A DNA stretch of 64,000 bases from assembly GCF_028736155.1 (NCBI RefSeq), contig NZ_CP117879.1, positions 1,240,001 through 1,304,000 on the forward strand, in the 5' to 3' direction. A program made the translations under genes and the position numbers. Of this stretch, positions 1-64,000 are shown one piece after another (position 1 is the first letter of the stretch; the number at the start of each line of letters is the position of its first letter). This DNA is from Flavobacterium sp. KACC 22763 (GTDB lineage: Bacteria > Bacteroidota > Bacteroidia > Flavobacteriales > Flavobacteriaceae). A model generated the notes under the pieces. It had not been told where the DNA came from. It saw only the letters and a list, made by a program, of their open reading frames with translations, and did not search any database.

Positions 1-833
1 GCAAACTTGCCTTGTGTAAGAAAACGGATGCCAGCAATACCATCTAAAACCATACGGAAGAATATCACCCAGAATAATCCTCTTTTTGGCAGATTTTTGA
101 CCATCATTAATAATGAATTTCTAAAATTCAAATACGTTTTCTTAGGATTCCCTTGTTGTAGTGTTGCACCACCAACATGGTAAACAACAGATTGAGAATT
201 GTATTTTATAATATGTCCTTCATTTGCAGCTCTCCAGCATAAATCTATTTCTTCTTGATGTGCAAAGAAGCTTTCGTCAAAACCTCCTAATTCGTGATAG
301 ACTTTTTTTCTTATAAAGAAGCAAGCGCCAGAAGCCCAGAACAATTCAATGTTATCATCATATTGTCCGTTATCTTTTTCGATGGTTTCAAATACTCTTC
401 CTCTGCAGAAAGGAAAACCATATTTATCAATAAAACCACCCGCAGCTCCAGCATATTCAAAATATTCCTTATTCTTAAAATCAAGAATTTTTGGCTGAAT
501 AATGGCGGTTTGTTTTTCTTTTTCGAAAGTTTCAAGAATGGGTTTAAGCCAGTTCTGGGTAACTTCGATATCTGAATTTACTAAAGCGTAAATTTCTGCA
601 TCTATATGTTGTAGGGCATCATTATAGCCTTTTGCAAAACCATGATTGCCTGTGTTTTTTACAATTTTAACCGTAGGGAAATTTTGTTGGACGAATTCTA
701 CAGAGTTATCCGTAGAGTCATTATCAGCAACGTAAATTGTTGCTCCTTCTGAAAACTGAATAACAGATGGTAAAAATTGCTCCAGCAATTTTACTCCGTT
801 CCAATTTAAAATGACAACTGCTATTTTATCCAA
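1..833 (-). CDS. Family 2 glycosyltransferase (C-terminus outside window)
   Basis: About 277 codons of a GT-A fold glycosyltransferase that probably adds a sugar to a cell-surface glycan from a nucleotide-sugar donor. The protein begins DKIAVVILNWNGVKLLEQF, the usual GT2 nucleotide-binding strand. It continues with VADNDSTDNS, a VNSDIEV motif in the metal-binding DxD position, and the acceptor-side motif ELFWASGACFFIRKKV followed by GGFDESFFAHQEEIDLCWR. The frame has a TAA at 842-840 and the only start after it is TTG at 833-831, so a TTG start is inferred. It lies 24 bases downstream of the nuclease-like gene on the same strand. The acceptor is not predictable. Confidence 0.88.
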   Translation of the reverse strand, partial: MDKIAVVILNWNGVKLLEQFLPSVIQFSEGATIYVADNDSTDNSVEFVQQNFPTVKIVKNTGNHGFAKGYNDALQHIDAEIYALVNSDIEVTQNWLKPILETFEKEKQTAIIQPKILDFKNKEYFEYAGAAGGFIDKYGFPFCRGRVFETIEKDNGQYDDNIELFWASGACFFIRKKVYHELGGFDESFFAHQEEIDLCWRAANEGHIIKYNSQSVVYHVGGATLQQGNPKKTYLNFRNSLLMMVKNLPKRGLFWVIFFRMVLDGIAGIRFLTQGKF

Positions 834-857
834 AAGTACTTAATTATTTATTCTTTG

Positions 858-1310
858 TTAATGGTTTTCTTTATAGTCAGGAAGGTTTCTTAAAAACTCA
901 TATCGTTCGTTTTCAAAATCCATTTGACAATAAAAGTGGTTCAGTCCGTTTGTGACATTCAAAAACCGTGCCTGCATTGTCATATTGTAACGGGCAATTT
1001 GATCAAAAGTTGCCTGCGAGATTTTAACTTCAGGTGCTTTACACTCTACTAATATATGTATAGAGCCATCTGAGTTAAATACTACTACATCGTATCGTTT
1101 TCGTAATCCGTTGACAGTTAAAACTTTCTCTACGTTAATAAGTGATTTTGGATATTTTTTTTCATGCATCAAAAAATGAACTACATGTTGACGAACCCAT
1201 TCTTCTGGCGTGAGAATTATAAATTTTTTCCTGATTTCATCAAAAATAGACACTTTATTTTCGCTATTTTTGAATCGGAAAGTGTAAGCTGGGAAATTTA
1301 GTTTAAGCAT
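858..1310 (-). CDS. Orphan HsdR N-terminal-like (PD-(D/E)xK) protein
   Basis: A 150-residue protein matching only the N-terminal nuclease domain of type I restriction HsdR subunits (HSDR_N family). Visible motifs are IRKKFIILTPEEWVRQHVV, the RYDVVVF strand carrying the catalytic Asp, and ILVECKAP with the E-x-K pair. There is no helicase domain and no HsdM or HsdS nearby, so it is not a restriction system as such. I chose the start at 1310 (MLKLNFPAY) because relatives begin there; an ATG 11 codons upstream would extend into a palindromic spacer. It is divergent from holA, a placement I recall as common in flavobacteria. DNA binding or cleavage is inferred; its cellular role is unknown. Confidence 0.8.
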   Translation of the reverse strand: MLKLNFPAYTFRFKNSENKVSIFDEIRKKFIILTPEEWVRQHVVHFLMHEKKYPKSLINVEKVLTVNGLRKRYDVVVFNSDGSIHILVECKAPEVKISQATFDQIARYNMTMQARFLNVTNGLNHFYCQMDFENERYEFLRNLPDYKENH

Positions 1311-1343
1311 AAAGCAAAAATAAAAAATAGTTTCAGGTTTCAA

Positions 1344-1386
1344 GTTTAAAGTTTCAAGTTTTGAAGCAGAACTTGAAACTTTAAAC
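1344..1386. repeat. GTTTCA-type palindromic intergenic repeat
   Basis: A perfect 17-base inverted repeat (1344-1360 pairing with 1370-1386) built from AAGTTT/GTTTCA units, between the divergent nuclease-like gene and holA. The same family recurs at 49743-49799 and 63938-64000. Confidence 0.85.
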
Positions 1387-1403
1387 GTGAAACAAAAGAT
1401 TGA

Positions 1404-2408
1404 ATGGACGAAGTAGTAAAAATTGTTAATGATATAAAAGCCGGAGATATAAAACCGATTTATTTTTTAATGGGCGAAGAGCCTTATTATATAGATAAAT
1501 TGTCTGAATACATTGAACAGAATGTATTAGCTGAAGAAGAGAAAGGTTTTAATCAGACAGTTTTATACGGAAGAGATGTTTCTGTAGATGATATTATTTC
1601 AACGGCCAAGCGCTATCCTATGATGGCTGAACGTCAAGTTGTTATAGTGAAAGAAGCGCAGGATTTATCCAGAACAATTGATAAAATTGAATCTTATGTA
1701 GATAATCCTATGCAAACAACCGTTTTGGTTTTTTGCTATAAATATAAAACACTTGATAAACGTAAAAAGGTTACCAAATTATTAGCTCAGAAAGGTGTTG
1801 TTTACGAGAGTAAAAAACTATACGAAAATCAAGTAGGAGATTGGATCAAACGTGTTTTGGCTGGAAAAAAATATACTATTGATCCTAAAGCTAATGCCAT
1901 GTTGGTTGAGTTTTTAGGTACAGATTTGAGTAAAATTAATAACGAGCTTGAAAAACTGCAGATTATTTTACCTCAAGGAACCATGATTACGGCGGAACAT
2001 ATTGAAGAAAATATTGGTTTTAGTAAAGATTACAATGTTTTTGAACTCAGAAAAGCAATTGGAGAACGCAATCAGTTGAAAGCGTATAAGATAGCAGAAA
2101 ATTTTGCTCACAATCCAAAAGAATATCCTTTGGTTATGACGACTGGTTTGGTATTTGGTTTTTTTGTTCAGCTTTTAAAATATCATGGGTTAAAAGATAA
2201 AAGCGCTAAAAATGTGGCAACAGCGCTCGGAGTTAATCCGTATTTCTTAAAAGAGTATGATTTGGCTGTAAAAAATTATCCAATGCGAAAAGTAAGTCAA
2301 ATTGTTGGTGCTTTACGTGATATTGATGTTAAGAGTAAAGGTGTGGGAGCTAATGCTTTACCTCAATCTGATTTGTTAAAAGAAATGCTGTATAAAATTT
2401 TTAATTAA
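1404..2408 (+). CDS. holA: DNA polymerase III subunit delta
   Basis: A 334-residue clamp-loader delta subunit, the wrench that opens the sliding clamp during replication. The order of segments is typical: N-terminal IKPIYFLMGEEPYYIDKL, the RYPMMAERQVVIVKEAQDL strand, a middle AAA+ lid region (LGTDLSKINNELEKL) and a helical C-terminal collar domain. As in other delta subunits there is no functional Walker A motif. The length matches the family. The ATG at 1404 follows the palindromic repeat closely and no better start is visible. The neighbouring genes do not form an obvious functional operon with it. Confidence 0.95.
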   Translation: MDEVVKIVNDIKAGDIKPIYFLMGEEPYYIDKLSEYIEQNVLAEEEKGFNQTVLYGRDVSVDDIISTAKRYPMMAERQVVIVKEAQDLSRTIDKIESYVDNPMQTTVLVFCYKYKTLDKRKKVTKLLAQKGVVYESKKLYENQVGDWIKRVLAGKKYTIDPKANAMLVEFLGTDLSKINNELEKLQIILPQGTMITAEHIEENIGFSKDYNVFELRKAIGERNQLKAYKIAENFAHNPKEYPLVMTTGLVFGFFVQLLKYHGLKDKSAKNVATALGVNPYFLKEYDLAVKNYPMRKVSQIVGALRDIDVKSKGVGANALPQSDLLKEMLYKIFN

Positions 2409-2469
2409 GCCGTTAAAATTCACGATATTTGCCTTTCTAAAAATCTTGCATTAAAATATTTATAAAACT

Positions 2470-2652
2470 ATGGGAATGAATAAAAATACCATTTTAGGAT
2501 GGGCTACTTTAATAATGGTGCTTATGGGATTGTTGCTTATAGGTCTTGGAATCTTTAGGTACAGTGATGTTTCAGGCTGGGGATTTGCTGCTGTTGGAGT
2601 TGGTTTTTTTGCAAATGCCTGGGTGTTCAATGCTTTAAAAGGAAGAGTTTAA
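2470..2652 (+). CDS. Small two-helix membrane protein
   Basis: A 60-residue protein with two predicted membrane segments, roughly residues 8-27 and 36-54, rich in Gly, Leu and Val. It resembles a short flavobacterial membrane protein family that I remember under the label CAL67264-like, but no function is known. A GGGA-rich start region and clear hydrophobic periodicity support coding. It sits 61 bases after holA and is probably co-transcribed. Confidence 0.7.
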   Translation: MGMNKNTILGWATLIMVLMGLLLIGLGIFRYSDVSGWGFAAVGVGFFANAWVFNALKGRV

Positions 2653-2660
2653 AGTGTTTT

Positions 2661-2686
2661 GTAATTTATAGTTTATAGTTTGTTGT
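2661..2686. repeat. AT-rich repeat, left flank of four-helix-bundle gene
   Basis: Short units of the TTTATAG/TTTGTTG type directly before the start codon at 2688. An inverted relative (units such as CAATAAACAA) lies directly after the gene at 3082-3118. Confidence 0.5.
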
Positions 2687-2687
2687 T

Positions 2688-3077
2688 ATGGCAAAAATAA
2701 ATAGGTTTGAAGATTTAGAAATTTGGCAAAAAGCCAGAGAATTATGCCAATATGTCGAATTATTGATTCAGACTACAATTTTAAAAACAAATTATTCACT
2801 CAAAGACCAAATCGATCGAAGTTCAGGATCAATAATGGATAATATAGCAGAAGGTTTTGAAAGAAATGGGAACAGAGAATTTTTACAATTTTTAAGTATT
2901 GCAAAGGGTTCAGCAGGAGAAGTAAAATCACAATCTTACAGAGCTTTTGATAAAAAATTGATTTCAGAAGAGCAGCACTTGAAATTAAATGAAATGGCTC
3001 AAATAGAAAAAAATAAGATAGGAGCAATGATGAATTATTTAAGAAATTGTGAGTTCAAGGGGCTTAAATTCAAGTGA
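2688..3077 (+). CDS. Four-helix bundle protein (23S rRNA-IVS / S23 family)
   Basis: A 129-residue member of the four-helix bundle family first found inside intervening sequences of 23S rRNA genes. The signature is clear: FEDLEIWQKARELC at the N-terminus, LKDQIDRSSGSIMDNIAEGF in the second helix and FLQFLSIAKGSAGEVKSQ in the third. Here it is a stand-alone chromosomal gene rather than inside an rRNA. AT-rich inverted repeats flank it on both sides, which fits the reputation of this family as small mobile passengers. The biochemical function is not established. Confidence 0.9.
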   Translation: MAKINRFEDLEIWQKARELCQYVELLIQTTILKTNYSLKDQIDRSSGSIMDNIAEGFERNGNREFLQFLSIAKGSAGEVKSQSYRAFDKKLISEEQHLKLNEMAQIEKNKIGAMMNYLRNCEFKGLKFK

Positions 3078-3081
3078 TTCA

Positions 3082-3118
3082 ACAATAAACAATAAACAAA
3101 AAACAATAAACAAAAAAT
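3082..3118. repeat. AT-rich repeat, right flank of four-helix-bundle gene
   Basis: Four reiterations of an (A)ACAATAAACA-type unit between the four-helix-bundle gene and ettA, in inverted orientation relative to the left flank at 2661-2686. Confidence 0.6.
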
Positions 3119-3129
3119 AATAACATAAT

Positions 3130-4821
3130 ATGTCAGACGATAAGAAAGTAATTTTCTCAATGCAGAAATTGAGTAAAACCTATCAAGGAGCAGACAAACC
3201 AGTTCTTAAGAATATTTACCTTAGTTTCTTTTATGGTGCTAAGATTGGTATTTTAGGACTTAACGGTTCTGGAAAATCTTCACTTTTAAAAATTATTGCA
3301 GGAGTTGATAAAAATTATCAGGGAGATGTAGTTTTTCAACCAGGCTATACGGTTGGATACTTGGAGCAAGAGCCAATTCTTGATGATTCTAAAACAGTTA
3401 TCGAAATTGTTCGTGAAGGAGCTGCAGAAACGATGGCAGTTTTAGAAGAGTACAATCAAATTAATGATTTGTTTGGTCTTGAAGAAAATTACTCAGATCC
3501 AGATAAAATGGATAAATTGATGGACCGTCAAGCAGCATTGCAAGATAAAATTGATGCTCTTGGTGCTTGGGAAATCGATACTAAATTAGAAATCGCAATG
3601 GATGCATTGCGTACGCCTGAAGGTGATACGCCAATTAAAAACCTTTCAGGAGGAGAGCGTCGTCGTGTAGCTTTATGCCGTTTGCTATTGCAACAGCCAG
3701 ATGTATTGTTACTAGATGAGCCTACCAACCACCTTGATGCTGAGTCGGTTTTATGGTTAGAGCAGCACTTAGCGCAATATTCAGGAACTGTAATTGCTGT
3801 AACGCACGACCGTTATTTCTTAGATAATGTGGCAGGCTGGATTCTTGAGTTGGATAGAGGAGAAGGTATTCCATGGAAAGGAAATTATTCTTCTTGGTTG
3901 GATCAAAAATCAAACCGTTTGGCTCAAGAAGAAAAAGTGGCTTCTAAACGTAGAAAAACTTTAGAGCGTGAGTTGGAGTGGGTTCGTCAAGGAGCAAAAG
4001 GTCGCCAGACAAAACAAAAAGCGCGTTTACAGAACTACGACAAATTATTGAATGAAGATCAAAAACAATTGGATGAGAAACTAGAGATTTATATTCCAAA
4101 TGGTCCTCGTTTAGGAACAAATGTTATTGAAGCTAAAAATGTTGCTAAAGCTTTTGGCGATAAATTATTGTATGACAATTTGAATTTTACTTTGCCACAA
4201 GCTGGTATTGTTGGAATTATTGGGCCAAACGGTGCTGGTAAATCGACTATTTTCAAAATGATTATGGGAGAGCAAGCTACTGACAGCGGGGAATTTTCAG
4301 TTGGAGACACAGTAAAAATTGCTTACGTAGATCAGTCACACGCGAACATTGATCCGAATAAATCAATCTGGGAGAATTTTGCCGATGGTCAGGAATTGAT
4401 TATGATGGGGGGAAAGCAAGTTAACTCGAGAGCTTACTTATCACGTTTCAACTTTGGTGGTGGAGAGCAAAACAAAAAAGTTTCAATGCTTTCAGGTGGA
4501 GAACGTAACCGTTTACACTTAGCAATGACATTGAAAGAAGAAGGAAACGTGCTTTTACTGGATGAGCCTACGAATGACCTTGACGTAAATACACTTCGTG
4601 CACTTGAAGAAGGTTTGGAGAATTTTGCTGGTTGTGCTGTAATTATTTCTCACGACAGATGGTTCTTGGATAGAATTTGTACACACATTTTAGCTTTTGA
4701 AGGAGATTCTGAAGTTTATTTCTTTGAAGGAAGTTTTACTGAATACGAAGAAAACAAAAAGAAACGTCTAGGTAATGACTTAACCCCAAAACGTATTAAA
4801 TACAGAAAATTAATCAGATAA
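3130..4821 (+). CDS. ettA: Energy-dependent translational throttle protein EttA (ABC-F ATPase)
   Basis: A 563-residue ABC-F protein with two ATPase domains and no membrane segments. EttA binds the ribosomal E site and links translation to the ATP/ADP ratio. Domain 1 (about 8-255) has GLNGSGKSS, LSGGERRRVAL and DEPTNHLD. The linker at about 255-325 is highly basic and contains ELEWVRQGAKGRQTKQKAR, the P-site tRNA interaction motif typical of EttA. Domain 2 (about 330-545) has GPNGAGKST, LSGGERNRLHLAM and DEPTNDLD. Length and linker fit EttA better than an antibiotic-resistance ABC-F. A terminator follows the gene. Confidence 0.93.
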   Translation: MSDDKKVIFSMQKLSKTYQGADKPVLKNIYLSFFYGAKIGILGLNGSGKSSLLKIIAGVDKNYQGDVVFQPGYTVGYLEQEPILDDSKTVIEIVREGAAETMAVLEEYNQINDLFGLEENYSDPDKMDKLMDRQAALQDKIDALGAWEIDTKLEIAMDALRTPEGDTPIKNLSGGERRRVALCRLLLQQPDVLLLDEPTNHLDAESVLWLEQHLAQYSGTVIAVTHDRYFLDNVAGWILELDRGEGIPWKGNYSSWLDQKSNRLAQEEKVASKRRKTLERELEWVRQGAKGRQTKQKARLQNYDKLLNEDQKQLDEKLEIYIPNGPRLGTNVIEAKNVAKAFGDKLLYDNLNFTLPQAGIVGIIGPNGAGKSTIFKMIMGEQATDSGEFSVGDTVKIAYVDQSHANIDPNKSIWENFADGQELIMMGGKQVNSRAYLSRFNFGGGEQNKKVSMLSGGERNRLHLAMTLKEEGNVLLLDEPTNDLDVNTLRALEEGLENFAGCAVIISHDRWFLDRICTHILAFEGDSEVYFFEGSFTEYEENKKKRLGNDLTPKRIKYRKLIR

Positions 4822-4846
4822 GAGTCTGAAATTTTTAAATATAAAA

Positions 4847-4886
4847 AATCCCAAATTCCAATTTAAGTGAATTTGGGATTCTTGTT
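4847..4886 (+). terminator. Rho-independent terminator after ettA
   Basis: A perfect 12-bp stem (4847-4858 with 4869-4880), a 10-base loop and a T-rich tail. It sits between convergent ettA and the DCC-family gene and could also act on the minus strand. Confidence 0.85.
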
Positions 4887-4921
4887 TTTATTAGGTTTTT
4901 CTGTTTTATTTGTCATTTTTC

Positions 4922-5329
4922 TTAAAGAAATTTAGCTTTCAACTCCGGAGTTGGAATCATGCAGCTTTCTTTCTTTCCATACCAATTGTATCTGTTCTTT
5001 GCAACATAATCATAAATTCTATCGCTGATAAAAATGGGTACAATTCTAAAAATCGGAGTCAGTTTCCAAAGTCCTCCAAAATTTTTAGCAATTTCAATAA
5101 TCGCTGAAGATTTATAAAAGTAAGCTGTTTTTGGATCATACAAAATAATGCTGTCCATTTTAGAAAAGCTGATTCCCAAATGTTTACAGATTAAAACACC
5201 CAAATCTGATTGCAATGAAACAAATCTGAAAATGTCTTTTTTGTCATGGTTTATAATAAATTGTACAGCAGAACTGCACAGGTTACAAACTCCGTCAAAA
5301 AGAACTATTTTTTTGTTTTTTGCAGTCAT
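4922..5329 (-). CDS. DCC-family thiol-disulfide oxidoreductase (DUF393)
   Basis: A protein of about 135 residues with the family hallmark KIVLFDGVCNLCSSAVQF, where the C-x-x-C pair forms a thioredoxin-like redox site. FRFVSLQSDLG follows, with a hydrophobic C-terminal half. Members are small predicted redox proteins with unproven substrates. I place the start at the ATG at 5329, because the 12 codons of the longer frame up to 5365 are translated from a dispersed repeat (5325-5348) and look artefactual. The gene lies downstream of the GIY-YIG gene on the same strand. Confidence 0.85.
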   Translation of the reverse strand: MTAKNKKIVLFDGVCNLCSSAVQFIINHDKKDIFRFVSLQSDLGVLICKHLGISFSKMDSIILYDPKTAYFYKSSAIIEIAKNFGGLWKLTPIFRIVPIFISDRIYDYVAKNRYNWYGKKESCMIPTPELKAKFL

Positions 5330-5348
5330 TGCGAGGTACGAAGCAATC
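5325..5348. repeat. Dispersed 24-base repeat, left copy
   Basis: A copy of the GTCATTGCGAGG-(A/T)ACGAAGCAATC element. It overlaps the start codon of the DCC-family gene and matches the inverted copy at 5734-5757 with one mismatch. Confidence 0.85.
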
Positions 5349-5378
5349 TCACGATGTTTTTCCATTACAATTTTATTG

Positions 5379-5684
5379 TTATATAGTCATTATATTTTCA
5401 ATTTCATCAAATAGATCTTCCCATTTTGGATTTATAGAACGGATTAAATTATTTTTAGCTTCTCTAGATCCCGCCTTTATTTGTTTTTCCCTTGCAATTG
5501 CATCCTCAATCCATTGAAATTGTTCGTAGTAAACTAGAATGTTGAGATTGTATTTTGCTGAAAATGATTTAGGATATTTTTTGTTTTTATGTTCTAAGAT
5601 TCTTTTGGGAAGATTTGATGTTACTCCAACATACACGACTGTTTGATATTTGTTTGTTATAATATATACAAATCCTGGTTTCAT
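5379..5684 (-). CDS. GIY-YIG nuclease family protein
   Basis: A compact GIY-YIG domain of 101 residues from the ATG at 5684. MKPGFVYIITN and VVYVGVTSNLPKRILEHK supply the two signature strands and the catalytic Arg. REKQIKAGSREAKNNLI supplies the metal-binding Glu, and NPKWEDLFDE ends the domain as in other single-domain members. Such proteins are common in Bacteroidetes but their substrates are unknown. Twelve codons further upstream (to 5720) also remain open but do not resemble the family. The gene is bracketed by inverted copies of a 24-base repeat, suggesting it was acquired or spread with them. Confidence 0.9.
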   Translation of the reverse strand: MKPGFVYIITNKYQTVVYVGVTSNLPKRILEHKNKKYPKSFSAKYNLNILVYYEQFQWIEDAIAREKQIKAGSREAKNNLIRSINPKWEDLFDEIENIMTI

Positions 5685-5733
5685 ATTTTCTTTTTTAAGT
5701 TTTGTTAATTTGAAGAGCAACCATACTTAGTGT

Positions 5734-5757
5734 GATTGCTTCGTTCCTCGCAATGAC
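5734..5757. repeat. Dispersed 24-base repeat, inverted right copy
   Basis: GATTGCTTCGTTCCTCGCAA followed by TGAC, the reverse complement of 5325-5348 except for one base. Together the two copies enclose the GIY-YIG gene in a segment of about 430 bases. Confidence 0.85.
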
Positions 5758-6005
5758 AAAACTAGCGAAAATATAATTTGTAAGTTTTTTATTATTTATA
5801 GATATTGGTTATTTGTTTTTCTTATTTGATAAATTCTATTAATTAAAAACGACTTACATAAATTGTTTTAATTGAGTTTTTGAAAAATAGCGATGTGATT
5901 TTATGCGAAAACGAAAATCGTTTCTTAAATCGGCTTATTTTAATTTTGATATTTTTTAACCATTTTTAAAGACTCAAAAGCTATTGTTTTTTGGACTGAG
6001 AAAAA

Positions 6006-8171
6006 TTATTTTTTGACAGCTTCTACCAATTCTAGTTCATCGAGATTTACTTTCGAAGTAAAAATACCATAATTGACAGTTGCTTTGTTTTTTTCGATCG
6101 AATCGATACTTCCAACAGATCTTCCGTCAAGCATTCTTACTCGGTCACCAACTTTTAAGATTGGTTTTGGTTTTTCGACAACAGGTTTTAGTTTTTTCTC
6201 TTTTTTCTCTTTTCGAATTTCCTCAACTTTCACTTGTACTTCAGCCAAAACTTCTTTTTGTTTTTCAACTTTTGCTTTGACTTCTTTTGGAGTTGCTTTT
6301 TTTCGTTTCGAATTTTCAATTTCAACAATTTTCAAAAACTCACCAATTAGTTCTTTTTTATTTTTGTTGTTGAAATACTTCTCGGCTATATCATCAATTT
6401 TTTGTCCAATATAAATTATCTTTTGATTACTGTCGTACAATTCCTGATAGCTTTCTAATTTCTGTTGGATTCTAGTATTGATGTTTTCCATCTTTTTACT
6501 TTCTTCACGAGCACGAGTTTCTTCTTCTTTTAAATTCAAAGAAGTTTTTTCCAACTTCGAACGTTCTTTTTGAAGAGTAGCAATGGTTTTATCAAAACGA
6601 ACTTTTCCGACTTCAATTTTCTTTTTCGCACGATTAATTAATCCAAACGGAATTCCATTTTTTTGAGCTACCTCAAAAGTAAAAGAACTTCCTGCTTGAC
6701 CCAAAGCTAATTTATACATGGGTTCAAGAGATTTTTCATCGAACATCATATTGGCATTTGTCGCATAAGGCAATTCGTTTGCCAGAATTTTTAAATTAGA
6801 ATAATGCGTCGTAATAATACCGAAAGCTTCACGATGATAAAATTCTTCCAAGAAAATTTCAGCCAAAGCTCCTCCAAGTTCAGGATCAGAACCTGTTCCA
6901 AACTCATCGATTAAAAACATGGTTTTTTTATTACATTTCTTTAAAAAGTAATTCATGTTTTTTAATCTATAACTATATGTACTTAAATGATTTTCAATAG
7001 ATTGATTATCTCCAATATCAGTTAAGATTCTGTCAAACAAGAAAGTTTCGCTTCTTTCGTGAACTGGAATCAAAATTCCAGATTGAAGCATTAATTGTAA
7101 TAGTCCTACCGTTTTTAATGAAATGGTTTTTCCTCCAGCATTTGGTCCAGAAATTACAATAATTCTGTTTTCTTGTTTTAACTCAATGGTTTGCGGATGC
7201 GTAACTTCTTTTTTCTGTTTGTTGTTTAAATATAAAATAGGATGATATGCTTCTCTAAAGAATAATCTTCTTTCTTCTGTAATTGTTGGCAAGATTGCAT
7301 TGATACGATTAGCATATTTTGCTTTACCTGCAACAACATCAATATCGCTTAAAAAATCTTGATATTCAATTAATAAAAGAAGATAAGGACGAATTACGTT
7401 TGATAGATTTTTTAAAATTCTTGTAATTTCTTCTTTCTCTTCGTATTCTAAGTTGGCTAATTCTCTCGAATATTTCAAAGTAGCTTCAGGTTCGATATAA
7501 GCAATGCTTCCAGTTTTTGAGCTTCCTAAAATAGAACCTTTTACTTTACGACGATACATCGCTAGAACTGCCAAAACTCTACGGTTTTGCACAAAGCTTT
7601 CTTTGATGTCGTCCAAATATCCTAAACTATTGTACTGAGTTAGAGCTACACCAAAACTTTGATTCACTTTTCCGCGAACCAGGTTCATGTTCTTGCGAAT
7701 TCCAGAAAGGGCAGGAGAAGCATTGTCTTTTATTTCTCCGTATTTATCTACAATGGCATCAATTGCAGTTATAATGTCTTTGGTTAATTCTACTCTTGAA
7801 GCCCTCGCGTTTAAGTTTGGATAATAATCGTCGAATTTTTTAAGGAAATTTAATAAGACATTTGTTGTAGCAGAAAGATTAGCGATTTTTCTAAAACTTC
7901 CTACTTCAAGAAAACTGTCTTCGATGGCAAGAAATTTAATTTCGTGCGTTATGGCGTCAAATCCGTGATTCGGAATGGCGTTATTATTTTGGAAAGAAGA
8001 CACATACTCTGATGTCTGCATCAGAGATTGCATAAGTTCTTCCTTATCTCTAAATGGTTTTATTTGTAAAGCCTTTTCTTTTCCAATATCGGTATTGCAA
8101 CCATCAGAAATGGTTTCAAGTACCGTTGGGAATTGTAAATCTTGTAATGTTTTTTCTGTAATAGATATCAT
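6006..8171 (-). CDS. MutS2-like DNA-binding ATPase lacking the Smr domain
   Basis: A 721-residue MutS2-type protein. Residues about 1-330 form the core/lever helices. The ATPase has its P-loop GPNAGGKT at 342-349 and a Walker B strand MFLIDEFGTGSDPELGGAL, followed by GIITTHYSNLKILA. A long charged coiled coil (about 510-660) follows, then a KOW-like segment KVGDRVRMLDGRSVGSID at the C-terminus. Canonical MutS2 continues into a C-terminal Smr endonuclease domain; here the protein stops right after the KOW-like part. MutS2 proteins suppress recombination or act on stalled ribosomes; which applies is not shown. It is divergent from ung. Confidence 0.88.
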   Translation of the reverse strand: MISITEKTLQDLQFPTVLETISDGCNTDIGKEKALQIKPFRDKEELMQSLMQTSEYVSSFQNNNAIPNHGFDAITHEIKFLAIEDSFLEVGSFRKIANLSATTNVLLNFLKKFDDYYPNLNARASRVELTKDIITAIDAIVDKYGEIKDNASPALSGIRKNMNLVRGKVNQSFGVALTQYNSLGYLDDIKESFVQNRRVLAVLAMYRRKVKGSILGSSKTGSIAYIEPEATLKYSRELANLEYEEKEEITRILKNLSNVIRPYLLLLIEYQDFLSDIDVVAGKAKYANRINAILPTITEERRLFFREAYHPILYLNNKQKKEVTHPQTIELKQENRIIVISGPNAGGKTISLKTVGLLQLMLQSGILIPVHERSETFLFDRILTDIGDNQSIENHLSTYSYRLKNMNYFLKKCNKKTMFLIDEFGTGSDPELGGALAEIFLEEFYHREAFGIITTHYSNLKILANELPYATNANMMFDEKSLEPMYKLALGQAGSSFTFEVAQKNGIPFGLINRAKKKIEVGKVRFDKTIATLQKERSKLEKTSLNLKEEETRAREESKKMENINTRIQQKLESYQELYDSNQKIIYIGQKIDDIAEKYFNNKNKKELIGEFLKIVEIENSKRKKATPKEVKAKVEKQKEVLAEVQVKVEEIRKEKKEKKLKPVVEKPKPILKVGDRVRMLDGRSVGSIDSIEKNKATVNYGIFTSKVNLDELELVEAVKK

Positions 8172-8196
8172 TATATATCGTAAGTTGTAAAGATTT

Positions 8197-8204
8197 CAAA
8201 GTTA
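8197..8204 (-). promoter_or_regulatory. Candidate -7 element for the mutS2-like gene
   Basis: Minus-strand TAACTTTG fits the Bacteroidetes TAnnTTTG box and lies 26 bases before the start. No TTG is seen at the expected upstream spacing, so support is partial. Confidence 0.4.
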
Positions 8205-8283
8205 CAAAGTTTTAAAAATTAAATGGCACTAATAATTGGTAGTTTGAATAAAACTTTGCTTTATTTGTAATAAAATTTGTAAA

Positions 8284-8952
8284 ATGAAAATTAATTTAGC
8301 TCAAGACTGGCAAGGTGTTTTAAAAGATGAAATAGAGAAACCGTATTTTCAGGAATTAATGACAGCGCTTGATGTTGAATATAAAACGCATACTTGTTAC
8401 CCTCCTACAGAGTTGATTTTTTCAGCATTTAACAATTGCAGTTTTGATGCTGTAAAGGTTGTTATTATTGGTCAAGATCCTTATCATGGAGAAGGAGAAG
8501 CCAATGGATTAAGCTTTTCTGTAAATGATGATATTAAAATACCGCCTTCATTGCGAAATATTTTTAGAGAAATAAACACTGATTTTGATTCGATTTTTAT
8601 GCCAACTTCTGGTAATCTTGAAAAATGGGCTCAGCAAGGTGTTTTACTTCTTAATGCTTCTTTGACAGTTCGTAAAGATAGTCCAAATAGTCATAAACAT
8701 TTAAAATGGAATTTATTTACCGATGCTGTTATTAAAGCTATTTCTGATCAGAAAGAAAATGTTGTTTTTCTTTTGTGGGGAAGTTTTGCTCAGAAAAAAG
8801 GATTAAAAATCGATCGATCAAAACATTATATTTTAGAATCAGGTCATCCATCGCCAATGAGTGCCAATCAAGGGAAATGGTTTGGAAATAAACATTTTAG
8901 CCAAACAAATAATTTTTTAAAATCTAAAGGATTAAAAGAAATTGAATGGTAG
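8284..8952 (+). CDS. ung: Uracil-DNA glycosylase, family 1
   Basis: A 222-residue enzyme that removes uracil from DNA to start base-excision repair. The catalytic water-activating loop IIGQDPYHGEGEANGLSFSV contains Asp65. LLLNASLTV forms the uracil-binding strand, and the DNA-intercalating loop is HPSPMSANQGKWFGNKHF (usually HPSPLSA; the Leu is replaced by Met). Length and motif order match bacterial Ung. It is divergent from the mutS2-like gene and followed by a terminator. Confidence 0.96.
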   Translation: MKINLAQDWQGVLKDEIEKPYFQELMTALDVEYKTHTCYPPTELIFSAFNNCSFDAVKVVIIGQDPYHGEGEANGLSFSVNDDIKIPPSLRNIFREINTDFDSIFMPTSGNLEKWAQQGVLLLNASLTVRKDSPNSHKHLKWNLFTDAVIKAISDQKENVVFLLWGSFAQKKGLKIDRSKHYILESGHPSPMSANQGKWFGNKHFSQTNNFLKSKGLKEIEW

Positions 8953-9044
8953 TTTTTTTAAGTTGCCAATGTTCTGAGTTACTAAGTGGCAAACGGTGAA
9001 ATTTTGTGTCTTTGTGACTTTGCGAGAAATGTTTTTATAAAAGA

Positions 9045-9085
9045 AAACCCAATAACTTGTTTTAATGTTATTGGGTTTCTTTTTA
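9045..9085 (+). terminator. Bidirectional terminator between ung and the DUF4258-like gene
   Basis: A perfect 12-bp stem (9045-9056 with 9067-9078), a 10-base loop and T-rich flanks on the plus strand. The minus-strand gene ends within it. Confidence 0.85.
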
Positions 9086-9457
9086 TTTTTTTACAATTTC
9101 TTCTAAAACGGCTTTGTTTTCGTAATTCACCACTTTTAGAATAATTTCTTGATTTTTTACTGTTTTTCCTTCAATGATATACAATTTTCCTTTGTTGAAT
9201 GGAACGTTACTTTGGTCAAAATCGACATCACCGTAAGTTAATGTGTTTTTGATATCTGCTGTATCAACCCATTTTTCGTTTAAAGTCTGAACAGCTTTTG
9301 GAGAATATTGAAAAGGTTTTGTTCTAAGATTGTTTAAAACTCTGGCATTTGGAAAATAATTGCATCGGGTGTCTTTTCCGATAAAAAATCCTGATACAAT
9401 AAAACATCCCATAACGAGACCAATCAGGTAATATGCAAAACGGTGTACGAACTTCAT
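9083..9457 (-). CDS. Membrane-anchored DUF4258-like protein
   Basis: A 124-residue protein with one N-terminal membrane segment (about residues 6-26: FAYYLIGLVMGCFIVSGFF) and an extracytoplasmic domain. The domain contains ARVLNNLRTKPF, a GDVDFDQSNV motif and a C-terminal beta-rich part. It resembles the DUF4258 group next to alanine dehydrogenase in flavobacteria, from memory. The start at 9457 is preferred over 9475 because the promoter box at 9473-9480 would place transcription initiation between them. Function unknown. Confidence 0.72.
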   Translation of the reverse strand: MKFVHRFAYYLIGLVMGCFIVSGFFIGKDTRCNYFPNARVLNNLRTKPFQYSPKAVQTLNEKWVDTADIKNTLTYGDVDFDQSNVPFNKGKLYIIEGKTVKNQEIILKVVNYENKAVLEEIVKK

Positions 9458-9472
9458 GAAATAAAATTTTTG

Positions 9473-9504
9473 CAAAGGTACATTAAAGTTCCTTTAGAAT
9501 ACAA
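9473..9504 (-). promoter_or_regulatory. Promoter of the DUF4258-like gene (TTG-N21-TACCTTTG)
   Basis: On the minus strand TTG (9504-9502) is separated by 21 bases from TACCTTTG (9480-9473), an exact fit to the Bacteroidetes primary sigma consensus. It lies at the end of ald. Confidence 0.65.
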
Positions 9505-10693
9505 GTAAATTAATATCGTTATCTGGTAAATCGAACCAATCGCCAATTGCTTTATTTGTTAAGATTCCGTGATAAAGATAAATTCCGTTTTTGAGGCTTT
9601 TGTTGCATCGAATGGCACTTTCAATACCACCATCTTCGGCTATCTGATGCAGATAAGGTGTTAAGATGTTACTAATTGATAATGAGGCGGTTTTGGAATA
9701 TCGTGAAGGAATGTTTGGCACACAATAGTGCAAAACATTGTTTTTTATAAAGGTTGGTTTTTCATGAGTAGTAACTTCTGAAGTTTCAAAACAGCCACCT
9801 GTATCAATGCTGACATCAACAATTACAGCACCTTTTTTCATGTGTTCAACCATTGTTTCATTTACCACAATCGGACAACGTTCTTTTCCGCGCATGGCGC
9901 CAATTGCTACATCACAGCGTCTTAAAGCTTTTAATAAACCTTTTTGCTGTATGGTAGAAGTGAAAATTCTTTGATTTAAATTGTTTTGTAAACGACGTAA
10001 TTTTGTAATCGAATTATCAAAAACTTTTACGTTTGCTCCTAATCCAATTGCGGTTTTAGCAGCAAATTCGCCAACAGTTCCAGCGCCAATAATTACAACC
10101 TCAGTAGGAGGAACGCCCATAATGTTTCCGAATAAGAGCCCTTTTCCGAACTCGTTTGTAATCATTAATTCGGCTGCAATTAAAATAGAAGCAGTTCCGG
10201 CAATTTCGCTTAAAGATTTTACTGCTGGATAAGAACCGTCTTCGTCTTTTATATATTCAAAAGCTAAGGCGGTGATTTTCTTTTTTGCTAAAGCTTCGAA
10301 GTATTCTTTCTTTTTGGTTTTTAGCTGAATAGCAGAAATAATAACCGTTTCTGGATTGATCATTTCGATTTCAGTTAAAGTTGGCGGTTCTACTTTTAAT
10401 AGAAACGGACAGCCAAAAACTCTTTTGGCATCTTTTGTGATTTCTGCACCGGCATCAGCATATTCTTTATCACTATAACTCGAACTTTCTCCAGCACCAG
10501 ATTCTATCATGACGCGATGCCCTTCATAAGTTAAGGAAGCGACTGCATCAGGCGTAAGACAGATACGACGTTCTTGATAACTTGTTTCTTTAGGGATTCC
10601 TATAAAAAGTTCTCTTTTAAAACGACCAACCTCAAGTTTTTCTTCCTGCGGTATTAATTGTTGTTTTGTAAATGGAGTTAACGTGATTGACAT
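9494..10693 (-). CDS. ald: Alanine dehydrogenase
   Basis: A 399-residue NAD-dependent enzyme interconverting L-alanine and pyruvate plus ammonia. The N-terminal catalytic domain starts IGIPKETSYQERRICLTPDA after a flavobacterial extension of about 30 residues. KVEPPTLTEIEMINPETVII gives the substrate region. The Rossmann motif is VVIIGAGTVGEFAAKTA, and DVAIGAMRGKERCPIVV and VIVDVSIDTGGCFETSE follow as in Ald. Related transhydrogenase alpha subunits share the fold, but the C-terminal NIPSRYSKTASLSISN favours Ald. It probably serves nitrogen or alanine catabolism. Confidence 0.92.
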   Translation of the reverse strand: MSITLTPFTKQQLIPQEEKLEVGRFKRELFIGIPKETSYQERRICLTPDAVASLTYEGHRVMIESGAGESSSYSDKEYADAGAEITKDAKRVFGCPFLLKVEPPTLTEIEMINPETVIISAIQLKTKKKEYFEALAKKKITALAFEYIKDEDGSYPAVKSLSEIAGTASILIAAELMITNEFGKGLLFGNIMGVPPTEVVIIGAGTVGEFAAKTAIGLGANVKVFDNSITKLRRLQNNLNQRIFTSTIQQKGLLKALRRCDVAIGAMRGKERCPIVVNETMVEHMKKGAVIVDVSIDTGGCFETSEVTTHEKPTFIKNNVLHYCVPNIPSRYSKTASLSISNILTPYLHQIAEDGGIESAIRCNKSLKNGIYLYHGILTNKAIGDWFDLPDNDINLLVF

Positions 10694-10791
10694 GGATAGT
10701 GCAAAAAATTAAGAGTACAAATTACGTAAAAAGTTTTAGAAATAGTGTAAAAATTGTGCTAATACTACAAGCCGAATGTTAAAGATTCTGT

Positions 10792-11349
10792 TTAACACCC
10801 AAAATATCGCTTGGGTACATTTACTTTTGTCTGGTACCAATTTTTTGATAATGTCTTTACATAATCTGGGTAATTTGGATCTCCAATAGGATTGTCCTTG
10901 CAATTGCATTCAGGTTTCTTTTCGTAGATTATGAACATTTTTTTATATGCTCCCACAATTTTGTAATTATGTATCGATGTTTTTATACAAAACATAATAC
11001 AATTTTCTGCCTCGCCAATTTCAATATATTCACAAAATTTACTATCAATCAATTGCTTAAGTTTCTGTTTGTCGGAAGTTTTAATCTTTGAAAACAGATT
11101 GTTAATGTCATTGCTATTTTTAATGTAATACCTTATGCACTTTCCATCTGCAGGGGCATCGATGCTAAGGCTGTCATTGATAAATTTACTATTTCGATCA
11201 ATAATACTAACAATCTCTTTACATTTTTCAATTTTAGAAGCTTCCACTTCATCTGATAAAAAATCTGTCGTTATACCTAAAAGAAAGAGAAAAAAAAGTG
11301 CAATTAAACCAAAGATAGTGGCAAATAAAATAAGTAATTTTTTCTTCAA
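10792..11349 (-). CDS. Hypothetical membrane-anchored, cysteine-rich protein
   Basis: A 185-residue protein I do not recognise. Residues about 4-28 form one membrane helix. The remaining part should be outside the cytoplasm and holds eight cysteines, including a CNC pair and a C-terminal Cys, suggesting disulfides. Codon use and position between ald and tsaE on the same strand support a real gene; it ends 98 bases before the ald start. Nothing in the sequence indicates an enzymatic site. Confidence 0.65.
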   Translation of the reverse strand: MKKKLLILFATIFGLIALFFLFLLGITTDFLSDEVEASKIEKCKEIVSIIDRNSKFINDSLSIDAPADGKCIRYYIKNSNDINNLFSKIKTSDKQKLKQLIDSKFCEYIEIGEAENCIMFCIKTSIHNYKIVGAYKKMFIIYEKKPECNCKDNPIGDPNYPDYVKTLSKNWYQTKVNVPKRYFGC

Positions 11350-11370
11350 TGATACTGTTTTAAAATAATC

Positions 11371-11778
11371 TTAAATCAATTTCAATTCTCTTTTCCCGTC
11401 AGAAAGCAATCCGATATTTATAGTAGAATGTTCTTCAGGAATCAAATTTGCAATTTTTTCAGACCATTCAATAAAACACCAATTTCCAGAGTATAGGTAA
11501 TCATCAACTCCCATATCTAGTGCTTCGGTTTCTTGTTTTATTCTGTAAAAGTCAAAATGATAGACTTTTTTTCCGTTTGGAATTTGATATTCGTTTACTA
11601 AAGAAAAAGTTGGACTGCTAGTTGCGTCAGTAATTCCTAGGCTTTTGCATAACTGTTTGATTAGGGTGGTTTTTCCAACTCCCATTTCTCCATTAAAAAG
11701 GATAATTTTATTAGGATTTGAAGCTATAATCTGCTCCGCAACTTCTTGAATTTGATCTAATGAAAAAACGATGTTCAT
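11371..11778 (-). CDS. tsaE: tRNA threonylcarbamoyladenosine biosynthesis ATPase TsaE
   Basis: A P-loop ATPase of about 135 residues needed to make the t6A37 modification on ANN-decoding tRNAs together with TsaB, TsaC and TsaD. Motifs are FNGEMGVGKTTLI (Walker A), TSSPTFSLVNEY, YHFDFYRI and CFIEWSEK, all in family order. I place the start at ATG 11778 (MNIVFSLDQI); the seven codons upstream fall in a dispersed repeat. It ends 21 bases before the cysteine-rich gene's start. Confidence 0.95.
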   Translation of the reverse strand: MNIVFSLDQIQEVAEQIIASNPNKIILFNGEMGVGKTTLIKQLCKSLGITDATSSPTFSLVNEYQIPNGKKVYHFDFYRIKQETEALDMGVDDYLYSGNWCFIEWSEKIANLIPEEHSTINIGLLSDGKRELKLI

Positions 11779-11830
11779 TGCTGTGTGTATTTTTGCCACG
11801 AATTTCGCAAATTTTCGCGAATTATTTTTA

Positions 11831-11895
11831 TTGCCACAGATTAAAAGATTAAAAAGGATTTTTTAATCAGTGATAATCTGTGAAATCTGTGGCAA
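11831..11895. repeat. GCCACAGATT palindromic repeat
   Basis: A 12-base perfect inverted repeat, TTGCCACAGATT (11831-11842) and its complement (11884-11895), between porX and tsaE. The same arms recur in the hisC-hisB gap at 48403-48579. Confidence 0.85.
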
Positions 11896-11940
11896 AAAAT
11901 ATTTTATTTAATTGTATTCACTGCTGGAAACTGAAAACTC

Positions 11941-13494
11941 TTATTTCGGGTTAAATACCAGAAATGGAATAATCATTTCTTCTAAAGAAATTCCTCCGTG
12001 CTGATATGTGTTTTTGTAATAGCTCACATAATGATTGTAGTTGTTTACATACGCCAAGAAAAAATCATTTTTGGCAAAAATAAACGAGCTGCTCATATTT
12101 ATGGCTGGTAAACCAATTGTTTTTGGTTCCTTAACTACATATACATCTTTCTGTTCGTAAGTCAAGCTGCGACCAGTTTTGTAACGCAGATTCAGACTTG
12201 TATTTTTATCTCCCACAACTTTCGACGGATTTTTTACATTAATAGTTCCGTGATCTGTTGTTAAAATCAATTTGAAACCTAAAAGCTGCGCCTGTTGAAT
12301 AATCTCTAGTAAAGGAGAATTTTTAAACCAGCTTAATGTTAGAGAACGATACGCTTTATCATCAGAAGCTAATTCTTTTACCACTTCCATTTCGGTTTTC
12401 GCATGCGAAAGCATATCAACGAAGTTGTAAACAACGGTTACCAGATCGTTTCCTTTTAGAGCTTTGAAGTTTTCTGCTAGTTTTTTTCCTCCAGCATAAT
12501 TGGTGATTTTAAAATAATCTTCTTTAATATTTAAACCTAAACGTTTCAGTTGAGCCGATAAAAATTCTGCTTCATAAAGGTTTTTTCCGCCGTCTTCAAC
12601 ATCATTTTTCCAATATTCAGGAAACTGTTTTTCCATTTCTAAAGGCATTAAACCAGAAAAAATCGCATTTCTTGCATATTGTGTGGCAGTTGGAAGAATA
12701 GAGTAGTACGGAACCTCTTTTTCTAGTTTGTAATAATTTGAAATTACACCTTCGAAAGCTTTCCATTGGTCGTAACGCAGATTATCAATGACAACAAAAA
12801 GAATCGGTTTGTCTTTCTTTTTAAGTTCAGGAACTACTAATTCTTTAAATAAAGTATTTGATTGAATAGGTTTGTCTGCTTTTGGTGCAAACCAATCTTC
12901 ATAATTTCTTTCAATATATTTTCCGAATTGCGAATTGGCTTCAACTTTTTGAGATTCTAGAATTTCGATCATCGCTGTATCATTGATGTCTTCTAGTTTT
13001 AATTCCCAAAAAAGCAATTTTTTATACAGCTCAATCCAGTCTTCATAAGAATTAACCATTGCTAATTCCATGGAAATTTTTCTGAATTCTTTCTGATAAT
13101 CTAAAGTTGTTTTTTCTGTAATCAATCTCGAATCATCCAGATTTTTCTTCAAACTCAACAGAATCTGATTCGGATTTACTGGCTTAATCAAATAATCAGC
13201 GATTTTAGAACCAATGGCTTCTTCCATAATATATTCTTCCTCGCTCTTGGTAATCATAATCATCGGAATAGCAGATTTTTTTTCTTTCATTTCAGAAAGT
13301 GTTTCCAATCCGCTCATTCCGGGCATGTTTTCATCCAAAAAAACAATATCAAAATTATCTTCTTCAAATAAGGCAATCGCATCGAGTCCGTTATTGCAAG
13401 TCGTAACTTGGTAATTCTTTTTTTCTAGAAATAATATGTGTGGCTTTAGAAGATCGATTTCATCGTCGACCCAAAGTATTTTTATCTTATCCAT
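11941..13494 (-). CDS. porX: PorX-type response regulator with PglZ domain
   Basis: A 517-residue two-domain protein. Residues 1-125 are a receiver domain with Asp10/Asp11, phosphoacceptor Asp54 (IVFLDENMPGM) and Lys104 (YLIKP). After a linker, residues about 215-517 form a PglZ/alkaline-phosphatase-superfamily domain with VVIDNLRYDQW, SILPTATQYARNAIFSG and ILTTDHGTINV as metal-site motifs. This architecture is PorX, which with the kinase PorY controls type IX secretion in Bacteroidetes and hydrolyses nucleotide second messengers in characterised members. No porY is visible here. The gene is divergent from the HD gene. Confidence 0.93.
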   Translation of the reverse strand: MDKIKILWVDDEIDLLKPHILFLEKKNYQVTTCNNGLDAIALFEEDNFDIVFLDENMPGMSGLETLSEMKEKKSAIPMIMITKSEEEYIMEEAIGSKIADYLIKPVNPNQILLSLKKNLDDSRLITEKTTLDYQKEFRKISMELAMVNSYEDWIELYKKLLFWELKLEDINDTAMIEILESQKVEANSQFGKYIERNYEDWFAPKADKPIQSNTLFKELVVPELKKKDKPILFVVIDNLRYDQWKAFEGVISNYYKLEKEVPYYSILPTATQYARNAIFSGLMPLEMEKQFPEYWKNDVEDGGKNLYEAEFLSAQLKRLGLNIKEDYFKITNYAGGKKLAENFKALKGNDLVTVVYNFVDMLSHAKTEMEVVKELASDDKAYRSLTLSWFKNSPLLEIIQQAQLLGFKLILTTDHGTINVKNPSKVVGDKNTSLNLRYKTGRSLTYEQKDVYVVKEPKTIGLPAINMSSSFIFAKNDFFLAYVNNYNHYVSYYKNTYQHGGISLEEMIIPFLVFNPK

Positions 13495-13686
13495 AAATCA
13501 ATTTAATTTTACTGCAATTTAAAGTTATAGAACTTAAAAAGTATTAAAAATAGTATAAAATTACCAAAGTTTAGGCATGATTTTAATTTGAATTTTAACA
13601 TTTTTAGATGTATTTTATTGATAATCATAGCAATTTAGATTATGATTTTTAAATAAAAAACACCAATCTCTTTATAGTTATTTACT

Positions 13687-13694
13687 TATATTTG
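13687..13694 (+). promoter_or_regulatory. Candidate -7 element for the HD hydrolase gene
   Basis: TATATTTG, an exact TAnnTTTG box 23 bases before the GTG start; no TTG at the usual distance. Confidence 0.5.
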
Positions 13695-13717
13695 TTGACC
13701 TAAAAAATAACTCAATA

Positions 13718-14947
13718 GTGACTCAGATCAACAAACTTAAAATATTCAACGATCCTATATATGGTTTTATAACGATTCCGAATGCGTTGGTTTACGATTT
13801 AATTCAGCATCCGTATTTTCAGCGTCTTCGTAGAATTTCTCAAATGGGATTGTCGTATTTGGTATATCCAGGAGCTAATCATACGCGTTTTCATCATGCT
13901 TTAGGATGCATGCATTTGATGAAGAAGGCAATTGATACACTTCGCTTTAAAGATGTTGTTATTTCTGAAGAAGAAGAAAATGCGCTTTTGATCGCAATTT
14001 TGCTTCATGATATAGGACACGGACCATTTTCGCATGCCATGGAAAAGAGTATTGTTGAAGATGTGCATCATGAAGCTATTTCGCTATTGTTTATGAATCA
14101 GCTGAATGAAGAGTTTGACGGAAGATTAAGTTTGGCAATTCAGGTTTTTAAAGGAGAATACCATAGAAAATTTATGCTTCAATTGATTTCAAGTCAGTTG
14201 GATATGGATAGAATGGACTACTTAAAACGTGATAGTTTTTATACTGGTGTTGCGGAAGGAAATGTAAATTCTGAGCGATTGATTCAGATGATGAATGTAG
14301 AAAACGATGTATTGGTAATTGAAGAAAAAGGAATTTATTCTGTTGAGAAATTCCTGCTTTCGAGAAGGTTGATGTATTGGCAAGCTTATTTGCATAAAAC
14401 AAGTTTAGTAGCTGAATTAATTTTAATGAAGGTGCTGAAAAGAGCAAAAGAACTGACTTTAAAAGGTATTAAACTGCCTTGTAGTGAACCGTTGATGTAT
14501 TTCATGCAGAATAAAATTACGCTCGAAGATTTTGATGCTGAGAAATTAGACTTATTCTCCCAGTTAGATGATTTTGATATTATAAGCGCTCTAAAAGCTT
14601 GGCAGAAGCATAGTGATTTTATACTTTCTACATTAAGTAAAATGATTATCAATAGAGATTTATTGAAAATTAAGCTTAGCGCAGAAAAAATTCCGATGGA
14701 AGAATCACAATCTTTAAAAGAAGAGTTTGCAGAAGCGCATCAAATTTCGGCTGTAGACGCTGGTTATTTTATTTTTAGAGGTAAAATAAAAAATCAGGCG
14801 TATAGTAAAGAAGCAGAACCAATTCGTATTTTGAAAAAAGATAAAACAATTGAAGATGTTGTTGAAGCTTCTGACCAGCTGAATTTGAAATCGTTATCTA
14901 AATTGGTAACAAAATATTATATCTGTTTTCCAAAACAACTTATATAA
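13718..14947 (+). CDS. HD-domain phosphohydrolase (SAMHD1/YdhJ-like)
   Basis: A 409-residue HD-superfamily protein. It opens IFNDPIYGFITIP and RLRRISQMG, typical of the dGTPase/SAMHD1-like group. The metal ligands are in TRFHHALGCMHLMKKAID and LLHDIGHGPFSHAME, with SSQLDMDRMDYLKRDSFYTG supplying the final Asp. The family hydrolyses deoxynucleotide triphosphates or related phosphates; the substrate here is unknown. The start is a GTG at 13718, 23 bases after a promoter box. The next gene, lpxD, follows after 39 bases with its own promoter box. Confidence 0.9.
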   Translation: MTQINKLKIFNDPIYGFITIPNALVYDLIQHPYFQRLRRISQMGLSYLVYPGANHTRFHHALGCMHLMKKAIDTLRFKDVVISEEEENALLIAILLHDIGHGPFSHAMEKSIVEDVHHEAISLLFMNQLNEEFDGRLSLAIQVFKGEYHRKFMLQLISSQLDMDRMDYLKRDSFYTGVAEGNVNSERLIQMMNVENDVLVIEEKGIYSVEKFLLSRRLMYWQAYLHKTSLVAELILMKVLKRAKELTLKGIKLPCSEPLMYFMQNKITLEDFDAEKLDLFSQLDDFDIISALKAWQKHSDFILSTLSKMIINRDLLKIKLSAEKIPMEESQSLKEEFAEAHQISAVDAGYFIFRGKIKNQAYSKEAEPIRILKKDKTIEDVVEASDQLNLKSLSKLVTKYYICFPKQLI

Positions 14948-14973
14948 AATTAACATTTAAAATCTATTTTTTA

Positions 14974-14981
14974 TATTTTTG
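14974..14981 (+). promoter_or_regulatory. Candidate -7 element just before lpxD
   Basis: TATTTTTG ends 5 bases before the lpxD ATG. If used, transcription would start at or next to the start codon, giving a leaderless or near-leaderless mRNA. Confidence 0.35.
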
Positions 14982-14986
14982 TCGCG

Positions 14987-16030
14987 ATGAAATTTACAGC
15001 AGAACAAATAGCAGGAATTTTAGAAGGAGAAGTTGTTGGGAATCCCAATGCAGAAGTTTCTAAGCTTTCTAAAATCGAAGAAGGAGAGGAAGGTTCTCTT
15101 ACTTTTTTGGCTAACCCTAAGTATATCAATTATATATATACTACAAAAGCGACAGTAACAATTGTTAATGATAGCTTTATTCCGGAACAGGAAATTAGTA
15201 CTACACTTATAAAGGTAGAAGATGCCTATGCGGCGTTTTCTAAACTTTTACATTTTTATAATCAGGTAAAATTAAACAAAAACGGTATCGAGCCTCAGTC
15301 CTATATGTCTGAAGGAACGAAATATGGTGAGAATCTATATTTAGGGAGTTTTAGTTATATCGGGCAAAATGTAGTATTAGGTAATAATGTGAAAATTTAC
15401 CCAAATAGCTTTATTGGCGATAATGTTGTTATTGGCGATAATGTGTTCATTTTTGCAGGTGCTAAAATTTATTCTGAAACCGTAATTGGTAATAATTGCA
15501 CGGTTCATTCTGGTGTTATTATAGGCGCAGATGGTTTTGGATTTGCTCCAAACGAAAACGGAGAATATAGCAAAGTACCTCAGATTGGAAATGTTATTAT
15601 TGAAGATAATGTAGATATTGGTGCTAATACTACAATTGACAGAGCAACTCTTGGTTCTACAATAATTAGAAAAGGAGTTAAGTTAGACAATCAGATTCAG
15701 ATTGCCCATAATGTAGAAATAGGAAAAAATACGGTAATAGCGGCTCAAAGTGGTGTTGCGGGTTCTACAAAAATTGGTGAAAACTGTATGATTGGTGGGC
15801 AGGTAGGTATTGCAGGTCACTTAACAATAGGAAATAATGTTAGGCTTCAAGCCCAATCAGGTGTAGCCAGAAACATTAAAGATGATGAAGTTTTACAAGG
15901 AACTCCATCTCTTGGATATACAGATTTTAATAAATCGTACGTTCATTTTAAGAATCTGCCTAAAATTGTGGCCGAAGTTGAAGAATTAAAGAAACAAATA
16001 ATAAACCCAAAAAATGGAAATAATGGTTAA
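14987..16030 (+). CDS. lpxD: UDP-3-O-acylglucosamine N-acyltransferase
   Basis: A 347-residue trimeric acyltransferase that adds the second, N-linked hydroxyacyl chain in lipid A synthesis at the inner membrane. An N-terminal uridine-binding domain (about 1-100; [16 protein letters not shown]) is followed by a left-handed beta helix of hexapeptide repeats (about 105-310). The catalytic His is in [16 protein letters not shown], followed by [16 protein letters not shown]. The C-terminal helix is short. Its stop overlaps the start of lpxC-fabZ, indicating translational coupling in an lpxD-lpxC/fabZ-lpxA order. Confidence 0.96.
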
Positions 16031-17411
16031 ACAGAAGACCATCAAAAATGAAATTTCACTAACAGGAGTTGGTTTACACACTGGAAAAGAAGTTACAATG
16101 ACTTTTAAACCTGCACCCGTTAATAATGGTTTCACTTTTGTAAGAGTAGATTTGCAAGGTCAACCAGTCATTGAGGCTGATGCTAATTATGTTGTTAATA
16201 CTCAAAGAGGTACAAATCTTGAGAAACTTGGTGTGAAAATTCAAACACCAGAACACGTTTTGGCTGCAGTAGTTGGCTGCGATTTGGATAATATTATTAT
16301 TGAATTGAATGCCTCTGAACTTCCAATTATGGATGGTTCATCAAAATATTTTGTTGAAGCTATTGAAAACGCTGGTATTGAAGAACAAGACGCGCAACGT
16401 AATGTTTACGTAGTAAAAGAAGTAATCTCTTTTACAGACGAAGCAACAGGAAGCGAAATTCTTGTAATGCCAAGCGATGAATATCAGGTTACAACAATGG
16501 TAGATTTTGGTACAAAAGTTTTAGGTACTCAAAATGCTACTCTTAAAAGCTTAGCTGATTTTAAATCTGAAATTGCAAGTTCTAGAACTTTCAGCTTCCT
16601 ACATGAATTAGAATCATTGTTGGAGCACGGACTTATTAAAGGTGGAGATTTAAACAATGCAATTGTATATGTAGATAAAGAAATCTCTGAGTCTACAATG
16701 GCAAACTTGAAGAAAGCATTTGGGAAAGAAGAAATATCTGTAAAACCAAACGGTGTTTTAGATAATTTAACTTTGCATTATCCAAACGAAGCCGCAAGAC
16801 ACAAACTACTTGATGTTATTGGAGATTTATCTCTTATTGGAGTTCGTATTCAAGGTAAAATTATTGCTAACAAACCAGGACACTTTGTAAATACTCAATT
16901 TGCTAAAAAACTGGCTAAGATTATTAAAATAGAGCAGAGAAATCATGTTCCTACTTATGATTTACATCAAGAACCATTGATGGATATTCATAAAATCATG
17001 TCTATGTTGCCTCACAGACCTCCATTCTTGTTGATTGACAGAATTATCGAAATGTCTGATCGTCACGTAGTAGGATTGAAAAATGTTACTATGAATGAGA
17101 ACTTCTTTGTTGGTCACTTTCCAGAAGCTCCAGTTATGCCTGGTGTATTAATTGTAGAAGCAATGGCACAAACAGGAGGGATTCTAGTATTAAGCACTGT
17201 TCCAGATCCTGAAAACTATTTAACATATTTCATGAAAATTGACAATGTTAAATTTAAACACAAAGTGTTACCGGGAGACACTTTAATCTTTAAATGTGAG
17301 TTAATATCTCCTATCAGAAGAGGAATTTGTCATATGCAAGCAAACGCTTATGCAAATGGTAAATTAGTTACTGAAGCAGAATTAATGGCACAAATAGCAA
17401 GAAAACAATAA
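16023..17411 (+). CDS. lpxC/fabZ: Bifunctional LpxC deacetylase / FabZ dehydratase
   Basis: A 462-residue fusion. Residues about 1-300 are LpxC, the zinc deacetylase committing to lipid A ([27 protein letters not shown] with a zinc His, [15 protein letters not shown] with the His and Asp ligands). Residues about 315-462 are FabZ, the 3-hydroxyacyl-ACP dehydratase ([13 protein letters not shown], catalytic His in [12 protein letters not shown], catalytic Glu in [11 protein letters not shown]). The fusion is known in Bacteroidetes and ties lipid A to fatty-acid synthesis. I choose ATG 16023, 8 bases inside lpxD; an in-frame ATG at 16014 is the alternative. Confidence 0.96.
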
Positions 17412-17485
17412 TAAATTATCAAATTTATTGTTTAGGTTTGTTGCTTCAAATTAGAATATTTTAATTAAAAATATAAAACATACAG

Positions 17486-18271
17486 ATGAATCAACCATTA
17501 GCATATGTTCATCCAGGCGCGAAAATCGCTAAAAACGTTGTAATAGAGCCATTTACAACAATTCACAATAATGTTGTTATTGGTGATGGTACTTGGATTG
17601 GTTCAAACGTGACCATTATGGAAGGTGCTCGAATTGGAAAAAATTGTAACATTTTTCCAGGAGCTGTAATTTCTGCGGTGCCACAAGATTTAAAATTCGG
17701 AGGTGAGGATTCTCTAGCAATTATCGGTGATAATTGTACAATTAGAGAATGCGTAACTATAAATAGAGGAACAATAGCTTCAGGTCAGACTGTAATTGGA
17801 AACAATTGTTTAGTAATGGCATATGCGCATATTGCACACGACTGTGAGATTGGAAACAATGCAATTATTGTAAATGGTGTTGCATTAGCTGGACACGTAG
17901 TTGTTGGAAATCATGCAGTTATTGGAGGTTTAGCGGCGATTCACCAGTTTATTCATATTGGAGATCATGCTATGATTTCTGGAGGATCTTTGGTTAGAAA
18001 AGACGTTCCTCCATTTACAAAAGCGGCAAAAGAGCCATTATCTTATGTTGGAATTAATTCTGTTGGTTTAAGAAGAAGAGGGTTTACAACTGAAAAAATT
18101 AGAGAAATTCAGGAAATCTACAGAATTTTATACCAAAAGAATTATAATACAACTCAAGCTTTGAGTATCATTGAAGCGGAAATGGAAGCGACTCCAGAAA
18201 GAGATGAAATTCTAGATTTTATTAGAAATTCTTCTCGAGGAATTATGAAAGGTTATTCAGGAAACTATTAA
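17486..18271 (+). CDS. lpxA: UDP-N-acetylglucosamine O-acyltransferase
   Basis: A 261-residue trimeric left-handed beta-helix enzyme catalysing the first step of lipid A synthesis, transfer of a hydroxyacyl group to UDP-GlcNAc. The sequence begins AYVHPGAKIAKNVVIEPF. The catalytic His lies in MAYAHIAHDCEIGNN, and the substrate loop is AVPQDLKFGGEDS. The C-terminal helical part GLRRRGFTTEKIREIQEIYR is the LpxA-specific domain. It follows lpxC-fabZ by 74 bases in the same direction. Confidence 0.96.
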   Translation: MNQPLAYVHPGAKIAKNVVIEPFTTIHNNVVIGDGTWIGSNVTIMEGARIGKNCNIFPGAVISAVPQDLKFGGEDSLAIIGDNCTIRECVTINRGTIASGQTVIGNNCLVMAYAHIAHDCEIGNNAIIVNGVALAGHVVVGNHAVIGGLAAIHQFIHIGDHAMISGGSLVRKDVPPFTKAAKEPLSYVGINSVGLRRRGFTTEKIREIQEIYRILYQKNYNTTQALSIIEAEMEATPERDEILDFIRNSSRGIMKGYSGNY

Positions 18272-18276
18272 TTTTA

Positions 18277-18390
18277 GAGTTTAGATTTCTGATTTTAGAT
18301 TTCTAAACGATACAGATAACAAATAACAATAAAAATGAAGATTGATTCTTTGTCTAGAATCTAAAATCTACATTCTAAAATCTAAAATAA
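18277..18390. repeat. TCTAAAATC-type repeats between lpxA and efp
   Basis: Imperfect inverted and direct reiterations of TTTAGATTTCT / TCTAAAATCTA fill the lpxA-efp gap and end just before the efp start. Related arrays precede hisA (50478-50501) and hisIE (52140-52175). Confidence 0.65.
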
Positions 18391-18400
18391 AAAAATACAA

Positions 18401-18967
18401 ATGGCATCTACATCAGATATTAGAAACGGATTGTGTATTAAATTTAATCACGATATCTATAAAATTATTGAATTTCTTCACGTAAAGCCTGGAAAAGGTC
18501 CAGCTTTCGTAAGAACAAAATTGAAAAGTTTAACTTCTGGTAAAGTATTAGATAATACTTTCTCAGCAGGTCATAAAATTGACGTTATTCGTGTTGAAAC
18601 ACATACATTTCAATATTTATATCCAGAAGGTGACGAGTTTCACTTCATGAATGCTGAAACGTTTGAGCAGATTTCTTTAAACAAAAACATTTTGGATGCT
18701 CCAGATTTATTAAAAGAAGGAACAAACGTAATGGTACAAATCAATACAGAAACAGATTTACCTTTATCTGTTGATATGCCAGCATCTGTAATTCTTGAAG
18801 TTACGTACGCTGAGCCAGGCGTAAAAGGAAATACAGCTACAAACGCAACAAAAAATGCTACAGTAGAAACTGGTGCAAACATCAACGTTCCTTTGTTTAT
18901 CAATGAAGGAGATAAAATTAAAATTGATACAGCTTCAGGTTCATACATGGAGCGTGTTAAAGAATAG
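18401..18967 (+). CDS. efp: Elongation factor P
   Basis: A 188-residue three-domain translation factor that relieves ribosome stalling at consecutive prolines. The tip loop is HVKPGKGPAFVRTK with Lys32 at the position modified in other bacteria. YLYPEGDEFHFMNAETFEQ marks domain II and the C-terminal VKGNTATNATKNATVETG with INEGDKIKIDTASGSYMERV domain III. No EpmA/EpmB-type modification genes are in the window. Its placement inside the lipid A cluster is recurrent in Bacteroidetes. Confidence 0.97.
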   Translation: MASTSDIRNGLCIKFNHDIYKIIEFLHVKPGKGPAFVRTKLKSLTSGKVLDNTFSAGHKIDVIRVETHTFQYLYPEGDEFHFMNAETFEQISLNKNILDAPDLLKEGTNVMVQINTETDLPLSVDMPASVILEVTYAEPGVKGNTATNATKNATVETGANINVPLFINEGDKIKIDTASGSYMERVKE

Positions 18968-18991
18968 TTATTTTAATTAAGATAATTTGAC

Positions 18992-19057
18992 AATGAGTCA
19001 ATTAGATAATAAGTGAATCGACATAATTTTGTATATTCACATTCTAATTGACTCATT
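18992..19057. repeat. Perfect 15-base inverted repeat between efp and the second lpxD-like gene
   Basis: AATGAGTCAATTAGA (18992-19006) pairs with 19043-19057. No T-run follows directly, so it looks like a dispersed repeat rather than a terminator. Confidence 0.75.
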
Positions 19058-19088
19058 TTCTAATTTACAAGTTTTCTAATTATACTAT

Positions 19089-20018
19089 ATGAAATTTCCA
19101 AAGAGTCATTCTTTACAAGAAATTGCTAATTTGCTTAATTGCAAATTTATCGGAGACAAAGACTTTCAAGTTTTAGGCATGAACGAGATACACGTTGTAG
19201 AGCCTGGAGATATTGTTTTTGTTGACCATCCAAAATACTATGACAAAGCTTTACAATCGGCTGCGACAATTGTTTTGATAAACAAAGAAGTGGAATGCCC
19301 AGAAGGTAAAGCGCTTTTAATCTCTGATGATCCGTTTAGAGATTTCAATATTCTTACGAAACATTTTAAACCATTCCAATTTGCTAATGTTGCCATTGCT
19401 TCTTCTGCAGAAATAGGAGAGGGAACGGTAATTCAACCAAATACTTTTGTTGGTAATAATGTTAAAATTGGTAAGAACTGCTTGATACATTCTAATGTTT
19501 CTATCTACGATCATACTGTAATTGGAGACAATGTAATTATACATGCTGGAACTATTCTAGGAGCTGATGCTTTTTATTATAAAAAACGTCCAGAAGGCTT
19601 TGATCAATTAGTTTCTGGCGGAAGAGTTGTCATTGAAGATAATGTCGGTATTGGTGCTTTATGTACAATTGATAAAGGTGTTACAGGCGATACAACTATT
19701 GGTGCAGGTTCTAAATTAGATAATCAAGTGCATGTTGGGCATGATACTGTAATAGGTAAAAAATGCTTAATTGCTTCGCAAACAGGGATCGCTGGATGTG
19801 TGATTATTGAAGATGAAGTAACGCTGTGGGGACAAGTAGGAACAACAAGTGGTATTACAATTGGAGCAAAAGCAGTTGTAATGGGACAAACTGGTGTGAC
19901 TAAATCGGTTGAAGGTGGAAAATCGTATTTTGGTACTCCAATTGAAGAATCGAGAGAAAAATTGAAACAATTAGCCAATATCAAAAAGATTCCTGAAATT
20001 TTAAGTAAATTGAAGTAA
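19089..20018 (+). CDS. LpxD-family acyltransferase paralogue
   Basis: A 309-residue second member of the LpxD family. It keeps the N-terminal LpxD domain (LQEIANLLNCKFIGDKDF; VVEPGDIVFVDHPKYYDKAL) and hexapeptide repeats, with the catalytic-type His in NQVHVGHDTVIGKKCLIAS and GIAGCVIIEDEVTLWGQ. The sequence between the domains is diverged from the lpxD at 14987 and it lacks the long C-terminal helix. It may use another sugar nucleotide or acyl donor; I cannot tell from sequence. It is separated from the NTF2-like gene by one base, so they are one operon. Confidence 0.88.
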   Translation: MKFPKSHSLQEIANLLNCKFIGDKDFQVLGMNEIHVVEPGDIVFVDHPKYYDKALQSAATIVLINKEVECPEGKALLISDDPFRDFNILTKHFKPFQFANVAIASSAEIGEGTVIQPNTFVGNNVKIGKNCLIHSNVSIYDHTVIGDNVIIHAGTILGADAFYYKKRPEGFDQLVSGGRVVIEDNVGIGALCTIDKGVTGDTTIGAGSKLDNQVHVGHDTVIGKKCLIASQTGIAGCVIIEDEVTLWGQVGTTSGITIGAKAVVMGQTGVTKSVEGGKSYFGTPIEESREKLKQLANIKKIPEILSKLK

Positions 20019-20019
20019 T

Positions 20020-20382
20020 ATGTCTATTAAAGAATTTGTTCAGAAATTTTATAAGTCAGATGCCTTAATTGATAGCGAAATTTTAAAAACATATCTGCAT
20101 CCTGACGTTACGCTTGAATGGAACAGCAGTAAAGGTTTTATTCAGATGGATTATGATTCGATAATTGAAATGGCCAACGAGCTTAGCCGTGCTTATGTGC
20201 GTTCTAAGGTGAGAATTAGCCATATTATTAGCGAAGATGATTTAGTATCAGTGCGTTACTCTCATTTTGTAAAAACGATCGAGAATCCGAGAGAAGAGAT
20301 GCTTTTAGCACATTTTGCAACCATTTGGCAAATAAAAGATGATAAACTTTATAGAGGTTATCAAATGAGTCAATTTTCTTAA
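20020..20382 (+). CDS. NTF2-like / SnoaL-like protein
   Basis: A 120-residue protein with the cone-shaped NTF2-like fold pattern: KEFVQKFYKSDALIDSEILK, then YLHPDVTLEWNSSKG, and a C-terminal beta sheet ending ATIWQIKDDKLYRGYQMSQ. The start is one base after the stop of the lpxD-like gene, so the two are translationally coupled. No catalytic residues stand out. A role linked to the upstream acyltransferase is inferred only from position. Confidence 0.78.
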   Translation: MSIKEFVQKFYKSDALIDSEILKTYLHPDVTLEWNSSKGFIQMDYDSIIEMANELSRAYVRSKVRISHIISEDDLVSVRYSHFVKTIENPREEMLLAHFATIWQIKDDKLYRGYQMSQFS

Positions 20383-20425
20383 TATTTTTTTGACAATAAA
20401 AGAGTCAAAATACATTACAAAACCT

Positions 20426-20433
20426 TATTTTTG
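20426..20433 (+). promoter_or_regulatory. Candidate -7 element for sucD
   Basis: TATTTTTG, an exact TAnnTTTG match 36 bases before the sucD start; TTG is present but too far upstream (20390-20392). Confidence 0.45.
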
Positions 20434-20468
20434 CAACACAAATTTAAAAACTACATAAAATATATATC

Positions 20469-21341
20469 ATGAGTGTTTTAGTTAATAAAGATTCCAAAAT
20501 AATTGTTCAGGGATTTACAGGAAGCGAAGGTACTTTCCATGCTTCTCAAATGATTGAGTACGGTACTAATGTTGTTGGAGGTGTTACTCCAGGAAAAGGT
20601 GGTACTAGCCATTTAGATCGTCCAGTTTTTAATACAGTAAAAGATGCTGTTGACCAAGCTGGTGCTGATACTTCTATCATTTTTGTTCCGCCAGCTTTTG
20701 CTGCTGATGCAATTATGGAAGCTGCTGATGCTGGAATTAAAGTAATTATTGCTATTACAGAAGGAATTCCTGTAGCAGATATGATTAAAGCAAATAATTA
20801 TGTTAAAGAAAGAAATTCAAGATTAATTGGTCCAAACTGTCCAGGTGTAATTACTCCAGGTGAAGCTAAAGTTGGTATTATGCCAGGTTTCGTTTTCAAA
20901 AAAGGTACAGTTGGTATCGTTTCTAAATCAGGAACTTTAACTTACGAAGCTGCTGACCAAGTTGTAAAACAAGGTTTAGGTATCACTACAGCTATCGGAA
21001 TTGGTGGAGACCCAATCATTGGAACTACAACTAAAGAAGCTGTTGAATTATTAATGAATGATCCAGAGACTGAAGCTATCATCATGATTGGTGAAATCGG
21101 TGGTCAACTTGAAGCAGATGCTGCAAGATGGGTTAAAGCTGATGGTAACCGTAAACCAGTTATTGGTTTTATCGCTGGAGAAACTGCTCCTGCAGGTAGA
21201 ACAATGGGTCACGCAGGTGCAATCGTTGGTGGTTCTGATGATACAGCTGCTGCTAAAAAGCAAATCATGAGAGACAACGGAATTCACGTTGTTGATTCAC
21301 CAGCTGAAATTGGTAAAAAAGTAAAAGAAGTACTTGGATAA
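20469..21341 (+). CDS. sucD: Succinate-CoA ligase alpha subunit
   Basis: A 290-residue subunit of the TCA-cycle enzyme that makes ATP or GTP from succinyl-Co[21 protein letters not shown] is the CoA-binding region, [20 protein letters not shown] and [11 protein letters not shown] are family signatures, and the phosphorylated His is in [10 protein letters not shown]. Length is normal. The beta subunit sucC is not adjacent, so the genes are split here. A strong terminator follows. Confidence 0.97.
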
Positions 21342-21370
21342 TCTTCAAGTCTCAAAATAACAAATTCCCA

Positions 21371-21402
21371 AAAAAGTCTCAATATCCTGTTGAGACTTTT
21401 TT
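21371..21402 (+). terminator. Rho-independent terminator after sucD
   Basis: A perfect 12-bp stem (21371-21382 with 21390-21401) and a 7-base loop; the right arm ends in the T-run. Confidence 0.9.
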
Positions 21403-21481
21403 ACATTTTAAAAGCTGAGGCGTAAATAAAAAAAAACTTAGCATCTTAGAACCTCAGTATCTTAGAAGCTTAAAAAGAAAT

Positions 21482-21910
21482 ATGTACAAAGAATTAGAGA
21501 AATTTAAGGCAACAAACAGTTTTACTTTTACTGTAAATGATAGTTTAGAAGAGGCTTGCAACGCTCCAGAAGGAAGTGCAGGTGTCTTTATTGTATATGC
21601 TGTTGAAGGTGGAGAAAAAGAATTAATCATGGTTGGTTCTACAGGAACTGTTCAAAATGACGGAACTTTAAAAAGTAAAAATGGTGGACTTTACGACAAA
21701 ATCGTAAACGGACATCAATTTGCTAAAACAGGAAGAAAATATTCTTGGCCAGCTCAAATGAAGTTAGAGAATATTGAGGCGTTAGAAGTAGTTTGGTACG
21801 AAACTTTTGCTGGAGATGTAAAAGCAATTCCAACTGCTGTAGAAGGACAGGTTTTACAAAACTTCTTAGATGAAAATGGTAAATTGCCAAGATGGAATGT
21901 AGCTTTTTAA
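21482..21910 (+). CDS. Conserved hypothetical protein, possibly a degenerate GIY-YIG fold
   Basis: A 142-residue cytoplasmic protein I do not recognise by name. SAGVFIVYAV and ELIMVGSTGTV resemble the two signature strands of GIY-YIG domains, and the later IPTAVEGQVLQNFL could hold the conserved Glu. However, the catalytic Tyr pair and Arg are not convincingly present, so an inactive or diverged relative is only an idea. It has its own terminator and no functionally telling neighbours. Confidence 0.7.
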   Translation: MYKELEKFKATNSFTFTVNDSLEEACNAPEGSAGVFIVYAVEGGEKELIMVGSTGTVQNDGTLKSKNGGLYDKIVNGHQFAKTGRKYSWPAQMKLENIEALEVVWYETFAGDVKAIPTAVEGQVLQNFLDENGKLPRWNVAF

Positions 21911-21933
21911 GCAATAAAAAATATTGAATAGTT

Positions 21934-21968
21934 AGCCTTACTTAAAAAAAAAAGTAAGGCTTTTTTAT
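21934..21968 (+). terminator. Rho-independent terminator after the 142-residue protein gene
   Basis: A perfect 10-bp stem AGCCTTACTT (21934-21943) with 21952-21961, an all-A 8-base loop and a TTTTTATTTT tail. Confidence 0.92.
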
Positions 21969-22421
21969 TTTAAATAATGAAATTGAACGTTAAAATAGCT
22001 TTGGTTTTTTTTAGAGAGAAAAGAAAAATATTGATATATAAGAAATAGAATTGTTCAGATCAATTCTGTTAATTAAAATTTAAATTATAGTAAATTTTAA
22101 GTTTGACCAAAAAAGTAGGGTAAATACTGATGAATTTGAAAAAATAAGCAAATTTTAGAGGATTATTGGGTTTTAATCATTTGCTTTTCTATATTTATCA
22201 CACAAAAACAAAAAATAATGTTAAAATTTAGTTCTTTCTGAAGTAGCTAAAGTCTTGTGGAATGTAAAATACTTGTTTAATTTTTGTTAAATTAAAGTTT
22301 GTTTATGAATCCTAGACGAGTCTTTTAAACTAAATTTTTACATCACAATTTTAATCTCTTGCAGTAAATCTTCTTTTAAAGTAATTGTAAATAATTGGAT
22401 TTTTTGCCCAAAGTATTTTGT
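21969..22421 (+). other. Long AT-rich upstream region of the ECF sigma gene
   Basis: About 450 bases without a gene. I see no open frame with coding character, no strong hairpin and no exact TAnnTTTG box at a useful position. It probably contains the promoter and 5' untranslated region of the sigma factor gene. Confidence 0.5.
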
Positions 22422-23027
22422 ATGAGCCAAATTTTAAAAAACAAAGTTTTAGATGATTTTATTCTATGGAATAATTTGAAAAATGGTAATGAGAAATCTT
22501 TCTCTTTACTTTTTGAAAAGTATTATAGAGACCTAATCAGTTACGGCAATTCGCTTTGTCCATATGCTGAAAAGGTGCAAGATTGTATTCAAGATGTTTT
22601 TGCTGATATTTGGCTTTACCGAGATTCTCTTCAAGATAATGTTGTAGTTAAGGCATATTTACTTTCAAGCGTTAGAAAGAGAATTGCTCGTTTGCATGAA
22701 AGAGATCATGTTTTTAGAAAAACTACAACTACCGATGTTTTAGAGTTCCTTTTTGACTTTTCTATAGAAAATGATTTGGTTGAAGACGAAGTCACAGCCG
22801 AACGTGTTCTTCTTTTAAATAAACTATTAAATGATTTACCTGGACGCCAGAAAGAAGCATTGTATTTACGTTATCACCAAGGTTTAAGCGTAGATCAAAT
22901 TGCCGATTTATTGGAGGTGAATTATCAGTCTGCAAGCAATCTTCTTCATCGCGGTTTATTAAATCTTCGCAAGGAATGGAAAGGCAGTATTCCGCTTCTA
23001 GTCCTTATATCTTCAGGGGTTTTTTAA
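22422..23027 (+). CDS. ECF sigma factor (FecI-like)
   Basis: A 201-residue sigma factor of the extracytoplasmic-function class. Region 2 is FSLLFEKYYRDLISYGNSL followed by QDCIQDVFADIWLYRDSL. Region 4 is LNDLPGRQKEALYLRYHQG, with the helix-turn-helix LSVDQIADLLEVNYQSASN. I use ATG 22422; a TTG at 22395 also opens the frame. It is immediately upstream of a FecR-type anti-sigma gene and an STN-containing SusC gene, the standard arrangement in which a substrate signal at the outer membrane frees the sigma factor to transcribe the transport genes. Confidence 0.93.
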   Translation: MSQILKNKVLDDFILWNNLKNGNEKSFSLLFEKYYRDLISYGNSLCPYAEKVQDCIQDVFADIWLYRDSLQDNVVVKAYLLSSVRKRIARLHERDHVFRKTTTTDVLEFLFDFSIENDLVEDEVTAERVLLLNKLLNDLPGRQKEALYLRYHQGLSVDQIADLLEVNYQSASNLLHRGLLNLRKEWKGSIPLLVLISSGVF

Positions 23028-23117
23028 AAATTTAAGAAAAAATTAAAAAAAAATCTTAAATAGGTGAGTATATAATAAAAAAACTGTCCTCTATGTTTTT
23101 GTAACCTTAATAGTAAG

Positions 23118-24233
23118 ATGCAAAAACGTAACAATTATATCGAAATAGAAGACTTTCTAGCTGATGAATCTTTTCAATTATGGATTTTATCTAAAGTTGA
23201 TGAGCAAGGCTGGGAAGAATGGACTTTGGAAAATCTGCAAAGAGCCAAACTTGTCGAAGATGCTAGACTTGTACTTTTGGCAATGCGAGTTCCAGAATCT
23301 CATTTGTCTTCAAATGATGTTCATGAAGCCTTAAAAGAAACTTGGCGTAAAATTGAACATAGAGAAGAACTTTCTCAAGAGACTTCAAAAATTAAAAAAC
23401 TAAAAATACAAAGATACTGGATTAGCGGCGTTGCGGCAGCTGTTTTGGTTGGGGTATTTTCCGTATGGTTTTTTAAAATGAATATAATAACTACTGATAA
23501 TATAGTTACTTATAACGAACTTATTCAGGATAATGATGAAGGTTTGGTAGAACAAACCAACAATTCTGAGAAATCACAGATAGTTACTTTATCTGATGGA
23601 AGTTCGGTTTTATTACAGCCCAACAGTAAATTAAGTTACCCTAAAATCTTTACCGGAAACGAAAGAAAGGTGTATTTATCCGGCGAAGGTTTCTTTGAAA
23701 TTAGTAAAAATCCTAAAAAGCCTTTTTTTGTTTATGCTAACGAAATTGTAACTCGCGTTGTTGGAACAAGCTTTAGGATAAAGGCTTATCCAGACCAGCA
23801 AAATGTCGAAGTTCTTGTTCGCACCGGTAAAGTTAAGGTAAAATCTAACAATTTAGTTCATGATGTTGAAAACAAGGAAATTGTTCTTCTTCCTAATCAG
23901 GCATTGCGTTTTGCTCGTAAAGAATTAGTTTTTAATAAAATAACTAATATTACTCAAGATCCAATTTTAGTTAGCAGTGTTAGGAATATCGAACAGTTAA
24001 GCTTTGAATTTAATGACATTCCTGTAGCACAAATTCTTGAAACTATAGAGCAGGCTTATTTGGTAGATATTGATTTTCCACATGAAAAATTGAAAGATTG
24101 CCGATTAACTACTTCATTGAGCGATCAGCCGCTTGCCGAAAAATTGAAAATAATTTGTAAAAGTATCGGTAATGATACTAATTACGAAATGAATGGAAAT
24201 CAAATTGTAATTACGAGTTCTGGCTGTAACTAG
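23118..24233 (+). CDS. FecR-family anti-sigma factor
   Basis: A 371-residue inner-membrane regulator. The cytoplasmic N-terminal part (about 1-95) binds the sigma factor. One membrane helix is at about 98-116 (GVAAAVLVGVFSVWFF). The periplasmic FecR domain includes VTLSDGSSVLLQPNSKLSY, LSGEGFFEISKNPKKPFFV and VVGTSFRIKAYPDQQNVEV. The C-terminal domain (about 290-371; FEFNDIPVAQILETIEQAY) is of the DUF4974 type and should contact the STN domain of the SusC partner. It is 90 bases after the sigma gene. Confidence 0.94.
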   Translation: MQKRNNYIEIEDFLADESFQLWILSKVDEQGWEEWTLENLQRAKLVEDARLVLLAMRVPESHLSSNDVHEALKETWRKIEHREELSQETSKIKKLKIQRYWISGVAAAVLVGVFSVWFFKMNIITTDNIVTYNELIQDNDEGLVEQTNNSEKSQIVTLSDGSSVLLQPNSKLSYPKIFTGNERKVYLSGEGFFEISKNPKKPFFVYANEIVTRVVGTSFRIKAYPDQQNVEVLVRTGKVKVKSNNLVHDVENKEIVLLPNQALRFARKELVFNKITNITQDPILVSSVRNIEQLSFEFNDIPVAQILETIEQAYLVDIDFPHEKLKDCRLTTSLSDQPLAEKLKIICKSIGNDTNYEMNGNQIVITSSGCN

Positions 24234-24340
24234 AATTCTTAATTAAATTAAAAATCGAAATAAAATAAAACCAAAATTAAACTAATTAAAAACTAAAAAA
24301 TAATTTATAACTGCCTATGTAAAAAACTAATACATAAAAA

Positions 24341-24374
24341 AAGTGCCGAGAATGCTGTAACATTAACGACACTT
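24341..24374 (+). promoter_or_regulatory. Imperfect hairpin in the susC-like upstream region
   Basis: AAGTG-C-CG-AG-AATG folds against CATT-AA-CG-A-CACTT around the loop CTGTAA, an 11-bp stem with symmetric mismatches. It lies about 90 bases before the SusC start and could be a leader RNA element or part of a regulator site. No T-run follows. Confidence 0.4.
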
Positions 24375-24463
24375 AAATCTGAATAAATTACTCTCTGTAA
24401 AGGGCAATTTATGATGTTTCTTAAAATACACTCGAATAGTATTAATCAAAACAAACCAAAATT

Positions 24464-27400
24464 ATGAAAAAACCTGTTGTCAAGCAACGATTACTTCACC
24501 AAATCATGAAAATAACGCTGTTTCAGTTTGTGTTAGCGCTTGTGTTTTCAAGTGTTACTCTCGCAAATAATGTAAATGGGCAGAAAAAACTAGATACTAA
24601 AGTCACGATTACAGTTGATAATCTAACTTTAGACAATGCTTTATCGAAAATCGAAAAGTCTGCTCATGTAAAATTTTCTTATAACTCAAGACTTCCTCAG
24701 CTTGGAGAGAAAGTAAGTATAGAAGCAAATCAAGAAACTCTGGCTAGTATTTTGAGCAGAGTATTGGTTCCTTTTAATATTACTTTTTCTGAAGTGAGTA
24801 ATCAGATTGTGCTTCAAAAAAGTGCTGTTTCTTTTTCTAACGCAAATAATCACGATTCTTTGTTTGAAATCTTGACTTTCGGACCAATCATCAAAGGAAA
24901 AGTTACAGATCAAAGTGGGTCGCCTCTTCCAGGAGCTACTGTAATGGCAAAAGGAACGAAAACTGCTGTATTGACAGATTTTGATGGAAATTTCTCTATC
25001 GAAATGCCTGCAAATGTAGATCGTTTGGTTATTTCTTATGTGGGTATGGAGACAAAAGAAATCGGAATTAATAATCCTACGCCAACTGTAGTTTTAACTG
25101 AGGCAGGACAAAATCTTAAAGAAGTTGTAGTTACTACAGGATATGAGAAAACGTCAAAAAGAACATTTACTGGAGCAATCAGTAAAATTTCTGGTGCTGA
25201 GTTAAAAGTTGATGGTGTTGTAGACGTAAGTAGAATGATTGAAGGTAAAGCTGCGGGGGTTACTGTGCAAAACGTAACAGGATCTTTTGGTGCTACTCCA
25301 AAGATTACAGTTCGTGGATCTTCTTCTATTTTTGGTGATACAAAACCTTTATGGGTTATTGATGGTGTGGTTCAAGAAGATATTATCAATGTAACATTTG
25401 CAGATTTAGCATCTGGAAACTCTGCTACATTATTAAGTTCTGCAGTTGCAGGTTTAAATGCAAATGACATTCAAAGTATTGAAATTCTTAAAGATGCGTC
25501 TGCTACCTCAATCTATGGTTCAAGATCGTTAAATGGGGTTGTAGTTGTTACTACAAAGCAAGGACGTAGAGATTCTCCTTTAAAAATTAACTATTCTGTA
25601 GAAAATACGGTTAGAACGGTGCCAAGCTATACTCAGTTTGATATCTTAAATTCTCAAGAATCTATGAGTGTTTTCCAAGAAATGAGAACAAAAGGATATT
25701 TAGATCAAAGTTCTTCATTAACAGCAAGATTTAGTGGAGTTTATGGAATTTTGGCAAAACAGATTAATTTATATGATAGTTCTAACGGACAATTTGGAGT
25801 TAGAAATGAGCAGCCATACATTAATCAATTTTTGAAAAAATATGAGTTAGCAAATACAGATTGGTTTAAAGTTTTATTTAGACCTTCAATTACTCAAAAT
25901 CACTCTTTAAGTTTTTCTGGCGGAGGAAAAAACAATACTTTTTATGCTTCTCTAGGTTATTATACAGATCCAGGATGGACAGTGGCAGATAATGTAAAAC
26001 AGCTATCAGCTAACATTAAAGGGACATTCTACATTAACGACAAGTTAAATATTACGTTATCGACTTTAGGATCGATGCGTGATCAGGAAGCTCCAGGTGC
26101 TTACGATAGCAAGAATGATCTTGTTTTTGGTAAAGTAACTAGAGATTTTGATATCAACCCATTTAATTATGTATTGAGTACAAGTAGAACGTTAAGACCT
26201 TACGATGATAATGGAAACCTAGAATATTACCAAAATAACTGGGCGCCAATGAATATTCTTAACGAATTGGAAAATAACACTTTAGATATTAAAGTAAATG
26301 ATATTCGTTTTCAAGCTGATTTAGATTATAAAATCAATAAAAATTTATCTTATAACCTAACAGCATCAGCACGTTATGCTAATACTTCAAGAGAACACAA
26401 AATCTACGAAGATTCTAACGTAGTGGGAGCGTACAATGCGGGAGTTGGTGCAACTTTGAATACTCAGATTCAGAAAGATAACGTGTTTTTATATCAAAAT
26501 CCAAATGATTTAACAGCGCCTAAAGTTTCAGTATTGCCAAATGGTGGATTCTTAAGAAAGTTTACTAATGATATGACTTCTTACAATGTTAGAAATAGTG
26601 TTACATACAGAAATACATTTAATGAAAAACATGAATTAGAAGCATTTGTTGGTACAGAGTTTAGATCTGTAGATAGAAATAATGACAATTTTACTGCGGC
26701 TGGTATTCAGTTCGAAAAAGGACTTACTTCTTTTGTTGATCCTAAATTGATTGAAAAATTAGTAAATGAAGGAAACTCTTACTATGAGTTTGGAGCAGAA
26801 AGAGAGCGTACTGTTGGTTTCTTTGGTAAAGTAGGATATACTTATGATCGTCGTTATACAGCTTCTTTAACAGGTCGTTATGACGGTTCGAATAGACAAG
26901 GAGATGTTGGTTCTTCTAGATGGTTGCCAACTTATACTGTGAGTGGTAAGTGGAATATTAAAGAGGAAAACTTCATGAAAGATGTTGAGCCTATTAATAC
27001 ATTGGCACTTAGAGCTTCTTATGGTTTAACAGCAACTGCTGGGCCGGCAACAAACTCATTGGCAATTTATAAAAGCTTTATCACAGACCGTTTTGCTGTT
27101 GGAGATAGAGAAAATGCAATTCGTATAGAAGATTTACAGAATAAAGATTTGACTTGGGAAAAACAATATGAAACAAATATTGGGGTAGATCTTGGAATGT
27201 TTAGAAATAGAGTACAGTTTACAACAGATGTTTATCGTCGTAAAGCATTCGACTTGATCGATTACGTAATTACATCTGGAGTAGGCGGAGAGTCTATTAA
27301 ACAAGGTAATAACGCAGATATGGAAACTAAAGGTCTTGAAGTTGGTTTTACAACTCAAAACATTGTTTCAAAAGATTTTAAATGGTCTACTACAGTAAAC

Positions 27401-28174
27401 TTCTCTGTTTATGATCAAAAAATTACAAAATTGGCTAACAAACCAGCTGTATTTGATTTGATTGCTACAAACGGAGGAAACACAGTAGGGCATCCTAGAA
27501 ACTCATTATATTCTTACCAATTTACAGGTTTAAATAATGAAGGTCTTCCAACTTTTATTTTGCAAGACGGAGCAGAAAACAATATAACAGATGCTAATTT
27601 CCAAGATACTAATGACGTAACTAAATATTTGAAATATGAAGGATCTGTAGAGCCTAACAAATCTATTGGTTTTGCTAACACATTCACATACAAAAACTGG
27701 TCACTTTATGTATTTGTTGTTGGATCTGGAGGAAACAAAGTAAGATTAAACCCTGTGTATAGCAACAAGTATACAGATCAGACAGTATTTACAAAAGATT
27801 TTGCAAACAGATGGATTAATCCGGGAGACGAAAATTATACTAATGTTCCTGTTATTGCAGACAAATTAATGAATAGAAATTATGGAGCAAGCGACTTACA
27901 GATTGCTTATAATACTTACAATTACTCTGATGTTAGAATTGCAAGCGGTGATTTCGTACGTTTAAAAAACATCTCTTTAAGCTGGGAATTCCCAAGCGAT
28001 TATAAGAGAAAATTAGGATTGTCAACTTTCACCTTGAAAGGTTCTGCGGTTAATCCTTGGCTGATTTATTCAGATAAAAAATTAAACGGACAAGATCCTG
28101 AGTTCCGTAACACAGGAGGGGTAGCTTTCCCAATTACGGCACAATATACTTTTGCAATTAATATTTCATTCTAA
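24464..28174 (+). CDS. SusC/RagA-type TonB-dependent transporter with STN domain
   Basis: A 1236-residue outer-membrane channel component. Order: signal peptide (cleavage near ANNVNGQ, about residue 40), STN signalling domain (about 45-120; VTITVDNLTLDNALSKIEK), carboxypeptidase-regulatory-like domain (about 142-225; GKVTDQSGSPLPGATVMAKG), TonB-box-like EVVVTTGY, plug (about 225-370; LWVIDGVVQED, SIEILKDASATSIYGSR), then the barrel ending in AINISF. The STN domain couples substrate binding to the upstream FecR/sigma pair. The substrate is not evident; there are no glycoside hydrolases in the locus. Confidence 0.96.
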   Translation: MKKPVVKQRLLHQIMKITLFQFVLALVFSSVTLANNVNGQKKLDTKVTITVDNLTLDNALSKIEKSAHVKFSYNSRLPQLGEKVSIEANQETLASILSRVLVPFNITFSEVSNQIVLQKSAVSFSNANNHDSLFEILTFGPIIKGKVTDQSGSPLPGATVMAKGTKTAVLTDFDGNFSIEMPANVDRLVISYVGMETKEIGINNPTPTVVLTEAGQNLKEVVVTTGYEKTSKRTFTGAISKISGAELKVDGVVDVSRMIEGKAAGVTVQNVTGSFGATPKITVRGSSSIFGDTKPLWVIDGVVQEDIINVTFADLASGNSATLLSSAVAGLNANDIQSIEILKDASATSIYGSRSLNGVVVVTTKQGRRDSPLKINYSVENTVRTVPSYTQFDILNSQESMSVFQEMRTKGYLDQSSSLTARFSGVYGILAKQINLYDSSNGQFGVRNEQPYINQFLKKYELANTDWFKVLFRPSITQNHSLSFSGGGKNNTFYASLGYYTDPGWTVADNVKQLSANIKGTFYINDKLNITLSTLGSMRDQEAPGAYDSKNDLVFGKVTRDFDINPFNYVLSTSRTLRPYDDNGNLEYYQNNWAPMNILNELENNTLDIKVNDIRFQADLDYKINKNLSYNLTASARYANTSREHKIYEDSNVVGAYNAGVGATLNTQIQKDNVFLYQNPNDLTAPKVSVLPNGGFLRKFTNDMTSYNVRNSVTYRNTFNEKHELEAFVGTEFRSVDRNNDNFTAAGIQFEKGLTSFVDPKLIEKLVNEGNSYYEFGAERERTVGFFGKVGYTYDRRYTASLTGRYDGSNRQGDVGSSRWLPTYTVSGKWNIKEENFMKDVEPINTLALRASYGLTATAGPATNSLAIYKSFITDRFAVGDRENAIRIEDLQNKDLTWEKQYETNIGVDLGMFRNRVQFTTDVYRRKAFDLIDYVITSGVGGESIKQGNNADMETKGLEVGFTTQNIVSKDFKWSTTVNFSVYDQKITKLANKPAVFDLIATNGGNTVGHPRNSLYSYQFTGLNNEGLPTFILQDGAENNITDANFQDTNDVTKYLKYEGSVEPNKSIGFANTFTYKNWSLYVFVVGSGGNKVRLNPVYSNKYTDQTVFTKDFANRWINPGDENYTNVPVIADKLMNRNYGASDLQIAYNTYNYSDVRIASGDFVRLKNISLSWEFPSDYKRKLGLSTFTLKGSAVNPWLIYSDKKLNGQDPEFRNTGGVAFPITAQYTFAINISF

Positions 28175-28187
28175 TACTAAATTGATT

Positions 28188-29675
28188 ATGAAAAATATAA
28201 AAATAGCACTGTCATTATTATTACTGGTTACTATTAGCAGTTGCGACGATTTTCTTTCAGAAGTGCCAGATAATAGAACACAGATAGATACTCCAGAAAA
28301 AATATCAGAATTATTAGTTACTGCTTATCCAGACAGATCATACTTTCCGATTGCAGAAGTAATGTCAGATAACGTTTTTGATACTGAATCATTACAATCT
28401 GTAAGCATAATTAACGAGGAGAGCTTCAACTGGGAAATGCAGAGTCAAATTGGAACTGATAGTGAAAACGCATTTTGGATGTCATCTTACGAGGCAATTG
28501 CTGCTGCGAATCAGGCTTTAGAGGCTATAGAAAAGCTTGGAGGCAAAGAGACTCTTAATCCGTTAAAAGGAGAAGCTTTAATAGCAAGAGCTTACAATCA
28601 TTTTATGCTAGTTTCATTATGGGCAAATCGTTATAATCCTGCTACTGCGGCGACAGATTTAGGAGTTCCATATATAACAAAGCCAGAAACGGAATTATTG
28701 GTTAAATATAAACGTAATAGTGTAAAAGAAGTATTTGATTTTATTGAGCAAGATATCAATGAAGGAATGAAATACATCACAAGTGAATATAAAGAGCCAA
28801 AATATCACTTTAATGTAGATGCTGCAAAAGCATTTGCTTGCCGTTTTTACTTAATAAAAGGAGATTGGGATAAGGTATTAGAATATTCTGAAGGACTTGG
28901 TTCTAAACCAACAAAAATTAGAAACTATACAGCTTTTAATGCAGTAGCTTTTGCTCAAATGCCAATTGAATATTCAAGAGTTGAACAAGAAACTAATTTA
29001 TTGGTAGCGTATCCAAACTCAATTGCAAACAGATCAGCAGCGTACAGATTTGCGCTTCCTGGAAATAGATCTGATGAAATCTTAGGGACACAAACGAATA
29101 TGTGGGCAAAACCTAATTTAATTAGAGCAAACGGCCAGTATTTTGGAGGTACAAACGTATTTGTTCCGAAGCTATATGAGTATTTTAAATTCACGAATTT
29201 AACATCTCGTACAGGTGAGCCTTACACTGGTTCTGTATTATTTAGTAATGATGAAATGTATTTGAACCGTATTGAAGCATTGGTGATGAAAAATAGAATT
29301 GCTGAAGTGAATACAGAATTAGGTTATTTCTTAGGAACTAGAACTTCAGGATACAATGCAGCAACAGATATATTAAATGAAGCTATTGTTACTGCTAAAT
29401 ATCCGCCGATTGCAGATGAGTTTACGCCATTTTATGCATTAACAGATCTTCAGAAATCGTATATCAAAGCAATTGCCGAAGCAAGAAGAAGAGATTTTAT
29501 CCGCGAAGGTCTTAGATGGTTTGATATCAAACGATTTAATCTTGTTGTGACGCATAATACTCTTGAATTTGGAAAAGTGGTAAAAAACAACATCTTGGAA
29601 AAAGATGATAAAAGAAGAGCGTTGCAAATACCGCTTAGAGCTTCAGATAATGGTATTGAAAAAAATCCTAGGTAA
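28188..29675 (+). CDS. SusD/RagB-type surface lipoprotein
   Basis: A 495-residue lid lipoprotein paired with the SusC channel. The lipobox is TISSC, so the mature protein starts at Cys19 or nearby, followed by DDFLSEVPDNRTQI. Helical TPR-like core segments include YEAIAAANQALEAIEKLGG and KGEALIARAYNHFMLVSLWA. The C-terminal block RREGLRWFDIKR-like sequence (EARRRDFIREGLRWFDIKRF) is diagnostic. ATG 28188 gives the signal peptide; the frame is open from 28152 but that extension overlaps susC. Confidence 0.95.
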   Translation: MKNIKIALSLLLLVTISSCDDFLSEVPDNRTQIDTPEKISELLVTAYPDRSYFPIAEVMSDNVFDTESLQSVSIINEESFNWEMQSQIGTDSENAFWMSSYEAIAAANQALEAIEKLGGKETLNPLKGEALIARAYNHFMLVSLWANRYNPATAATDLGVPYITKPETELLVKYKRNSVKEVFDFIEQDINEGMKYITSEYKEPKYHFNVDAAKAFACRFYLIKGDWDKVLEYSEGLGSKPTKIRNYTAFNAVAFAQMPIEYSRVEQETNLLVAYPNSIANRSAAYRFALPGNRSDEILGTQTNMWAKPNLIRANGQYFGGTNVFVPKLYEYFKFTNLTSRTGEPYTGSVLFSNDEMYLNRIEALVMKNRIAEVNTELGYFLGTRTSGYNAATDILNEAIVTAKYPPIADEFTPFYALTDLQKSYIKAIAEARRRDFIREGLRWFDIKRFNLVVTHNTLEFGKVVKNNILEKDDKRRALQIPLRASDNGIEKNPR

Positions 29676-29695
29676 ATTTTTAATTAGAAAGTATT

Positions 29696-30553
29696 ATGAA
29701 GATATTCAAAACATATAAAACAGTAGTTATAGCAGGCGCCTTATTGCTTGCGTCATGTGCACACGAAGATCAGCCAAAAGAAAGCCAGTTAGATTTTTCT
29801 ACACCACAAAAAACAGAATTAGACAATTGGATTGGTGCAAACTTCTTAAGTCCATACAATATCAATGTGTATTACGAATGGAACCAGAATTTAGTAGACG
29901 AAAATAGATATTTATATCCTCCACAGGGAGCTAAAGTGCAGCCTGCAATGGAAGTTGTAAAGAAAATCTGGATTGATAGTTATAGCACTATTGGAGGAAA
30001 GGATTTTGTTAAAAAAATTGCTCCAAGAGAATTTGTTCTTGTTGGTGGGGTAAACTTAAATACAAACGGTACTGTAACGCTTGGACTTGCAGAAGCGGGT
30101 CAAAGAGTGTCTCTTTTTCAGGTTGATAATCTTAATAAAAAAAGCAGATCTAGCGTAACACAATTTATTCATACCATTCAGCATGAATACGTACATATTT
30201 TAAACCAAACTAAACCTTTTGATGAGCAAGCTTGGGCAAAATTGACACCTTCTGGATATACCACTACATGGTATAATGAAGCAACTGCGACTTCTAGATC
30301 TTTAGGTTTTATTACAAGTTATGCGAGATTAAACATATACGAAGATTTCGCAGAAACTGCTGCTACAATCTTAACAAGTTCTAAAGCGGAATATGATGCC
30401 ATTTTAGCAAGTATAACAGACGCTACTGCAAAAGCTAATATTAAAGCAAAAGAAGCTTTGGTAGTTAAATATTATAAAGATTCTTTCAATATAGACTTTT
30501 ACGCATTAAGAGATGAAGCTCAAAAGAATACAGATGCTGTAATAAATAATTAA
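29696..30553 (+). CDS. Putative zinc-binding lipoprotein metallopeptidase (Mx1-like)
   Basis: A 285-residue lipoprotein (lipobox LLASC, Cys21). The zinc-binding HExxH motif is HEYVH at residues 163-167, preceded by TQFIHTIQ. A second acidic cluster EDFAE at 216-220 may give the third ligand. The family is the putative zinc-binding metallopeptidases found next to SusCD genes. It is 20 bases after susD and likely exported to the cell surface, where it could trim a protein or peptide ligand before uptake. The substrate is inferred only. Confidence 0.85.
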   Translation: MKIFKTYKTVVIAGALLLASCAHEDQPKESQLDFSTPQKTELDNWIGANFLSPYNINVYYEWNQNLVDENRYLYPPQGAKVQPAMEVVKKIWIDSYSTIGGKDFVKKIAPREFVLVGGVNLNTNGTVTLGLAEAGQRVSLFQVDNLNKKSRSSVTQFIHTIQHEYVHILNQTKPFDEQAWAKLTPSGYTTTWYNEATATSRSLGFITSYARLNIYEDFAETAATILTSSKAEYDAILASITDATAKANIKAKEALVVKYYKDSFNIDFYALRDEAQKNTDAVINN

Positions 30554-30583
30554 GGACAATAAATTTTTATAAAATTCAATATT

Positions 30584-31945
30584 ATGAAAGTAAAACATAT
30601 ATATAAGTGCCTAACGATCGCTTTTGCAGCTTTGCTTTTGGGATCATGTTCTAGCCCAGAAGTAGATGCAAAATTTGATCAAAATGCTACTGATCGATTG
30701 AGTGGACGTCAAAAGGAATTAAACGATTTATTGCTTTCATCAGCAGATGGTTGGAAAGCAGTTTATTATACTGATAGTACACAATTAGGAGGATGGACAC
30801 ATTTGTTTAAATTTTTGCCAAATATGAAAGTAGATATGGCATCAGATTTCACAGGTAAAGATGGTCAGATTGACACAAAAACGTACCAAAGCCAGTACGA
30901 TCTTCAAGTAGGAAGTACTGTGAGTTTAGTTTTTAGTACACAAAATAGAATCCACCTTTTATCAGATGCGAGTAATTATCCAACTGCAGCACTTCTTGCA
31001 AAAGGGTATTTAGGAGATTTTCAGTTTTATTACTATGGACAAAAAAATGGTGACATTATCTTTAGAACAAATAGAAATAGCCACTTTCTTCGTTTTGTAA
31101 AAGCTACACCAAAAGATTGGGCTGATTTGCCAGGAAACGTTCCAATTATTAAAGCCATTACAGGTGATATGTATAGCCCATTATTTAGAATATTAGCAAT
31201 AAATGATGGTACAGCTACTAAAAATTATGATTTTAGTTATAACGCTAGTGCTCGTTTTGGTACAGGATATTCTTTAGATCCAGCTGTTAATACGAGTTAT
31301 GACCTTGCGTTCTCATTTAATCCTATTGGAGCTTATTCAAAACTTCCTTTAGAGGTTAAAGGACAAAAACTTACCGACTTTGCTTACGACAGTGCTACAA
31401 ATACTTTTGTTGCTACTGGAAAAGACGGGGTTAAGGCTACAATTATGTATACAAATGCACCGCCAAGACTTACAGATGATTATAAAGTGACGTTGCCAGC
31501 AGCTGGAGCTCCATCTACAGCTTATGGCTATATTGCGGTAAATCTAGTAAACGCGCCTACAAACTCGCAATTGTGCAATTATTTATTAAATGAAATTAAT
31601 AGTGCATCAGCAGCAAAAGTAAACAGAGTACAATTTACTTTCTTTAATAATCGTACTGTAGACATCATGTACAGTTTTACAGGAGGAAAAGCAACCGTAT
31701 ATCATAGAGCAACTGTTACCGAAGATGCTGTTAATAAAACTATTATTCTAAAACATTCATTATGGCATAACGGAACTGCAGTGATTGCAGCAGATCCTTT
31801 GGTTAAAAATCTTGATGACAAATTGATGGATCCTAAAGGTTTATATGTTACTAGAGAAAACTTCAGAATAAGTTTCTCTAACACAATCTACACTTTTGCC
31901 GGTGCATCAAGCAGTTTTAGAATTACTACATATGCGTTCCAATAA
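30584..31945 (+). CDS. DUF4302-type lipoprotein
   Basis: A 453-residue lipoprotein with lipobox LLGSC (Cys22). The start of the mature protein, TDRLSGRQKELNDLLLSSADGWKAVYY-like, is the DUF4302 N-terminal signature (ADGWKAVYYTDSTQLGGW). The rest is beta-rich with a C-terminal TIYTFAGASSSFRITTYAF. Members sit in SusCD/metallopeptidase loci and are taken to be surface-exposed accessory binding proteins; no activity is established. It follows the metallopeptidase by 30 bases and ends the operon at a terminator. Confidence 0.82.
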   Translation: MKVKHIYKCLTIAFAALLLGSCSSPEVDAKFDQNATDRLSGRQKELNDLLLSSADGWKAVYYTDSTQLGGWTHLFKFLPNMKVDMASDFTGKDGQIDTKTYQSQYDLQVGSTVSLVFSTQNRIHLLSDASNYPTAALLAKGYLGDFQFYYYGQKNGDIIFRTNRNSHFLRFVKATPKDWADLPGNVPIIKAITGDMYSPLFRILAINDGTATKNYDFSYNASARFGTGYSLDPAVNTSYDLAFSFNPIGAYSKLPLEVKGQKLTDFAYDSATNTFVATGKDGVKATIMYTNAPPRLTDDYKVTLPAAGAPSTAYGYIAVNLVNAPTNSQLCNYLLNEINSASAAKVNRVQFTFFNNRTVDIMYSFTGGKATVYHRATVTEDAVNKTIILKHSLWHNGTAVIAADPLVKNLDDKLMDPKGLYVTRENFRISFSNTIYTFAGASSSFRITTYAFQ

Positions 31946-31971
31946 TTAGTTAAGAATAATTTTTATTTCAG

Positions 31972-32000
31972 AAAGCAGCTCATTTTTTGAGCTGCTTTTA
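31972..32000 (+). terminator. Terminator of the SusCD operon
   Basis: A perfect 11-bp stem (31972-31982 with 31988-31998) around a T5 loop, ending in TTTT. Confidence 0.85.
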
Positions 32001-32049
32001 CCAAACATAATTTCTGAATTAAACAATCTAACTTTTATTAATGAATATT

Positions 32050-32325
32050 ATGATAAAAAAAATATTGACACCAGCGACTATTGCAATTTTCTTATGGGGG
32101 ACTATTCTTTTACTTATAAATCAATATTACTACGAATACGTTCGCTACTATTTGTATATCTCCATACTTGTGATTTTCCCTTTTATGATTTGGAATCTTA
32201 TCAAACAATGGAAAAAGGATAAAGCAGAAGAAACAAAAGAATTTAGATCTTCGATTTTCAGAATGCTAATTATGGCGGTAGTCATGATTCTTATATTTTA
32301 TGTGACGAAACAAAATCACATTTAA
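32050..32325 (+). CDS. Small two-to-three-helix membrane protein, copy 1
   Basis: A 91-residue protein starting MIKKILTPATIAIFLWG. Predicted membrane segments are about 8-23, 33-48 and 71-87. The frame is open from an ATG at 32041, but alignment with copy 2 favours 32050. It shares about 40 N-terminal residues with copy 2 and then diverges. I do not know a function; hydrophobic periodicity and conservation between the copies support coding. Confidence 0.65.
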   Translation: MIKKILTPATIAIFLWGTILLLINQYYYEYVRYYLYISILVIFPFMIWNLIKQWKKDKAEETKEFRSSIFRMLIMAVVMILIFYVTKQNHI

Positions 32326-32397
32326 ACTTTTTAGTTCTGTTTTTTATCAAACATAATTTCTGAATTAAACAATCTAACTTTTCATTATATAGATAGT

Positions 32398-32580
32398 ATG
32401 GTTAAAAAAATATTGACACCAGCAACAATTGCAATATTCTTTTGGGGAATAGGTCTTTTGATTATAAATGAATATTACTATGAATACTTAAGGCCTTATT
32501 TATATGTATCTATAATAGTCGCGATTGGCTGTATAGTCATTGATAAAATTAAGGAGAATAGAGAAGAAAAAGAAGAATAG
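32398..32580 (+). CDS. Small two-helix membrane protein, copy 2
   Basis: A 60-residue paralogue of copy 1: MVKKILTPATIAIFFWGIG, then EYYYEYLRPYLYVSIIV. It has two membrane segments (about 8-24 and 34-49) and a short charged tail ENREEKEE, lacking the third segment of copy 1. Function unknown. A terminator follows. Confidence 0.65.
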   Translation: MVKKILTPATIAIFFWGIGLLIINEYYYEYLRPYLYVSIIVAIGCIVIDKIKENREEKEE

Positions 32581-32640
32581 AATCAAGCAATGCAAAATCG
32601 CATTTAAACGTTTTTAGTTTTGTTTTTTTATTTTGGGGGG

Positions 32641-32672
32641 AACAGCTCATTTTTATGAGCTGTTTTTTTTGT
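32641..32672 (+). terminator. Rho-independent terminator after the duplicated genes
   Basis: AACAGCTCAT (32641-32650), TTTT loop, ATGAGCTGTT (32655-32664) and a run of T. Its core resembles the terminator at 31972-32000. Confidence 0.9.
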
Positions 32673-32739
32673 TTTAGCAGCATCTAAAATTCTTAAGCCA
32701 ATTTTTGGATTACAAATTTTATTAAATGCTCAAATAATC

Positions 32740-32747
32740 TATATTTG
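32740..32747 (+). promoter_or_regulatory. Candidate -7 element for fabG
   Basis: TATATTTG, exact TAnnTTTG box 30 bases before the fabG start; no TTG at the expected spacing. Confidence 0.45.
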
Positions 32748-32777
32748 TAATTCAAAAAATAAAACGAATACCTTAAT

Positions 32778-33524
32778 ATGAAATTACTAGAAGGAAAAGT
32801 TGCAATTATTACTGGTGCAAGCCGTGGAATTGGAAAAGGAATTGCTGAAGTTTTTGCTAAACATGGAGCAAACGTTGCTTTTACATACAGCTCATCTGCA
32901 GCATCTGCAGAAGCTTTAGAAGCAGAATTAAATAGTTTAGGAGTTAAAGCAAAAGGATACCAATCTAACGCAGCAGATTTTAACGAAGCTCAAACCTTTG
33001 TTGATGCTGTTTTAGCAGATTTTGGAACTGTAGATATCTTAATCAACAATGCCGGAATTACAAAAGACAACCTATTAATGCGTATGTCTGAGGCAGATTT
33101 TGACCAAGTAATTGATGTAAACTTGAAGTCGGTTTTTAATATGACAAAAGCGATTCAGAAAACTTTCTTGAAACAAAGAGCAGGATCTATCATTAATATT
33201 AGTTCTGTTGTTGGAGTTTCTGGAAACGCAGGTCAAACAAACTACGCAGCTTCTAAAGCTGGTGCAATCGGATTTACTAAATCTGTAGCTCTTGAGTTAG
33301 GTTCTCGTAACATTCGTTGCAATGCAATTGCTCCAGGTTTTATCGAAACTGAAATGACTGCAAAATTAAGCGAAGATGTAGTAAAAGGATGGAGAGAAGG
33401 TATTCCGTTGAAACGCGGAGGAACTCCTGAAGATGTAGCAAATGCTTGTTTATTCCTTGCTTCTGACATGAGCGGATACATTACAGGACAAGTTCTTAAT
33501 GTTTGCGGAGGAATGCTTACTTAA
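32778..33524 (+). CDS. fabG: 3-oxoacyl-ACP reductase
   Basis: A 248-residue short-chain dehydrogenase of fatty-acid synthesis. AIITGASRGIGKGIAEVF is the NADPH-binding motif, LINNAGITKDNLLMRMSE is FabG-typical, the catalytic Ser and YAASK motif lie in NISSVVGVSGNAGQTNYAAS, and the C-terminus is DMSGYITGQVLNVCGG. The combination is diagnostic of FabG among the SDR family. A palindromic repeat separates it from the next gene. Confidence 0.95.
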   Translation: MKLLEGKVAIITGASRGIGKGIAEVFAKHGANVAFTYSSSAASAEALEAELNSLGVKAKGYQSNAADFNEAQTFVDAVLADFGTVDILINNAGITKDNLLMRMSEADFDQVIDVNLKSVFNMTKAIQKTFLKQRAGSIINISSVVGVSGNAGQTNYAASKAGAIGFTKSVALELGSRNIRCNAIAPGFIETEMTAKLSEDVVKGWREGIPLKRGGTPEDVANACLFLASDMSGYITGQVLNVCGGMLT

Positions 33525-33537
33525 TAAGTTGATTGTT

Positions 33538-33600
33538 GATGGTTTGTTGTTTATAGTTCACAACCATAAACTTTAAACTAAAAACCATAAACTAAAAACA
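33538..33600. repeat. Palindromic TTTATAGTT repeat between fabG and the VWA gene
   Basis: Imperfect inverted repeat: GGTTTGTTGTTTATAGTT against ACTAAAAACCATAAACTA-type units, ending three bases before the VWA start. Confidence 0.6.
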
Positions 33601-33603
33601 AAT

Positions 33604-35631
33604 ATGACGACAAACACGATTCTTTTATTATTGCTTTCTTTAGTAATTGCTGGTGGTTTATCGTACTTTCAATATTTTTTCAAAGCCAAAAGTAAATCCA
33701 ATGTGATGATACTTTTGGCTTTTTTACGTTTTTTAGCCATTTTCGGATTATTGGTATTATTGATTAATCCGATCATTTCTAAAAACTCATTAGAGATTAC
33801 CAAAACGCCTTTGGCAATTGTGGTAGACAATTCTAGTTCTATTGCTGCTTTAAAATCAGATAAAAAAGCAGTCGAATTATATCAAAAACTAGTTTCAAAT
33901 CCAGCTTTAAAAGAGAAGTTCGAAATTCAGTCTTATCAGTTTGATAACGATTTTAGAACTTCAGATAAATTTGATTTTAAAGGAAATCAAACCAATTTAG
34001 ACGAAGCGGCAAAGAGTTTAAAAAGCATCAACAAAAATCTGATTTTTCCAACCGTAATTATTACAGACGGAAATCAAACTACAGGAAACGACTATGTGTA
34101 TAGATTCGATCCTGTCAATAAAGTTTATCCTTTGGTTGTGGGAGATACAACCACTTTTTTTGATTTAAAAATCAATCAGCTTAACGTAAACAAATACGCT
34201 TTTCATAAAAATAAATTTCCTGTTGAAGTTTTTCTGCAATACGCCGGCGACAAAACTGCCAATGCAGAATTTACCATTTCACAAGGAAATACGGTTGTAG
34301 CAAAAGAAAAACTTTCGTTTTCACCATCAAAAAAAACAGCTTCTTTAAACTTGCTATTGCCAGCAGATAAAGTTGGATTGCAGATTTATAAAGCCAGTAT
34401 TCAATCTTCGGCAAAAGAAAAAAACAGTTACAACAATATCAAAAATTTTGCAGTTGAAATTATTGACCAGAAATCAACAATTGCTATTGTTTCGGCTATA
34501 AATCATCCGGATATTGCCTCTTTAAAACGTTCGATCGAGGTTAATGCACAGCGTAAAGTGATATTAGTTAAACCAAATCAAATTAACGACTTACAAGATG
34601 CTTCTGTTTTGGTTTTGTATCAGCCAACAACGGCTTTCAAACCGATATTTGACAACAATAAATTAAAAGGAACAAATACCTTTATTATAACAGGAAACAA
34701 TACCGATTTCAATTTTCTAAATCAGCAGCAAAACAATCTGATTTTTAAAATGAGTAATCAGCGAGAAGATTTTCTTAATGAATTCCATTCTGATTTTAAT
34801 CTGTTTGCAATTGACGATATTGGTTTTGAAAATTTTCCACCTTTACAAAATCCGTTCGGAAATATAAGTACAAACGGAAACGTGTCTGTTTTGCTTTCGT
34901 CAAAAATTAGAAACGTTTCTACAAATGCTCCATTATTGGCTTTCGCCGAAAATCAAGGAAAAAGAACCGCTTTTCTTTTAGGAGAAAATAGCTGGAAATG
35001 GCGTTTACAAAGTCATGTTGACAATCAGTCATTTGAAAAGTATGATGTTTTTATTGATAAAATAGTTCAATATTTAGCATCATCGACTTCAAAGAAATCT
35101 TTAGTGGTAACGCACGAAAGTTTTTATAATTCTGGAGAAGAAATTATCATCAACGCGCAATATTTCAATAAAAATTATGAGTTTGACGAAAAAGCCAGAC
35201 TTACAATCAGTGTTGTAAATGCAGCCACCAAACAAACTAAAAATTATGATTTACTAAAAGGAAGTAATTCTTTCTCAGCTAATTTGGAAGGGCTTCCAGC
35301 AGGAAAATATAACTTTACAGTAAAAGAATTAAATTCAAATACTTCATACGCAAGTCATTTTGAAATTTTAGATTTTGATATTGAGAAACAATTCGTAAAT
35401 CCTGATGTAATTAAATTGCAGCAATTAGCTCAGCAGACTGGCGGAAAAGCGTTCTTCGAAAATCAATCTGATCATTTGATTAATATGCTTTTAGAGAGTA
35501 AAGAATACAAATCAATTGAGAAAAACATCTCAAGTAAAACTCCAATTATTGATTGGGTTTGGTTATTGATTTTGATTGTTGCTTTATTAACAATTGAATG
35601 GTTCGTTAGAAAGTATAATGGGCTTTTATAA
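33604..35631 (+). CDS. VWA-domain membrane protein with glutamine-amidotransferase-like middle domain
   Basis: A 675-residue protein. Membrane helices are at about 5-22 and 36-57. A von Willebrand A domain follows with the MIDAS motif D-x-S-x-S at 75-79 (IVVDNSSSIAAL) and the later ITDGNQTTG. Beta-sandwich-like segments come next, then a segment (about 285-490) that resembles inactive class I amidotransferase-like domains. A membrane helix near 652-668 precedes a short tail. Similar large proteins occur in Bacteroidetes with unknown roles, probably assembling an envelope complex. Confidence 0.72.
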   Translation: MTTNTILLLLLSLVIAGGLSYFQYFFKAKSKSNVMILLAFLRFLAIFGLLVLLINPIISKNSLEITKTPLAIVVDNSSSIAALKSDKKAVELYQKLVSNPALKEKFEIQSYQFDNDFRTSDKFDFKGNQTNLDEAAKSLKSINKNLIFPTVIITDGNQTTGNDYVYRFDPVNKVYPLVVGDTTTFFDLKINQLNVNKYAFHKNKFPVEVFLQYAGDKTANAEFTISQGNTVVAKEKLSFSPSKKTASLNLLLPADKVGLQIYKASIQSSAKEKNSYNNIKNFAVEIIDQKSTIAIVSAINHPDIASLKRSIEVNAQRKVILVKPNQINDLQDASVLVLYQPTTAFKPIFDNNKLKGTNTFIITGNNTDFNFLNQQQNNLIFKMSNQREDFLNEFHSDFNLFAIDDIGFENFPPLQNPFGNISTNGNVSVLLSSKIRNVSTNAPLLAFAENQGKRTAFLLGENSWKWRLQSHVDNQSFEKYDVFIDKIVQYLASSTSKKSLVVTHESFYNSGEEIIINAQYFNKNYEFDEKARLTISVVNAATKQTKNYDLLKGSNSFSANLEGLPAGKYNFTVKELNSNTSYASHFEILDFDIEKQFVNPDVIKLQQLAQQTGGKAFFENQSDHLINMLLESKEYKSIEKNISSKTPIIDWVWLLILIVALLTIEWFVRKYNGLL

Positions 35632-35643
35632 TTCATCATGTAA

Positions 35644-35879
35644 AGTCCCTATGGGACAAATGTGGTCAATATCTTAAGAGCTGTTACCGTTATTGAATCT
35701 CTACGAGATTTTTATCTTTAGAATTTTGCTAATTATTTTGCTGAACAAAAACTGTTTTATGAATTTCAATATGATAAAATAAAGATTGTTTATAATAATA
35801 TTTATGAAACAAAAACTCCGTTAGGAGTTTAAGATCGGTAGAAAAAACGACCACAAAGTAAAATTGTCCCGTAGGGACT
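35644..35879. mobile_element. MITE-like palindromic element
   Basis: About 236 bases bounded by imperfect inverted ends: AGTCCCTATGGGACAA...TGTGGTC at the left and GACCACA...TTGTCCCGTAGGGACT at the right. Inside are two more small hairpins, AATCTC-TAC-GAGATT (35696-35710) and AAACTCC-GTTA-GGAGTTT (35813-35830). No gene is encoded. The structure suits a non-autonomous element or a mosaic of dispersed hairpins. Confidence 0.6.
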
Positions 35880-35927
35880 ATACAATAAGGTTGCATAATA
35901 AAAAAAAAAGGTTGAATTGAGACGAAG

Positions 35928-35970
35928 GTTCAAAGTTTTTCAATAACTTGAAACTTTAAACATGAAACAA
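35928..35970. repeat. GTTTCA-type imperfect palindrome before the LysR gene
   Basis: GGTTCAAAGTTTTTCAA and CTTGAAACTTTAAACATG form an imperfect inverted repeat of the family seen at 1344-1386. Confidence 0.55.
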
Positions 35971-35984
35971 AACAAACAATAGTT

Positions 35985-36881
35985 ATGGACTTCAGGCTAA
36001 AAGTTTTTTACACCGTTGCGCTCCGCCTTAATTTTACTAAAGCGGCAACAGAATTGTATATTACGCAGCCAGCAGTTTCCAAACATATCCAAGAACTAGA
36101 AGAAACGTATAAAACCAAACTTTTTGAACGAAACGGTTCTAAAATCGCTTTAACTCCCGCAGGAAAAATTCTTCTAAAATATACTAAAAGTATTTTTGAT
36201 ATTTACCGCGAAATAGATTTTGAAATGAGTTCGTTTAATGCAGAACGTCAAGGTTTGCTTAGGTTAGGAGCGAGCACAACTATTTCGCAATATATTATTT
36301 CTCCAGTTTTGGCTAGTTTTCATCAAAAACAAAAAGATATAAAAGTCAATTTACTGAATGGAAATACAGAACAAATTGAAAACGCCTTAATCAATAAAGA
36401 AATCGAAATTGGAATTGTAGAAGGGCATTCTAAAAATCAATCGATAAAATACATTCCGTTTTTAAAAGACGAATTGGTTTTGGTTTGCAATAGCAAAAAT
36501 CCTTTTGTCAAGAAAAACGAAATTTCGGTAAGCGATTTAAAATCAATGAAATTCATAACTCGAGAACGTGGATCTGGAACACTTGAAGTTATAGAATTTG
36601 CCTTGAAAAAAGCAGGTTTAAAATTTTCAGATCTACAAATTGAAATGCAGCTTGGAAGTACAGAAAGCATAAAATCATATTTATTAAACTCAGATTGTTT
36701 TGCTTTTATGTCTATTCATGCTGTGAGTAAGGAGTTGAAAAATAAAGAATTGATTGTTTTAGATGTAGAGAAGTTGTCTATAGAAAGATATTTTTACATA
36801 GCCACTTTGCAAGGAAAATCAGATTCGTTATCAGAACTATTTATTCAAAATTTAGCAAATCATTATAACTTGAAGTTATAG
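35985..36881 (+). CDS. LysR-type transcriptional regulator
   Basis: A 298-residue regulator. The N-terminal winged helix (about 1-60) reads VALRLNFTKAATELYITQPA, VSKHIQELEETYKTKLFERN, then the effector-binding domain with LLRLGASTTISQYIISPVL and ITRERGSGTLEVIEFALKK. The gene lies 75 bases before a YeiH-type transporter gene on the same strand. In enterobacteria a LysR regulator (YeiE) is likewise paired with yeiH, so control of the transporter is likely, though ligands are not evident. Confidence 0.9.
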   Translation: MDFRLKVFYTVALRLNFTKAATELYITQPAVSKHIQELEETYKTKLFERNGSKIALTPAGKILLKYTKSIFDIYREIDFEMSSFNAERQGLLRLGASTTISQYIISPVLASFHQKQKDIKVNLLNGNTEQIENALINKEIEIGIVEGHSKNQSIKYIPFLKDELVLVCNSKNPFVKKNEISVSDLKSMKFITRERGSGTLEVIEFALKKAGLKFSDLQIEMQLGSTESIKSYLLNSDCFAFMSIHAVSKELKNKELIVLDVEKLSIERYFYIATLQGKSDSLSELFIQNLANHYNLKL

Positions 36882-36956
36882 CCAATTGTAATTTACGATT
36901 GGCGTTTTCAATATAAACGGCGGAACTTTGCAATATAATATCAATACCCATTTATT

Positions 36957-37922
36957 TTGAAAACAAAAGAACAAACCACAGCACAATTATTTGAAATTAA
37001 TCAATCTTTACAGCAAGTACTTTTTCTGGCTGTAATTCTTTTATGTTTATTTTCGATCATTTCTCCGCCAATTGCGCTTTTATTAGGCGTTTTAATTGTG
37101 AATCTTTTCGGGAATCCATTTGTAGAATTCAATCATAAAGCTATTACATTTTTATTGCAGTTTTCGGTTGTTGGTTTAGGATTCGGAATGAACGCCAACA
37201 GCGCAGTTTCAGCAGGAAAAGAAGGATTTGTTTTAACTGTTTTTTCAATCTTTAGCACCTTGCTTTTCGGATTACTGTTAGGAAAGTGGCTTAAAACAGA
37301 AAGAAAAACGTCTCACTTAATTTCTTGTGGAACAGCGATCTGCGGTGGAAGTGCTATTGCGGCAATTTCGCCAGTAATCAAATCAAACGAAAATCAAACT
37401 TCAATTGCTCTCGGAGTTATTTTTATACTGAATTCTATAGCATTATTTGTTTTTCCATTCATCGGACATCAATTAGATTTGTCGCAAAAAGATTTTGGGT
37501 TATGGTGTGCCATTGCAATTCATGATACCAGCTCTGTAGTTGGTGCGGCAAATAAATATGGAGCAGAAGCATTGCAAGTTGCTACAACAGTAAAATTGGC
37601 GAGAGCTTTATGGATTATCCCAATTTCAATCTTGACCGCTTTTCTTTTTAAAAGCAAGAATTCAAAAATCAAAATTCCTTACTTTATAGGTTTGTTTGTT
37701 ATAGCAATGCTGGTGAATACTTATGTTCCGTCAACAGCCATTTTTACTGGTCATCTTGTTGGAATTGCAAAAATTGGTTTAACGGTAACTTTGTTCTTGA
37801 TTGGAGCAACTTTAAATTTTGCAACTTTAAAAACAGTAGGAGTAAAGCCTTTATTGCAAGGTGTTTTTCTTTGGATTTTTATAGCCGTTTTGGCTTTAGT
37901 ATCAATTCTTTATTTAGGCTAA
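36957..37922 (+). CDS. YeiH-family putative sulfate exporter
   Basis: A 321-residue integral membrane protein (UPF0324) with about nine to ten helices. Family signatures are VVGLGFGMNANSAVSAGKEG, LISCGTAICGGSAIAAISPV and IAIHDTSSVVGAANKYG with TVKLARALWIIP. The start is a TTG at 36957: the frame has a TAA at 36936-36938 and no ATG or GTG between. The family is annotated as putative sulfate or related anion exporter; transport is inferred. Its LysR neighbour probably regulates it. Confidence 0.9.
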   Translation: MKTKEQTTAQLFEINQSLQQVLFLAVILLCLFSIISPPIALLLGVLIVNLFGNPFVEFNHKAITFLLQFSVVGLGFGMNANSAVSAGKEGFVLTVFSIFSTLLFGLLLGKWLKTERKTSHLISCGTAICGGSAIAAISPVIKSNENQTSIALGVIFILNSIALFVFPFIGHQLDLSQKDFGLWCAIAIHDTSSVVGAANKYGAEALQVATTVKLARALWIIPISILTAFLFKSKNSKIKIPYFIGLFVIAMLVNTYVPSTAIFTGHLVGIAKIGLTVTLFLIGATLNFATLKTVGVKPLLQGVFLWIFIAVLALVSILYLG

Positions 37923-37930
37923 TATTTTTA

Positions 37931-38044
37931 ACCGCAAAGAGCGCAAAGAATTACGCAAAGAGCACAAAGTTTTTTGTGCAAAGCTTTGCGAACTTTGCGT
38001 TTTATTCAAAATTTTATGCAAATAAACTTTGCGCTCTTTGCGGT
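37931..38044. repeat. CGCAAAGAGCGCAAAG palindromic repeat
   Basis: A perfect 18-base inverted repeat (37931-37948 with 38027-38044) enclosing further CTTTGCG units, between the convergent yeiH-like gene and the secreted-protein gene. It could double as an RNA hairpin but lacks a T-run. Confidence 0.85.
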
Positions 38045-38073
38045 AAAACTATACTCAACGTTTTTTAACTATA

Positions 38074-39024
38074 TTACTTTACATTGGAGAATTTTACAAT
38101 TGGTTTATCAATCATTTTGTAAAATTTTCCTTTGAAAGCAAAACGTCTTTCAATCTCAAAATTAAATGATTTTTTAGTTTTTGCCATTGCAGCAATTTCT
38201 TCAGGAACATTGGTTTCAAACTCATCTTGAGCTTTTAATGCTTTATTGAAAGATCCCTTTGTTTTGATGATAATATCTCTAAAATGCTTTTTTGTATTAT
38301 CATTTACAACGGTGTAAGTTCCAGACCATTCTATGCTTTGAACGTTGGTAAGCTGATAATCGTTCACTTCCATTATAGGCTGATATTTTCCATCAAAACC
38401 AGCGACCAGATACAGCCATCCTTCAAAAGGGCCGCCTGCGCCGCCATTAACATGCAATAATGTAAAAGCAAACTGATCTTCCCCAATCTCAACCAATTTT
38501 GGAGTTGGACATTGTGCAAAAGAGCCAAAAGCAGCAACAGCAGGCTGAAAAGATCTCATGTCCCAAGAATTGCCATTTTTTGCAAATTTTGCCAAACCAA
38601 GCAATCCTCCAGAAAAACGTCCTGTCTGAAGTCCGTCTTCATCATGGACAGAATGATTAAAAGCCAATATTTTAAATTGATTGCCTTTTGAATTTGAATA
38701 GTCAATATTGGCTAAAAGTCTCGTTGCAACACCTTCTGTGTATGGAAATAACTGATCGCCTTCAACACCGTTTACATCAGTAAAAGGAGAAGGCGTACAT
38801 GTTTTACAGATCCAGCTAATGAAGCCGCTTCCGTCGCGTTTGCCATATTCTGTGCCAGGAAAAAGCGCCCACATTACCTTTTTTGCTTTAAAAGGTTCGG
38901 CTATTTTTAAAGTTCTTTTTTGATTTAAAATTGTGTCGTTTACTTTGCCTGGGTTTAATTCAATTTCTTGAGCAAAGCAAATGCTAGATAAAAAACAAGC
39001 AGCAATAAGAAAAGTATGGCGCAT
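38074..39024 (-). CDS. Secreted hypothetical protein
   Basis: A 316-residue protein with a signal peptide (about residues 1-18, cleavage after CFA in SICFAQEIEL). The mature part is rich in Gly and aromatic residues and contains WICKTCTPSPF, a possible redox or structural Cys pair, and EGWLYLVAGFDGKYQPIMEV. I do not recognise a family. It has a candidate promoter on the minus strand at 39053-39046. Probably periplasmic or secreted. Confidence 0.72.
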   Translation of the reverse strand: MRHTFLIAACFLSSICFAQEIELNPGKVNDTILNQKRTLKIAEPFKAKKVMWALFPGTEYGKRDGSGFISWICKTCTPSPFTDVNGVEGDQLFPYTEGVATRLLANIDYSNSKGNQFKILAFNHSVHDEDGLQTGRFSGGLLGLAKFAKNGNSWDMRSFQPAVAAFGSFAQCPTPKLVEIGEDQFAFTLLHVNGGAGGPFEGWLYLVAGFDGKYQPIMEVNDYQLTNVQSIEWSGTYTVVNDNTKKHFRDIIIKTKGSFNKALKAQDEFETNVPEEIAAMAKTKKSFNFEIERRFAFKGKFYKMIDKPIVKFSNVK

Positions 39025-39045
39025 AGGTAAGATTTAATACTGAAA

Positions 39046-39053
39046 CAAACTTA
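39046..39053 (-). promoter_or_regulatory. Candidate -7 element for the secreted-protein gene
   Basis: Minus-strand TAAGTTTG, an exact TAnnTTTG match 22 bases before the start; no TTG at proper spacing. Confidence 0.4.
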
Positions 39054-39145
39054 CAAAGAAAAATATTGTTAATATGAACTTATAGTGCTTTTAGAGCGAA
39101 AAATCTCAAATATCTAAATTTAGTAAATCTTAATTACAGTATTTT

Positions 39146-39175
39146 TTGCGTATTCTTTAATTAAAGCTAAATTTG
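39146..39175 (+). promoter_or_regulatory. Promoter of the S1/P1-like gene (TTG-N19-TAAATTTG)
   Basis: TTG at 39146-39148, a 19-base spacer and TAAATTTG at 39168-39175: a full Bacteroidetes primary promoter 22 bases before the ATG. Confidence 0.7.
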
Positions 39176-39197
39176 CTCCCTCTAATAAAAAAAACAA

Positions 39198-40196
39198 ATG
39201 AAGAAAATCCAAATGAGACCAAAACTAATCGCTTTCGGAGCTTTAGTTATTGGGTTTATTATGTTGTCATGGGGAAATGTAGGCCATGAGCGTATTAACA
39301 AAGCTGCTGTAATGGCTTTACCAAAACAATTACAGATCTTTTTTTACAATCACATTGATTTTATTACACAAGAAGCTTCGGTTCCAGATATCCGTAAGTA
39401 TGCTTTAAATTATAAAGAAGAAGGTCAAAGACATTATTTTGACATGGAAAACTTCGGCCCTGCTGACACTTATCCACAGACATTAGAAGAAGCAAAACAA
39501 AAATATGATGCTAAATTTTTAAGCGATAATGGAATTTTGCCTTGGTATATTGAAGATATGATGACAAAGTTGACTAAAGCTTTTAAAGAAAAAAATAGAG
39601 CAGAAATCTTATTTCTTGCAGCAGATTTAGGCCATTATGTTGGTGATGCTCACATGCCTTTACATACTTCAAAAAATCACGACGGACAATTGACTGACCA
39701 AAAAGGAATTCATTCTCTTTGGGAAAGCAGATTGCCAGAATTATTCGTTAAGAACTACAAATTAAATGTTCCTGAAGCACAGTATTATGCTAATGTTCAC
39801 AAGGCAATCTGGGATATGATTAATAACACTCATACCTTAGCGCAACCTTTATTGGATATTGATAAAAAACTGAGAGTAGAAACTCCAGAGAATAAAGTTT
39901 TTGAAATGGACGCAGAAGGTAAAATCGCAAAAACGAAATACAATACTTCTAAATTCTCTGATGAATATGCTAAAAAATTACACGAACAATTGAACGGAAT
40001 GGTTGAAAGCCAAATGAGAAAAGCAATTGCGGCAACGGCAAGTTTTTGGTATACTGCTTGGGTAAATGCAGGTAAACCTGATCTAAGCGATTTAGATTCA
40101 CCAGCTGTTACACAAAGAAATTATCAATTTTTGCAGGATGATTTAAAATTATACCAAAAAGGAGATTTATTTGGAATGAAGAATCAAAATGACTAA
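39198..40196 (+). CDS. S1/P1-like nuclease / zinc-dependent phospholipase C family protein
   Basis: A 332-residue secreted protein with an N-terminal hydrophobic segment and mature start WGNVGHERINKAAVMALP. S1/P1 enzymes coordinate a zinc cluster through the N-terminal Trp and several His/Asp; here WGNVGH, LGHYVGDAHMPLHTSKNHDG and HSLWESRLPE match. These cleave single-stranded nucleic acids, while the homologous phospholipase C family splits lipids; I cannot separate the two. It ends at a terminator facing the LTA-synthase-like gene. Confidence 0.82.
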   Translation: MKKIQMRPKLIAFGALVIGFIMLSWGNVGHERINKAAVMALPKQLQIFFYNHIDFITQEASVPDIRKYALNYKEEGQRHYFDMENFGPADTYPQTLEEAKQKYDAKFLSDNGILPWYIEDMMTKLTKAFKEKNRAEILFLAADLGHYVGDAHMPLHTSKNHDGQLTDQKGIHSLWESRLPELFVKNYKLNVPEAQYYANVHKAIWDMINNTHTLAQPLLDIDKKLRVETPENKVFEMDAEGKIAKTKYNTSKFSDEYAKKLHEQLNGMVESQMRKAIAATASFWYTAWVNAGKPDLSDLDSPAVTQRNYQFLQDDLKLYQKGDLFGMKNQND

Positions 40197-40251
40197 TGTT
40201 CTGTTTCAAGTTTTATGGTTTTATGTTTCAAATTGAGCAGCGGCCTAAAAG

Positions 40252-40290
40252 AAAAAGCCTCAAATCTTAAAGAATTTGAGGCTTTTTTTT
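40252..40290. terminator. Terminator between convergent genes
   Basis: A perfect 14-bp stem (40252-40265 with 40274-40287), 8-base loop and T-run on the plus strand, A-run on the other: bidirectional. Confidence 0.9.
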
Positions 40291-40299
40291 GTTCTTTAG

Positions 40300-42435
40300 T
40301 TAACGAACGTTTGCGTATAACTTTTTATTCTTATTCGTTAAATCTTTAAACTGATATTCTTTCTCTTTCAAGACGTAAGATGCTGATTGATAATAAGAGA
40401 TAGTTTCATCTAGTAAATTCTTGTTTTCAGTTTTAAGCGGAATCTCATCGTAATGAATTTGAAATTCAGGAGAAATTCCAGCTTTCTCATTAAGTTTTAA
40501 TTGAAACTGCTTTATCTGTTGTTTTGGAGACAAAATCGTCAAAACATTGTCTTTTATTAAACCCAGATCCTGATAAGTTGCTATAAAAGCTCTTGGCTGA
40601 TAACTTGGTTTGAATACGTCTTGTCCAAAAAATTTGCTTTCGTAGTCAAAATTAAGAAGTCCGAATAATGTTGGCATAATATCAATCTGCGACATTAGTT
40701 TGTTGAATTTTTCTGGCTTCATGTCTGGCGAATATATTAAAGCAGGAATTCTGTATTTGTCTAACGGAAGTTCTGTTTTTCCAGCACTCGAAGCACAATG
40801 ATCAGCTATAATTACAAAAACTGTATTTTTAAACCAAGGCTGTTTTGAGGCTTGATTAAAGAATTGTTTAAGTGCATAATCTGTATATTTCACACCTCCA
40901 TCGCGAGATTTAATATTTCCAGGAATATCAATTTTGTTATTAGGGTAAGTAAAAGGTCTGTGATTACTTACGGTCATAATATGATTGAAAAAAGGTTTGT
41001 TTTGTTTGGCTTCAGCATTCATAACTTTGATTGCTTTGTTGTACATGTCTTCATCGCAAACTCCCCAAACATTAGAAAAAGTGACTTCGTTTTCAGCAAA
41101 ACTCGATTTGTCCATAATCTGATAACCGTTTCCTGTATAAAAGTCCTGCATGTTATCAAAAAAAGCATCGCCACCGTACATAAATTTAACATTGTAGCCC
41201 TTTTTAAGGAAAACTGATCCAGTTGAGAATTTATTCTTATTGTCTTCTCTTTTTACAACACTTTCACCAGCAGTTGGAGGCAAACATAAAGTAACAGCTT
41301 CAAGTCCACGAACTGTACGATTTCCTGCGGCGTAAATATTTGTAAAGAGTAAACTTTTTTGTGCAAGACTGTCTAAAAATGGCGTAATGTTTTGTTCGTT
41401 TCCATATACTTTCATGAAATCAGCACTTAAGCTTTCAATCGTAATTAATACCACATTTTTATGCTGTTCTAGAGAATCTTCTTTTATTTCTCGTAATGTG
41501 TTTTTTCCAGATATAGAAGGGAAATCTTTCTTTAACAGAGCAAATGCTTCTTCGTTTGGAATTGTTTTATAAAATTTAAAATAATCCAATTTGTTATTCT
41601 GGAAAGCTAGATAGAATTTATAGATTCCGTTAGATTGTAACTCATTAACAAAGACGTTTTTAGAGTTTTCTGTTTTGGCTAATCCTGGTACAGCTACTAA
41701 AGACACAAAAAATAGTACTGCATAAAGAGCTGTAATTTTTATTTTCTCACTAAAACTTGGAATTTCATCAATATAATTTCTTGATTTCTTGATAATAAAA
41801 TAAGTGATGATTGCTGTAATGATGAATAAAGCTGAAAATATCGGAATTACTGGATAGGACTGCATAATGTTTCCGATAACTTCATTGGTGTAAATCAAGT
41901 AATTGACAGCTATGAAGTTGTATTTTACACCAAACTCATTCCAGAAGAAAAATTCACTTAATGCATTCTGAAGAATAACAAAAACGTATAAAAAGATCAC
42001 AAATGCAAAAAGCCAAAACCTGATTTTATCTCTATGTTTTGGAAGAAAAAGAAAAAGTGCAAACAAAAGTGTTTTTAACGAAACAAAAATCAAAACGATT
42101 TTGGGTAAAGCACCGCCATATTCATCAAAAATGCTTTTCCCTGAGGCGATATAAAGTAAAAGCGCCATAAAACCTGCTAGTATAATATACCCGTAAGGCT
42201 TGTTGTATTTTGAATTGGAAATAAAAATAAGGTAAAGCCACAAAAAGCCCGAAGCTAGTACAAATACAAAAGAGTCTGATAGTAAACCAAATGAAAATAT
42301 TTTTAGGCTCTCTGCAAATGTAAATGAACTTTGGGTAATAGGATGAAATAGCAATACTATTCTAAGCGTAAAACTCACTATAAAGTACAGTAAAGCAAGG
42401 TTGTAAAAAGGAGAAAGTTTTTTGTAAAAATTCAT
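40300..42435 (-). CDS. LTA synthase-like sulfatase family membrane protein
   Basis: A 711-residue protein of the alkaline-phosphatase superfamily. About six to seven membrane helices fill residues 12-250. The extracytoplasmic catalytic domain starts VVLITIESLSADFMKVYG (Glu334) and contains GNRTVRGLEA (Thr374, the nucleophile position), FVIIADHCAS and PALIYSPD. In Gram-positives this is LtaS; in Gram-negatives such proteins likely transfer phosphoglycerol or similar groups to glycans or lipids. It is divergent from a response-regulator gene; they share a 199-base region with putative operator repeats. Confidence 0.88.
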   Translation of the reverse strand: MNFYKKLSPFYNLALLYFIVSFTLRIVLLFHPITQSSFTFAESLKIFSFGLLSDSFVFVLASGFLWLYLIFISNSKYNKPYGYIILAGFMALLLYIASGKSIFDEYGGALPKIVLIFVSLKTLLFALFLFLPKHRDKIRFWLFAFVIFLYVFVILQNALSEFFFWNEFGVKYNFIAVNYLIYTNEVIGNIMQSYPVIPIFSALFIITAIITYFIIKKSRNYIDEIPSFSEKIKITALYAVLFFVSLVAVPGLAKTENSKNVFVNELQSNGIYKFYLAFQNNKLDYFKFYKTIPNEEAFALLKKDFPSISGKNTLREIKEDSLEQHKNVVLITIESLSADFMKVYGNEQNITPFLDSLAQKSLLFTNIYAAGNRTVRGLEAVTLCLPPTAGESVVKREDNKNKFSTGSVFLKKGYNVKFMYGGDAFFDNMQDFYTGNGYQIMDKSSFAENEVTFSNVWGVCDEDMYNKAIKVMNAEAKQNKPFFNHIMTVSNHRPFTYPNNKIDIPGNIKSRDGGVKYTDYALKQFFNQASKQPWFKNTVFVIIADHCASSAGKTELPLDKYRIPALIYSPDMKPEKFNKLMSQIDIMPTLFGLLNFDYESKFFGQDVFKPSYQPRAFIATYQDLGLIKDNVLTILSPKQQIKQFQLKLNEKAGISPEFQIHYDEIPLKTENKNLLDETISYYQSASYVLKEKEYQFKDLTNKNKKLYANVR

Positions 42436-42491
42436 CGGACTTATTTTTTTACAAAATTAATTTCGAATGATTAATGCCAGATTAAGTTCGA

Positions 42492-42529
42492 CTTTTACCT
42501 TACTTAACATTAACTTAAAGTTTGCTTAA
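42492..42529. promoter_or_regulatory. Three CTTAA direct repeats at 11-base spacing: candidate response-regulator site
   Basis: CTTAA begins at 42503, 42514 and 42525, exactly one helical turn apart; a weaker CTTTT at 42492 keeps the register. They lie about 105 bases upstream of the OmpR-type regulator gene and 70 upstream of the divergent LTA-synthase-like gene. OmpR-family dimers bind such tandem half-sites. Confidence 0.6.
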
Positions 42530-42586
42530 GACACTGGTTTTCTTTATTTATTGATGGGTTGGATTCTTTCTGAGAGCTAAATTATC

Positions 42587-42594
42587 TATCTTTG
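42587..42594 (+). promoter_or_regulatory. Candidate -7 element for the response-regulator gene
   Basis: TATCTTTG, exact TAnnTTTG, 40 bases before the ATG; TTG at 42559-42561 gives a slightly long 25-base spacer. Confidence 0.5.
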
Positions 42595-42634
42595 AATGGC
42601 AAAAATGAAATTCAAATTTAATCAGATACGATAA

Positions 42635-43297
42635 ATGCATATTTTAATAGTTGAAGACGAAGTAGGAATTGTTCAATTTCTAAAACAAGGGTTGCAAGAA
42701 GAGGGATATCAAATAACTACTGCTGCTGATGGTTCTAAAGGGTTTGAACTCGTTCAGGAACAAAAATTTGACTTAATTCTTTTAGATTGGATGTTGCCAA
42801 AGATTAATGGTCTTGATTTGTGCAAAGCTATTAGAGTTAAAGATCAAGAGACTCCAATCATTTTTTTGACGGCAAAAGACACGGTTCAAGAAACTATTGA
42901 AGGTCTGAAAGCCGGTGCAAACGATTATATTAAAAAACCTTTCAGTTTTGAGGAATTGGTGGAGCGAATTAAAGTTCATTTTAGAAATAAAAAACAAACT
43001 GAGACTCTAACACTGGGAAACATTACAATGGACTTATCTAGACATATTGTATTGAAAGGAGACGAAGAAATTTCGTTAACCCAGCGAGAGTTTGAGCTAT
43101 TAGCATACCTAATTCAGCATAAAGGAAAAGTCTGCACTAGAAACCAGATTTTAAGAGACGTGTGGGAGATTAGTTTTGAGTATGATACTGGCGTTATAGA
43201 TGTCTTTATGAATGCAATTCGAAAAAAACTGAACCTTAAAATTGAAGAAGACTATATTAAAACCATCCGAGGCATTGGATATATTGCCAATGATTAG
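42635..43297 (+). CDS. OmpR-family response regulator
   Basis: A 220-residue two-domain regulator. The receiver has the acidic pocket Glu7/Asp8, phosphoacceptor Asp51 (LILLDWMLPK) and Lys101 (YIKKPFSF). The winged-helix domain (about 125-220) reads ISLTQREFELLAYLIQHKGK, CTRNQILRDVWEISFEYDTG and VDVFMNAIRKKL. It pairs with the histidine kinase three bases downstream. The repeated CTTAA motif upstream suggests autoregulation and control of the divergent gene, by inference. Confidence 0.96.
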   Translation: MHILIVEDEVGIVQFLKQGLQEEGYQITTAADGSKGFELVQEQKFDLILLDWMLPKINGLDLCKAIRVKDQETPIIFLTAKDTVQETIEGLKAGANDYIKKPFSFEELVERIKVHFRNKKQTETLTLGNITMDLSRHIVLKGDEEISLTQREFELLAYLIQHKGKVCTRNQILRDVWEISFEYDTGVIDVFMNAIRKKLNLKIEEDYIKTIRGIGYIAND

Positions 43298-43300
43298 CAA

Positions 43301-44701
43301 ATGACATCATTATCTTTTAAAAACAGAATAGCATTAAACTATATTGTAGGAACGGGACTGCTAGTTTTGGTGGTCTTTTCTGCCATTTATTTTATTGTAA
43401 AACTGACCGTTTATAATCACATTGATGAAAATTTGAACATAGAAGTTCAAGACCATTTTAAGGAACTAAGAATAGAAAAAGGTGTTGTAATCTTTATGGA
43501 TGCCGAAGAATGGGAGGAAAGAGAACATAATTCGGTTGACGTAAATCCAATTTTTGTTCAGTTTTTAAATTTGAACAAACAGATTATCGAAAAATCTCCC
43601 AATTTAAAAAATGAGAAACTTGTTTTTTATCAAAAAAAAGAGGATTTCCATCCTTTTGATACTCATCTATTAGGAAATAAAATTCGTCAAATTCAGGTTC
43701 CGCTCCATGTGCAGTCTAAAAAAGTTGGTTATTTGATTATTGCGATGTCGCTGTCAGATTCTTCAAAAGTTTTAGATAATCTTATGGATGCTTTATTGAT
43801 TACTTTTCCCATCATTTTGCTGATATTGTTTTTCTTGGCTAGATTTTATGCGGGTCGAAGCATTAAACCCATAAATAATATCATTCAGACTGCTAAGATT
43901 ATTACGAAAGACAATCTGAAAGCGCGTATTCCATTGCCAAAAACAAGAGATGAATTATTTACGCTTTCTAAAACCATTAATAATTTGTTGAACCGTATTG
44001 AAGATGCTATTGAACGTGAAAAACAATTTACTTCTGATGCTTCTCATGAGCTAAGAACACCTCTTACGGTTATTAAAGGAACACTTGAAGTGCTTATACG
44101 TAAACCTCGAGATAATAAGGAATACGAAGAGAAAATTAACTATTGTATTAATGAGGTTGATCACTTAAATTCTCTAGTGGATCAGTTACTTATGATGGCT
44201 CGTTTTGAGAACCAAAAACAGAATATTCTTAAAGAAAATGTCTACTTAAATGCTGTTGTTTTAGACGTTCTGAAGTTAAATACAGAGAAAATTAAATCAG
44301 GAGGAATAAATGTAGTTTTAGAAGCGTCAGAAGAATTTTGTATTTACTCAGATAATTATTTAACAGTAACAATTCTGCGAAATATAATTTCAAATGCGGT
44401 AAAATATTCAAAACCTGACAGTGAAGTTAGAATTTCATTATCGAGAGAAAATCAGAAAATTATCTGTAATATTTTGGATCATGGAATAGGAATTGCCAAA
44501 AAAGATCTTGAGTCAATTTTAAATCCTTTTTTCAGATCAGATTCGCTAAGTCATTCAGAAATTAAAGGAACTGGTCTTGGATTGTTTATTGTGAAAAGAA
44601 TGACAGATTTGCTTAAAATTAAGTTTAAAATTGAAAGTGAAATTGGGGTAGGCACTAAAGTACTATTGGTTTTTGATGAATATGATAATTCGTTAAAGTA
44701 A
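43301..44701 (+). CDS. Sensor histidine kinase
   Basis: A 466-residue membrane sensor. Two membrane helices (about 12-34 and 163-183) enclose a periplasmic sensor region of about 128 residues. A HAMP domain (about 184-237) follows. The H-box DASHELRTPLTVIKG places the phosphorylated His at 249. The ATP domain contains NIISNAVKYS (N box), DHGIGIAKKDLE and GTGLGLFIVKRM. It is translationally close to the response regulator. The signal is unknown; a cell-envelope signal is possible given the LTA-synthase-like neighbour. Confidence 0.96.
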   Translation: MTSLSFKNRIALNYIVGTGLLVLVVFSAIYFIVKLTVYNHIDENLNIEVQDHFKELRIEKGVVIFMDAEEWEEREHNSVDVNPIFVQFLNLNKQIIEKSPNLKNEKLVFYQKKEDFHPFDTHLLGNKIRQIQVPLHVQSKKVGYLIIAMSLSDSSKVLDNLMDALLITFPIILLILFFLARFYAGRSIKPINNIIQTAKIITKDNLKARIPLPKTRDELFTLSKTINNLLNRIEDAIEREKQFTSDASHELRTPLTVIKGTLEVLIRKPRDNKEYEEKINYCINEVDHLNSLVDQLLMMARFENQKQNILKENVYLNAVVLDVLKLNTEKIKSGGINVVLEASEEFCIYSDNYLTVTILRNIISNAVKYSKPDSEVRISLSRENQKIICNILDHGIGIAKKDLESILNPFFRSDSLSHSEIKGTGLGLFIVKRMTDLLKIKFKIESEIGVGTKVLLVFDEYDNSLK

Positions 44702-44774
44702 TTTTAAAATTATTAGTCATATTGCCGTCTGCAATGATTTTTAACAATAAACTATCGTTAAGTTAAAATAAAAA

Positions 44775-44806
44775 TTGCTTTTTAAATATTTTATCTAGTA
44801 TATTTG
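44775..44806 (+). promoter_or_regulatory. Promoter of the histidine operon (TTG-N21-TATATTTG)
   Basis: TTG at 44775-44777, a 21-base spacer and TATATTTG at 44799-44806. Transcription should start near 44812, about 30 bases before the leader peptide start. Confidence 0.8.
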
Positions 44807-44840
44807 CAACCGAATCAAAGAAGTAAAAACAAAACAAATC

Positions 44841-44900
44841 ATGATTTCAATTCAATTACATCATCATCATTTACATTATTGCTCTCAAGCGATGTGTTAA
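44841..44900 (+). CDS. hisL: His operon leader peptide
   Basis: A 19-codon frame encoding MISIQLHHHHLHYCSQAMC. Four consecutive CAT codons (44859-44870) and a fifth at 44874-44876 make it a histidine sensor: five His in 19 residues. It follows the his promoter and precedes a strong terminator hairpin and hisG. Its sequence is unrelated to the enterobacterial HisL in detail but the principle is the same. The symbol is by analogy. Confidence 0.88.
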   Translation: MISIQLHHHHLHYCSQAMC

Positions 44901-44960
44901 TGATATGCGTGTAAATCATCATATTTTAAAACCCGTTTGAGTACATCAAACGGGTTTTTT
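44884..44960 (+). terminator. Histidine operon transcription attenuator
   Basis: The terminator is a 13-bp perfect stem (44928-44940 with 44946-44958), a 5-base loop and a T-run. The alternative is CTCAAGCG (44884-44891) pairing with CGTTTGAG (44934-44941), 8 bp with one G-U, which would destroy the left arm. A ribosome waiting at the His codons leaves 44884-44891 free; one at the stop codon covers it. Confidence 0.85.
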
Positions 44961-45011
44961 AATTTAAGCTCTCTTTGTACTCAAACTATTAATCCAACAA
45001 ACAACTAAAAA

Positions 45012-45869
45012 ATGAGTACTTTAAAAATTGCAATTCAAAAATCTGGTCGTTTAAACGAAGACAGCATTCAAATCCTAAAAGACTGTGGCATTTCAATAAA
45101 CAACGGTATCGACCAGCTGAAAGCTGAAGCTTCAAATTTTCCTCTTGAAGTTTTATACCTGAGAAATTCAGATATTCCTCAATATTTAATTGACGGAGTT
45201 GTTGATCTAGCCATTGTTGGCGATAATCTTTTAGTAGAAAAAGGAAAAGGAATCGAAGTGGTTCAAAAATTAGGATTTTCAAAATGTAAAGTTTCTGTAG
45301 CTGTTCCTAAAACCTTTGAATACAATTCTGTACAAGATCTAGCGAATCTTCGAATTGCTACTTCTTATCCGAATACAGTAACAGAATATTTTAATAAATT
45401 TGGTATAACTGTAGATATACACCAAATCTCTGGTTCTGTAGAAATTGCCCCAAATATTGGTCTTGCAGATGCAATTGTTGATATTGTTTCAAGCGGAAGC
45501 ACATTATTCAAAAATAACTTAAAGGAAGTTGAAGTTATTTTAAAAAGTGAGGCAGTTTTAGCTGTTTCTCCAAAGGTTTCTCCAGAAATCCAAAAACATA
45601 TTGATACTTTAAAATTTAGAATCCAAGCTGTTTTGCGAGCTAGAAATTCAAAATATATCCTAATGAACGTTCCAAACGATAAAATTGAAGCCGTTGGAAA
45701 AATCCTTCCAGTTTTGAGAAGTTTAACAGTTCTTCCATTAGCGCAAGAAGGCTGGAGCAGTGTTCACTCCGTAATCGACAAAGATACTTTTTGGGACGTA
45801 ATTGACCAGTTGAAAGAAGTAGGGGCAGAGGGGATTTTAGTTTGTCCAATTGAGAAAATGGTACTATAA
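45012..45869 (+). CDS. hisG: ATP phosphoribosyltransferase (long form)
   Basis: A 285-residue enzyme for the first step of histidine synthesis, joining ATP and PRPP. LKIAIQKSGRLNEDSIQIL opens the catalytic part, VVDLAIVGDNLLVEKG and VDIVSSGSTLFKNNLKEVE line the active site. The C-terminal ACT-like regulatory domain (about 210-285; AEGILVCPIEKMVL) marks the long form, feedback-inhibited by histidine and independent of HisZ. It is the first gene after the attenuator. Confidence 0.97.
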   Translation: MSTLKIAIQKSGRLNEDSIQILKDCGISINNGIDQLKAEASNFPLEVLYLRNSDIPQYLIDGVVDLAIVGDNLLVEKGKGIEVVQKLGFSKCKVSVAVPKTFEYNSVQDLANLRIATSYPNTVTEYFNKFGITVDIHQISGSVEIAPNIGLADAIVDIVSSGSTLFKNNLKEVEVILKSEAVLAVSPKVSPEIQKHIDTLKFRIQAVLRARNSKYILMNVPNDKIEAVGKILPVLRSLTVLPLAQEGWSSVHSVIDKDTFWDVIDQLKEVGAEGILVCPIEKMVL

Positions 45870-45893
45870 AAGAAATTTCAATTTTTAAATTTC

Positions 45894-45946
45894 AAATTCC
45901 AAACTTATCGTTAATTTTTAGAATAAAGAATTGGAATTTGGAATTT
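45894..45946. repeat. AATTCCAAA palindromic repeat in the hisG-hisD gap
   Basis: AAATTCCAAA (45894-45903) and TTTGGAATTT (45937-45946) are perfect complements inside a longer run of TTGGAATTT units that continues to hisD. Confidence 0.75.
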
Positions 45947-45977
45947 TAGAGATTTGGAATTTAATATTGAAAATATT

Positions 45978-47261
45978 ATGAATAAAATAGACAATCCAAA
46001 ACCAGAGATCTGGTCAGAAATATTAAAAAGACCGACTAAGACTGTTGATGACATTGAGCTTACAGTAAAAGAAATCTTCAAAGAAGTTCAAAGAAAAGGA
46101 GATGAAGCTGTTGCAAAATATACTTCGATTTTTGACGGTATTTCGTTAGAAAATTATGAAGTCTCTCAAAAAGAAATTGAGGAGGCGATTAGTTTGATTC
46201 CAACTGAACTGAAAGAAGCTATTGAATTAGCAAAAGACAATATTTATAAATTTCACAGTGCTCAAAAAACAGATCGTGTTTCTGTTGAAACTATAGAAGG
46301 AGTAAACTGTTGGCAGGAAAAAAGACCGATTCAAAAAATTGGTTTATATATTCCAGGAGGAACAGCACCTTTGTTTTCGACTGTTTTAATGTTGGCAGTT
46401 CCAGCAGAAATTGCTGGCTGTAAAGAAATTGTGTTATGCTCTCCGCCAGATAAAAAAGGAAAAATTAATCCGGCAATTTTATATGCTGCAAATTTATGCG
46501 GAGTAACTAAAATTCTAAAAGTTGGCGGTATTCAAGCTGTTGCAGGAATGACTTTTGGAACACAGTCAATTCCGAAAGTATATAAGATTTTCGGACCAGG
46601 CAATCAATTTGTTACTGTAGCAAAACAATTGGCTACTCAGTTTGGTGTGGCTATTGATATGCCTGCAGGCCCTTCTGAATTGCTAATCGTTGCCGATAAT
46701 ACTGCTGTTCCAGCTTTTGTAGCTTCAGATTTATTGTCTCAGGCAGAACACGGAACAGATAGTCAAGTGATTTTAGTTTCGACTTCCAAAAAACTAATTG
46801 CAGAAGTAGAAAAAGAAGTTCAATCACAATTGGAATTGCTTCCCAGAAAAGCCATTGCTGAAAAAGCGATTGAAAATTCAAAATTAATTTATGTTGAAAA
46901 TGATCAGATTGCTTTAGATTTAATCAATGAATATGGACCAGAGCACTTTATAATCTGCTCAGAATATGATGATTTCTATTGCAACGGAATTGTAAATGCA
47001 GGTTCCGTCTTTATCGGAAATTATACTCCAGAAAGTGCTGGTGATTACGCATCGGGAACTAACCATACTTTGCCGACAAATGGTTATGCGAAGAATTATA
47101 GTGGTGTAAATCTGGATAGTTTTATGAAATCGATGACCTTCCAAAAAATTTCAGAAAAGGGAATTCAGAACATTGGAAAAGCAATAGAATTGATGGCCGA
47201 AGCCGAAGGATTACAAGCACATAAAAATGCTGTGACGCTGAGATTAAATTCGTTAAGGTAA
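45978..47261 (+). CDS. hisD: Histidinol dehydrogenase
   Basis: A 427-residue NAD- and zinc-dependent enzyme performing the last two oxidations to histidine. PIQKIGLYIPGGTAPLFSTV, KIFGPGNQFVTVAKQ, DMPAGPSELLIVAD and SQAEHGTDSQVILVS with PEHFIICSE are family blocks; GDYASGTNHTLPTNGYA is C-terminal. The start at 45978 is preferred; the frame opens at 45954 but those eight codons are translated repeat sequence. Confidence 0.97.
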   Translation: MNKIDNPKPEIWSEILKRPTKTVDDIELTVKEIFKEVQRKGDEAVAKYTSIFDGISLENYEVSQKEIEEAISLIPTELKEAIELAKDNIYKFHSAQKTDRVSVETIEGVNCWQEKRPIQKIGLYIPGGTAPLFSTVLMLAVPAEIAGCKEIVLCSPPDKKGKINPAILYAANLCGVTKILKVGGIQAVAGMTFGTQSIPKVYKIFGPGNQFVTVAKQLATQFGVAIDMPAGPSELLIVADNTAVPAFVASDLLSQAEHGTDSQVILVSTSKKLIAEVEKEVQSQLELLPRKAIAEKAIENSKLIYVENDQIALDLINEYGPEHFIICSEYDDFYCNGIVNAGSVFIGNYTPESAGDYASGTNHTLPTNGYAKNYSGVNLDSFMKSMTFQKISEKGIQNIGKAIELMAEAEGLQAHKNAVTLRLNSLR

Positions 47262-47265
47262 AAAG

Positions 47266-47332
47266 AAGAAAGAGACAAGAGCCAAGATTTAAGTCTTTGT
47301 TCTTTTATCTTGATTCTTTCCTCTCTAAAAAA
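47266..47332. repeat. AAGA-type imperfect palindrome in the hisD-hisC gap
   Basis: AAGAAGAAAGAGACAAGAG opposes TCTTGATTCTTTCCTCTCT with mismatches; a purine-rich arm followed by a pyrimidine-rich arm. Confidence 0.55.
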
Positions 47333-47344
47333 AAAATAAAAACA

Positions 47345-48394
47345 ATGAGTACTTTCGATATAAATACAATAACACGTGAAAACGTAAAATCTTTAAAGCC
47401 ATATTCTTCTGCGAGAGACGAGTTTGAAGATTTTGACACAGCCGAAATGATTTTTCTGGATGCCAATGAAAATCCATTTCAAAATGGAGTAAATCGCTAT
47501 CCAGACCCACAACAGAATTCGGTTAAGGCTATTTTAGCTAAGAATAATTTAGTAAAACAAAGTCAGATTCTGTTAGGAAACGGAAGTGATGAAGTTTTAG
47601 ACTTGCTTTTTAGAGCTTTTTGCGAGCCTAATAAAGATAATATTATTTCGTTGCCTCCAACGTACGGAATGTATGGTGTCTTAGCGAATATTAATGCTGT
47701 TGAAAACAGAGAAGTTTTATTGACTACTGATTTTCAGCCACAGGTTGAGAAGATTTTAGAAGTGGTTGATGAGAATACAAAAATCATCTTTTTATGTTCG
47801 CCAAACAATCCGACAGGGAATTCATTTTCAGATGAAAGCGTAGTTAAACTGCTTCAAAATTTCAAAGGCCTAGTTGTTATTGATGAAGCTTATATTGATT
47901 TCTCGGAGAAAGAAAGCTGGCTGACGGAGATTGACGAATATCCAAATTTGGTTATTACACAAACACTTTCTAAAGCCTATGGTTTGGCTGGAATTCGTTT
48001 AGGGATTTGTTATGCTTCTGAAGAAGTAATTTCTATTTTGAATAAAATAAAACCGCCTTACAACGTAAACGAACTAACGCAGCAAAGAGCGAAAGAACGT
48101 TTAAAAGATTCGGATAAAATAAAACAAGAAATAGCTTCTATTATTGAACAAAGAGAAGAATTACTTAAAGTTTTGCTTGAAGTAGGTTTTGTAGAAAAAG
48201 TATATCCAACTGAAGCCAATTTTATCTTAGCAAAAGTAGATGACGCTAACAAAAGATATGATCAATTAATTGAGAAGGGAATCGTTATTCGCAATAGAAC
48301 AACACAGCCTTTATGCGAAAATTGTCTTCGTTTTACAATTGGAACAAAAGAAGAAAATGCAGTTGTAATTAGAGAATTAAAATTGTTGAACTAA
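47345..48394 (+). CDS. hisC: Histidinol-phosphate aminotransferase
   Basis: A 349-residue PLP enzyme transaminating imidazole-acetol phosphate with glutamate. MIFLDANENPFQNGVNRYPD is the N-terminal signature, LGNGSDEVLDLLFRAFC and FLCSPNNPTGNSFS follow, and the PLP lysine is in TQTLSKAYGLAGIRLG. RTTQPLCENCLRFTIGT is near the C-terminus. I use ATG 47345 (MSTFDINTI); the frame is open from 47297 but upstream codons lie in repeat sequence. Confidence 0.96.
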   Translation: MSTFDINTITRENVKSLKPYSSARDEFEDFDTAEMIFLDANENPFQNGVNRYPDPQQNSVKAILAKNNLVKQSQILLGNGSDEVLDLLFRAFCEPNKDNIISLPPTYGMYGVLANINAVENREVLLTTDFQPQVEKILEVVDENTKIIFLCSPNNPTGNSFSDESVVKLLQNFKGLVVIDEAYIDFSEKESWLTEIDEYPNLVITQTLSKAYGLAGIRLGICYASEEVISILNKIKPPYNVNELTQQRAKERLKDSDKIKQEIASIIEQREELLKVLLEVGFVEKVYPTEANFILAKVDDANKRYDQLIEKGIVIRNRTTQPLCENCLRFTIGTKEENAVVIRELKLLN

Positions 48395-48402
48395 AAATAT
48401 TA

Positions 48403-48579
48403 GCCACAGATTATACAGATTAAAATGATTTTTTTATTCTGTTTGTATGATTTTTTTGCCACGAATTTACACGAATTTATACGAATTGAATTAGTGAAAT
48501 TTGTGACCCGAGCGAAAGCGAATAGGCGAAGCAAATTCGTGGCAAAAGAAAAATCATTTTAATTCTTTTAATCTGTGGC
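48403..48579. repeat. Nested GCCACAGATT / GCCACGAATTT palindromes in the hisC-hisB gap
   Basis: The outer arms GCCACAGATT (48403-48412) and AATCTGTGGC (48570-48579) enclose inner arms GCCACGAATTT (48458-48468) and AAATTCGTGGC (48533-48543). Direct CACGAATTTA units lie inside. The outer family also occurs at 11831-11895. Confidence 0.85.
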
Positions 48580-48593
48580 AAAATACATAAAAT

Positions 48594-49730
48594 ATGAAAA
48601 AAGTACTTTTTATAGATCGTGACGGAACGATTGTTTTAGAACCTGAAAATTATCAATTAGATAGCTTGGATAAATTAGAATTTTATCCGAAAGCATTTCA
48701 ATATTTGGCTAAGATTGCTAACGAATTAGATTATGAATTAGCAATGGTAACGAATCAAGACGGACTAGGAACAGAAAGTTTTCCTGAAGATACGTTTTGG
48801 CCAACGCAGAATTTCATCTTAAAAGCTTTTGAAAACGAAGGAGTTGTTTTTGATGAAATCTTTGTAGACAGAACTTTTCCAGAGGAAAATGCACCAACAA
48901 GAAAGCCAAGAACGGGAATGTTGACTAAATATTTGAACAATCCAGAATATGATTTAGAAAATTCTTTTGTTTTAGGTGACCGTTTAACAGATGTGGAATT
49001 GGCTAAAAATCTAGGCGCAAAAGCCATTTTTATGAACGATACAGATGGAATTGGAAGCAATGAGATTTCATCAAAACGTGAAGAATTGAACGGAACAATT
49101 GTTTTACAAACAATGGATTGGAAGAAAATCTATGAGTTCTTAAAATTAGAAGCTCGTTCGGCTTCAATTACTCGTAAAACAAACGAAACCGATATTTATA
49201 TCAATCTAAATCTTGATGGAACCGGAAAAAGTAAAATCGACACCGGAATTGCCTTTTTTGACCACATGTTAGATCAAATTTCACGTCACGGTCAAATGGA
49301 TTTGGAAATTACCGTAAAAGGTGATTTAGAAGTAGATGAACACCATACCATCGAAGATACAGCAATTGCTTTGGGGGAAGTTTTTGCGAAAGCGTTAGGA
49401 AATAAATTAGGAATCGAGCGTTACGGATTCTGCCTTCCAATGGACGATTGTTTAGCGCAAGCTGCAATTGACTTTGGTGGAAGAAACTGGCTGATTTGGG
49501 AAACCGAATTCAAACGTGAAATGGTTGGAAAAATGCCGACTGAAATGTTTTATCACTTCTTTAAATCGTTTACAGACGGAGCAAAAGCGAACTTAAATAT
49601 CAAAGCAGAAGGAATCAACGAACATCATAAAATCGAGGCCATTTTTAAAGCTTTCGCGAAAGCCATAAAAGTAGCCGTAAAAAGAGATACCGAAAAAATG
49701 ATTTTGCCTTCAACGAAGGGAATGCTTTAA
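48594..49730 (+). CDS. hisB: Bifunctional histidinol-phosphatase / imidazoleglycerol-phosphate dehydratase
   Basis: A 378-residue fusion. Residues about 1-165 are the HAD phosphatase (FIDRDGTIV with two catalytic Asp, [35 protein letters not shown]). Residues about 185-378 are the dehydratase ([56 protein letters not shown]). The loop that carries zinc-binding Cys/His in the E. coli phosphatase reads [16 protein letters not shown], with no Cys or His. The other residues look intact, so both activities are expected. Confidence 0.96.
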
Positions 49731-49742
49731 AATTTGCTTCAA

Positions 49743-49799
49743 GTTTCAGGTTTCAGGTTTCACGTTTTGTTGAGTAACTTGAAACCTGAAACCTGAAAC
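49743..49799. repeat. GTTTCAGG palindromic repeat in the hisB-hisH gap
   Basis: A perfect 20-base inverted repeat (49743-49762 with 49780-49799) made of GTTTCAG units, 19 bases before the hisH start. Confidence 0.9.
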
Positions 49800-49817
49800 A
49801 AAACAAACAAAAAACAA

Positions 49818-50408
49818 ATGAAAATAGTAATTATAAATTACGGAGCAGGAAATATTCAGAGCATTATGTTTGCTATTGAAAGATTGGGTTTCAAAGCTGT
49901 TCTGAGTAATAATCCAGAAGAAATTAAATCGGCTGATAAAGTGATTTTTCCTGGCGTGGGAGAGGCGAGCTCGGCGATGGCTAAACTTCGTGAAAGCGGT
50001 TTAGATGGTTTGATTCCACAATTGAAACAGCCTGTCTTAGGAATTTGTCTGGGAATGCAGTTGATGTGCAATAAGACTGAAGAAGGAAATACGCAAGGTT
50101 TAGGGATTTTTGATGTTGATGTTTTGAAATTTTCAAACAACGTAAAAGTGCCGCAAATGGGTTGGAATCAGATTTATGATTTAAAAACCGATTTGTTCAA
50201 AGATATTTCTGAAAATGAATTCATGTATCTGGTTCATAGTTTTTATGCTCCAAATTGTGCAGAATCTATCGCAACAACCAATTACGGCATTGAGTATGCA
50301 TCGGCATTACAAAAAGATAATTTTTATGGAACTCAATTTCACCCAGAAAAAAGCGGAGATGTAGGAGAGAAAATTCTAGGCAATTTTCTAAAAATGCCAA
50401 TTTCTTAA
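49818..50408 (+). CDS. hisH: Imidazole glycerol phosphate synthase, glutaminase subunit
   Basis: A 196-residue class I glutamine amidotransferase supplying ammonia to HisF. VIINYGAGNIQSIMFAIERL opens the fold, the nucleophile Cys is in VLGICLGMQLMC, and GTQFHPEKSGDVG holds the His-Glu of the triad. VPQMGWNQI and FMYLVHSFYAP match HisH. It is followed by hisA and hisF. Confidence 0.97.
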   Translation: MKIVIINYGAGNIQSIMFAIERLGFKAVLSNNPEEIKSADKVIFPGVGEASSAMAKLRESGLDGLIPQLKQPVLGICLGMQLMCNKTEEGNTQGLGIFDVDVLKFSNNVKVPQMGWNQIYDLKTDLFKDISENEFMYLVHSFYAPNCAESIATTNYGIEYASALQKDNFYGTQFHPEKSGDVGEKILGNFLKMPIS

Positions 50409-50459
50409 ATCCCAAATTCCAATTTGAAAGTTCAAAAATCAATAACAATCAAAATATCA

Positions 50460-50501
50460 TCCCGATAGCTATCGGGACTAAAATCTAAAATCTAAAATTA
50501 A
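50460..50501. repeat. ATAGCTAT palindrome and TAAAATC repeats in the hisH-hisA gap
   Basis: TCCCGATAGCTATCGGGA (50460-50477) is a perfect 18-base palindrome, followed by CTAAAATCTAAAATCTAAAA-type reiterations up to the hisA start. Confidence 0.85.
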
Positions 50502-51227
50502 ATGCGAATAATACCAGCCATAGACATCATTGAAGGAAAATGCGTTCGTTTGTCCAAAGGTGATTATGATACCAAAATAATTTACAATGAGAATCCGCTT
50601 GAAGTGGCAAAATCATTTGAAGCGCACGGAATTGAATATCTTCATTTAGTGGATCTTGACGGTGCAAAATCAAGCAAGATTGTCAATTATAAGATCTTAG
50701 AACAGATTGCAACGCAAACCAGCTTAAAAATTGATTTCGGTGGAGGATTAAAATCGGATGATGATTTGAGAATTGCTTTTGAAAACGGTGCAAACCAAAT
50801 AACTGGTGGAAGTATTGCAGTAAAAAACAGAGCTATTTTCGAAAAATGGATTTCAGAATATGGTTCCGAGAAAATTATTCTTGGCGCTGATGCGAAGGAC
50901 GAAAAAATCGCAGTTTCTGGCTGGTTAGAAGAATCAAATGAAGATTTGGTTCCGTTTATTCAGGATTATCAATCAAAAGGAATTCAATATGTCATTTGCA
51001 CCGATATTGCGAAAGATGGAATGCTGCAAGGTCCAAGTTTTGATTTATACAGCAAAATTTTAGCAGAAGCTGGCGGCATAAAATTAATTGCTTCTGGCGG
51101 AATTTCAACTTTCGACGAATTACCAAAACTAGCCGAATTAGGTTGCGAAGGAACAATTATCGGAAAAGCAATTTACGAAGGGAGAATCAGTTTGAAACAA
51201 TTAGAGGATTTTATAATTAGAAAATGA
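50502..51227 (+). CDS. hisA: Phosphoribosylformimino-AICAR-phosphate isomerase
   Basis: A 241-residue TIM barrel catalysing an Amadori rearrangement. The first catalytic Asp is in [19 protein letters not shown], with [17 protein letters not shown] and [13 protein letters not shown] following. The second catalytic Asp region is [16 protein letters not shown] and the phosphate motifs are LIASGGIST and [11 protein letters not shown]. It is half of the HisA/HisF pair. Confidence 0.97.
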
Positions 51228-51238
51228 GAAAATTTGAT

Positions 51239-51295
51239 AATTAGATAATTTGCACAGTACGTGAAGTAATTATCTAATTGACTAATTATCTAATT
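51239..51295. repeat. AATTAGATAATT repeats in the hisA-hisF gap
   Basis: AATTAGATAATT (51239-51250) faces two copies of its complement, AATTATCTAATT, at 51268-51279 and 51284-51295. Confidence 0.85.
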
Positions 51296-51309
51296 AACAC
51301 ATTAAAAAA

Positions 51310-52065
51310 ATGTTAGCAAAAAGAATCATACCTTGCTTAGATATAAAAAACGGAAGAACCGTAAAAGGCGTTAATTTCGTGGACTTGCGTGATGCAGGCG
51401 ATCCTGTGGAGTTGGCTGAAATTTACTCAGCTGAAGGTGCAGACGAATTGGTTTTTCTTGATATTTCGGCAACTGAAGAAAGACGTAAAACACTGGTAAA
51501 TATGGTGCGAAGCGTTGCAGAAAAAATCAATATTCCGTTTACAGTTGGCGGCGGAATTTCATCTGTAGAAGATGTTGATATTCTGCTGAATAATGGAGCC
51601 GATAAAGTTTCGATCAATTCATCTGCAGTAAAAAATCCGCAATTGATTAATGATTTGGCTCAGAAATTTGGAAGTCAGTGCGTTGTTGTAGCAATTGATG
51701 CTAAACAAATTGACGGACAATGGATTGTGCATTTAGTTGGGGGTAAAGTGCCAACTGAATTGAATCTGTTTGATTGGGCTGTTGAAGTGGCAGAACGTGG
51801 TGCAGGAGAAATTCTTTTCACTTCAATGGATAATGATGGAACTAAAAACGGTTTTGCAAATGAGGCTTTGGCGAAACTTTCAGAATTAGTAAATATTCCA
51901 ATAATCGCTTCTGGAGGCGCAGGAAACATACAGCATTTCGTTGATTCATTTCAAAAAGGAAAAGCCGATGCAGCATTAGCAGCGAGTGTTTTTCATTTTA
52001 AAGAAATCGAAATCAAAGCTTTAAAACAAGAATTAAGAAATAACAATATAGAAGTAAGGTTGTAA
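51310..52065 (+). CDS. hisF: Imidazole glycerol phosphate synthase, cyclase subunit
   Basis: A 251-residue TIM barrel forming imidazole glycerol phosphate and AICAR with ammonia from His[20 protein letters not shown] holds the first catalytic Asp, [18 protein letters not shown] and [13 protein letters not shown] follow, and [15 protein letters not shown] has the second catalytic Asp. [13 protein letters not shown] and [17 protein letters not shown] are typical of HisF. Confidence 0.97.
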
Positions 52066-52075
52066 AATTCCAATT

Positions 52076-52175
52076 TTTGAAGCGCCAAATTCCAATCAAT
52101 AGCAATATCAAAAAATCAAAAAAAATAAATTTTCAGTTCTTAGAATCTAAAATCTGAAATCTAAAATCTAAAATA
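52076..52175. repeat. CCAAATTCCAA and TCTAAAATC repeats in the hisF-hisIE gap
   Basis: Reiterated GAATCTAAAATC / TGAAATCTAAAATC units (52143-52175) precede hisIE, with CCAAATTCCAAT-type units before them. Confidence 0.65.
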
Positions 52176-52178
52176 GAC

Positions 52179-52775
52179 ATGGACATCGATATCAAAAGCG
52201 CACACGGATTAATTCCGGCAATAATCCAAGATTCAGAAACAAAAAATGTTTTGATGCTGGGTTATATGAACGAAGAATCGCTTCAAAAAACAATAGAAAC
52301 GCAGAAAGTAACTTTTTTCAGCCGTTCAAAACAAAGACTTTGGACAAAAGGTGAGGAGAGTGGCAACTTTTTGAACTTAGTAAGTATTAAAAATGACTGT
52401 GACGGAGATACACTTTTAATTCAAGCAAAACCTGTAGGACCAACTTGTCATACAGGCGCAGATACATGTTGGCAAGAACCGAATGATGCAAATTATGGTT
52501 TTATTTCACAATTAGAAAACACGATCAAAACTAGAAGAGAAAATGCTGATTCTGAGAAAAGTTATGTGGCTTCTTTATTCGAAAAAGGAATCAATAAAAT
52601 TGCGCAAAAAGTAGGTGAAGAAGCAGTAGAAGTGGTAATTGAAGCTAAAGATAATAATGATGATTTGTTTCTTAGCGAAAGCGCGGATTTACTTTTTCAT
52701 TATTTAATTCTGCTTCAAGCAAAAGGATATCAATTGAATGATGTTGTTGAAGTTTTAAAGAAACGTCAGAAATAA
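52179..52775 (+). CDS. hisIE: Bifunctional phosphoribosyl-AMP cyclohydrolase / phosphoribosyl-ATP pyrophosphatase
   Basis: A 198-residue fusion for steps two and three of the pathway. HisI (about 1-105): MLGYMNEESLQKTIETQKV, FFSRSKQRLWTKGEESGN and the metal-binding KNDCDGDTLL plus GPTCHTGADTCW. HisE (about 110-198): SYVASLFEKGINKIAQKVG and EEAVEVVIEAKDNND with SADLLFHYLILL. Last gene of the his operon; with hisGDCBHAF it completes the pathway from ATP and PRPP. Confidence 0.97.
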   Translation: MDIDIKSAHGLIPAIIQDSETKNVLMLGYMNEESLQKTIETQKVTFFSRSKQRLWTKGEESGNFLNLVSIKNDCDGDTLLIQAKPVGPTCHTGADTCWQEPNDANYGFISQLENTIKTRRENADSEKSYVASLFEKGINKIAQKVGEEAVEVVIEAKDNNDDLFLSESADLLFHYLILLQAKGYQLNDVVEVLKKRQK

Positions 52776-52782
52776 CATAAGC

Positions 52783-52888
52783 TTGTCATTTCGACCGAAG
52801 GGAGAAACCACACTAGAAATTCCCCAAAGAATGTCTTCAATCTTTATCGATTTACAAGTGTGATTTCTCCCTTCGGTCGAAATGACAA
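52783..52888. repeat. GTCATTTCGACCGAAGG palindromic repeat after the his operon
   Basis: Inverted arms of 31 bases (52783-52813 and 52858-52888) with a single mismatch; the outer 25 bases are perfect. The family is one I recall as widespread in Bacteroidetes intergenic DNA. No T-run follows. Confidence 0.9.
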
Positions 52889-52922
52889 AGAAAATTATTA
52901 TTTTAGTGTTAAATAATAATTT

Positions 52923-53522
52923 ATGCGATTAGCTGTATACTTGTTTTTGTTTTTGGTTCCGAATTTAAACTATGGCTTTAAGAAAGATGTAATGCCATAT
53001 TCATTGGTTATCTCTAAAGCCGTTTTGATTGTTGATGGAACTATTTCTAAAGTTTCTAAAAATGAATATGAGTTCACTGTAAGTCAATTTATAAAAGGGA
53101 AATCGAACTCAAAAATTAATGTAGCAATCTGGAAAGAGTGGCTATGTGATCCCCGAAATAAAGAACTAAAAAAAGGACAGAGAATGATTTTGTTTTTGGA
53201 AAGATCTCCATATGGGAATTTTTATCCAATTAATGAAAGCACTGGAGAGTTGTATGTAGATAACAATACCTTTCTTGATATATTCTTGCCTAAAGCATTT
53301 TTAAACCCGACAATTCTAAAGAAAGGGATTTCTATGTTTTTGGAAACCTATACATTTTATGGAAATTTTAATGATAGGTTTTATCAAAATATAAATTTCG
53401 TACGCAATAAATCAATTTTTGAAGTTTATAAAATAACAAAAACGAATACGGCTTTTAAGTTTTTAGTTGATGACGCGGAGTATTATAAGCCAACAGAAGT
53501 ACAATTTTTCCCCGTTATATAA
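52923..53522 (+). CDS. Hypothetical secreted protein
   Basis: A 199-residue protein with a signal peptide (about residues 1-18, MRLAVYLFLFLVPNLNYG). The mature part is mixed alpha/beta with LIVDGTISKVSKNEYEFTVS, VAIWKEWLCDPRNKELKKGQ and MILFLERSPYG, reminiscent of small periplasmic beta domains, but I recognise no family. Its stop is directly adjacent to the stop of the convergent CBM9-like gene (0-base gap). Confidence 0.7.
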   Translation: MRLAVYLFLFLVPNLNYGFKKDVMPYSLVISKAVLIVDGTISKVSKNEYEFTVSQFIKGKSNSKINVAIWKEWLCDPRNKELKKGQRMILFLERSPYGNFYPINESTGELYVDNNTFLDIFLPKAFLNPTILKKGISMFLETYTFYGNFNDRFYQNINFVRNKSIFEVYKITKTNTAFKFLVDDAEYYKPTEVQFFPVI

Positions 53523-54221
53523 TTAATCGACAAATTCAAAAACTGCAAATTCTTCAGGCTGATGGAATCCAAATTTTGAGCTCTTATAAGGCTGTAAAGC
53601 AAGATATTCGGTTGTGTTACCGTAATCAATTCTAAAAGCGTTTCCTTTCCATTTCGTTCCGATTTTTGGCTTTATAAAACCACCATTCTTAATTTTCTCA
53701 AGACTAGAAAACGGAATTTTAATTTCTACAATATATCCTTCGGAAGTTATTTTACTCACAGATTCTAGGCCTTTAATATCAAAGTCCATTGACGTATTCC
53801 AGCCGCCGCATTCTGGTGAAATACATTTTAAAAGTAAATCGTAATTTGTAGAGAATGCATTTACTCCAATTTCAATATAATTCTGGCTGTCTCCATCTGG
53901 ATCGAGAAAAATTTCAACTAAATCATCGGTATTATATATCTGAGAGTCTCTTTTTTGTGATGTTCCAATAATTTGAGAATCATTGCATTTATAGGCTAAG
54001 AATAAGTTTTCATCATTCCACGAAAGTGAAACAAAAGTATTTTGCAATGCTTTTTCTCCAGAATTATGAATTACAAAAGGACCTAGAAATGGTTCGTTCC
54101 AATCAGATAAGTTTCCGTCAATTATTATTTGCTTATTTGTTTTATGAACAGGAATGGTTTGTGCATTGGCAACTGTCGAAAGCATTATAATTAAATAGAA
54201 AACAAGTGTAGTTAATCTCAT
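53523..54221 (-). CDS. Secreted carbohydrate-binding family 9-like protein
   Basis: A 232-residue protein with a signal peptide (about residues 1-20, STVANAQ). Most of the mature part matches the CBM9/DOMON-like sandwich: QIIIDGNLSDWNEPFLGPFV, VSLSWNDENLFLAYKCND and DLVEIFLDPDGDSQNYIEIG. YVEIKIPFSSLEKI-like and GTKWKGNAFRIDYG segments finish the sheet. Such proteins bind carbohydrates or other ligands in the envelope; no catalytic domain is attached. Its stop abuts the convergent gene. Confidence 0.85.
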   Translation of the reverse strand: MRLTTLVFYLIIMLSTVANAQTIPVHKTNKQIIIDGNLSDWNEPFLGPFVIHNSGEKALQNTFVSLSWNDENLFLAYKCNDSQIIGTSQKRDSQIYNTDDLVEIFLDPDGDSQNYIEIGVNAFSTNYDLLLKCISPECGGWNTSMDFDIKGLESVSKITSEGYIVEIKIPFSSLEKIKNGGFIKPKIGTKWKGNAFRIDYGNTTEYLALQPYKSSKFGFHQPEEFAVFEFVD

Positions 54222-54331
54222 ATTATGAAATCTAAAATTTTGAAAGTACTAAAATAGAGAAGAATAATGAATTTGAATATTGTTTATTTGTATTGAAATG
54301 ATAATTTTTTAAAAAACTTAATTCGAATGTT

Positions 54332-54339
54332 TACATTTG
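54332..54339 (+). promoter_or_regulatory. Candidate -7 element for the M1 peptidase gene
   Basis: TACATTTG, exact TAnnTTTG, 49 bases before the ATG; no TTG in range. Confidence 0.45.
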
Positions 54340-54388
54340 TTGAAGATTAAGCTGGTTTAATTACCTAATTATTTCAAATTCTAAAATA

Positions 54389-56044
54389 ATGAAAAAATAC
54401 TTTGGTGGCGTAGTTTTCGCCTTTTTGGTTGGTTTTACTGCCAATGCTCAGGGACTTTTAAGTAAGTCAGAAACCGTTTTTACACATCAGGATACTTTAC
54501 GCGGAAGCATTACAAAAGAAAGAGCTTGGTGGGATTTAAAATATTATCACCTTGATGTAAAAGTAAATCCGAAAGAAAAATCAATTTCAGGTTTTAATAC
54601 AGTTCGTTATACTGTTTTGACAGAAAACAACCGTATGCAGATCGATTTGCAGCAACCAATGAACATTACCAAAGTAACGCAGAATGGAAAAGAATTAAAA
54701 TTTGAAAGAGACGGAAATGCGTTTTTTATTACTTTAAATGAAAAGCAAAAAGTTGGAGATACAAAAGAGATTAAAATTTCGTTTAACGGAAAACCTAAAG
54801 AAGCTGTTAGAGCACCATGGGACGGTGGTTTTTCTTGGAAAAAAGATAAAAACGGAAAAGATTTTATTGCTACATCTTGTCAAGGTTTAGGCGCGAGTGT
54901 TTGGTGGCCGTGTAAAGATCATATGTATGATGAAGTAGAAAACATGTTAATCAGTGTAAATGTTCCTGGAGATTTAACTGAGGTTTCTAACGGAAGATTA
55001 AAAAGCGTTAAAAAAGAAAAAGACGGAACAAAAACTTTCAACTGGTACGTTTCAAATCCTATCAACAACTACGGTGTAAATATCAATATTGGTGATTACG
55101 TTAATTTTTCAGAAGTATTTAAAGGCGAAAAAGGAAATTTAGACTGTAATTATTATGTTTTAAAAGATAATCTTGCTTTGGCAAAAGAGCAGTTTAAAGA
55201 TGCTCCGAGAATGTTGAAAGCTTTTGAGAACTGGTTCGGGCCTTATCCGTTCTACGAAGACAGTTATAAATTGGTTGAAGTTCCGTATTTAGGAATGGAG
55301 CACCAAAGTTCTGTTACATACGGAAACCAATATAAAAACGGTTATTTAGGACGTGATTTAAGCGGTACAGGCTGGGGATTAAAGTTTGACTTTATCATCA
55401 TTCATGAATCTGGTCACGAATGGTACGCTAATAATATTACCTACAAAGATATTGCTGATATGTGGGTTCACGAGAGTTTTACCAATTATTCTGAAAGTCT
55501 TTTTGTGGAGTATTATTACGGAAAAGATGCTGGAGCAGAATATGTAATTGGGTGCAGAAAAAATATTCAAAATGATAAGCCAATTATCGGACATTATGAT
55601 GTAAATAATGAAGGTTCTGGCGATATGTATCCAAAAGGAGCTTCAATGCTTCATATGATTCGTCAGGTAATCAATGATGATGCTAAATGGAAATCGATTT
55701 TAAGAGGTATGAATAAAACTTTTTATCATCAGACAGTTACCGGAAAACAGATTCAAGATTATATTAACGAGCAGTCTGGAATTAACTTCAACAGAGTTTT
55801 TGCACAATATTTAACTACAACTCAAATTCCGGTTTTTGAATACATATTTAAAAATGGAACTTTCGGATACCATTGGACAAACTGTGTTTCTAAGTTTGAT
55901 ATGCCAGTAAGAGTAAAATTAAACGGTGTTGAAACTTGGCTAAAACCAACAACAGAGTGGCAATCTGTGAAAACAGATAATGAAGACAGAAAACTTGAAG
56001 TAGATAAAGATTTCTATGTAACAACATCTAATATAGTCGAATAA
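54389..56044 (+). CDS. M1 family metallopeptidase
   Basis: A 551-residue secreted zinc aminopeptidase (signal peptide about 1-20, FTANAQG). The N-terminal beta domain reads YYHLDVKVNPKEKSISGFN. The aminopeptidase exopeptidase loop is GMEHQ (303-306 region, usually GMEN). The zinc site is H339-E340-S-G-H343 followed 19 residues later by Glu362 (WVHESFTNYSESL), the exact M1 spacing. It likely trims peptides in the periplasm or outside. A terminator follows. Confidence 0.95.
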   Translation: MKKYFGGVVFAFLVGFTANAQGLLSKSETVFTHQDTLRGSITKERAWWDLKYYHLDVKVNPKEKSISGFNTVRYTVLTENNRMQIDLQQPMNITKVTQNGKELKFERDGNAFFITLNEKQKVGDTKEIKISFNGKPKEAVRAPWDGGFSWKKDKNGKDFIATSCQGLGASVWWPCKDHMYDEVENMLISVNVPGDLTEVSNGRLKSVKKEKDGTKTFNWYVSNPINNYGVNINIGDYVNFSEVFKGEKGNLDCNYYVLKDNLALAKEQFKDAPRMLKAFENWFGPYPFYEDSYKLVEVPYLGMEHQSSVTYGNQYKNGYLGRDLSGTGWGLKFDFIIIHESGHEWYANNITYKDIADMWVHESFTNYSESLFVEYYYGKDAGAEYVIGCRKNIQNDKPIIGHYDVNNEGSGDMYPKGASMLHMIRQVINDDAKWKSILRGMNKTFYHQTVTGKQIQDYINEQSGINFNRVFAQYLTTTQIPVFEYIFKNGTFGYHWTNCVSKFDMPVRVKLNGVETWLKPTTEWQSVKTDNEDRKLEVDKDFYVTTSNIVE

Positions 56045-56064
56045 ATTCTTTTAATTTTCAATAT

Positions 56065-56107
56065 AAAAAATCCCAAATTCCAATTTCGTTGGAGTTTGGG
56101 ATTTTTT
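56065..56107 (+). terminator. Rho-independent terminator after the M1 peptidase gene
   Basis: ATCCCAAA-T-TCCAA folds against TTGGA-G-TTTGGGAT with one mismatch, loop TTTCG, then T7. Confidence 0.85.
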
Positions 56108-56115
56108 TGATTCTA

Positions 56116-56148
56116 AAACCCGACAGGTTTTAAAAACCTGTCGGGTTT
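56116..56148. repeat. AAACCCGACAGGTTT palindrome
   Basis: A perfect 15-base stem (56116-56130 with 56134-56148) and 3-base loop. A family I recall as common between flavobacterial genes; here between convergent genes. Confidence 0.9.
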
Positions 56149-56203
56149 GTTGTTTTCAGTGCTTTTTTATTGGAATTTGGAATTTCTTTATTGAAATTTA
56201 ATC

Positions 56204-57748
56204 TTAGCGATTATTCAATTTCGCTTTCTCCTTAATAATATCAGCAATTTTTCTGTTTTCAATTTTACTTTCCAACCATGAAATAATATCTAAGTATAAG
56301 AAAGCTCTTTTTTCGTATGTGTTCTTTTCTAGCTCTACAAAACGAGTGTGCATTTTCTTGAATTCCTTTTTAATATCAGCAGGGTAGAAGTTATTTAAAT
56401 TTCTTAAAAACTTGATGATTTCTTTTTGGACTTCATGCAAGTCGTTCATTTTCAATAAGAACTTATAAGTGCTTTTTAAATGATTCTCCAAATAATAATC
56501 TTTCCCAAGCTCATAATGTGCAATAAGCGACAATAATCTCGCAAAACACATTAAATCTTCGCGCATTGTCAAGTTTTTATTGTTGATGATTTTATCCAGA
56601 TAATTGATGCACTCATTATATTTTTCGTTTCCGAAATAAATAGAAGCAAACTTATAGAAGAATAACATTTCGTGATGTTCGTCTAAATGTTCGCTGTGAA
56701 GTTTCAGTTTTTCTAGAATTTCAGGAATCAGATATTCGCTTTCTGCAAAAGTACCTTCTAAAATATGAAGATTTAACTTGTTGTTATAAACGTAAAGAAA
56801 TGACAAAGAGGCAATATTATCATTTGCAGGAAATTTAGGATCTGTAATGGTTTCTTCCAGAAGATTTAGGTATTTCTTGAAATTCGATGTATATTTTAGC
56901 ATATAAAGCGATTCTAAGAAATAGTGATTTCCTTTTAAGAAAAATACAGGATTCAGATAAATCATATTTGGATTATCATAAAAAAGCTGCACCCATTTAT
57001 AGGCAAATTTGTAGCTCGCCAAAAAATCTTGTACTAAAAAGCTTCGCCAAAGATTGGCATTGTAAAACCAGTATTTTTCGCGGAAACCAAACTTGCTCTC
57101 ATCAAGTTTAGAAATATGCTTATTGAAGTAATCATCAATATATCTGTATTCTTCATCATTTTTTACGTAACCTGTTTTTAGCATGATTCCGTATAGCTGA
57201 AGCGATAAATTAGACAATTTGCTTGAAATTGTATTTCTGTAATTTAATTCTTTGGCTTGAATAACCAATTCGTCAGCACGGCCTTGAATACTTCGTGTAA
57301 TATATTGCGATTCGATTAATTTTTCGAATTCTACAATTTCATACGCCATATATTTTTCATCATTCTCAAGAGCCTGCTGTTTTGTTTTGTCCAATATTTT
57401 TAAACTCTGCTTGTATAATCCTTTATTATAAAGAATAACAGCAAAATCCATTTGTTCACGTAGCTGATAACGAATATTCTGGCTGGGAATATTTAATCTT
57501 ATACTCACTAAGATCTGTTTGTATAAGTATGATTTTAAGTTAGATAACTGTACTTTTTGGATAACACCACTCTTCAGAATGAGTTTTTCATCGTAAACTT
57601 CAGATTTATCTAAAATATTGAATAATTCGATAAATTTTGTGTTTGAACTCGTCTCTAATCGGCTTGCAAAAATTTTAAACTGCCTTTTTTCTGATTTTGA
57701 AAGTGATTTGATTAGAACAAATAAGAAATCTTTTTGATGGTTAGCCAT
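56204..57748 (-). CDS. Conserved helical-repeat (TPR-like) protein
   Basis: A 514-residue cytoplasmic protein, almost wholly alpha-helical, with repeated helix pairs such as AVILYNKGLYKQSLKILDKT and FFYKFASIYFGNEKYNECIN resembling TPRs. The N-terminus MANHQKDFLFVLIKSLSKSE and KRQFKIFASRLETSSNTKFI is conserved in Bacteroidetes as far as I remember. No signal peptide or catalytic motif is visible. It is divergent from leuA with 149 bases between. Confidence 0.75.
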   Translation of the reverse strand: MANHQKDFLFVLIKSLSKSEKRQFKIFASRLETSSNTKFIELFNILDKSEVYDEKLILKSGVIQKVQLSNLKSYLYKQILVSIRLNIPSQNIRYQLREQMDFAVILYNKGLYKQSLKILDKTKQQALENDEKYMAYEIVEFEKLIESQYITRSIQGRADELVIQAKELNYRNTISSKLSNLSLQLYGIMLKTGYVKNDEEYRYIDDYFNKHISKLDESKFGFREKYWFYNANLWRSFLVQDFLASYKFAYKWVQLFYDNPNMIYLNPVFFLKGNHYFLESLYMLKYTSNFKKYLNLLEETITDPKFPANDNIASLSFLYVYNNKLNLHILEGTFAESEYLIPEILEKLKLHSEHLDEHHEMLFFYKFASIYFGNEKYNECINYLDKIINNKNLTMREDLMCFARLLSLIAHYELGKDYYLENHLKSTYKFLLKMNDLHEVQKEIIKFLRNLNNFYPADIKKEFKKMHTRFVELEKNTYEKRAFLYLDIISWLESKIENRKIADIIKEKAKLNNR

Positions 57749-57841
57749 TGTAAAAAATAATAATATAACTTATTGATTATAAGTAAGTTAATGAAGTATA
57801 AATCGTTTTATAAACAGTATAATTTCATTAAAATGAATTTC

Positions 57842-57856
57842 GTACTGTAATAGTAC
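57842..57856. promoter_or_regulatory. Operator-like inverted repeat upstream of leuA
   Basis: GTACT-GTAAT-AGTAC, a perfect 5-bp dyad with a 5-base centre, ends four bases before the -7 box of leuA. A repressor bound there would block the promoter; the protein is unknown. Confidence 0.5.
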
Positions 57857-57860
57857 AATA

Positions 57861-57868
57861 TATATTTG
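57861..57868 (+). promoter_or_regulatory. Candidate -7 element for leuA
   Basis: TATATTTG, exact TAnnTTTG, 29 bases before the leuA start. No TTG occurs in the expected region, consistent with dependence on an activator. Confidence 0.55.
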
Positions 57869-57882
57869 TTATCAAGATGTGA

Positions 57883-59070
<1,188 letters not shown>

Positions 59071-59120
59071 AAAATAAACTAGGAACAATAAGGATTTAAA
59101 GACATAAATAGCGAGAGATT

Positions 59121-60239
59121 ATGAATTTAAAAATTGCAGTTTTACCAGGAGACGGAATTGGACCTGAAGTAATATTACAGGCTAAGAAAGCTTTGTACGC
59201 CATTGGCGAAGTGTATAATCATGAATTTGTTTTTGAAGAAGCGCTGATGGGAGCGGTTGCTATCGATAAAACAGGAAATCCGTTGCCGGAACAAACTCTA
59301 AATCTGTGCTTAAATACAGATGCAGTTTTGCTTGGCGCAATTGGAGATCCTAAGTATGATAACAACCCAAATGCAAAGGTTCGTCCGGAACAAGGATTGT
59401 TGAAACTGCGAAAAGAATTAGGCTTGTTTGCTAATATTCGCCCTATAAAACCTTATAAAGCCTTAATTGAATCTTCTCCTTTAAAAAGAGAAATTATTGA
59501 AGGAGCAGATTTCACCATTTTTAGAGAATTAACTGGTGGAGCTTATTTTGGAACAAAAACACTTAATGAAGAAGGAACACATGCTTCGGATTTATGTGAA
59601 TATTCAGAAGAAGAAATTACCAGAATTGCACATTTAGCTTTTCAATCGGCACAAAAACGACGCAAAAAGCTAACGATGGTAGACAAAGCAAATGTTTTGG
59701 AGACTTCAAGATTGTGGAGAAAAGTAGTTCAGAAAGTGAGCGAAAATTATCCAGATGTTAAGCTTGATTTCTTATTTGTCGATAATGCAGCAATGCAGTT
59801 AATCTTAAATCCAAAACAGTTTGATGTCATTTTGACTGAAAATTTGTTCGGAGATATTTTATCTGATGAAGCAAGTGTGATTACAGGATCTATTGGTTTA
59901 TTGCCATCGGTATCTTTAGGAGAGAAAAACGCTTTGTTTGAGCCAATTCACGGATCATATCCGCAGGCAAAAGGAAAAAACATTGCCAATCCGATTGCTT
60001 CGATTTTAGCGGCGGCGCTTTTATTAGAGCATTTTGGATTAACGAAAGAAGCTCATGTAATCTATAAAGCGGTAGAAAAAGCAATTGAATACAAAGTAGT
60101 TACAGTTGATTTGAAACCAGATTCAAAATTCGGAACTAACGAAGTAGGAGAGTTCGTTTCTAATTTTATTTTCAGCAAAGACGATTTGCTGTATTTTAAT
60201 AATGATAATGTAAGTATTGGACAATCTACAATTGTTTAA
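59121..60239 (+). CDS. leuB: 3-isopropylmalate dehydrogenase
   Basis: A 372-residue NAD-dependent oxidative decarboxylase of leucine synthesis. IAVLPGDGIGPEVILQAKKA opens, VLLGAIGDPKYDNNPNAKVR and EQGLLKLRKELGLFANIRPI follow, with FRELTGGAYFGTKTL, and the cofactor loop SVSLGEKNALFEPIHGSYPQ and AKGKNIANPIASILAA. It is 50 bases after leuA. The leuCD isomerase genes are not in the window. Confidence 0.97.
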   Translation: MNLKIAVLPGDGIGPEVILQAKKALYAIGEVYNHEFVFEEALMGAVAIDKTGNPLPEQTLNLCLNTDAVLLGAIGDPKYDNNPNAKVRPEQGLLKLRKELGLFANIRPIKPYKALIESSPLKREIIEGADFTIFRELTGGAYFGTKTLNEEGTHASDLCEYSEEEITRIAHLAFQSAQKRRKKLTMVDKANVLETSRLWRKVVQKVSENYPDVKLDFLFVDNAAMQLILNPKQFDVILTENLFGDILSDEASVITGSIGLLPSVSLGEKNALFEPIHGSYPQAKGKNIANPIASILAAALLLEHFGLTKEAHVIYKAVEKAIEYKVVTVDLKPDSKFGTNEVGEFVSNFIFSKDDLLYFNNDNVSIGQSTIV

Positions 60240-60321
60240 TATTTTTTGTTAAAATGTGAAGATAATCACAAGAAGTATTGTAAATGTTGAGATTTTATTT
60301 TTTTACTTCCAGAAGTTTTTT

Positions 60322-60329
60322 TACTTTTG
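60322..60329 (+). promoter_or_regulatory. Candidate -7 element of the ilv operon
   Basis: TACTTTTG, exact TAnnTTTG, 17 bases before the leader ATG; no TTG at the right distance upstream. Confidence 0.55.
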
Positions 60330-60345
60330 TAACACTAAAAAATAA

Positions 60346-60423
60346 ATGATGCAAATCTCAATTATTATTACTTCTGTCGTTGTTGTCAATGTGATTCACA
60401 CATCTGCATCGGGAATGTTATAA
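60346..60423 (+). CDS. ilvL: Ilv operon leader peptide
   Basis: A 25-codon frame, MMQ then ISIIITSVVVVNVIH, ending TSASGML. It has five Ile and five Val codons in a window of 14 residues and only one Leu, so it should sense isoleucine and valine. It begins shortly after a promoter box and precedes a terminator hairpin and ilvD. Either ATG (60346 or 60349) may be used. The symbol is by analogy. Confidence 0.87.
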   Translation: MMQISIIITSVVVVNVIHTSASGML

Positions 60424-60478
60424 ATATAATTGAAAGACTATATTACAAACCTTCCAAATACTGGAAGGTTTTTTTTTT
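60412..60478 (+). terminator. Ilv operon transcription attenuator
   Basis: The terminator is a perfect 10-bp stem (60447-60456 with 60462-60471), 5-base loop and a run of eight or more T. GGAATGTT (60412-60419), in the last leader codons, can pair with AACCTTCC (60448-60455) at 7 of 8 positions, an antiterminator. A ribosome at the leader stop would cover it; one stalled at Ile/Val codons would not. Confidence 0.82.
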
Positions 60479-60509
60479 GAATAAAAATTAAAAATTAATA
60501 TAAACAATA

Positions 60510-62183
60510 ATGGAATTAAATAAGTACAGCAAGACCATCACACAAGATCAAACACAGCCTGCGGCACAAGCTATGTTGTACGGAATTGGTTTAACTGAAG
60601 AAGATTTAAAAAAAGCACAAGTTGGTATTGTGAGCATGGGTTACGATGGTAACACTTGTAACATGCACTTGAACGATTTAGCAAAAGATGTTAAAAAAGG
60701 TGTTTGGGATGCAGATCTTGTCGGACTTATTTTTAATACCATTGGTGTCAGTGACGGTATTTCTAACGGAACTGAAGGTATGCGTTACTCACTAGTTTCT
60801 CGTGATGTAATTGCAGATTCTATCGAAACTGTTGCTGGAGCGCAATGGTATGATAGTATTATTGCAATTCCTGGTTGCGACAAAAATATGCCTGGAGCAT
60901 TAATCGCAATGGGAAGATTAAACCGTCCGTCAATGATGATCTACGGTGGTTCTATTCACTCTGGAAAATGGAAAGGAGAATCTCTTAATATTGTTTCTGC
61001 TTTTGAAGCTTTAGGAAAAAAAGTAAAAGGGGAAATCACTCCAGAAGATTTTAAAGGTGTTATCCAAAATGCTTGTCCGGGAGCAGGTGCTTGTGGTGGT
61101 ATGTATACTGCAAATACAATGTCTTCTGCAATTGAAGCATTAGGAATGAGTTTGCCTTATAGTTCTTCTAACCCTGCTTTAAGTCAGGAAAAAAGAGACG
61201 AATGTCTTGAAGCTGGAAAAGCAATCAAAATATTATTAGAAAAAGATATTAAGCCAAGAGATATTATGACTCGTAAGGCTTTCGAAAACGCTATTACAAT
61301 TGTAGCCGTTTTAGGAGGTTCTACAAATGCGGTTATGCACTTAATCGCAATGGCTCACTCAGTTGGAATCACAATTACTTTAGATGATTTTCAAGCAATT
61401 AATGATAGAACACCAGTATTGGCAGACATGAAACCAAGTGGTAAGTACATGATGGAAGACATTCACGAAGTGGGAGGTATTCCAGCAGTTATGAAATACT
61501 TATTGAAAGTTGGACTTATTCACGGAGATTGTTTAACTGTAACAGGAAAAACAGTGGCTGAAAATTTAGCTTCAACTCCAGATTTGCAAGACGGACAAGA
61601 AGTTATTCATGAAATTCAAAAAGCATTAAAACCAACAGGGAATATCCAAGTTTTATACGGAAATCTTGCATCTGAAGGTGCTGTAGCAAAAATCAGCGGA
61701 AAAGAAGGAGAATATTTCGAAGGTCCAGCTGTTGTATTTGAAGGTGAATTTGAAGTAATTCCAGGTCTTCAAGCCGGAAAAATTAAACCAGGTAATGTAG
61801 TCGTCATTAGAGGTTGTGGGCCAAAAGGTGGTCCGGGAATGCCTGAAATGCTGAAGCCTACATCTGCGATTATTGGAGCTGGATTAGGAAGCAGTTGTGC
61901 ACTAATCACAGACGGTAGATTCTCGGGCGGTTCGCACGGTTTCGTGGTAGGTCACGTTACACCAGAAGCATATGATGGTGGTGGTATTGCACTAGTAAAA
62001 GATGGAGATTTAATTGCCATCGATGCTGTGAAAAATACAATCGACCTGAAGATATCTGACGAAGAATTTGCAGCAAGAAAAGCAGCTTGGGTTAAGCCAG
62101 CTTTAAAAGTTGACAGAGGGGTTTTACTTAAATACGCTAAGTCGGTTTCTAGTGCATCTACAGGATGTGTAACCGATAATTAA
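60510..62183 (+). CDS. ilvD: Dihydroxy-acid dehydratase
   Basis: A 557-residue iron-sulfur enzyme producing the 2-keto acids of isoleucine and valine. Cluster and substrate residues lie in [54 protein letters not shown] and [20 protein letters not shown], with [18 protein letters not shown]. It is the first structural gene after the ilv attenuator. Confidence 0.97.
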
Positions 62184-62241
62184 TTATAAAAAAATCAAAA
62201 ATCAATTTCAGCAACATTGAAATTGATAAAAAAAATATACT

Positions 62242-63930
62242 ATGAAAATATCAGGGGCAGAAGCCGTTATAAGATGTTTATTAGCAGAAGGAGTAGATTT
62301 AATTTATGGTTATCCAGGTGGAGCTATAATGCCAGTTTACGACGAATTATATAAATTTCAAGATCAATTGCACCATGTTTTAGTACGTCACGAACAAGGT
62401 GCAACGCATGCAGCTCAAGGTTATGCAAGAGCTACAGGAAAAGTTGGGGTAGCAATTGCTACTTCTGGTCCAGGAGCTACAAACTTAGTAACTGGTATTG
62501 CAGATGCTCAAATTGATTCAACTCCATTGGTTTGTATTACAGGTCAAGTTGGAAGACACTTATTAGGGTCTGATGCATTTCAGGAAACAGATATTATCGG
62601 AATTTCAACTCCGGTAACAAAATGGAATTTTCAGGTAACTGAAGCGTCTCAAATTCCTGAAATCATTGCAAAAGCATTTTATATTGCTCGTTCTGGACGC
62701 CCAGGGCCTGTATTGGTTGATATTACTAAAAATGCTCAGTTTGATGAGTTAGATTTTAGTTATGAAAAATGTACAGGAATTAGAAGCTATGTTCCGGTTC
62801 CGAAATTAAATTTAGATAAAGTTGCTGAGGCTGCAGCTTTAATTAATAGTGCAAAAAAACCGTTTATTGTTTTTGGACAAGGAGTTATTTTGGGTCAGGC
62901 AGAAGCTGAGTTTAAAGCAGTTGTTGAAAAATCTGGAATTCCAGCAGCATGGACAATTTTAGGTTTATCAGCATTGCCGACAGACCATCCTTTGAATGTT
63001 GGTATGCTTGGAATGCACGGAAATTATGCGCCAAATTTACTAACAAACGAATGTGATGTTTTAATTGCTTTCGGAATGCGTTTTGACGACCGTGTTACAG
63101 GAAAATTAAGCACTTATGCTAAACAGGCAAAAGTAGTTCACTTCGAAATTGATCCTGCAGAGGTTGATAAAAACGTGAAAACAGAAATTGCTGTTTTAGG
63201 AGATGTAAAAGAATCTTTAGCTGCTTTACTACCATTATTAGATGCAAAATCTCATGATGCTTGGCATAATGAATTCAAAGAATTAAGCAAAGTTGAATTT
63301 GATTCCGTAATAAAAGAAGAATTAAATCCAACAAACGGTAAAGGAATTTCGATGGGAGAAACTATCGAAATGATCAACAAACATTCAAAAGGAGACGCAA
63401 TCATTGTTTCAGATGTTGGTCAGCATCAAATGTTTGCTTGCCGTTATGCTAAATTCAATTCGACAAAAAGTAATATTACTTCGGGAGGTTTAGGAACTAT
63501 GGGATTCGCATTGCCTGCTGCAATTGGAGCAAAAATGGGAAAACCAGAACGTGAAGTAGTAGCGATTATTGGTGATGGAGGCTTCCAGATGACAATTCAG
63601 GAGCTTGGAACAATCTTCCAAACAGAAGTTCCAGTAAAGATTGTGGTTTTAAACAACGAATTCTTAGGAATGGTTCGCCAATGGCAAGAATTATTCTTTG
63701 ATAACAGATATGCTTCAACAAAAATGATAAATCCAAATTTCATTGCCATTGCTGAAGGATACCATATCAAATCTAAAAAAGTTACACAACGTGAAGATTT
63801 AGACGCGGCGGTCGCTGAGATGCTGGCTTCAAAAGATTCATATTTCTTAGAAGTTGTAGTCGAAAAAGAAAACAACGTTTTCCCAATGATTCCAACAGGA
63901 GCTTGTGTATCAGAAATTAGATTAAGTTAA
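62242..63930 (+). CDS. ilvB: Acetolactate synthase large subunit, biosynthetic
   Basis: A 562-residue ThDP- and FAD-dependent enzyme making acetolactate and acetohydroxybutyrate. VDLIYGYPGGAIMPVYDEL and VLVRHEQGATHAAQGYARAT (with the ThDP-activating Glu) open the Pyr domain. The ThDP motif is VAIIGDGGFQMTIQELGTIF with VVLNNEFLGMVRQWQELFF. Family features favour the valine-inhibitable biosynthetic form over catabolic AlsS. The regulatory subunit ilvN should follow beyond 64000. Confidence 0.96.
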   Translation: MKISGAEAVIRCLLAEGVDLIYGYPGGAIMPVYDELYKFQDQLHHVLVRHEQGATHAAQGYARATGKVGVAIATSGPGATNLVTGIADAQIDSTPLVCITGQVGRHLLGSDAFQETDIIGISTPVTKWNFQVTEASQIPEIIAKAFYIARSGRPGPVLVDITKNAQFDELDFSYEKCTGIRSYVPVPKLNLDKVAEAAALINSAKKPFIVFGQGVILGQAEAEFKAVVEKSGIPAAWTILGLSALPTDHPLNVGMLGMHGNYAPNLLTNECDVLIAFGMRFDDRVTGKLSTYAKQAKVVHFEIDPAEVDKNVKTEIAVLGDVKESLAALLPLLDAKSHDAWHNEFKELSKVEFDSVIKEELNPTNGKGISMGETIEMINKHSKGDAIIVSDVGQHQMFACRYAKFNSTKSNITSGGLGTMGFALPAAIGAKMGKPEREVVAIIGDGGFQMTIQELGTIFQTEVPVKIVVLNNEFLGMVRQWQELFFDNRYASTKMINPNFIAIAEGYHIKSKKVTQREDLDAAVAEMLASKDSYFLEVVVEKENNVFPMIPTGACVSEIRLS

Positions 63931-63937
63931 GGAAAAA

Positions 63938-64000
63938 GTTTCAGGTTTCAAGTTTCATGTTCCATGTTCTCATCAGAACTTGAAACTTGAAACCTGAAAC
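63938..64000. repeat. GTTTCAGG palindromic repeat after ilvB
   Basis: A perfect 20-base inverted repeat (63938-63957 with 63981-64000) of the same family as 49743-49799; it reaches the window edge. Confidence 0.9.

Follow-up and report, generated by a model that had tools for sequence, protein, structure and literature searches.

What occupies the 270-nt gap between leuB and ilvD in Flavobacterium sp. KACC 22763, and does it control the genes that follow? In the window (the whole 64,000-nt stretch of DNA that was analysed), the genes named by NCBIfam run leuA - leuB - leader cassette - ilvD - ilvB, all on the plus strand, and the IlvD encoded here shares 99% identity with the IlvD of Flavobacterium sp. 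IB48. From an ORF, its codons, a promoter-box match, a terminator, an antiterminator and an in-leader hairpin, all established together with their conservation by sequence and comparison, we conclude that the cassette very probably controls the ilvD-ilvB operon as a ribosome-mediated transcription attenuator, a reading to which we give a probability of about 0.9. Ribosome-mediated attenuation is little described in this bacterial group, and the cassette offers an account of Ile/Val synthesis control where no Rfam leader or T-box family matches. The features of the locus are as follows.

57861-57868, plus strand: box TATATTTG before leuA, a TAnnTTTG match
57898-59070, plus strand: leuA, upstream of the cassette (NCBIfam)
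59121-60239, plus strand: leuB, upstream of the cassette (NCBIfam)
60322-60329, plus strand: promoter-box match TACTTTTG, which fits the -7 box TAnnTTTG
60349-60423, plus strand: leader ORF of 24 codons, MQISIIITSVVVVNVIHTSASGML; an alternative start at 60346 gives 25 codons; stop at 60421-60423
60355-60396, plus strand: regulatory-codon stretch, with five Ile (ATC, four ATT) and five Val codons (two GTC, two GTT, one GTG)
60389-60403, plus strand: in-leader hairpin ATGTG-ATTCA-CACAT, found de novo by RNAalifold from 37 sequences; possible pause hairpin
60412-60419, plus strand: antiterminator 5' arm GGAATGTT, within the last leader codons
60423-60428 / 60439-60444, plus strand: antiterminator upper stem AATATA / TATATT, 91.4% of cells paired
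60447-60478, plus strand: intrinsic terminator, stem 60447-60456 / 60462-60471, T-run to 60478
60448-60455, plus strand: AACCTTCC, serving both as antiterminator 3' arm and as terminator 5' arm
60510-62183, plus strand: ilvD, dihydroxy-acid dehydratase (NCBIfam TIGR00110)
62242-63930, plus strand: ilvB, acetolactate synthase large subunit (NCBIfam TIGR00118)

The leader frame and its distribution in Flavobacterium

The leuB-ilvD gap holds the box, the leader ORF and the terminator. The sequence-only reading of this DNA had described a 25-codon frame with five Ile and five Val codons between a promoter box and a terminator hairpin just before ilvD. Its codon count and its placement were confirmed: the frame 60346-60423 translates to MMQISIIITSVVVVNVIHTSASGML, with five Ile codons, five Val codons and a single Leu codon at the last sense position, and it lies between the box at 60322-60329 and the hairpin at 60447-60471. 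Its length needed amendment, since an ORF does run from 60346, but the conserved leader start is the ATG at 60349 (24 codons), and a further ATG directly before it occurs in only 10 of 45 leaders. Two defining features of the attenuator class are therefore present, namely a short codon-rich leader ORF and an intrinsic terminator before the first structural gene.

Among 48 Flavobacterium leaders, 44 have a TAnnTTTG box no more than 60 nt ahead of the leader ATG, and in 43 of those 44 the box starts 24-31 nt before the ATG. TAnnTTTG is given as the -7 promoter box consensus in the available excerpts of PMC9723704, and the conserved match upstream of the leader is a predicted promoter of the cassette's own. 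Control specific to Ile and Val, as had been proposed from the scarcity of Leu codons, suits the window, where the leader has one Leu codon and where leuA has its own TAnnTTTG match TATATTTG, though no leader in the 150 nt before the gene. It does not hold across the genus, as the leaders of five loci (L106, L108, L116, L138, L144) have 3-4 Leu codons.

When the 270-nt gap was shuffled 3000 times, a frame 20-26 codons long that starts with ATG and contains 10 or more Ile/Val codons arose once. Scanning both strands of the window in 566 tiles found 12 Ile/Val/Leu-rich frames beside a terminator-like hairpin, among which the ilvD site alone combines an ATG start and a TAnnTTTG box. Across the genus, 150 Flavobacterium genomes were examined and 80 had an IlvD-like match (E <= 1e-50). 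The upstream regions of 77 matches from 76 genomes (L081-L157) were taken; left out were four genomes whose matches were fragmented or sat at a contig edge (G003, G014, G074, G147), as well as second matches of 41-44% identity. A leader with a terminator precedes ilvD in 48 of the 77 regions, compared with 0 of 231 shuffled 450-nt upstream regions. The cassette is thus common, but not universal, before Flavobacterium ilvD. Upstream of the cassette, 45 of the 48 loci have leuB and three (L144, L150, L154) have no leuB match.

The other 29 regions, which have no leader directly before ilvD, comprise 14 with leuB, 3 with leuA, and 11 with an ilvE-like gene upstream, and 1 other. The ilvE-like query was an ORF of L012 that scores as a branched-chain aminotransferase; in 10 regions its match stops 6-41 nt short of ilvD, in one 227 nt short. 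Up to 8 kb upstream of these 29 loci (less at contig ends) was scanned with a looser filter that had no control of its own; by this filter, 8 of the 11 ilvE-type regions carry a leader ahead of ilvE, some 1 kb from ilvD, two of the eight being weak (L177, whose start is TTG, and L184, whose stop lies 8 nt from the stem). The same scan, over the same distance and with the same filter, found no convincing leader further upstream in the 17 regions with leuB or leuA. The single match among them, in L174, has no box and was not credited.

These 17 loci have leuB (14) or leuA (3) close before ilvD and no cassette (L107, L113, L114, L117-L119, L121-L124, L126, L127, L129, L130, L136, L139, L141). Absence of the terminator in close relatives had been named beforehand as evidence against an attenuator; it is seen in a minority, the 14 leuB-ilvD and 3 leuA-ilvD junctions without a leader, and 48 of 77 regions keep both leader and terminator. 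In the leu-ilv arrangement the cassette seems to be gained or lost whole, rather than its parts decaying, and loci with and without it between leuB and ilvD form natural pairs for comparison.

That the hairpin is a mere leuAB terminator, and the Ile/Val-rich frame a product of chance in AT-rich DNA, is extremely unlikely. Lying 3' of leuB, the hairpin would indeed end leuAB transcripts as well, but such a terminator leaves unexplained the conservation of the Ile/Val codons, the promoter box, the frame-keeping gaps and the matching antiterminator. Similar leaders also occur without a leuB match upstream, in the three loci named above, and before ilvE-like genes, and shuffled sequence yields no leader with a terminator.

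Pairing in the leader RNA and the proposed course of attenuation

The terminator hairpin at 60447-60471 has 10 pairs and a loop of 5, followed by the T-run. The pairing of the leader end with the terminator, previously put at 7 of 8 positions, was borne out: GGAATGTT at 60412-60419 pairs with AACCTTCC at 60448-60455 in 7 of 8, and the pairing additionally has an upper stem, 60423-60428 with 60439-60444. This upper stem and the in-leader hairpin at 60389-60403 are both absent from the sequence-only reading.

An alignment of ilvD upstream regions from relatives, the check suggested with that reading, found the regulatory codons, the terminator and the antiterminator conserved and co-varying. For the structures, the 48 leaders minus the three without leuB gave 45, or 37 distinct sequences. 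RNAalifold predicted two stems from these 37, the terminator and the in-leader hairpin, with 5 of 10 pairs changed on both sides. Paired cells amount to 95.8% in the terminator and 95.7% in the in-leader hairpin, where double changes occur in 3 of 5 pairs, and double-changed cells in the hairpin and terminator together number 30, where shuffling gives 9.1 on average. The antiterminator lower stem has 78.0% of cells paired on fixed columns, which disallow bulges; with bulges allowed, at least 7 pairs form in 34 of 37 sequences, at least 6 in 35 of 37 and 4 in two (L132, L137). On inspection of the alignment, a TTCC arm goes with GGAA in the leader and a TCCC arm with GGGA, and many leaders have GGGAA, which fits both. 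Gaps within the ORF come in multiples of three across the 37 sequences, except for one base in L109 that creates an earlier stop. In L109, L128, L132 and L137 the stop precedes the antiterminator arm, the arm starting 2-3 nt past the stop's first base. A further pairing in the minimum-energy fold, between TCAATTAT at the leader start and ATAATTGA after the stop, was rejected as a protector stem because it is lost in several relatives (by inspection) and is not predicted by RNAalifold.

From this arrangement we infer the following course of events. RNA polymerase would start just 3' of TACTTTTG, and the leader ORF would therefore lie near the RNA 5' end. With ample charged Ile- and Val-tRNA, a ribosome translating the leader would reach the stop at 60421 and cover GGAATGTT (60412-60419), no antiterminator would form, and the terminator at 60447-60471 would halt transcription before ilvD. 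Should Ile-tRNA or Val-tRNA run low, the ribosome would stall at the codons in 60355-60396 and leave GGAATGTT free to pair with AACCTTCC, aided by the AATATA/TATATT upper stem, so that the terminator would be pre-empted and ilvDB transcribed in response to the shortage. A ribosome covers about 12-15 nt beyond its A-site; with this reach, a ribosome positioned at any one of the ten Ile/Val codons would leave 60412-60419 free and one at the stop would cover it. The third feature of the attenuator class, a mutually exclusive antiterminator, is accordingly present in the cassette, its pairing and position being computed and its coverage by the ribosome deduced from the footprint size (PMC4833913, available excerpts).

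The window antiterminator has an energy of -6.3 kcal/mol as a duplex and -6.9 kcal/mol with the upper stem folded, and the terminator about -13 kcal/mol. With the antiterminator so much the weaker of the two, antitermination has to depend on kinetics. The hairpin at 60389-60403 may slow the polymerase and let the ribosome catch up; enterobacterial leaders have a pause hairpin, and by analogy the in-leader hairpin is a putative one.

Ile/Val leaders beyond the genus

The wider set was the best 80 of 593 IlvD loci, 11 of them titled Flavobacterium, with most others Bacteroidota of several classes and four titled as other groups; it overlaps the genus set because a few loci are common to both (e.g. 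L006 / L116). A strict filter (at least 6 Ile/Val, an ATG or GTG start, the stop 15-40 nt before the stem, antiterminators ignored) found 55 leaders, spread over 49 of the 80 loci. These 49 comprise 10 of the 11 titled Flavobacterium and 39 of the other 69. Under the same filter, 2 leaders appeared on the antisense strand, 0 in shuffled and 0 in downstream DNA. No leader was found within the upstream DNA examined in 31 of the 80. Of the 39 non-Flavobacterium loci, 12 have their nearest leader no more than 230 nt from ilvD and 27 have it 0.93-1.4 kb upstream, which would leave room for an intervening ilvE, the presence of ilvE having been checked in Flavobacterium alone.

Although the filter ignored antiterminators, the leader tails pair with their own terminators at a mean of -12.1 kcal/mol, compared with -8.6 (sd 0.32) when permuted, and none of 20,000 permutations was as low. 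The own terminator has a median rank of 3 of 55, and the antiterminator arms of the 55 leaders lie around the stop codon, between 23 nt before and 19 nt after that codon's first base. The in-leader hairpin was rejected as a phylum-wide feature: against mononucleotide shuffles its mean z is -0.49 in 46 leaders (of which L052 is a Flavobacterium) versus -1.35 in 9 Flavobacterium leaders, and it is strong only in L055, L059, L070, L031, L033 and L035.

Outside the genus, sequence and stems differ and the Ile/Val runs persist. This bears on a leader RNA that would bind a metabolite or tRNA, as a riboswitch or T-box with an incidental ORF. Conserved stems do exist, as such an element would have, but in the window no Rfam family scores as high as its gathering threshold (the best sub-threshold match is Phe_leader, 31.8 versus a gathering score of 55 bits), and the conserved signal is a coding frame with its codons, which stays when the stems change; we consider a binding element hardly credible. 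Alternatively, the peptide itself could act in the ribosome tunnel as a nascent-chain arrest sensor through its C-terminal half, rather than through tRNA shortage. Among the 29 leaders of 24 aa, V13 is found in 28, V15 in 29 and T18 in 28, a near-invariance that would suit an arrest peptide; V15 and T18 lie where the in-leader hairpin forms, however, so RNA pairing can explain the constraint, and by inspection this C-terminal half is not common to most leaders outside the genus. Arrest by the peptide is thus very unlikely, and attenuation governed by tRNA shortage remains the preferred reading.

We lean slightly towards the view that ilv attenuation is an ancestral, phylum-wide control in Bacteroidota, free of Shine-Dalgarno sequences, with ORFs near the RNA 5' end and, in part of the phylum, an in-leader hairpin that sets polymerase pausing. 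If this is true, the first ribosome follows RNA polymerase closely in Bacteroidota; our literature search found no measurement of such coupling for the phylum. Readthrough of the ilvD (or hisG) terminator versus tRNA charging would provide a natural reporter of transcription-translation coupling in these bacteria. In the available excerpts of PMC13323073, Bacteroidota are not named among the phyla classed as runaway transcription, which agrees with attenuation working in Flavobacterium.

Two side observations concern the same upstream regions. Two Ile/Val leaders and two terminators stand before the same ilv genes in L031, L033, L035, L055, L061 and L070, and in L175 and L183, which looks like a double application of attenuation. 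A loosely alignable stretch, CATTGTAA ... TTGATTNTCAG ... TTGA, occurs in the last 200 nt before ilvD in 15 loci (L031, L035, L054, L056, L058, L059, L066, L067, L070, L071, L073-L075, L077, L079), not kept in all, and also before leuA in the window (57741-57900); a TAnnTTTG-like box follows it in several loci, and it is perhaps an operator common to ilv and leu genes.

Similar leaders and known attenuators

Attenuation of this kind is already known, because leader-peptide attenuation was earlier proposed for F. psychrophilum. The available excerpts of PMC9723704 describe strong clues for it upstream of amino-acid operons, and the likeness extends to the genus, the kind of mechanism and the position before amino-acid biosynthesis operons; the difference is that its main text, as far as available, does not contain 'ilv'. 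Leader-like ORFs of Bacteroides thetaiotaomicron are mentioned in a part of PMC7366714, and the available parts of PMC8305728 and PMC7858274 hold nothing on Bacteroidota attenuators. Among the matches listed in our literature search there was no ilv attenuator in Bacteroidota; given a probable earlier comparative study (Lopatovskaya 2010), we do not claim its absence from print. In another phylum, the Corynebacterium ilvBNC attenuator (PMC10272879, PMC11857589, in excerpts) likewise has a short ORF, or hairpins, ahead of an ilv operon; it differs in gene order, and the likeness is one of description.

Within the window itself, a second leader precedes hisG.

44799: box TATATTTG of the His leader, a TAnnTTTG match
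44841-44900: His leader MISIQLHHHHLHYCSQAMC, before hisG (45012)
44928-44958: His-leader terminator, ahead of hisG

Of the 30 best-scoring genus loci, 29 have the His leader before hisG, that of the window among them; the 30 were taken from 42 genomes with hisG, out of 61 searched. Its CTCAAGCG, or a close variant, pairs with CGTTTGAG of the terminator, and its C-terminal half HYCSQAMC is strongly conserved. The His leader resembles the ilv leader in being short, in having a box match, a terminator and an antiterminator within its last codons, and in its place before a biosynthetic operon, and differs in its codon specificity, which is for His. A Thr/Ile-rich leader, MKSNSIKYQSTIITTQTGVAIAATIITTTTTTTP, was also seen in L213 (minus strand, about 1620-1440; about 585.8 kb in the genome) before a gene whose translation reads as an aspartokinase; no convincing terminator was found at this leader, the hairpin called there overlapping the leader end.

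The enterobacterial ilvGMEDA and ilvBN operons have the classical ribosome-mediated attenuators. The Flavobacterium cassette shares with them a short leader with codons for the product amino acids, an antiterminator over the leader end and an intrinsic terminator before the first gene. It differs in that its leader is nearly without Leu codons, no Shine-Dalgarno sequence is seen in it and the distance from box to ATG is short. Unlike the enterobacterial structures, the Flavobacterium antiterminator is one extended hairpin, and the in-leader hairpin has no arm in common with it.
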